A stretch of DNA of 22,640 bases, taken from a virus. A program made the translations under genes and the position numbers. Below the pieces are notes generated by a model. It was not told the DNA's origin. It ran no database searches and saw nothing but the letters and a program-made list of their open reading frames with translations. The first letter of the stretch is position 1; every line of letters begins with the position of its first letter. The stretch is taken from the IMG/VR virus record IMGVR_UViG_3300025927_000031, positions 1 through 22,640 of that record, one strand, 5' to 3'. Shown here piece after piece: positions 1 to 22,640 of the stretch.

Positions 1-2829
1 CCAAGCGTTCGCCGGCACGATGCGCCCGTCGGTGGCCGGGATCATCAGTTCCGGTCCGTTCTCCCCGACGATGTAAGGCGTGCCCGCATCGAAGTCGCCG
101 CCGCCGGCCAGGCCCGTAATGCCGGCCAGGTTCCACAGTCCCGTGCCGAACGCATCGCTGCCGCCGGCTGCCGTCACCAGGCTTTCTATGCCCACGCCGC
201 CCTGGATGGCGCCCGCGCCGGCGACCGCCGCGGCCAGCATACCGGCGGCGATCGACGCGCCGCCCACAATGCCGGCGGACATTTCCGTCGCCGCGGTGGC
301 GCCGCCCGTTTCGATGGCGATTTGCATACTGGCGCCCTGGCCGGCGCCCTTGCCGCCGCCCGATAGGATTTTCCCGATCGGCGATTCCGGGCCGAATACG
401 TCGCCGAAAAAGTCCTGGAACAGCGCCCGCGATCCCAGTTCGATCAGTTGCCTTTGAATGTCGCTTATGAACGCGTGCGCCGCCTGGCTGGCGGACTGCG
501 CGCCCGTTGCGAAGGAAGTGAACGCGTCGGTGGCGGCGTTTTCGAAATCCTCGCGGATGGTGCGCGCCAGTTGGCCAATCTGACCTTCCAGCGCCACGAC
601 TTCGGAATTCACGCGCGCCAGTTCTTCGGCGACGTCTTTGTTCGAGCCGGCAAAATCTTTATTGATGGCTGCCAGTTCGGCCTGATGCGCCTTCAGGTCG
701 GCCAGCGCTTTCGCGGTCGCGATGTCCTGCTGGTGCATCAGTTCCAGGTCGCTGATTTGACCCAGGTTGCGTTCGGCGTTCAGTTTCGCGAACGTTTCGG
801 TCAGTTCTTCGTTCACCCGCTTTTCGGCTTGCGTGGCCGATGCCAGTGCTGCCATGGCGCGTGCGCCGGCCTGCAGGTCGGGGATCACGTTCGGATTCAG
901 GCTGATGTCGGCGATCGCTTTTTGCAGCGCCTGCGCTTCGGCCACCAGCTTCGGATCGCTGGTGGCCTGCGCCAGCGCCTGGATGGTGCGGTAGAGCGCT
1001 TCCAGGTCCGCCTTCGCGCGCGCCCGCGCGGCGGCTTCCTGGCCGGCGATCGCCAGGGTCCGTCCGCCTTCGGCGGCGGCGGCGGCTTCCAGATTCTGCG
1101 TCGCGACCTTTAACTGTTCCAGGATCGTGACGGACTGCGACTGGGCGGCGTTAAGCTGTTCGGTAATAGCCTTGCGGCTGGTCAGGCTCTTGTCCGCCCG
1201 GTCGATCGCTTCCTGCTGGTCGATGGCGATCGACCGCTGCGCCAGGTCGGTCGCGGCTTGTGCGGCTTCCTCGAAATGGCCGGTCAGGACCAGCAGTTGC
1301 TGATCCAGCTTCGAAAACGCGTCGACATCCTTCAGGCGCTGGATTTTATAAATCGTTTCCAGGTCGCGCTGGCCGATCACATCGCCCAGGCGCTCGCCGG
1401 CCTGGACGGCGGCGGTCCAGCTTTTGAACTGTTCGTCCGTGATCTGGTTTAGGTCATGAAGTTTTTTCAGTTCCTTTTCGGCGCGGTCTTGACTCAGGTC
1501 ATTCAGCTTTTTCACGGAACTGGCCAGCGCGCCCAGCGTCAGGTCATAGGCCAGCGCCGCGCCCTGGCTTAACCCATAGGTGGCGGCCTGCTGTTGCAGC
1601 GTGGCGTCCAGTTTGCCCAGCTTTTCGATCGCACTGTCGATGCCTTTGACGTCGTTCGCGTTCGGCAAGTGGAACGCCGGCAGCTTCGACCGATCGGCGG
1701 CGGCCTTGTCGGCGGCAGCCTTCGTCGCCTTGTCGATTTCCGCCTGTGCGTCGGTGACGCTTTTGGCCGCCCGGCCCCATATGATCGCGATTTCATCGGC
1801 GCCCCGATCGCCGGTCGACTTCATATCGGCGAAGGTTTCCTGCGCCGCGACCTTGACGTCGACCAGCCCTTCCTTGAAATCCTCCCACGCCTGTTTCGGA
1901 TTTTCGAACGCTTCCGCGACGGCGACCGTACTCTTGAACACGCCTTCGTTAATCGCGACGATGCCGGCCAGCGCTTTACCTAGGATCAGGAAGGCATCCA
2001 CGGCCAGCACGGCGGCAGTCGCCACCAGGCGGAAGCCCGTCGCCACGATGTCGTCCATTTCCTGGACGTTGTCTTTTTGTTTCGCCCAGGCGACGACCGA
2101 ATCGGTCAGTCTTTTCAGTTCCGGCTGGACGTCCGCTTCCGCGCGCGAAAATACACCCTTGAACGATTCGCTGATGCGAACCATGTTCTTTTCGAATTCG
2201 TCCGCGGCCTTCGCCGTGGCTTCGCTTACATTCAGGCCCAGGTCGACGGCTTCGTCCTTCGCTTCCTTGATGCCTTTCGCGCCCTGATTCAGAAACGCGA
2301 TGAACTCCGGTCCGCTGCGACTGAACGTCTGCTGCGCCAGGGTGGACTTTCCGATCCCGTCGGCGTGTTTCGAAAACGAATCCGCGATTTCAAGTAGTAG
2401 CTGTTCGGTCGGCTTTAGCTTGCCGCGCGCATCGGTCGCCGACACGCCCAGTGCATTAAAGGTTTCGATGGCCTTTTCGTTACCTTCCGCCGCCTGGCCG
2501 GCGGTTTTGGCCAGCCGATCCAGTTGTGGCGTCAGGTCGTCGATGCCCTGCAGCTTCGCGGCGAACTGCAGTTCGGACAGTGATTCGACAGCGATGCCGA
2601 CCTGCTGCGACATTCGTTCCAGGGCCGCGGTCGACTTCGCGATATTTTCCGCGAAGTCCAGCGCTTCCTTCAGGACTAGCAGGCCCAGGATGTTCTTGGC
2701 GACGCCACTGATGGCGCTTTCAACGTCCGACCCGAACTTCGAAATCTGCTGTGTTGCTTTGCCCAGTTGCGCGGTGAACTCGCCTATATCGGCCTGTAGC
2801 TTGACGACCAGTCGTGCGATGTCGGTCAT
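1..2829 (-). CDS. Tail tape measure protein (C-terminus cut by window edge)
   Basis: The frame is open from an ATG at 2829 to the left edge (943 residues, no stop), so the protein is longer than shown. Tape measure proteins set tail length and leave the tail during DNA injection. The N-terminus reads MTDIARLVVKLQADIGEFTA, a usual tape-measure opening. Long Ala/Gln/Lys/Glu-rich helical, coiled-coil stretches follow. Hydrophobic segments lie near residues 260-290 (VATGFRLVATAAVLAVDAFL) and near 880-905. Close to the visible end is PYIVGENGPELMIP, matching the conserved VGExGPELxxP motif of tape-measure C-termini. The start overlaps the stop of the tail chaperone gene (ATGA), the standard order of chaperone then tape measure. 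The long plus-strand ORFs over this region are antisense shadows. Confidence 0.95.
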   Translation of the reverse strand, partial: MTDIARLVVKLQADIGEFTAQLGKATQQISKFGSDVESAISGVAKNILGLLVLKEALDFAENIAKSTAALERMSQQVGIAVESLSELQFAAKLQGIDDLTPQLDRLAKTAGQAAEGNEKAIETFNALGVSATDARGKLKPTEQLLLEIADSFSKHADGIGKSTLAQQTFSRSGPEFIAFLNQGAKGIKEAKDEAVDLGLNVSEATAKAADEFEKNMVRISESFKGVFSRAEADVQPELKRLTDSVVAWAKQKDNVQEMDDIVATGFRLVATAAVLAVDAFLILGKALAGIVAINEGVFKSTVAVAEAFENPKQAWEDFKEGLVDVKVAAQETFADMKSTGDRGADEIAIIWGRAAKSVTDAQAEIDKATKAAADKAAADRSKLPAFHLPNANDVKGIDSAIEKLGKLDATLQQQAATYGLSQGAALAYDLTLGALASSVKKLNDLSQDRAEKELKKLHDLNQITDEQFKSWTAAVQAGERLGDVIGQRDLETIYKIQRLKDVDAFSKLDQQLLVLTGHFEEAAQAATDLAQRSIAIDQQEAIDRADKSLTSRKAITEQLNAAQSQSVTILEQLKVATQNLEAAAAAEGGRTLAIAGQEAAARARAKADLEALYRTIQALAQATSDPKLVAEAQALQKAIADISLNPNVIPDLQAGARAMAALASATQAEKRVNEELTETFAKLNAERNLGQISDLELMHQQDIATAKALADLKAHQAELAAINKDFAGSNKDVAEELARVNSEVVALEGQIGQLARTIREDFENAATDAFTSFATGAQSASQAAHAFISDIQRQLIELGSRALFQDFFGDVFGPESPIGKILSGGGKGAGQGASMQIAIETGGATAATEMSAGIVGGASIAAGMLAAAVAGAGAIQGGVGIESLVTAAGGSDAFGTGLWNLAGITGLAGGGDFDAGTPYIVGENGPELMIPATDGRIVPANAW

Positions 2830-3143
2830 TTGCGCTTCACCTTATGCGCCAGTGCGCGGAACATATTGAACACGCCCGACCTTTGTTCGGCCTCACGGCG
2901 TTCGGGCCGCTGCAGCAGGAAGTCGGCCAGCTTATGGTCGCCCTTGTAGGCCGTGCGCCTAATTTCACGCGCGACGATCGCGGTGTGCAAATTATCGCGA
3001 TACGCGCCCCACGGTTCTTCGTACCAGTAGCGTCGCAGCAGGTCATAGTCCGATGCCCCCAGTTCCGCGACTTCCGATGGCAAAATTCCGACCGCCAGAC
3101 TCACCCTGCACCTAAACAGTTCATCTGGCGTCAGACTTTTTTT
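2826..3143 (-). CDS. Tail assembly chaperone, frameshift-accessed C-terminal part (lambda gpT-like, DUF4035 type)
   Basis: A GTG at 3104 would give a 92-residue protein, but the frame is open further upstream into the A7 run at 3137-3143. The upstream codons read S-L-T-P-D-E-L-F-R-C-R before the GTG, which looks coding and matches the start of gpT/DUF4035-like domains. I therefore infer that it is translated as a fusion to the upstream chaperone by frameshifting. Characteristic residues are the WYEEPWG motif and the following charged helix (DNLHTAIVAREIRR). In lambda and many siphophages the G and GT products bind tape-measure protein and recruit tail tube subunits. The stop overlaps the tape measure ATG. 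The exact first residue depends on whether the shift is -2 or +1. Independent initiation at the GTG remains possible. Confidence 0.8.
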   Translation of the reverse strand, partial: KKSLTPDELFRCRVSLAVGILPSEVAELGASDYDLLRRYWYEEPWGAYRDNLHTAIVAREIRRTAYKGDHKLADFLLQRPERREAEQRSGVFNMFRALAHKVKRK

Positions 3144-3408
3144 CGCCGTCCTCCCCTGTGGTCAGGCCGCTGATTTTCAGGATCGCATTGAACAGCGGCG
3201 CCACCATTGCGCCAGGCATTTCGCCGACCGATTCGACCGTCTGTGCAGGCTTGACGCATCCGAACGAAACCAACAGCGCCGGCGCGGATTCCTGATCCTC
3301 CCTGGCCGCCTTTAACCATTGTGTTCGTTCGGAATGCGTCAACTCCCGGACCACGAACGATTCGCCCCGAACTTCCAGCGTCGCTTCTTGCAGCTTAAAA
3401 CGTGTCAT
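3121..3408 (-). CDS. Tail assembly chaperone, unshifted product (lambda gpG-like)
   Basis: A 95-residue acidic protein begins with an ATG at 3408, preceded by GAAGGAAAAAGAAA, which supplies a Shine-Dalgarno AAGGA. It lies exactly between tail tube and tape measure, where gpG-type chaperones sit. The protein contains VRELTHSERTQWLKAAREDQ, typical of this group, and ends GEKKSDAR within a few codons of the slippery A7 run. Role by family: it coats the tape measure and brings tube subunits, and is absent from mature virions. Sequence conservation in this family is poor, so the call rests on position, size and the frameshift arrangement. Confidence 0.85.
   Translation of the reverse strand: MTRFKLQEATLEVRGESFVVRELTHSERTQWLKAAREDQESAPALLVSFGCVKPAQTVESVGEMPGAMVAPLFNAILKISGLTTGEDGEKKSDAR
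3137..3143 (-). promoter_or_regulatory. Putative programmed frameshift slippery site (A7 run)
   Basis: On the minus strand the 3' end of the upstream chaperone gene reads GGC GAA AAA AAG TCT in its own frame. The downstream gpT-like frame reads GCG AAA AAA AGT CTG through the same bases. Codon starts of the two genes (3408 and 3104) differ by a -2 or +1 shift, not -1. A -1 shift here would hit TGA after one codon. A run of seven A permits lysyl-tRNA re-pairing in either direction. Confidence 0.75.
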
Positions 3409-3440
3409 TTTCTTTTTCCTTCAGTTGTGGATGGATCGGA

Positions 3441-3878
3441 TCAGGCCGTCGGCTTGGTCACCGCCCCGCTGATTTTCAGCGTGAAACTGACTTCAGATTT
3501 CGCACCGACGGGCGTGGCAACACTCCATCCCAGGATCGCCGCCTGGAATTCGAAGGTTTCTTCCGGCGACGTGTCATCCGCCAGCAGCCGGAACGTTTCG
3601 ATGGTGTTGTTATCGTAGGCGGCATAAAGCGCCAGGATGGTCGGATCGCCTGAAATGTAATTGCACTTCAGGCTGATCTGCGCCCCGTCGGCCAGGCCGG
3701 CGCGATAGACGCGCGCATCGTCGCAAAGCGACGTCACGTCAATCTGCGGCTTTGATTCGCCGATGTTCCCGGTGTCGACCACTGCGCAGAAGTCTGCGAA
3801 CGTCGGCGGCGAACCGGAACCTATCTGGAACGTAAATTCGTTCCCGATGCGAGTGAAAGAACTGGCTGGTTCGGTCAT
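3441..3878 (-). CDS. Major tail tube protein
   Basis: A 145-residue protein lies directly upstream of the tail chaperone genes, the usual place of the tail tube protein. The N-terminal part (residues 1-50) is beta-rich with FTFQIGSGSPPTFADFCAVV. It is followed by KPQIDVTSLCDDARVYRAGL, resembling the loop seen in many siphophage tube proteins (xxIDVTxxxS/D). It ends in a beta strand (SEVSFTLKISGAV). It should polymerise into hexameric rings around the tape measure. A clear ribosome-binding site (CGGAGT) precedes the ATG, consistent with high expression. There is no added C-terminal Ig domain, so the tube should be smooth. Confidence 0.85.
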   Translation of the reverse strand: MTEPASSFTRIGNEFTFQIGSGSPPTFADFCAVVDTGNIGESKPQIDVTSLCDDARVYRAGLADGAQISLKCNYISGDPTILALYAAYDNNTIETFRLLADDTSPEETFEFQAAILGWSVATPVGAKSEVSFTLKISGAVTKPTA

Positions 3879-3884
3879 GTCAAA

Positions 3885-4280
3885 TTACTCCGTTAGGTTG
3901 CTATGCCAAATGAACAACGTGGTCGACACCCGAAATAAACCAGGCTCAGGGTCCAGTAGCTGAATTTCCCCCTGCTGCCTGATCGAACCGACGTGGGCGC
4001 CACCCATCGGTCCACGAAAATCAATCAATGCGTCCCGCACCGCCGCCGCGACCTGCAGCGATAGCTGGTAGGTTTTCGCGTAGCTGTCGAACTGGAACAG
4101 CGATTCGACCATCGGGTCCTGCGCGCAGTATCCCCCGTCCGCTACGTCGGTGATCTTAGTGAATACCACGAACGGCGTGACGATATTCTGCGGCGCGATC
4201 AGCCCGTAGACGCGACCGGCGATTAACGCGTACAGGTCGGCATCATTCGTCAGCCGATCGGTCAGGCCCGCTTCGATCAT
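3885..4280 (-). CDS. Tail completion protein (DUF3168 / gp17-like)
   Basis: A 131-residue protein whose ATG overlaps the stop of the gp10-like gene (ATGA) and which ends 6 bases before the tail tube ATG. It has the typical pattern of DUF3168 tail-terminator/completion proteins: an N-terminal helix (LTDRLTNDADLYALIAGRVY), the turn PQNIVTPFVVFTKI, a central helix (YQLSLQVAAAVRDALIDFRG), and a C-terminal strand ending TTLFIWHS. Such proteins cap the tail tube at the head-proximal end. The gene order connector, adaptor, gp10-like, DUF3168, tube supports the call. Confidence 0.8.
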   Translation of the reverse strand: MIEAGLTDRLTNDADLYALIAGRVYGLIAPQNIVTPFVVFTKITDVADGGYCAQDPMVESLFQFDSYAKTYQLSLQVAAAVRDALIDFRGPMGGAHVGSIRQQGEIQLLDPEPGLFRVSTTLFIWHSNLTE

Positions 4281-4798
4281 AGTGCCGACCCCGACGGCTT
4301 AATGGTATTGAAGAACTGAACAAAGCTGCCGCCCAGGGCGCTTTCGATCCGTTCCAGGTTCTGGTAGAACGCGGGCCGCAGCCAGGGATGCGGCGGAATC
4401 CAGTCGTCACCCTCTTTTTTGCGCTTGCGATTGTCCCTGCGATTTCGCTGTCCGCCGGTCCCGCTCGCCGTGCCGGCGCGCGTGAAATGGCCAAACTCCA
4501 CGTACTGCGCCACGTAGTAGGCGGCCTTCGTCGGGCCGACCGCGGCAAAGGCGCGTTGCTTGTCCTTCGTCATGCCGGTCGTCAGCACGATGTGCTGGCG
4601 CGCATAACCAGGATAGGCCAGTTCGCCGGTGTAAAGCCGATGCTTTGTAACGCCGGATGGCGCGCTCGCCTGGGCCTGCAGTAGAACCGACGTCATGGCT
4701 TCTTTGACGCCGGCGCGCAATACCTTGCCATCGTCCAGGGCGCCGATGCGCTTCAGATTGTCGACGGCTTCTTTAAGCCCAGTGAGTACAACTGGCAC
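4277..4798 (-). CDS. HK97 gp10-like tail completion protein
   Basis: I take the GTG at 4798 as start (173 residues). It lies two bases after the TAG of the upstream adaptor gene and gives MPVVLTGLKEAVDNLKRIG, a standard opening for the HK97 gp10 family. An ATG at 4837 would add 13 residues overlapping the upstream gene. Family hallmarks are the helix-rich N-terminus, a central region containing YVEFGHFTRAG, and PPHPWLRPAF (the conserved 'xPHPFLxPA' motif) near residue 139. A basic insert (NRRDNRKRKKEGDD) sits between. The protein is likely to act at the head-tail junction during joining. Confidence 0.88.
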   Translation of the reverse strand: MPVVLTGLKEAVDNLKRIGALDDGKVLRAGVKEAMTSVLLQAQASAPSGVTKHRLYTGELAYPGYARQHIVLTTGMTKDKQRAFAAVGPTKAAYYVAQYVEFGHFTRAGTASGTGGQRNRRDNRKRKKEGDDWIPPHPWLRPAFYQNLERIESALGGSFVQFFNTIKPSGSAL

Positions 4799-4800
4799 GG

Positions 4801-5178
4801 CTAGGACCTGAAGCCTTCGGCACCGCGTTTCGTGCAAATCAGCGACAGCGTTTCGCGACCGCTATCCGAATCCGGCAAAACACTGTTTATGTCGTACACA
4901 TCGGCGCCGTGCAAGACACGCATTGTTTCGACTATCCCAGGCCGCCAGCGGATCGTGATCGAAGTATCCATCGTCGAAGCGATTTGCTTTGCAATGAAAT
5001 ACTCGCGACCGCTTGCCGGCTCGATGACGGCTGGCACACCTGTTAGATAATCGGTCCATGTGTCGACAATCCCCCCTGTGCTATCGCGACCCGTCGTCCG
5101 GCTTTGCAACGTCACGCGGTGACGGAACCGTCCCGCCTGAATCGCTATCCGCCCCGACGGTCGAAGTAGGACTGGCAT
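4801..5178 (-). CDS. Head-tail adaptor protein (SPP1 gp16-like head closure)
   Basis: A 125-residue protein with the pattern of the phage head-tail adaptor family: AGRFRHRVTLQSRTTGRDSTGG near residues 15-36, WTDYLTGVPAVIEPASGREY, then IRWRPGIVETMRVLHGADVYDI and a final ETLSLICTKRG. The ATG at 5178 shares one base with the TGA of the upstream gene (TGATG). An internal start closer to residue 12 would better match typical family length, but no stronger ribosome site is visible. In SPP1-like systems this protein forms a ring below the connector and closes the DNA channel. Confidence 0.88.
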   Translation of the reverse strand: MPVLLRPSGRIAIQAGRFRHRVTLQSRTTGRDSTGGIVDTWTDYLTGVPAVIEPASGREYFIAKQIASTMDTSITIRWRPGIVETMRVLHGADVYDINSVLPDSDSGRETLSLICTKRGAEGFRS

Positions 5179-5912
5179 CAGGCCGCCCCCGTGGCAGCTT
5201 GCGGTCCAGCGCTTCGAAACGCCGGCGCAGCAGCGGCGGCAGTTTCCGGCGCAGCTTCAGGCAGGTCTGGCAAGCCATTGAGCGCTTCCCTCAGTTCCAT
5301 GAACGGAAAACATTTCAGCGCCGAACCAGGCGAACAGTTCACGACTTCCGCGCGCGCCAGGAATTCGCCCGCCGCGCCCTTGAAGGTATTTAAAAACAGG
5401 TCATAGCGCGATCGGTAGCCGCGGCGCCAGGCATGATCGCCGAACCAGTGTTCGCCCCGCTTGCCGTGCATATCGAAGCCGCACAGGACCACGCGACGCA
5501 CGCCGAAATGGATGGCCAGGTGGACCGCGGCAAAGCCTGAATTGTGGCCGGTTCGAAGGTGCGTGGGCCGCGGGTCGAAACCCTGGACGCCGCCGTGACT
5601 CATGACCGCGACCGATTCGTCGATCAGGTTCGGCACGCGATCGCCGGTCTGAGAAATGGTCACCTTGCGTCCCTTGAACGCCATGGCTTCCTTCGCGTGG
5701 TTGTGCCACCAGCGCGCATCGGACGCGTAAAGGATGTCCGCCCAGGGCGCCATCGCAGGATGGCCACCGAAGGCGACGCCCTGGTTATTCACGGCGATCG
5801 ACCGGCAGCCGCTGGCGCGCACCGTGTCGGCGACCTGGCGCGTCATGGACGGCCCGCTGGCCAGCACGGCGCACACCTCGCCTTCCCATTCGCGTTCGAC
5901 CTTCCAGGTCAT
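5178..5912 (-). CDS. Sialyltransferase-like / DUF115-like Rossmann protein in the head-tail module
   Basis: I choose the ATG at 5912 (244 residues), in ATGA overlap with the upstream connector stop; an ATG at 5939 is also in frame. The N-terminus has a strand-loop CAVLASGPSMTRQV like the nucleotide-sugar loop of GT42 sialyltransferases and DUF115 proteins. Then come AVNNQGVAF, PWADILYASDARWW, and RTGHNSGFAAVHLAI leading to RRVVLCGFDMHGKRG. The last resembles the 'TSG...A...G..eIyLxGiDf' motif of GT42 enzymes. Next is VVNCSPGSALKCFPFMEL. The C-terminal 35 residues are Ala/Pro-rich and disordered. I recall relatives in phage structural operons annotated without a proven function. Whether it transfers a sugar is unknown. 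Confidence 0.6.
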   Translation of the reverse strand: MTWKVEREWEGEVCAVLASGPSMTRQVADTVRASGCRSIAVNNQGVAFGGHPAMAPWADILYASDARWWHNHAKEAMAFKGRKVTISQTGDRVPNLIDESVAVMSHGGVQGFDPRPTHLRTGHNSGFAAVHLAIHFGVRRVVLCGFDMHGKRGEHWFGDHAWRRGYRSRYDLFLNTFKGAAGEFLARAEVVNCSPGSALKCFPFMELREALNGLPDLPEAAPETAAAAAPAFRSAGPQAATGAA

Positions 5913-6256
5913 GCTAGGGCCGGATCGCGGTGACGCCATAACAGGTCCATGGCGGATTGCGACAGTATCTGCGGGGATCGGAAGGCATCACCGTCCCGAT
6001 TCGCGTAGAGCGCCCCCAGGACCAGCAGCGTCGCGGACACCACTTCCTGCGGGATGTTGTCGGCGATCGGCTCGCCAAATTCGTCGACCCAGTCGAACGC
6101 CGTTTCGTAGATGTCGGTTTTCAGGTAGTCGATGACCGTCGATGATGCTTGCCGGCGCGCGCGGTTTATCAGCCCGTCGTCCATATCATGATCGACGTTT
6201 AGGTGCGCCTTCGCTTCCGTCATGGTCACCAGGTTGATCGGTGTCGGCGGCGTCAC
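5909..6256 (-). CDS. Head-tail connector protein (gp6-like)
   Basis: The frame extends upstream, but the start is almost certainly the GTG at 6256 (115 residues). It overlaps the stop of the collagen-like gene (GTGA) and is preceded by GGGAGGGACGCAAA, a strong ribosome site. The product contains INLVTMTEAKAHLNVDHDMD, the classic opening of the HK97 gp6-like connector ('vtleeaKaHLrvd..dDd.li'). It then has a helix DDGLINRARRQASSTVIDYL and ends with a helical hairpin (PQEVVSATLLVLGALYANRD). It forms the ring attached to the portal. Confidence 0.92.
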   Translation of the reverse strand: MTPPTPINLVTMTEAKAHLNVDHDMDDGLINRARRQASSTVIDYLKTDIYETAFDWVDEFGEPIADNIPQEVVSATLLVLGALYANRDGDAFRSPQILSQSAMDLLWRHRDPALA

Positions 6257-6876
6257 TTTGCGTCCCTCCCGTCGCGCCCTTTCTTTACGGCCAGCATCCA
6301 GGTGCCATCCGTCCCAGGCTTCGACGTCGTCGTTTCCTTGGCGGTCCAGACGTTGCCGCCGAAAGTGACCATCAGGCCGACGGCATAGGGATGTTCGCTT
6401 TCCCGCCACACACCGACGTGTTTCGGATATGGGATAAACAGTTCCCGCACGACGACCTCGCCGCGCATGAACATCAGCATCCGGCGATCGTCGTCCAGGA
6501 CGACCGCGTCCACGTCCAGGCCGTCGGCGCCGTCCTTCGGCATCGGCAGGCCGGCGATGTAATCGTCGACCCGCTTTCGGAATGCGCGTTCGACATCCAG
6601 AAGCCACTTCGCCAGGCCGGCGTCCAGGAAGTCGCGCACGTCGTCGATGGTCATCGACTTGCCAGGATCGCCCGGCTGCCCGTCCTTTCCGTCCCTGCCA
6701 TCCTTGCCGTCTGCGCCTGGCGTTCCTGGCTGACCAGGTTGTCCAGGTTCGCCCTGGTCGCCTTTGTCCCCCTTTTCCGGGACCCTGGCTTCCAGCGCCT
6801 TCAGCCGATCGACCAGCGGCGTGACGATCGCGCTGACCTGGGCGGCTAGGGACTTCGCAATGGCTTCCGCATTCAT
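6253..6876 (-). CDS. Collagen-like phage protein with C-terminal carbohydrate-binding-like domain
   Basis: A 207-residue protein starting at an ATG that overlaps the portal stop (ATGA). Residues 1-35 are helical, possibly a trimeric coiled coil. Residues 36-74 are an uninterrupted run of about 13 Gly-X-Y triplets (GDK GDQ GEP GQP ... GKS), typical of bacterial/phage collagen-like rods. Residues 75-130 are helical. The C-terminal 50 residues (GVWRESEHPYAVGLMVTFGG ... TDGTWMLAVKKGRDG) look like the small CBM5/12-like fold often attached to phage surface proteins. This architecture suggests a trimeric spike or fibre on the capsid or connector, possibly for surface adhesion. Binding specificity is not readable. 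Confidence 0.8.
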   Translation of the reverse strand: MNAEAIAKSLAAQVSAIVTPLVDRLKALEARVPEKGDKGDQGEPGQPGQPGTPGADGKDGRDGKDGQPGDPGKSMTIDDVRDFLDAGLAKWLLDVERAFRKRVDDYIAGLPMPKDGADGLDVDAVVLDDDRRMLMFMRGEVVVRELFIPYPKHVGVWRESEHPYAVGLMVTFGGNVWTAKETTTSKPGTDGTWMLAVKKGRDGRDAK

Positions 6877-8270
6877 AGTCCGACCGCCTGTTTCAGCGGA
6901 CCGATGGCGTCCGCAAAGTGTTTTCCGAAATCCGCCGCGGCCTGGTCGCCGTTCGGGTCCGATTGATTCGTGAGCGCACCGCCTGGCGCACCGCCGCCGG
7001 CAGGTGCGGGACTGTCGTCGCGTTTCGCCAGCGCGGCCAGCGAATAGTTCTGCACCTGCAGGTATGGCGAGTCACCGCCTTCGACGGGCGGCAGGTTTTC
7101 CTTCAGGCGCGCTTCGTTCGGCGACATCATGCCGGCGCTGATGCCGGTTTTCCAAGCGTTGAAACGCGACGCGGTATCCATGCGCAGCAGCACTTCCAGG
7201 TCCAGCTTGACCGCCATTTCCAGCGCGGTGCCGGCCTCGTAAAGTTCCAGGCCGTCGGTCAGCCCGCATTCGACGCCTTCCATATGCGTCTGCAGGCACT
7301 GGCTCCAATACTGCTGTGTTAGCGATTCGATGTTCGTATAGGTCGGCGGCGGTGTGACGCCGACCATGAACGCCGGCACGCCGAAGGCGCTGCACACCAT
7401 TTCCGCCGACAGGCGCAACTGTTCGACCTGCTGGGCCGCCGCGGCGGTGATCGTGATCGGTTCGAACTTTAGCCCGTCGCCCAGGACCGCGACGCGCCCG
7501 ACATTGTGCCCGCTGAACTTATCGTTCCATTCTTCCTTCAGCCGCGCAGCCGTGGGATCGGAAATCGCACCTGGCGCGGTCAGGATGCCGGACGGCTGCG
7601 CCATATTTTTGAAAAAGGCGGCGGACGCCTTTTGCATGGCGTGTCCCTGGATGCCTGGCAGCGAACAGGCGAAAATCGGCGATGTGCCGATCAGCGGGTG
7701 AAACAGGCCCGGCATCCGGTCATGGATGATTTCCGATGACGGGACGATCACCGTGGCGTCATACACTTCGGACAGCGGGTCCAGGCCCAGGCTGTAATAG
7801 ATACTGCCATCGGGCGTGACCAGGGGACGCACGCGCGTCGGGTCCAGGGGATACAGGCGCACGACGACGCCGCGATTATCGCGCTGTTTCAGGATGTAGG
7901 TATTGCCGGCCAGCAGCTTTGAAATCATCCACTGCTGCAGGAACTGTGACTGGGACTGGTAGCCGTTCGGCTTTCGGACCACGGGCGCGAAGGCGGAATT
8001 ACGTTCAACTTCCTTCCAGATTTTATCGGGCGTCTTTTCCATCAGGCGGATCGGCATTTTGCCGATGTCCTGAGCGATGCGCGTCACGCACGCGAACACG
8101 GGCGTGAACGCCAGCAGTGTTTCGCGCCGCAGCGTGATGTTCTGCTGCCAGGCGCCAGCGAAGCCTTCGCGAATGATTGGCCACCAGCCACCGCTCGATT
8201 CGGACCAGTGCGCGATGTCGTCGGCGGATTTGCGGCGGCTGAAGCTGATGCTAAACGGCCCGATGCGCAC
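6873..8270 (-). CDS. Portal protein (HK97 family)
   Basis: The frame is open further upstream, but the GTG at 8270 is preferred (465 residues, MRIGPFSISFSRRKSADD). It lies five bases after the preceding TAG and has GGGAG at suitable distance. The sequence follows HK97-type portals: TPVFACVTRIAQDIGKMPIR near residue 60, the wing/stem with LLAGNTYILKQRDNRG, IIHDRMPGLFHPLIGTSPIF, and QPSGILTAPGAISD. Then come GVPAFMVGVTPPPTYTNIES, a central-channel helix, and AGMMSPNEARLKENLPPVEG. Portals form the dodecameric DNA gate and dock the terminase. The C-terminal 50 residues are Pro/Gly-rich and probably disordered. Confidence 0.96.
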   Translation of the reverse strand: MRIGPFSISFSRRKSADDIAHWSESSGGWWPIIREGFAGAWQQNITLRRETLLAFTPVFACVTRIAQDIGKMPIRLMEKTPDKIWKEVERNSAFAPVVRKPNGYQSQSQFLQQWMISKLLAGNTYILKQRDNRGVVVRLYPLDPTRVRPLVTPDGSIYYSLGLDPLSEVYDATVIVPSSEIIHDRMPGLFHPLIGTSPIFACSLPGIQGHAMQKASAAFFKNMAQPSGILTAPGAISDPTAARLKEEWNDKFSGHNVGRVAVLGDGLKFEPITITAAAAQQVEQLRLSAEMVCSAFGVPAFMVGVTPPPTYTNIESLTQQYWSQCLQTHMEGVECGLTDGLELYEAGTALEMAVKLDLEVLLRMDTASRFNAWKTGISAGMMSPNEARLKENLPPVEGGDSPYLQVQNYSLAALAKRDDSPAPAGGGAPGGALTNQSDPNGDQAAADFGKHFADAIGPLKQAVGL

Positions 8271-8274
8271 GGGC

Positions 8275-8529
8275 CTATTCTCCCGTCGCCGCGACGGCCC
8301 CGATGCGGCGCGCGCGCGTGGGCAGGCTGGTCGCCACTTTGCCCCGCATGGAAATGCCGCGCGGCGCCAGCGGCGGTTCGCGCGTCGCGGATGCCGTGGC
8401 CGGCGCCAGGGCGCCGACACCGATCGCAGCCATCATCTGCGCTTCGTTCGGCGGGCAATCGAAAATATCCCCGCGCTGGTAGATGGTGCGGCCCAGCGTC
8501 AGGCGGTTCTGCAGAATCTTTATCAGCAT
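8275..8529 (-). CDS. Small conserved phage protein upstream of portal
   Basis: An 84-residue protein with ATG at 8529 behind AGGGGGCAAC, a good ribosome site. It begins MLIKILQNRLTLGRTIYQRG and has DIFDCPPNEAQMMAAIGVGA. This resembles small 'xILxNxxxxGxxxxxGDxxDxPxxxAxxLIaxGxA' proteins found beside capsid and portal genes in many phages. A head-decoration or linker role has been guessed for such proteins, but none is established. The C-terminal 40 residues are Ala/Pro/Arg-rich. It is separated from the capsid gene by a hairpin and from portal by only four bases, so it is co-transcribed with portal. Confidence 0.7.
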   Translation of the reverse strand: MLIKILQNRLTLGRTIYQRGDIFDCPPNEAQMMAAIGVGALAPATASATREPPLAPRGISMRGKVATSLPTRARRIGAVAATGE

Positions 8530-8551
8530 GTTGCCCCCTACTCTAGAAGCT

Positions 8552-8586
8552 GGGACCGCGCCCGGTGTTTAGCCGAACGCGGTCCC
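8552..8586 (-). terminator. Hairpin between capsid gene and the portal cluster
   Basis: Perfect 9-bp arms GGGACCGCG (8552-8560) and CGCGGTCCC (8578-8586) enclose a 17-base loop. On the minus strand it lies 21 bases after the capsid stop. No U-run follows, so it is not a textbook intrinsic terminator. It could be a partial terminator, a 3'-stabilising structure for capsid mRNA, or a processing site lowering portal expression relative to capsid. Confidence 0.5.
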
Positions 8587-8607
8587 GTCCCTGACTAACG
8601 CGAAACC

Positions 8608-10086
8608 TTAATGGGTCCCGTCGTAGTCGATGTCGTCGATGATCGAAACGGCGGCGGACCGACGCTTCTGCCAGTTGATGAACCGTTCGGCGCGCAGCGC
8701 GACGGAATTCGTCTGGAACATCGACACCAACTGCGCAGCGGTCGGCGTGCCCGAATTGCTGCTAGGTGTTGCCGTCATTTCCAGCGATGCCTCGCGACTT
8801 GCGTCGATGGTCACCGCGCCGTCATCCGCCAGCCAGATGTCCGAAGCGTTGACCAGGATCATCATCGCACCGCCCGATTCGTCCGGGACGTACTGCGACA
8901 CGATGACCGGAATGCCCATCAGCGTTCCGCCGTTCATCGTCAGCCCTGGGAACTCAGGCTGCCCGAACGCGTTGAACAGCAGCGAAAGCTGCAGCGCGGT
9001 CGTCGCCTGCATGATCCACACCGCGCTGGTCGGCGCGATGTTGGCGGCGATGAAATCGCCCATCGCCGTCGCGATGTCGGCCCGAACGTCCGCGGCTGCA
9101 CCGCCGGCGGAATGATGCGGGACGATGCCGTGGGTGATGGACGCCGGCGACACGTTCGCGACAGCGGCCAGCGTCGGATCGACGAAGTCCGTGTCCAGAC
9201 GTTCGATCAGCGCCGCGGCGACCGCGTCGCGCACCAGCGCTTCGGCGGACGGATTGCTGAAGCGCAGCAGTTCTTCCGTCAGCACGGCGATGGTCGCCAC
9301 CTTGTACCAGCCCAGATAGGTGTCGTTGAAGTCCACTTTGGTCAGCGGCTTCGCCTTACCCTGGCCGACCCAGTAGCCGGTTCCACCCGACGTCTGTCCA
9401 CGGATGTGAACATTGAACGGGATGTGACGCAGCGACGGGATACCGCCCTGGCCGAATTTGCCCAGGATCGTCATCGGGCGTAGGAACTCGATGAAATCGC
9501 CGGCGAACTGGTTATAAGCCACCAGCGGCGACGCCCAGGTCGCATCGGTCGTGGTGCCAGCCGCCACCGACTTCTGCATATCGGCGACCAGGCTACCCTT
9601 TAAGCCAGCCTTGATGACCTGCGCGATTTGCGGCGTGTCGGGATAGTGCAGCCGCGCCAGCGTCAGCGCCTGATTCATATCGCCGATCGCCGCGCCCATG
9701 CACTTGACGTACCGGGCGAACATGATGCCCGGTTCCAGCTTCTTCGTGATGTGCGTGGTGCGCACACCCGATCCATCGCCGTTCGCCTGGCGGCGGACAG
9801 TGGTCGGCTCCGGCTCTGTGCCAGTCTCGCCTTCCCCGCCACCTTCGTCGTCATCGGGACCGCCGACGCGCCGGGCCTGGACGACCTGCAGCTTTTCGAG
9901 CCGACGCAGGTCCTTCAGTTCCTTGTCGATGGACTCGATGTCCGCCGACAGCGTGTCGAATTCTTCCTGTTCGGACGCGTCCTTATTGCGCGAATCCTTC
10001 AGGGCCTTTTCCTGGACAGCGTTCAATGCGGCGACCTTCTCCGCACGCGTGGCCACGAATAATTTGATCTGTTCCGACAGTTTCAC
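8608..10086 (-). CDS. Major capsid protein with N-terminal scaffolding (delta) domain, HK97 fold
   Basis: A 492-residue protein starting at GTG 10086 after GAAAGGATACGAAA (ribosome site AAGGA). Residues 1-70 are a charged coiled coil, the delta domain that acts as internal scaffold and is normally removed by the prohead protease. A Gly/Glu/Asp/Thr-rich linker (residues 73-110) probably contains the cleavage zone. The rest fits HK97 capsid proteins: GQGGIPSLRHIPFNVHIRGQ, GYWVGQGKAKPLTKVDF, ATIAVLTEELLRFSNPSAEA (spine helix), DVRADIATAMGDFIAAN, and NGGTLMGIPVIVSQYVPD. It ends FQTNSVALRAERFINWQKR. The protease gene upstream is the partner expected for this architecture. Confidence 0.96.
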   Translation of the reverse strand: MKLSEQIKLFVATRAEKVAALNAVQEKALKDSRNKDASEQEEFDTLSADIESIDKELKDLRRLEKLQVVQARRVGGPDDDEGGGEGETGTEPEPTTVRRQANGDGSGVRTTHITKKLEPGIMFARYVKCMGAAIGDMNQALTLARLHYPDTPQIAQVIKAGLKGSLVADMQKSVAAGTTTDATWASPLVAYNQFAGDFIEFLRPMTILGKFGQGGIPSLRHIPFNVHIRGQTSGGTGYWVGQGKAKPLTKVDFNDTYLGWYKVATIAVLTEELLRFSNPSAEALVRDAVAAALIERLDTDFVDPTLAAVANVSPASITHGIVPHHSAGGAAADVRADIATAMGDFIAANIAPTSAVWIMQATTALQLSLLFNAFGQPEFPGLTMNGGTLMGIPVIVSQYVPDESGGAMMILVNASDIWLADDGAVTIDASREASLEMTATPSSNSGTPTAAQLVSMFQTNSVALRAERFINWQKRRSAAVSIIDDIDYDGTH

Positions 10087-10178
10087 TTTCGTATCCTTTC
10101 AACTTCAAACATTGACCGCGACGGCGGGAATGTGGACCTGCGCCGCACCGTTGCCGAACGTGGCTGGTGGACGCACGG

Positions 10179-10535
10179 TCAGGAAACCACAACGTAAAAA
10201 CGCTTCGACCGCCGGCGCGTGGCCGACGGCGAACCTAAAGTCTGATCGTCACCGAACCGGATCAGCCCGCGATAGCGCACACCGCTGGTGCCGCCTTCCA
10301 GGTAGAACAGGACGGCGCGTTCCACGCCGCCGCTTTCGGCGGCGTATGCCTGCGCATCGGTGACGGACAGTTCCGGCGGCGACTCGCCATTGCCGGCGGC
10401 GTCGATTTCGACGCTGACATCCATCAGCGACGCGCCGTCGCCCAGGTAGGCGGACAGGTCCACGACGTAGTCGATCACGTCGGCGCTGTACTTGCCGGCC
10501 AGTTCCAGGATCGGTTCGGGCGTGCTGTTATCCAT
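10179..10535 (-). CDS. Small beta-rich phage protein (fibre-adaptor/decoration-like), function uncertain
   Basis: A 118-residue protein with ATG at 10535, overlapping the end of the upstream membrane protein by eight bases. The pattern ADVIDYVVDLSAYLGDGASL near residues 18-37, followed by strands (MDVSVEIDA, AVLFYLEGGTSGVRYRGLI) and a basic end (SATRRRSKRFYVVVS), resembles small Ig/beta-sandwich proteins. These are sometimes called fiber-tail adaptor or gp77-like and occur in phage structural clusters. Its place between protease and capsid would fit a head decoration protein. I cannot distinguish these possibilities. Downstream are 92 bases before the capsid GTG, holding only the capsid ribosome site and an unsupported micro-ORF. 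Confidence 0.6.
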   Translation of the reverse strand: MDNSTPEPILELAGKYSADVIDYVVDLSAYLGDGASLMDVSVEIDAAGNGESPPELSVTDAQAYAAESGGVERAVLFYLEGGTSGVRYRGLIRFGDDQTLGSPSATRRRSKRFYVVVS

Positions 10536-10686
10536 CAGCGATTAACCCCGCAATGTTCCAGGCAATTTCGCACAGCAGGACCAGCGCGCCGATCGACATA
10601 AGCCAGCCGATCCCCTGGACCCAGGCGGGATATTCGGGTGGCGGCAGCGGTCGGCGTTCGGGAAGGATCGCACCATTGCGGTTCAT
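10528..10686 (-). CDS. Small single-helix membrane protein
   Basis: A 52-residue protein starting at ATG 10686, in ATGA overlap with the stop of the protease gene. The N-terminal half is soluble and Pro-rich (ILPERRPLPPPEYPAWVQ). The C-terminal half is one hydrophobic segment (GWLMSIGALVLLCEIAWNIA) ending GLIADG. A longer upstream extension of the frame lies inside the protease gene and is unlikely. Its function is unknown. Translational coupling on both sides supports that it is real. A role in anchoring proheads to the membrane or in lysis is only speculation. Confidence 0.6.
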   Translation of the reverse strand: MNRNGAILPERRPLPPPEYPAWVQGIGWLMSIGALVLLCEIAWNIAGLIADG

Positions 10687-11306
10687 TCCTCGATTTCCCG
10701 CCGCACGGCGAAGTATTGCGAAATCGCATCGGGCGGCGCCTTCGGTTCGATCGGCGTGCGCTTCATGCCCAGCCGGATGATCCGGCGCGGCTTGGGCGCG
10801 ATCACCCGATCGCAGCTTTTGATGACCGTAATGCTGGCATCGGCATTCGCCGGGATCGTCACCGCGGACAATTCCAGCCAGGCCCATTTCAGGAACCGAT
10901 AGCCGCCGGTATCCTCCATGTAGCTGTACTCAATGGGCGCAAAGCCGATCGACAGGCCGCGCACCAGCTTGTATTTCAGCGACTGCCAGGCTTCATCCAG
11001 CCGGTCCTTTAGCCGACCCGGTTCGTCGATCTTGACCATCTGAATGCGCGCGGCGATCCCGTCGTCCGACGTTTTGGCCACGGTCACGTGCCCGACCGGC
11101 TGTTCCGAATCGTGCTGCCACAGGAACGGCAGCGGCAAATCGAACACCGCGCCTTTCGGCTCTACGATGTCGCCCATGCGATCCGCCGTCGGCGTGGTCG
11201 CGATGCCTTCCAGCGCGCGATCGGCTTCGTCCAGGGATTTAACTTCGAACTGCGACCAGGCGCGTTGACGCAGTGGCGTGCCGTCCGACTTTTTCAAAAA
11301 ACGCAT
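10683..11306 (-). CDS. Prohead protease (HK97 family, peptidase S78)
   Basis: A 207-residue serine protease with the herpesvirus-assemblin-like fold, which trims the capsid delta domain during maturation. The catalytic His lies in FLWQHDSEQPVGHV (His65) and the Ser in VRGLSIGF (Ser119). WAWLELSAVTIPAN (residues 141-154) gives the conserved strand with the third catalytic acidic/His position region. The start ATG at 11306 is preceded by AAGGGGGATCACC, a strong ribosome site. The C-terminal 45 residues are basic and linker-like. Order protease then capsid, with two small genes between, fits HK97-like modules. Confidence 0.95.
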   Translation of the reverse strand: MRFLKKSDGTPLRQRAWSQFEVKSLDEADRALEGIATTPTADRMGDIVEPKGAVFDLPLPFLWQHDSEQPVGHVTVAKTSDDGIAARIQMVKIDEPGRLKDRLDEAWQSLKYKLVRGLSIGFAPIEYSYMEDTGGYRFLKWAWLELSAVTIPANADASITVIKSCDRVIAPKPRRIIRLGMKRTPIEPKAPPDAISQYFAVRREIEE

Positions 11307-11318
11307 GGTGATCCCCCT

Positions 11319-11726
11319 TCAGATATTTTCGCGGATGCGAAGGATGGCCAGCGCGCCGATTTGATTGGCGACGCTGTCCAGCTTCACGTTCGTGGAGTCC
11401 AGGCGCGTGTTCGTTTCCTTGCGCACGGTTTCCACCCGTTCGCCCAGTTCGCTGCGGAAGCTGTGCAATTCGGTGCGCTGTTCCTCGCGTTTGCTGGCGG
11501 TTTCCGTTTTCATTTCGGTGAACATGGCCTTCGTTTCGACGCGGAAGTCGTGCAGTTCCTTGCGGATGTGTTCGCGCTGCCGTTCGGCGTCGGATGCGAA
11601 GGCGGCTTCCATGGTGGCGATACGCGTTTCGGTGGACTTTACGCGCGCCTCCTGGTTTTTATAGACGATCAGCAGCAGCGCCCCGCAGGCCGCGGCCAAC
11701 AGGCCCAGGATCTGACTGACGTCCAT
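11319..11726 (-). CDS. Membrane-anchored coiled-coil protein
   Basis: The frame extends upstream, but the ATG at 11726 fits best because it overlaps the TAA of the preceding small gene (TAATG). The 135-residue product has one N-terminal membrane helix (ILGLLAAACGALLLIVY, residues 6-22). It is followed by about 100 residues of charged heptad-like coiled coil (EARVKSTETRIATMEAAF through NVKLDSVANQIGAL). This is the outline of an inner-membrane spanin or of small phage membrane proteins with a periplasmic or cytoplasmic rod; topology cannot be settled. It lies between terminase and protease, not in a lysis cassette. Confidence is high that it is a gene and low for function. Confidence 0.7.
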   Translation of the reverse strand: MDVSQILGLLAAACGALLLIVYKNQEARVKSTETRIATMEAAFASDAERQREHIRKELHDFRVETKAMFTEMKTETASKREEQRTELHSFRSELGERVETVRKETNTRLDSTNVKLDSVANQIGALAILRIRENI

Positions 11727-11872
11727 TACCACGGCATCAGCGCAATCGACAGCACGGCCAGGCCCAGCGCCTGCAGGTCCAGCTTCGAATCGTGATTGCC
11801 ATAGCCGAAGGCGCGCACCGCGAACAGGACCGCGGCCACGATGAACATCGACAAATGCAGCATTGCCTTCAT
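11726..11872 (-). CDS. 48-residue two-helix membrane protein (possible holin-like)
   Basis: Start ATG 11872, three bases after the terminase stop, with AGGAGG about 12 bases upstream inside the terminase end. The stop overlaps the next ATG (TAATG). The peptide has two hydrophobic segments, LHLSMFIVAAVLFAVRAF (residues 5-22) and LDLQALGLAVLSIALMPW (31-48), joined by the polar turn GYGNHDSK. This helical hairpin matches small class II/III-like holins or other phage membrane peptides. The partner immediately downstream is the membrane-anchored coiled-coil protein, so the two may act together. There is no endolysin nearby in the window to support lysis. Confidence 0.6.
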   Translation of the reverse strand: MKAMLHLSMFIVAAVLFAVRAFGYGNHDSKLDLQALGLAVLSIALMPW

Positions 11873-11875
11873 CGG

Positions 11876-13588
11876 TCAGGTTCCTCCTACGAACATCATC
11901 TGATATTTTTTCGACGACGACGGATTGCGGGACATCAGTTCGACCGCGTTGAACGTTGCCATCAGCGGGTCGATTTTCCCGGACCCGGACGCCTGTTTCG
12001 TGATGATGATGGCGTTCCCGCGCGGCTCCACGCGCGCGTTCTCCGCGCACCAGCGTGTCAGCGGCTGACAGGCGGTTTCCATCGACCCTTCGGCCAGCTT
12101 GCGTTCGCAGGTGCGGATCGCCGCGGTCAGGCGCCAGCCCTGCGGGATGCCGACAATCTGGCAATCCTTGTCCTCCGGTCCGCGCAGGCCGCGCCCGATC
12201 AGTTCGTCGATGATCCCGCCGATCGCCGCCTGGTCGATGCCTACTTTCCACAGCTTGCCGGACACCATGACCTGTTCGACCACGTCCCCGACCTGTTCGA
12301 CGTCATCGCCGATCGTTTTGACGATCACCAGGTCGCCGTCGGCTTCAAAATCCCGGTATATCGCGATGGCATCCTTGTTGCGTTCCAGGGCGATTTCGTG
12401 GAACCAGGCTTTCGACCAGGTCAGCCACTTGCTATCGCCCGTGCGCCCACACACCGTCAAAGCCAGCATATCGTCCAATCCACCGCCGTCGATCCCGACG
12501 ACCAACACGTCGGCTTGTTCGATCAACGTGGCCAGGTCATGCGTGCCGGCGCTCTTGCGCCAGTATTTCGCGCCGACCCAGTGATCGCTGTGCAGCGCCA
12601 GGCCGATTTCGATGTTTAGGTGCTGCGATGCCCAGCGCCTGACTTCTTCCTCACCCGATGAAACGGCGCTCGCGAAATCTTCTTCCAGGCGCGTGACCGT
12701 GATCGACCGCCCGCGGTTCGGATTGACCATGCCCCAGTTTTTCGGTTCGCGCCAGGCGCCCGATTTGACCATTGCCGGCGGAAATTCATACAGCAGCGGC
12801 AGCAGTTTCAAACGAGCCGCACCGTCGCGGACCTTGCGCGCCTTTAGAAGCTCTTGCCTAAAGACGCCGACCGGGACCCTTTCGGACTGTGTTGTGATGG
12901 TAATCATGAACGCTTCTGGCGAACTGATTAGACCGCCGCGCAATTGTCCCAGGACCCGGTCGGCATTCGCGTGTTCGGCAATGACGTGCAGTTCATCCAA
13001 CAGCACGCCCGCCGGCTTCGTTCCAGTTAGGACCGACGGATCGAATGACTTGATTTTCAAGCTGGACCCGTTCGGTCGAAACGTAATCGTCTTTTTATAA
13101 TCCTTGATGTGACACATCTTGCGCAGCGCATCGTCGCATTCGACCATGCCCAGCGCCTGGCTGAACGCCACTTCCGCGACCTGCTGCGTCGGCGCCACCA
13201 GGATGAATTCCGCGTTCGGGCGATCGCTGACGATCATCGCCGTGACCATGATGCCGGCGCTGTTCGTGGTCTTAGAATTTTTCTTCGGCACCAGGCAGAA
13301 AAATTCATTCACCGATCGGTGCGTGCCGTCCCAGCTCCCGAACACCGCGGCCACCAGGTCCTTAAACCAGTCCCCGCCGGCCTCCCCGAACGTCGGCTGA
13401 CCGCTGACGTCAGGCAGCCTTAGCAGGTCGAAAATGGACCGCGCACGCTGCGCACGCGCCAGGTCCAGCCGCAGGCCCTTGGGCATCAGTGAGTCGCCGT
13501 TGCGGATGCGCTGTTCCCAGTCCACGCACGACAGGTCCGGCGTCGCGACGAAGCTGGGCGCCGCCTTTGGCTTCCGGGCGCCCCTCAT
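11876..13588 (-). CDS. terL: Terminase large subunit (Terminase_1 type)
   Basis: The ATG at 13588 overlaps the small-subunit stop (ATGA), giving 570 residues; 16 further in-frame upstream codons are unlikely. The N-terminal ATPase has Walker A VPKKNSKTT (residues about 100-108), Walker B GVLLDELHV (about 194-202), and a coupling-like ITTQSE (231-236). The C-terminal RNase H-like nuclease begins VLVVGIDGGGLDDMLAL (361-377). Further acidic positions are at WKVGIDQAAIGGIIDEL and DPLMATFNAVELMSRN. It translocates DNA into the prohead and cuts concatemers. The PKKNxK-type Walker A and total length are typical of HK97-like, often cos-type, terminases. Confidence 0.96.
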   Translation of the reverse strand: MRGARKPKAAPSFVATPDLSCVDWEQRIRNGDSLMPKGLRLDLARAQRARSIFDLLRLPDVSGQPTFGEAGGDWFKDLVAAVFGSWDGTHRSVNEFFCLVPKKNSKTTNSAGIMVTAMIVSDRPNAEFILVAPTQQVAEVAFSQALGMVECDDALRKMCHIKDYKKTITFRPNGSSLKIKSFDPSVLTGTKPAGVLLDELHVIAEHANADRVLGQLRGGLISSPEAFMITITTQSERVPVGVFRQELLKARKVRDGAARLKLLPLLYEFPPAMVKSGAWREPKNWGMVNPNRGRSITVTRLEEDFASAVSSGEEEVRRWASQHLNIEIGLALHSDHWVGAKYWRKSAGTHDLATLIEQADVLVVGIDGGGLDDMLALTVCGRTGDSKWLTWSKAWFHEIALERNKDAIAIYRDFEADGDLVIVKTIGDDVEQVGDVVEQVMVSGKLWKVGIDQAAIGGIIDELIGRGLRGPEDKDCQIVGIPQGWRLTAAIRTCERKLAEGSMETACQPLTRWCAENARVEPRGNAIIITKQASGSGKIDPLMATFNAVELMSRNPSSSKKYQMMFVGGT

Positions 13589-13890
13589 GCCGCGTCCCGA
13601 TTCGCCGACCCGATCGGCTTGACCAGGGCGGCCCATTTCCCGGTCCTGGCTTCGTGCAGTCCGTCAGCCTGGGCCTGGGCCTTTTTGCCGGGCGCATCGA
13701 CCTTCGCCGGCTTCGTCGTGACGTCACGCGTGACGGTCTGACGCAGGCCCGCACCGCGATGTTCCACGTGGCGCAACAGTGCCAGGGCCATCTGATCCCG
13801 CCGCGGCGCCGGCGCCCGACCGCTGTTCATGACGCCCAGCATGTACGCGACGACCTGCGCTTCGGTGGATAACTTGGACTTGCCGGCCAT
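13585..13890 (-). CDS. terS: Probable terminase small subunit
   Basis: A 101-residue protein immediately before the large terminase gene, ATGA-coupled to it. The N-terminal part has EAQVVAYMLGVMNSG and RRDQMALALLRHVEH, matching the short small-subunit group with 'xxYMLxVMNDxxxxxxRRDxMAxAxxxYxHxRL'. It should recognise the packaging site and load TerL. The C-terminal half is basic and Ala-rich. The DNA encoding VTRDVT (13717-13735) repeats sequences CGTGACGTCACG and TCACGCGTGACG that also occur in the origin-like array near 15.1 kb. The assignment rests on position plus this helical motif. Confidence 0.78.
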   Translation of the reverse strand: MAGKSKLSTEAQVVAYMLGVMNSGRAPAPRRDQMALALLRHVEHRGAGLRQTVTRDVTTKPAKVDAPGKKAQAQADGLHEARTGKWAALVKPIGSANRDAA

Positions 13891-13919
13891 AACCTAGGCC
13901 GCCCAGCCCGCCAGGACGG

Positions 13920-13958
13920 AAAAAAAGACGCGAAAAGGTGGGAACGGGCATTTCCGCG
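13920..13958 (-). terminator. Putative intrinsic terminator between HNH gene and terminase genes
   Basis: On the minus strand CGCGGAAA and TTTTCGCG form an 8-bp stem (one G-U pair) with a 14-base loop. TC and then seven T residues follow directly. It lies in the 173-base gap downstream of the HNH gene and 30 bases before the small terminase ATG, so it would separate replication transcripts from the structural operon unless antiterminated. Confidence 0.55.
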
Positions 13959-14063
13959 ATCGCTGTTCTGAGACTTCGCGACCCCCCCGTGCCGGCAGCC
14001 TATCCCCCCTGGCCGCGCCACAGCGCGCGCTGCGCCACGATTGGTTTGAAGGCAGGCGCATGG
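13959..14063. other. Noncoding gap upstream of terminase genes, candidate cos/packaging region
   Basis: No credible gene lies here. The stretch contains C-runs (13982-13988 and 14004-14009), a perfect palindrome CAGCGCGCGCTG (14021-14032) and flanking direct repeats GCGCCAC (14015-14021 and 14032-14038). In HK97-like phages cos sits just upstream of terS next to an HNH endonuclease gene, as here. This is an inference from position; the nick sites cannot be read. Confidence 0.35.
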
Positions 14064-14408
14064 CTAGGCCAGCAGGAACCGACCACGCTGGTCGGCCTCT
14101 GACTTCGCCTGGTGGCAGGGGATGCAGAGGGACTGAAGGTTCGATTCGTGGTCGGTGCCGCCACGGAACAGCGGCACAATGTGATCGACTTCGTCCGCTG
14201 CAGTGACACGACGGCGCGCAGTGCAGGCGCGGCACAGTGGTTCACGTTCTAGCTGGCGACGACGGATGGCCATCCACTTTCGGCCTGTCGTGCGCTGGAA
14301 GGTTGGCTCGGATTGTGGCGTAGGCAGCACGCGCGGCATGTTGCCGACGCGACGACTGATATTCGCGACCCGTGTCCGCTGCCCGCCACCCGATAGTCTG
14401 TCAGCCAC
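14064..14408 (-). CDS. HNH endonuclease
   Basis: A 114-residue HNH nuclease. Zinc-binding pairs are LCRAC (Cys59, Cys62) and LCIPCHQAKS (Cys95, Cys98). The active motif is EVDHIVPL (His76), and Asn90 lies in HESNLQSL, followed by His99. Small HNH proteins beside terminase often act with TerL and portal in cos cleavage (as HK97 gp74 does). The start is uncertain: GTG at 14408, or ATG at 14339 (MPRVLPTPQSEPTFQRT), neither with a clear ribosome site. It is transcribed on the minus strand after the 14,450 palindrome, and a terminator follows it. Confidence 0.92.
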   Translation of the reverse strand: MADRLSGGGQRTRVANISRRVGNMPRVLPTPQSEPTFQRTTGRKWMAIRRRQLEREPLCRACTARRRVTAADEVDHIVPLFRGGTDHESNLQSLCIPCHQAKSEADQRGRFLLA

Positions 14409-14449
14409 GGGATGGCGTTATACAACAAAACGAATTCGAATAGTCGACC

Positions 14450-14466
14450 GTCACGGCGTGACAAGG
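14450..14466 (-). promoter_or_regulatory. Palindrome GTCACGGCGTGAC overlapping a -35-like TTGTCA, upstream of HNH gene
   Basis: Within the 61-base gap between the HNH and VRR-type genes, 14450-14462 is a 13-bp palindrome with one central base. Read on the minus strand it is part of TTGTCACGCCGTGACG, identical over 16 bases to a site upstream of the replication gene. TTGTCA resembles a -35 box, but the best -10 match at the normal distance (TATTCG) is weak, and TATAAC lies farther down. A regulated promoter is likely but unproven. Confidence 0.45.
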
Positions 14467-14469
14467 TGA

Positions 14470-14757
14470 CTATTGCGTGACGCCTTCCAGTTCGAACAAT
14501 GCCTGGTCGACGGATCGGACCACGCGCACGTCCATGCCGTAGGTTCGCATTCGATCGGACTGATCGCGCTGATCCTGGGACTGCTGGCGCTTTCCGGTTT
14601 TCACTTCCAGCCAGATGCTTCGACCTGGCTTGCCACAGTGCAGGTCTGGCCAATCCTCCACGCTGATGCGCGTGACCTGCCAGCCGCACCGTTCCAGTGC
14701 AGTGACGATCGGCGGTTCGGCGTGGTCCCTGAAGCCGACGCTAGTGCGCCGTGGCAC
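14470..14757 (-). CDS. VRR-NUC / PD-(D/E)XK-type nuclease
   Basis: A 95-residue protein with GTG at 14757, overlapping the end of the replication gene by 17 bases. It has RDHAEPPIVTALERCGWQV, the core WPDLHCGKPGRSIWLEVKTG (Asp38, Glu51, Lys53), and then QSQDQ and MDVRVVRS. This matches the small VRR-NUC fold (Asp...ExK) found in phage replication modules and related to Holliday-junction-resolving nucleases. It probably acts on branched or replicating DNA. The C-terminus ends VDQALFELEGVTQ. Adjacency to the replication protein and HNH nuclease fits a replication/recombination cluster. Confidence 0.85.
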   Translation of the reverse strand: MPRRTSVGFRDHAEPPIVTALERCGWQVTRISVEDWPDLHCGKPGRSIWLEVKTGKRQQSQDQRDQSDRMRTYGMDVRVVRSVDQALFELEGVTQ

Positions 14758-15550
14758 GGCTTAGGGCGGCGACGAATTGTGCGCGCAGGACGGGTTCGGT
14801 TTCCGGCGTTCGCTTCTGGATGGCTGACCAGCCGCCAGGTATGGCTTCAATCGCCGCCTGGACCGCTGCGGGTTTGATTTTGCCGTCACTGGCACAGAGC
14901 AATGCCCAGGCTTTGTTCGCTTCGGCTTCCTTCCCGTTCGGTGGACCTGTAGGCGAAACGAGCGCCTTATGGCGCACGTCGTTTCGCTGCGCCGCGGTAG
15001 AGTTATCCCCGTTATTCACGTTATCCACAGGCTTCATAATTCTTAATGACTCTGACTCTGACTCTGACTGTGTGACGTTACGGCGTGACGTCACGGAATC
15101 ACGCGTGACGTCCGTGACGCTGTCCTTTCCCATTTTCCGCTGCCGGTAGCGCCTGGCGCGTTCGGCCATGGTGTAATCCCGGTCCCGATATTCCATGAAA
15201 TTCAGCACTATGTAGCCGCCTTTGACCCTGGCCAGGCGACGGCCTTCGTTCGCCGGACTGCGGCTTTCGGGATCAGGATCGCACAGGCCGCGCAGGGCGC
15301 GCATACCTGGTTCGATGCCCAGCATGGCGCGGCGGATGATCCCAGGGCCGGCGGCTTCGATGAACCCGTACCAGCCAGCCGGCGCCTGCCAGCCGGTCGG
15401 TTCGTTCCTGTCGATTTCGAAGGTTTCGACGGGTTCGTCGAACTCCCTGGGCGTGGCCATTAGCAGCGCTGTCAGGAACAGCGATCGCGCGTCCGTGTTC
15501 AGCCAAACCGTCGAATCCAAAATCCCACAGTCCAGCTTCACGTATGGCAT
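14741..15550 (-). CDS. Phage replication-type protein (O-like), contains origin-like DNA
   Basis: A 269-residue protein starting at ATG 15550 behind GGTAGGGGACCGCG. The N-terminal 135 residues (MPYVKLDCGILDSTVWLNTD ... GGYIVLNFMEYRDRDYTMAE) match a conserved phage domain, probably helix-turn-helix DNA-binding, that sits with replication genes. Residues about 136-190 are a low-complexity linker with DSVTDVTRDSVTS, QSESESES and VDNVNNGDN. The C-terminal 70 residues are helical (NKAWALLCASDGKIKPAAVQ). The linker is encoded by DNA packed with DnaA-box-like and iteron-like repeats, as in lambda gene O, so I infer an origin-binding initiator. The codons of the linker (TCA, GAG, TTA, AGA) differ from the rest. 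An initiator role is inferred, not shown. Confidence 0.7.
   Translation of the reverse strand: MPYVKLDCGILDSTVWLNTDARSLFLTALLMATPREFDEPVETFEIDRNEPTGWQAPAGWYGFIEAAGPGIIRRAMLGIEPGMRALRGLCDPDPESRSPANEGRRLARVKGGYIVLNFMEYRDRDYTMAERARRYRQRKMGKDSVTDVTRDSVTSRRNVTQSESESESLRIMKPVDNVNNGDNSTAAQRNDVRHKALVSPTGPPNGKEAEANKAWALLCASDGKIKPAAVQAAIEAIPGGWSAIQKRTPETEPVLRAQFVAALSRATAH
15002..15120. other. Candidate replication origin: DnaA-box array, AT-rich stretch and iterons
   Basis: Three contiguous 9-bp repeats GTTATCCCC, GTTATTCAC and GTTATCCAC (15002-15028) include a perfect DnaA box TTATCCACA at 15021-15029. An AT-rich stretch (15033-15047) follows. Then come four tandem TGACTC-type hexamers (15047-15070). 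Next are four GTGACG elements (15072, 15085, 15105, 15114) with the palindrome CGTGACGTCACG (15084-15095). All lie inside the replication-type gene. The arrangement is that of an intragenic phage origin; function is inferred. Confidence 0.5.
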
Positions 15551-15604
15551 CGCGGTCCCCTACCTGGTTGAGTTTTCGCCCCGACGCGGAACGTATCACG
15601 GCGC

Positions 15605-15621
15605 GTCACGGCGTGACAATG
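15605..15621 (-). promoter_or_regulatory. Palindrome GTCACGGCGTGAC overlapping a -35-like TTGTCA, upstream of replication gene
   Basis: This is the second copy of the 16-bp minus-strand sequence TTGTCACGCCGTGACG, 55 bases before the replication gene start. TTGTCA resembles a -35 box; at 17-18 bases follow ATACGT/TACGTT, weak -10 candidates. A further TCACGG half-site lies at 15596-15601. Together these suggest a repressor- or initiator-controlled promoter for the replication operon. Confidence 0.45.
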
Positions 15622-15643
15622 TGCAGCGGCGCTATGCCGAAAT

Positions 15644-15660
15644 TGCATTCCAGGAATGCA
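15644..15660. promoter_or_regulatory. Perfect inverted repeat TGCATTCC-A-GGAATGCA
   Basis: Two 8-bp arms around a single central base lie in the noncoding gap (15551-15662) upstream of the replication gene and just after a micro-ORF. The symmetry suits a dimeric DNA-binding protein. The sequence differs from the other palindromes here, so a different regulator, phage or host, would be implied. As RNA the arms could also form only a very tight, unlikely hairpin. Confidence 0.45.
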
Positions 15661-15662
15661 GA

Positions 15663-15737
15663 TTAGTGATGGCGCCAGTGCAGCGCGACGACCAGCCAAA
15701 ACGTCAGGTACAGGATCACCCGATCCAGCGTTTTCAC
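15663..15737 (-). CDS. 24-residue membrane micropeptide
   Basis: A GTG at 15737 overlaps the TGA of the upstream 149-residue gene (GTGA), the same coupling used along this operon. The peptide is MKTLDRVILYLTFWLVVALH followed by WRHH. A basic/acidic start, one hydrophobic helix of about 15 residues and a His-rich end suggest an inner-membrane peptide. It could be a chance ORF. Coupling and composition favour a real one. No function is known. Confidence 0.4.
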   Translation of the reverse strand: MKTLDRVILYLTFWLVVALHWRHH

Positions 15738-16183
15738 CCGATCGGCACCAGCGCGCCCGACGATCGGATTTCCTGCAGCACGGCTTCGCGCACTTTGCGG
15801 AACCGGCGTTCGGCGTCGCCCGCCTTTGGCGCGCGGTCTAAACCGAATTCGTCATTCCAAAACATGATTTCGCGCGCCAGGGTTTCGCTGATGCCGAACA
15901 GCTTGGCCACTTTCGAATAATCCTCCACGTCGACCTGCGACACATCCAGGCCGCGCGCGCGCGCCACGGCGCCCAGGGCGCACACTTCGCCGGTCGCCGG
16001 ATGCTGCAGTTCGCCTTCGATCAATCGTGGCTCTGGCAGTGCATCCATCGCCGCCAGCAGTTCCCGCAGGAATGCCTGGCCACGCTTGCCGCGAATCGCG
16101 CTGGCGCGCGCTCCTGAGAAGCGAATCATCGCCCATAAATCGTCGCATTCATCGCATTCATCGCTGAAACCGTGTCGACTCAT
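15734..16183 (-). CDS. Conserved hypothetical phage protein
   Basis: A 149-residue protein with ATG 16183 behind AAGGGGATAACGCT (strong ribosome site). It begins MSRHGFSDECDECDDLWAMI and then has RGKRGQAFLRELLAAMDALP and GEVCALGAVARARGLDVS. I recognise this as a common phage early-gene protein of unknown function. The Cys/Asp-rich start contains a 9-bp tandem duplication (encoding DECDEC). The middle (AKLFGISETLAREIMFWNDE) is helix-turn-helix-like in spacing, but this is not enough to assign DNA binding. It lies in the leftward early operon just before the replication control region. Confidence 0.75.
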   Translation of the reverse strand: MSRHGFSDECDECDDLWAMIRFSGARASAIRGKRGQAFLRELLAAMDALPEPRLIEGELQHPATGEVCALGAVARARGLDVSQVDVEDYSKVAKLFGISETLAREIMFWNDEFGLDRAPKAGDAERRFRKVREAVLQEIRSSGALVPIG

Positions 16184-16196
16184 AGCGTTATCCCCT

Positions 16197-16436
16197 TTAG
16201 TGCGCCTTCATCGTGGCGCATTCGGCATAGGCGGCCTGGATCACTGGCGCCAGGTCGTGCGCCCAGGCGTAGGCGACGCGCAGGATCAGCGTGCCTTCGC
16301 TCAACGGGAACGGTCCTTCGAACGTATAGCCGGCGGCCTTCAGGTGCCGTTCGAATACGGGCAGCTTCCAGGCTTCCAGGGCGACCGCGGCGGTTTTGTC
16401 GCGCGGCGGTGTGCCGTTGACGATCGCGTCCGTCAT
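16197..16436 (-). CDS. Hypothetical phage protein
   Basis: A 79-residue protein, ATGA-coupled to the upstream zinc-ribbon gene. It begins MTDAIVNGTPPRDKTAAVAL and continues with FERHLKAAGYTFEGPFPLSE and LILRVAYAWAHDLAPVIQAA. It appears to be a compact alpha/beta protein without cysteine clusters or membrane segments. The 13 bases after its stop hold the ribosome site of the next gene. I do not recognise a function. Confidence 0.7.
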   Translation of the reverse strand: MTDAIVNGTPPRDKTAAVALEAWKLPVFERHLKAAGYTFEGPFPLSEGTLILRVAYAWAHDLAPVIQAAYAECATMKAH

Positions 16437-16654
16437 GGCGCGCGCGGCCTGCGATGCTGATTCGCGTTCGGGCAGGTCGCGAAGTGACTGACGTGCCGGT
16501 TTAGGTCTAGCTGGTGTTGCGCATCGGTCGGACGCGTGCTGATTTCATCGACCGGCATCCGTTTGCCCGACCGCGTCTGGAACCAGACAATCTCCGCACC
16601 GCAGCTTCGGCACCAGACGCGCAGCGGATGCTTCCGGCGTAAGTCGTCAGTCAT
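16433..16654 (-). CDS. Small zinc-ribbon-like protein
   Basis: A 73-residue protein with VWCRSCGAEIVWFQTRSGKR (CxxC), then MPVDEISTRP and a C-terminal HVSHFATCPN. This is a familiar small phage protein with a likely zinc site built from the first CxxC plus a His/Cys pair near the end. Its start overlaps the preceding gene by eight bases and its stop overlaps the next ATG, so it is translated as part of the leftward train. Role unknown; binding of nucleic acid or protein is possible. Confidence 0.7.
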   Translation of the reverse strand: MTDDLRRKHPLRVWCRSCGAEIVWFQTRSGKRMPVDEISTRPTDAQHQLDLNRHVSHFATCPNANQHRRPRAP

Positions 16655-16850
16655 GGTTAAGCCGCGCCTTCAGGGCCGCGCCCAGGCGGTGACGCACGAC
16701 GCCCACGGAATTCATGCCGGGATCGAATATCTGCAGGGCCTGGCGCGTCTGCGCCAGTTCGGCTTCGGCACGGAACGCGCGTTCCCGGTAATGGGCGACC
16801 AGCCGTTCCAGTTGGACGATTCGACTATGCGGATGTGGCTTGCGACTCAC
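16647..16850 (-). CDS. Small coiled-coil hypothetical protein
   Basis: The GTG at 16850 overlaps the stop of the upstream gene (GTGA), giving 67 residues. The long frame open upstream is antisense/out-of-frame to real genes. The product begins MSRKPHPHSRIVQLERLVAH and forms a helix through RERAFRAEAELAQTRQALQI. It then has FDPGMNSVGVVRHRLGAAL and a basic end. Composition suggests a basic DNA-associated or dimerising helix protein. No family recognised. Confidence 0.6.
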   Translation of the reverse strand: MSRKPHPHSRIVQLERLVAHYRERAFRAEAELAQTRQALQIFDPGMNSVGVVRHRLGAALKARLNHD

Positions 16851-17236
16851 GGCGTGCGCCACACTTGGACGGGTCTGGTGTGCATGTTGCTGGCGCCATC
16901 GCCGAATTGTTCGAAGCCGTCTTTCACGACAATCCGATCGACCGATGCGCGGCGAAATACACTGCCCCACGCGCAGTTTTTCGGCGGTGGCGGCAGTCCC
17001 TGGCGTTCGGCCCAGGTGCGCACGTCGAATGCGATGAAGCGGGCGCTGCCTTCCTCGCGAATGAAGCGTTCCAGGAAGCCGCGCGCACGCGCCGACCAGG
17101 ACGGCACTTCCGCATCGGCGTGCGCCTTCGCGCGTTCCATGCCTTCGACCGCAGCGGCCCATGCCTGGCGGCGGTTCGCCGGCGCCGGGCGCGGCGTCGG
17201 TTCGGGTTCGGCGAACAGGTCTGGCTGGTCGGTCAT
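16847..17236 (-). CDS. Conserved phage protein, winged-helix-like, unknown function
   Basis: A 129-residue protein, ATGA-coupled to MazG upstream. After a disordered start (TDQPDLFAEPEPTPRPAPAN) comes a helical region and then RFIAFDVRTWAERQGLPPPP, NCAWGSVFRRASVDRIVVKD and a C-terminal NMHTRPVQVWR. The pattern 'F..eDvR.wA...GlP.Pp..raWG.vfrrA...giI...G......s..H..pv.vW' is one I recall from many phages and prophages. Its spacing resembles a winged helix, suggesting a nucleic-acid-related role, but no function is established. Confidence 0.7.
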   Translation of the reverse strand: MTDQPDLFAEPEPTPRPAPANRRQAWAAAVEGMERAKAHADAEVPSWSARARGFLERFIREEGSARFIAFDVRTWAERQGLPPPPKNCAWGSVFRRASVDRIVVKDGFEQFGDGASNMHTRPVQVWRTP

Positions 17237-17622
17237 TGGCCGGGACTCCCGATACTTTCCCCGATGCGCTCCGGGAATCCATTGCGATCGCTGACCTTAT
17301 TGAACTTGATGCGCACGGCTTCATCCAGTTCCACGCCGGCGGCCTGCGCAATCAAGTCCAGATAACAGAATACGTCTGCGATTTCGTCGGCCAGTTGCGC
17401 GCGCAATTCGCTGTCGGACGCGTTGTTGCCTACCAGCCCATCGCGCGAACGATTTAGCTTTTTAATCACATTGCACAGTTCGCCAGTTTCGCCGGCCAGC
17501 GCCACGGCCCAGTCGCTCAGACTCCAAGAATTTAAGCCGGCGGGATGCCAGCGGTCGCTGCGCTGCCGGTTGAGTTTTGAGAATTGGCGAAGCCCGTCTA
17601 AGTTTATGAGTTTATCTGTCAT
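17233..17622 (-). CDS. MazG-type nucleotide pyrophosphohydrolase
   Basis: A 129-residue all-alpha NTP-PPase. The metal-binding ExxE...ExxD set is visible: AGETGELCNVIKK (Glu45, Glu48) and ADEIADVFCYLDLIA (Glu80, Asp83). DGLVGNNAS and FNKVSDRNGFP follow in the usual places. Such enzymes cleave NTPs or dNTPs to monophosphate and PPi. Phage versions may alter (p)ppGpp-linked starvation signals or nucleotide pools; which one applies here is not readable. It overlaps the upstream small Cys/His gene by 11 bases and is ATGA-coupled downstream. Confidence 0.92.
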   Translation of the reverse strand: MTDKLINLDGLRQFSKLNRQRSDRWHPAGLNSWSLSDWAVALAGETGELCNVIKKLNRSRDGLVGNNASDSELRAQLADEIADVFCYLDLIAQAAGVELDEAVRIKFNKVSDRNGFPERIGESIGSPGQ

Positions 17623-17815
17623 GCCTGCCCCGATATTCGGCCAGTAACTGAACCTTCAGCGCCAGCAGTTGCGTGTCCTTCAGCGCCTTGCGCCGCGCGA
17701 CTTCGTCAGGGTGATGCTGGAAACAATAGCCGTCCTTATCGGCCTGGCGCGTGCAGGGCCGGAAATGCCGACTGCGCGAATAGACCGGCATTAAGGACTT
17801 GCAGATTTCAGTCAT
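17612..17815 (-). CDS. Small Cys/His protein
   Basis: A 67-residue basic protein beginning MTEICKSLMPVYSRSRHFRP and containing CTRQADKDGYCFQHHPDEVA, a Cys-x(n)-Cys-FxHH pattern typical of tiny phage zinc-binding proteins. The C-terminal half is a helix (LKDTQLLALKVQLLAEYRG). It is coupled to the upstream gene by ATGA. Function unknown. Confidence 0.6.
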   Translation of the reverse strand: MTEICKSLMPVYSRSRHFRPCTRQADKDGYCFQHHPDEVARRKALKDTQLLALKVQLLAEYRGRHDR

Positions 17816-17979
17816 CGGTCATAAACCCAGCCTTCCATGAAGGCTTCGCGCGCGGTCGAATACTCCAACTGTTCGCGCCATTCGGCGTCGCTGATGTCGG
17901 ACCATGGCCAATGTCGCAGAATCCGCCAGCACAGCCAGCACACGCGCAGACGTTTCCACTGGAAGGCTAATTCCTTCAT
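17812..17979 (-). CDS. Small Trp-rich hypothetical protein
   Basis: The ATG at 17979 forms an ATGA overlap with the upstream stop (55 residues); a start at 18024 would intrude on that gene. The sequence MKELAFQWKRLRVCWLCWRI is unusually rich in Trp, Cys and Arg, followed by LRHWPWSDISDAEWREQLE. The WCRILRHWPWSD-type stretch is amphipathic, not a classic membrane helix. No family recognised. Confidence 0.55.
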   Translation of the reverse strand: MKELAFQWKRLRVCWLCWRILRHWPWSDISDAEWREQLEYSTAREAFMEGWVYDR

Positions 17980-18173
17980 GGCTTCAGCGCTTCCAGGTCC
18001 GACAGCGCCTGGCACAGTTTGCAATTCGGACTGAAGGTGGCGGAATGATTGTGCGGGCGGTATTTCTTCGCCAATTCCGCAATGTCGGCCAGCACGCGCA
18101 GGACTTCGGCGGTTCGCGGCATAGCGTCCACCTGGACGCGATTGGCAAGCCTGCGAACTTCGTCAAGCGTCAT
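17976..18173 (-). CDS. Small early protein, member of a tandem MTxxD/E family
   Basis: 65 residues from ATG 18173 (ATGA overlap with the upstream gene). It begins MTLDEVRRLANRVQVDAMPR and contains EVLRVLADIAELAKKYRP, ending CKLCQALSDLEALKP. Start and end resemble those of the upstream neighbour (MTPADVQRTADGLEAF ... LRSALEHFESLRP), suggesting tandem duplication with divergence. A CxxC pair lies near the end. Function unknown. Confidence 0.55.
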   Translation of the reverse strand: MTLDEVRRLANRVQVDAMPRTAEVLRVLADIAELAKKYRPHNHSATFSPNCKLCQALSDLEALKP

Positions 18174-18400
18174 GGCCTCAGACTCTCGAAATGTTCCAGC
18201 GCACTGCGCAGCGCGTTGAAGGAATCCTGGTCGCGATCCGCGATCAGTAGCACGCCTTGCGCATGGGCGGCGATATTGCCCAGGGCGCGCAGCATGGCCA
18301 CATCGCGCGCCACGGACGCCAGGGCCTGCGGCTGGCCGGCGCACTTCAGTGCAAAGGCTTCCAGCCCGTCCGCCGTTCGCTGGACATCCGCCGGCGTCAT
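18170..18400 (-). CDS. Small early protein, member of a tandem MTxxD/E family
   Basis: 76 residues, ATGA-coupled on both sides. Sequence MTPADVQRTADGLEAFALKC followed by an all-helical body (ALASVARDVAMLRALGNIAA) and the end LRSALEHFESLRP. It is likely a small helical bundle. Similar N- and C-termini to the downstream 65-residue protein and a similar N-terminus to the upstream 94-residue one (MTPDDLLLMA). No known function. Confidence 0.6.
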   Translation of the reverse strand: MTPADVQRTADGLEAFALKCAGQPQALASVARDVAMLRALGNIAAHAQGVLLIADRDQDSFNALRSALEHFESLRP

Positions 18401-18681
18401 GGCTGCGAACTCAGTTCCTGCAGCCGCGCCAGGGCGATGTCATTTCGCAGCCAGGCTTCCTTCCGGCGACAGCGATATTCGGCCAATTTTCCAGGGGGCG
18501 GCGGCGCGTGTGGATAACGCTGTCCGGCCATTTCGTCCTTCATCCGTTTCGTCGCCTGCAATTCCAGGGCGGCGTTCCAGACTTCGCGCAGCGCGCGCAG
18601 CAGGGCGCCGGTTTTATAGTCGGCTGTAATTTTCCGACCGTCGCAGGCGCTGGCCATTAACAGCAGGTCATCTGGCGTCAT
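18397..18681 (-). CDS. Small early protein, member of a tandem MTxxD/E family
   Basis: 94 residues beginning MTPDDLLLMASACDGRKITA, then helical LRALREVWNAALELQATKRM, a Pro-rich turn (YPHAPPPPGK) and a basic helical end (CRRKEAWLRNDIALARLQEL). Its start lies four bases after the upstream TGA. Only the first dozen residues resemble the two following genes, so kinship is tentative. A lone perfect DnaA-box sequence (18509-18517) falls within its RYPHAP codons. Confidence 0.6.
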   Translation of the reverse strand: MTPDDLLLMASACDGRKITADYKTGALLRALREVWNAALELQATKRMKDEMAGQRYPHAPPPPGKLAEYRCRRKEAWLRNDIALARLQELSSQP

Positions 18682-18685
18682 GGTT

Positions 18686-18868
18686 TCAGCCCCGCAGGTC
18701 CGTCTGCACTTCGCTGACGTGAATCGTCAGCACGATCCGCAGCCTTTCGCCAGGTTCGGCGATGACTTCCACCTTCGCCACGTTCGGAATGTCGATGTCA
18801 TCCAGCGAGACATTGCGCACGACGCCGATGGCATCCTTTCGCAGCACAACTTTCGAACCGAACGTCAT
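18686..18868 (-). CDS. Small beta-rich hypothetical protein
   Basis: The ATG at 18868 overlaps the upstream stop (ATGA), giving 60 residues; the frame is open upstream but overlaps a better gene. MTFGSKVVLRKDAIGVVRNV is followed by a strand-rich body (VAKVEVIAEPGERLRIVLTI). It has no cysteine or membrane helix. It could be a small inhibitor or chaperone-like fold; no family recognised. Confidence 0.55.
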   Translation of the reverse strand: MTFGSKVVLRKDAIGVVRNVSLDDIDIPNVAKVEVIAEPGERLRIVLTIHVSEVQTDLRG

Positions 18869-19065
18869 GACTTCAGCAGTTCCAAAGGCCGCCGCGCCCT
18901 GGCACGCTTCGCGGACGCCACGCGCGCCAGCCCGTGCCGCCTGCAATAATTTCCCAGCGCGCAGTTTGTATTCGACATCACGATGCCGCTCGCCTGCCTG
19001 AAGCAACCTGGATGCGCGCATGATCCAAGCGATCGGAACCATTGCGCTGTGTCGACCGTAGTCAT
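18865..19065 (-). CDS. Small zinc-binding-like protein
   Basis: 66 residues with SCAHPGCFRQASGIVMSNTN then CALGNYCRRHGLARV, i.e. CxxxxC...C....CxxH, a likely treble-clef or zinc-knuckle site. The tail is basic (SAKRARARRPLELLKS), which suits nucleic-acid binding. ATGA-coupled at both ends. Function unknown. Confidence 0.6.
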   Translation of the reverse strand: MTTVDTAQWFRSLGSCAHPGCFRQASGIVMSNTNCALGNYCRRHGLARVASAKRARARRPLELLKS

Positions 19066-19328
19066 CGCCGGCGCGGCTTCCGATTGAAGTCAGCGACCGC
19101 GCGTCGCAGCCTTTCGTATGGGCGCAGCGCGATCACGACGCTGGCGCCAGACGTGAAGTCCTTTGGGTCCAGGTCGGCGATCGCCTGGGCGGCGGATGCG
19201 ATCGCGCGCAGCTTGCGATAGTCGCGCTCGCGAATGCAGCGGTGCGGACCGTTGCCCAGGACGCGATACTGGAAATCATCCGCCTGGCCGTAAAAGACCG
19301 ACGGGATGCGCTTCACAGCTTCACCCAT
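19062..19328 (-). CDS. Hypothetical early protein
   Basis: 88 residues beginning MGEAVKRIPSVFYGQADDFQ, with YRVLGNGPHRCIRERDYRKL and a helical, very basic end (RPYERLRRAVADFNRKPRRR). Its start overlaps the end of the helix-turn-helix regulator gene by 16 bases, so both are co-translated. The basic tail could contact DNA or RNA. No family recognised. Confidence 0.6.
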   Translation of the reverse strand: MGEAVKRIPSVFYGQADDFQYRVLGNGPHRCIRERDYRKLRAIASAAQAIADLDPKDFTSGASVVIALRPYERLRRAVADFNRKPRRR

Positions 19329-19501
19329 ACCGGACGGAACGCCAGGCCCAGCTTCGCGGCGGTGTCGGGACTGACGGTTTTCCGAACGCCCGTGCTGATC
19401 CGATGCAGCAGCGAATAGTCCAGGTCGACCGCGGCGGCGGCCTTGCGCACGCTCCCGTGTTTAACAATAACGTCCTTTGCGGCTTTTTGCAGAGCGGTCA
19501 T
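19313..19501 (-). CDS. Cro/XRE-like helix-turn-helix regulator
   Basis: The ATG at 19501 is the real start (62 residues); the open frame beyond it crosses the promoter region and the next operon. The sequence AAKDVIVKHGSVRKAAAAVD, LDYSLLHRISTGVRK and SPDTAAKLGL follows the Cro-type pattern: helix 1, HGSxxxAAxxxx (helix 2), YxxLxRIxxG (recognition helix), then a closing helix. It is the first gene of the leftward operon. The two GTTGWCAAC palindromes just upstream are its most likely operators, giving autoregulation and control of both divergent operons. No ribosome site precedes the ATG, and the predicted transcript begins at or within two bases of it. Confidence 0.8.
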   Translation of the reverse strand: MTALQKAAKDVIVKHGSVRKAAAAVDLDYSLLHRISTGVRKTVSPDTAAKLGLAFRPVWVKL

Positions 19502-19509
19502 AGGCCGGG

Positions 19510-19539
19510 ACTTTAGGCACAGGTCGTGCCTGTTGTCAA
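19510..19539 (-). promoter_or_regulatory. Leftward early promoter
   Basis: On the minus strand a consensus -35 TTGACA (19539-19534) is followed at 18 bases by TAAAGT (19515-19510), 4 of 6 matches to the -10 consensus. Expected transcription start is about 19503, leaving 0-2 bases before the ATG at 19501, so the regulator mRNA is probably leaderless. The -35 lies inside operator GTTGTCAAC. Confidence 0.65.
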
Positions 19540-19561
19540 CTTTGGCGATAGTGTTGACAAC
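19532..19561. promoter_or_regulatory. Paired operators GTTGTCAAC and GTTGACAAC
   Basis: Two 9-bp palindromes, 19532-19540 and 19553-19561, have centres 21 bp apart, i.e. two DNA turns, on one face. With flanking bases they form an 11-bp inverted repeat (CTGTTGTCAAC ... GTTGACAACAG). Each covers the -35 of one divergent promoter. Probable binding sites of the adjacent Cro-like protein. Confidence 0.65.
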
Positions 19562-19582
19562 AGCGTAAACAGGCCCCACAAT
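19554..19582 (+). promoter_or_regulatory. Rightward early promoter
   Basis: Consensus -35 TTGACA (19554-19559), exact 17-base spacer, -10 CACAAT (19577-19582, 4 of 6). Predicted start is near 19589, which is the A of the first ATG, so the transcript appears leaderless. No Shine-Dalgarno sequence is present. The -35 is embedded in the operator GTTGACAAC. Confidence 0.7.
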
Positions 19583-19588
19583 CGCGCC

Positions 19589-19915
19589 ATGACTTACGCA
19601 ACCAAAACGTGCCGCCGCTGCAAAGGAACGGGATTCGTCAGTTCTCCGGTCGTCTACTGCGGCGCCCCTGGGACCTGTTTTAGCTGCCATGGCATGGGCG
19701 TCGTTCCGGTCGATCCGTTCATTCGGAAAATCGGCACGAAGGGTGATTTCATGCTGCGCGAATATCATGGCGATCGCTGCCTGTGCCGCGGCTCTTACGA
19801 AGCCCAAAAGGCGGACGATATGTATGACGTCAGCACTACGGTCATCACCGAAGAACAGGCCCGCCAGTTTGCGCGCGACGGCGTGCGCATCGACGCCACC
19901 ACTACAGGACGCTAA
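19589..19915 (+). CDS. DnaJ-type zinc-finger small protein
   Basis: I use ATG 19589 (108 residues), because an upstream GTG at 19526 would place the operators and promoter inside the gene. The N-terminal part has two CxxCxGxG knuckles, KTCRRCKGTGFV (residues 7-18) and GTCFSCHGMGVV, separated by VYCGAPG, as in the DnaJ central zinc domain. A further DRCLCRGSYEAQ follows. There is no J-domain. Such stand-alone DnaJ-like zinc proteins occur in phage early regions and bind protein or nucleic acid. It is the first gene of the rightward operon. Confidence 0.75.
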   Translation: MTYATKTCRRCKGTGFVSSPVVYCGAPGTCFSCHGMGVVPVDPFIRKIGTKGDFMLREYHGDRCLCRGSYEAQKADDMYDVSTTVITEEQARQFARDGVRIDATTTGR

Positions 19916-19917
19916 CT

Positions 19918-20142
19918 ATGAACACTTGCCGCACCTGGCTGTCCGCGACGCTGTCCACCGCCGACCGCGCGACCCGCCGCGACTACGCCGGCGCCGCGGT
20001 CCTGGGCGATCGCTGGATCGGCTACACGATCGAACTGCGCGACGCGCAGCAGATTTATGTCGGTCGCACCTGCTGCAAATACTGCGCGCGCGCCAAAGCC
20101 ATTGACGCGCTGTTCGCCAGGAACGAACAGGTGACCGAATGA
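19918..20142 (+). CDS. Small hypothetical early protein with CC-x2-C motif
   Basis: 74 residues, starting two bases after the previous stop. It begins MNTCRTWLSATLSTADRATR and ends with RTCCKYCARAKAIDALFARN, a cysteine cluster followed by a helix. Middle strands read DRWIGYTIELRDAQQIYVG. It may bind a metal together with the N-terminal Cys. Coupled to the next gene by ATGA. No family recognised. Confidence 0.65.
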   Translation: MNTCRTWLSATLSTADRATRRDYAGAAVLGDRWIGYTIELRDAQQIYVGRTCCKYCARAKAIDALFARNEQVTE

Positions 20143-20387
20143 ACGCCCGCAGTGTCCGCCGCGAAGTCCGCAATCCAGTCCTGGCGCTGCCCGCCTTCGC
20201 GCGCCTGGCCGCGCTCCCGGTCGAATCCCGCGACGCGATCGCCGCGATCCTGGGCGACCTGGTCACCGACTGCCGCGCCCGCGCTGACAAGTCCTGGCGC
20301 ACGCACAAGGCGCCGATGGCGCTGTACTGGAAGGCGACCGGCGTCTATGCGAACCACTTGAAACGAGCGCTGAAGGTGAACCCATGA
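20139..20387 (+). CDS. Conserved hypothetical phage early protein
   Basis: 82 residues: MNARSVRREVRNPVLALPAF, RLAALPVESRDAIAAILGDL and SWRTHKAPMALYWKATGVYA. I recognise this pattern (VRREVxNPVLALP ... CRARAxKxWRxHKAPMAxYWKAxxVYAxH) as a widespread phage protein of unknown function. All-helical and basic. ATGA overlaps on both sides. Confidence 0.75.
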   Translation: MNARSVRREVRNPVLALPAFARLAALPVESRDAIAAILGDLVTDCRARADKSWRTHKAPMALYWKATGVYANHLKRALKVNP

Positions 20388-20767
20388 ACAAAACCGAAGC
20401 CATGGCCGCGCTGCGCAAGCTGTACGGCAAAAAGGCCGCCTATCAATACAATGACAAGGCGCTGAAGGGCGACGAACTGCAGGCCGCGCAATGGGCTGCC
20501 ACGGCTGCGCGCCTGGCGCGCGATACGCTGCGCGAACGGGTCGAAGCCATGCGCATCGAACTGCTGAAGGACCCGACCTATGTCGCGCTGAAGGCGCAAC
20601 TGCACGACGCGGAAAAGGCGAAGGACGCCGCCTACGGTCGCAGCCGCGCCAGGCGCGTCACGGTCGGCTACCTGACCGGCATCGCGGGTCTGGAATTCTT
20701 CCACGTCACCGCCGAAGCCGACAACTTCCAGGACGCGATCGACCTGGCGCGCAAGGCGAAGTCATGA
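20384..20767 (+). CDS. Hypothetical early protein
   Basis: 127 residues. The first 85 are strongly helical, charged and probably coiled-coil (MNKTEAMAALRKLYGKKAAY ... LRERVEAMRIELLKD). The last 40 are strand-rich (RRVTVGYLTGIAGLEFFHVT followed by AEADNFQDAIDLARKAKS). No catalytic motif is visible. Coupled by ATGA on both sides in the rightward operon. Confidence 0.7.
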   Translation: MNKTEAMAALRKLYGKKAAYQYNDKALKGDELQAAQWAATAARLARDTLRERVEAMRIELLKDPTYVALKAQLHDAEKAKDAAYGRSRARRVTVGYLTGIAGLEFFHVTAEADNFQDAIDLARKAKS

Positions 20768-20976
20768 AACGCGCCAGCTACACCGAAGCCATCTACTGGA
20801 TCGCGCACAATGATTCGGGCGCGGACGACCACGCCGATGATCCGGCGATCGTCAGCGAACTGGTCAGCGCGGTCCTGGTGGCTGACCTGTTCGACGTCCC
20901 GTCCGACAAGGTCGGGCGCGACATCGTCAAGGTTCGCCGGCGGGACGGCCTGGTGCCCGGACTTAACAATAATTGA
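20764..20976 (+). CDS. Conserved small phage protein
   Basis: The ATG at 20764 overlaps the previous stop (70 residues). MKRASYTEAIYWIAHNDSGA, DDPAIVSELVSAVLVADLFD and VPSDKVGRDIVKVRR match a family of short phage proteins with 'sYxeAIxWIAxND...vaxLVADLFgv...vaxDvxxxR'. Function unknown. It ends the first rightward block; a 52-base gap with a second promoter follows. Confidence 0.7.
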   Translation: MKRASYTEAIYWIAHNDSGADDHADDPAIVSELVSAVLVADLFDVPSDKVGRDIVKVRRRDGLVPGLNNN

Positions 20977-20992
20977 CCCTCCCCGCCAGGTG

Positions 20993-21021
20993 TTGACACG
21001 GACGGAAACATGCCCGACAAT
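20993..21021 (+). promoter_or_regulatory. Second rightward promoter, near-copy of the first
   Basis: TTGACA (20993-20998), 17-base spacer, GACAAT (21016-21021). Spacer and flanks closely resemble the promoter at 19554: both read GTGTTGACA, then AAACA-N-GCCC, then [CG]ACAAT and GCCATG. Predicted start is at 21028-21029, the A of the chosen ATG, again leaderless. It carries GTTGACA but not the full operator GTTGACAAC. Confidence 0.65.
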
Positions 21022-21028
21022 GTCAGCC

Positions 21029-21820
21029 ATGGACATCGAAACACCTGACCAGATTCGCAGCCTGATCGCCGAAGGCGCCCTGTTCGTCGCGAACCACAGC
21101 GGCGGGAAGGACTCCCAGGCAATGCTTATCAAGCTGCTGGAAATCGTGCCGCCCAGCCAGTTGCTGGTCATCCACGCCAGCCTGGGCGAAATCGAATGGG
21201 AAGGCGCCCTGGAAGTCGCAGAGAAACAGGCACGCGATGCCGGCCTCCCCTTCATCGTCGCGAAGGCGACTAAGACGTTCGTGGAAATGGTCGAACGCCG
21301 TTTCGCCGACCGCCCCGATGTGCCCAGCTTCCCCAGCGCCGCCACCCGCCAATGCACCAGCGACCTGAAGCGTGGTCCGATCGAACGCGAAATCCGCCAG
21401 TACGCGAAGGCGCGCGGCGTCACGAAAATCGTCAGTTGCGCCGGCATCCGCGCCGCCGAAAGCGTCGCGCGTAGCAAGCAATCGCCGCTGCAGGTGAACG
21501 CGAAACAGTCGGTCGCCGGTCGGACCTGGATGTCCTGGTGCCCGATTTTCAAGCTGTCGACCGCCGACGTGTTCGCCACGATTGCCGCCGCCGGCCAGGC
21601 TCCGCACTGGGCCTACGCCGCCGGTAACGAGCGCCTGTCCTGCCTCTTTTGCATCATGGGTTCGAAGGCGGACCTGCAGAACGCTGCGAAACACCGCCCG
21701 GACATCTACGCGAAGTTTGTCGCCCTGGAAGAAAAGACCGGCTACACGATGCATATGTCCCGCAAAAGTCTGAAGGACCTGGTCGGGATTCCGGTCATCG
21801 TCGAAAAGGCGGCAGCATGA
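21029..21820 (+). CDS. PAPS-reductase-family ATP pyrophosphatase
   Basis: I choose ATG 21029 (263 residues); an in-frame ATG at 21020 lies inside the -10 box. The PP-loop ANHSGGKDSQAM (residues 21-32) identifies the adenine-nucleotide alpha-hydrolase/PAPS reductase superfamily. RQCTSDLKRGPIEREI (108-121) matches its conserved 'CTxxLKxxP' motif. Cysteines at 109, 137, 171, 205 and 208 (the last pair in ERLSCLFCIMG) could hold an Fe-S cluster or act in sulfur transfer, as in DndC/TtcA/PAPS-reductase relatives. Phage members are common, but their substrate is usually unknown. Sulfur chemistry on nucleotides or DNA is possible. No other dnd-like gene is visible. ATGA-coupled downstream. Confidence 0.88.
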   Translation: MDIETPDQIRSLIAEGALFVANHSGGKDSQAMLIKLLEIVPPSQLLVIHASLGEIEWEGALEVAEKQARDAGLPFIVAKATKTFVEMVERRFADRPDVPSFPSAATRQCTSDLKRGPIEREIRQYAKARGVTKIVSCAGIRAAESVARSKQSPLQVNAKQSVAGRTWMSWCPIFKLSTADVFATIAAAGQAPHWAYAAGNERLSCLFCIMGSKADLQNAAKHRPDIYAKFVALEEKTGYTMHMSRKSLKDLVGIPVIVEKAAA

Positions 21821-21993
21821 TCGAACGCGTCCAAATGCCGCGACGTGACGACGGTCGACCAGTCCCGAATCCCGTGCGCTACATGTGCAGCGCCGGCCAT
21901 CTGCATCCGTCGCACCGCGCCGCCGCGAAGTGCAATCAGAAACCACGGAAGGGAAAACACCATGGACAACAAAACGAAAGGAACTCCCTATGA
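21817..21993 (+). CDS. Small Cys/His protein
   Basis: 58 residues from ATG 21817, overlapping the previous stop (ATGA). MIERVQMPRRDDGRPVPNPV is followed by RYMCSAGHLHPSHRAAAKCN, a C-x3-H-x-H-x2-H-x5-C pattern suggesting one zinc site, and a basic tail. Its ATGA overlap with the next gene supports expression. Function unknown; it may assist the upstream sulfur-family enzyme only by position. Confidence 0.55.
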   Translation: MIERVQMPRRDDGRPVPNPVRYMCSAGHLHPSHRAAAKCNQKPRKGKHHGQQNERNSL

Positions 21994-22640
21994 GCGTTGA
22001 AGCTAAACGCGGCTGCGGCTTTCGCAAAGTCGGCGGCCTGTACCTAGTGGCGAAGGGCGCCGGCGTCGGCTGCGGTCGCTTCCCGATTCCCTGCGAAGTC
22101 TGCCCGTGCTGCAGCGGCGGCATCAAACAGGCGCGCGGCTGGACCTGGATCAATCCGTCGAAGCTGCTGGCCGGCCAGGACTGCGCGATCGCTGCCCAGG
22201 TGCCGATCGGCTCCGAACCGTGCATGACCTGCCCGTTCGGTCGCCTGGTGGCGCAGGAACGCGCCGGCCTAATCTGGATCGGCGAACAGTTCTATCCGAC
22301 TCCCGAACACTTCCAACTGGAAGCCGCGAACCTGGGCATCAGCCGGCGCATCCGCGCGGTGCCGCGCGACTTCAAGCTGGGCGAAACGTGGGTCCTGATC
22401 GCACACCCGAAAGGCTACACCCGCGACGATGGCACGAAAGGCGCCGCGATCGTGTTCGCCTTCAAGCCGACGGCGATCGAAACCCTGGTGACGGAAAGCC
22501 AGGCGAAGGACGCAGACTTCATGGACGGCCTGGTGAAAAAGAACCTGACCGCGGTCGTGGTCCCCGACGACGATCGCGATCACCAGGGAAGCGTTTATGA
22601 CAAGTCCGACGATGACGAACAGGCCGGCAAGCTGCTGCAG
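21990..22640 (+). CDS. Cys-rich conserved phage protein (cut by right edge)
   Basis: 217 residues are visible with no stop. The ATG at 21990 has AAAGGA 10-15 bases upstream. The N-terminus reads MSVEAKRGCGFRKVGGLYLV, then IPCEVCPCCSGGIKQARGWT, PCMTCPFGRLV, WIGEQFYPTPEHFQLEAANL, and GISRRIRAVPRDFKLGETWV. This is a recognisable conserved phage/bacterial protein with two or more CxxC pairs (probable zinc) and no assigned function. The end is acidic (DKSDDDEQAG). It continues beyond the window. Confidence 0.78.
   Translation, partial: MSVEAKRGCGFRKVGGLYLVAKGAGVGCGRFPIPCEVCPCCSGGIKQARGWTWINPSKLLAGQDCAIAAQVPIGSEPCMTCPFGRLVAQERAGLIWIGEQFYPTPEHFQLEAANLGISRRIRAVPRDFKLGETWVLIAHPKGYTRDDGTKGAAIVFAFKPTAIETLVTESQAKDADFMDGLVKKNLTAVVVPDDDRDHQGSVYDKSDDDEQAGKLLQ

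Follow-up and report, generated by a model that had tools for sequence, protein, structure and literature searches.

Within a 22,640-bp virus record, analyzed here at its full length (the window), positions 15002-15120 combine several kinds of short repeats with codons that are unusual for the surrounding genes, which raises the question of whether a replication origin is written into a protein-coding sequence. The first-pass annotation of this DNA, based on the letters alone, had proposed such an origin, with DnaA boxes and iterons in the manner of lambda O/ori, and selection acting on the DNA. By sequence comparison, we consider it likely, with a probability of about 0.75, that this stretch is the core of a phage replication origin and that the origin lies within the phage's own initiator gene, in the part that codes for the linker. 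The embedded origin is well supported, while the DnaA part is not. The features of the locus are as follows.

14741-15550, minus strand: replication initiator gene, with an N-terminal winged helix, a putatively origin-coding linker and a C-terminal module, assigned from the ORF, its relatives and hhalign
14741-14970 (approximate), minus strand: C-terminal module, the type of which varies between close relatives
14997-15076, unstranded: probable DNA unwinding element, made up of the array, the AT stretch and the 9-mers; the least stable 80 bp of the record
15003-15029, plus strand: three abutting DnaA-box-like 9-mers, TTATCCCCG (15003-15011), TTATTCACG (15012-15020) and TTATCCACA (15021-15029), with 2, 2 and 0 mismatches to TTATCCACA; only the last is perfect
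15047-15070, minus strand: hexamer array of tandem CAGAGT units (TGACTC on the plus strand), CAGTCAGAGTCAGAGTCAGAGTCA on the coding strand, read QSESESES
15072-15119, unstranded: iterons, namely GTGACGTTAC (15072-15081), GTGACGTCAC (15085-15094) and GTGACG at 15105-15110 and 15114-15119
15185-15550, minus strand: N-terminal winged-helix domain (about residues 1-122) in an AlphaFold2 model; predicted iteron-binding domain

The gene encodes a protein of 269 aa and lies among genes that include those for a terminase large subunit, an HNH nuclease and a MazG-like protein. As this protein (P0001) alone had no match in PHROGs and none above threshold in Pfam, its identity as the product of a replication gene had to come from relatives. 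These were collected by protein similarity, part of them with queries that included array-coded peptides, which introduces a slight bias, and the others with N-terminal peptides only. A profile of 38 N-terminal domains aligned with the replisome organizers of Firmicute phages (Staphylococcus phi11, Streptococcus SM1, and phages of Listeria, Enterococcus and Latilactobacillus) at an hhalign probability of 95.6% (E 1.1e-8, 108 columns). Only a few of the 38 members matched a curated replication family singly, at E up to 0.01; given this and the lack of a match for P0001, the protein is a remote relative of the phi11/SM1 organizers and not a member of their family. The evidence that it is an initiator working like a replisome organizer is strong but remote, and the gene name proposed in the first-pass annotation is upheld through these relatives.

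AlphaFold2 modeled the N-terminal domain as a winged helix with a mean pLDDT of 86.5. Its best matches among solved structures were CRP-type winged helices (Z ≤7.6 over 69 residues), which represent a common fold, and fold and sequence searches of the PDB with the initiator returned no specific relative. The viral structure matches of this domain included phage replisome organizers, DnaD-type proteins and one O protein; the O-protein match was weak (E 9e-3), and the sequence search matched no solved O structure. The winged helix is likely the domain that binds the iterons. Close relatives sharing this N-terminal domain carry 13 unrelated C-terminal groups, which suggests that the DNA-binding domain and the origin may travel as a unit while the C-terminal module is swapped. 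Three of the close relatives (L585, L593 and L594) have an ORF of 149-156 aa that stops directly past the winged helix and contains no array. In L005 (3001-3651 and 3660-3690), an HNH-type domain follows the winged helix, and an iteron-like GTTACCGTAACGTAAC is located just past the stop codon.

The motifs reported at 15002-15120 were all found there, including the three 9-mers and the AT-rich stretch. Among the four TGACTC hexamers claimed, three are exact (15047, 15053 and 15059) and the one at 15065 reads TGACTG, so that the count of four holds only with one variant allowed. The four GTGACG copies are all present on the plus strand (15072, 15085, 15105 and 15114), but the total is five, with one more on the minus strand (15089-15094). 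The rare codons of the linker are also real: codon adaptation reaches its minimum at residues 150-180, and in the other genes of the window TCA accounts for 16 of 277 Ser codons, GAG for 37 of 262 Glu codons, TTA for 13 of 372 Leu codons and AGA for 2 of 299 Arg codons. When the amino acids were kept fixed and codons were drawn from the window 20,000 times, three TGACTC copies arose in 4 draws and five GTGACG copies in 34, compared with 264 draws (1.3%) for a perfect TTATCCACA and 563 (2.8%) for the triplet of 9-mers. GTGACG occurs 36 times in the window as a whole, where 18 copies would be expected, and 0 of 100 shuffles reach 36; TGACTC is not over-represented, and TTATCCACA with at most one mismatch occurs 4 times against 1.7 expected, which is not significant. 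From the draws and the window counts, the TGACTC hexamers and the GTGACG iterons exceed chance, and the DnaA boxes do so only marginally.

Comparison of the relatives indicated what is kept in the linker. On the coding strand, the unit of the family's array is CAGANN, represented by CAGAGT in the window and by CAGAAG, CAGATA, CAGATG, CAGAAT or CAGAGG in others. Depending on the frame, the array is translated into AE, DT, SE or AD, or else into QK, QI or QM; in L145 it lies on the opposite strand and is read SVSVYV. In four close relatives (L570, L577, L591 and L595) the copies follow one another wholly or partly at 7-bp steps, which shift the frame so that no regular amino-acid repeat results (for example, SREQRAE). 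Chains of at least three CAGA were found in 39 of 62 non-redundant genes; with synonymous codons permuted, the number of such genes averaged 4.0 and never exceeded 9. Arrays defined by CAGA itself gave A-ending codons in 163 of 164 cases, a circular count that we replaced by one on runs defined on the protein alone: within [ASTP][DE] runs, A is the last base of 134 of 135 four-fold codons, versus 1127 of 4474 (25%) elsewhere, and Gln in Qx runs is encoded by CAG in 12 of 12 cases. A quick tree of the N-terminal domain, in which most branches are weak, implies 8 or more frame changes of the array, and the starred branches force only 2-3. The array is absent in the close relatives L578, L585, L593, L594, L598 and L005. 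Selection at the DNA level, as postulated in the first-pass annotation, is thus borne out for two of the three elements, the array and the iterons, which are kept in relatives that differ from one another in the amino acids and frame of the linker, the comparison that the first-pass annotation had proposed as a check. The comparison shows that the repeats are evidently kept for the DNA, with the Ser-Glu dipeptides as an apparent by-product.

The iterons are found mostly on the 5′ side of the array. The sites at 15072-15081 and 15085-15094 both match GTRACGTYAC, which has inverted symmetry, inside the initiator coding sequence. In 44 array-bearing genes, 163 GTNAC half-sites fall within 90 bp 5′ of the array and 4 within 90 bp 3′ of it, and the densest GTNAC clusters sum to 218, versus 128.5 (sd 4.4) under synonymous permutation. 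The 20-mer CGTCACGCCGTAACGTCACA is common to the window and L102, and Bacilli phages have GTAACGTTAC at the corresponding place, with an AGA-rich array immediately after it. In the window, about 1.3 kb away from the iterons, another GTGACGTCAC palindrome accompanied by one more GTGACG occupies 13717-13736, within a small ORF (13585-13890, minus strand) adjoining the terminase gene.

Beside the iterons lies the weakest DNA of the record. By nearest-neighbor stability, the 80-bp segment from 14997 ranks 0 of 22,561 and the 50-bp segment from 14998 ranks 0 of 22,591 in the 22,640-bp record. This DNA, which comprises the array, the AT stretch and the 9-mers, has the look of an unwinding element next to iterons, as at lambda ori (PMC5043065). 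In the relatives, the DNA of the array is weak but not always the weakest: a fixed segment from the array start falls within the weakest 5% of its own locus in 18-19 of 43 cases, and the median share of locus positions that are less stable is 5-7.5% on one fixed segment and 2% when maximized over positions. The purine content of the coding strand is 62.5% in the window's array, a value that is not extreme in the window, and has a median of 77% in the relatives. No switch of GC skew was detected at 15002-15120.

The DnaA-like 9-mers behave differently from the array and the iterons. DnaA boxes were found in 0 of 22 close relatives, and in the linkers of the wider family they occur at the background rate, which rules them out as a conserved core; the general role for DnaA implied by the first-pass annotation is not borne out. 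Since they are not conserved, the 9-mers are possibly a private accessory of the window phage, or chance. An oriC-like origin, driven by DnaA at the three abutting 9-mers, is accordingly very improbable, despite the fact that one perfect and two degenerate boxes abut inside the record's weakest DNA; a triplet arising by chance in 2.8% of draws and the lack of boxes in relatives both speak against it. Another perfect TTATCCACA is present at 18509-18517 on the minus strand, far from the array.

Three other explanations would dispense with an origin or assign the array another task. The GTGACGTYAC palindromes could serve as operators, bound by the initiator or a repressor for transcription control, with the array having no role in replication. 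Operators are typically palindromic, the closest structural match is to a CRP-like winged helix, GTGACG is over-represented window-wide, and GTGACGTCAC recurs at 13718. Yet the sites are some 430 bp deep in the gene, and in the relatives they are nearly always found directly 5′ of a weak tandem-repeat stretch that an operator would not need, so we regard this explanation as unlikely. Little credence can be given to the idea that the linker is simply a low-complexity acidic segment whose repeats spread through slippage during replication and persist for the sake of the protein. Tandem hexamers are indeed prone to slippage, most of the arrays encode acidic dipeptides, and hexamers of a control unit, AGACNN, also occur in unrelated acidic proteins; this idea conflicts with a DNA unit that stays constant while amino acids and frame vary (AE, DT, SE, AD, QK, QI, SREQRAE), and with a third base that is A in 134 of 135 codons.

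The array could also be a row of start sites for DnaG primase, as its complement NNTCTG presents a CTG every 6-7 bases. Gammaproteobacterial DnaG uses CTG as its start trinucleotide, and in the window's family CAGA stays constant while the neighboring bases vary. Among the few hosts compared, however, those of the Bacilli phages of the related family have primases that prefer CTA, whereas the arrays of these phages are largely AAGA or pure AGA (complement CTT) and not only TAGA, so that their complements are mostly CTT or mixed; the units of clostridial arrays are different again (TGAAAA, for example). Primase start sites would suit the proteobacterial-type arrays and fit weakly in phages of Bacilli and Clostridia; as an account of the array they appear improbable.

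For an embedded origin, the layout suggests the following sequence of events. The N-terminal winged helix of the initiator would bind the GTGACGTYAC iterons and thereby may strain the neighboring DNA. The adjacent CAGAGT array and AT stretch, judged from their position and from the lowest stability in the record, would then open as the unwinding element, and the C-terminal module would bring in a helicase loader or the helicase. The DnaA-like boxes at the far edge would be at most an accessory of the window phage.

Tandem hexamers were not confined to the family of the window. We scanned viral contigs for CAGANN, TAGANN and the reversed control AGACNN, each repeated five times with a 6-bp period. 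All three scans yielded arrays, those of CAGANN and TAGANN often in replication families. In random samples of 20 array-bearing ORFs each, 10 matched replication families for CAGANN and 4 for the control, which rules out a strict specificity of CAGANN for replication genes; rather, tandem hexamers are generally enriched in replication genes, with CAGANN itself only moderately so. Initiators of another family on genome contigs, mostly from Clostridia (L496, L509, L530 and L547), contain long hexamer arrays with units such as TGAAAA, read ENEN or NDND. We take tandem hexamers to be a general feature of initiator linkers, with CAGANN as the form found in the window's family and a unit that varies by lineage. 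The TAGANN scan also returned arrays opposite to the gene strand (L275, L279, L283, L294, L316, L345 and others), which read SISKSN or SNSNSN and are located directly ahead of the C-terminal domain. Five replication-type proteins (L391, L411, L438, L463 and L470) have PSPSPS linkers that correspond to an AGACNN array opposite to the gene strand.

The parallel with lambda O/ori drawn in the first-pass annotation, and the origin-like layout itself, are corroborated by inverted iterons next to weak DNA inside an initiator gene. The ori of phage lambda likewise lies in the initiator gene O, with inverted-repeat iterons beside a weak, strand-asymmetric stretch (PMC5043065, PMC5499656). It differs from the window in its elements: lambda has repeats of 19 bp as iterons and, as its weak region, an A+T-rich segment of 40 bp that is nearly all purine, whereas the window combines short sites of the form GTRACGTYAC with a punctuated array in which the CAGANN units measure 6-7 bp. 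The likeness between the proteins is limited to the weak structural match to an O protein. Organizers of the Staphylococcus phi11 and Streptococcus SM1 type are closer to the window, with a remotely homologous N-terminal domain and linkers in which GTAACGTTAC iterons are directly followed by an AGA-rich array, but their array unit is AAGA, TAGA or AGA in place of CAGANN.

Genetic evidence for an embedded origin comes from phage 80alpha, in which supplying ORF20 in trans does not complement its mutants and a plasmid carrying ORF20-21 replicates, which led to the proposal of an origin inside the gene (PMC5499656). Origins inside the initiator gene are also described for SPP1 gene 38 and lambda O (PMC5499656). 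A putative rep_origin is annotated inside gp20 in the 80alpha record, and in this annotated region, as in the window, repeats precede a tandem array, here of the ACTAATAAT type; both the repeats and the array differ in sequence from those of the window. ORF20 of 80alpha had no significant sequence match to the window protein or to phi11 Rep, and its layout is therefore a parallel by analogy and not that of a homolog. Iteron plasmid origins of the P1 and R6K type lie as a rule outside the initiator gene. They resemble the window in having iterons, a weak region and adjacent DnaA boxes (PMC5043065), but the DnaA boxes of the window are not conserved in its relatives. We found no description of the frame-independent conservation of the CAGANN array in the literature searched, mainly open-access papers. 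Origins inside initiator genes were known from a few model phages, and what is new here is the array with its frame-independent conservation.

Short inverted iterons followed by a tandem array form a layout that is kept at the DNA level across many uncultivated phages. Dozens of relatives suggest that odd repeats in such phage proteins may be translated origin DNA. More tentatively, and at less than even odds, the punctuated array, with a CAGA every 6-7 bp in any frame, might represent an undescribed, widespread element for unwinding or single-strand recognition that is read unit by unit by the initiator or the helicase-loading machinery. If so, the dipeptide repeats AEAE, DTDT, SESE and QKQK in many phage replication proteins would be translated origin DNA, and the origins of uncultivated and metagenomic phages could be found from protein sequence alone. 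The natural series of arrays, with 6-bp, 7-bp, mixed and reversed forms, would make it possible to explore which features of an unwinding element a replication machine requires.
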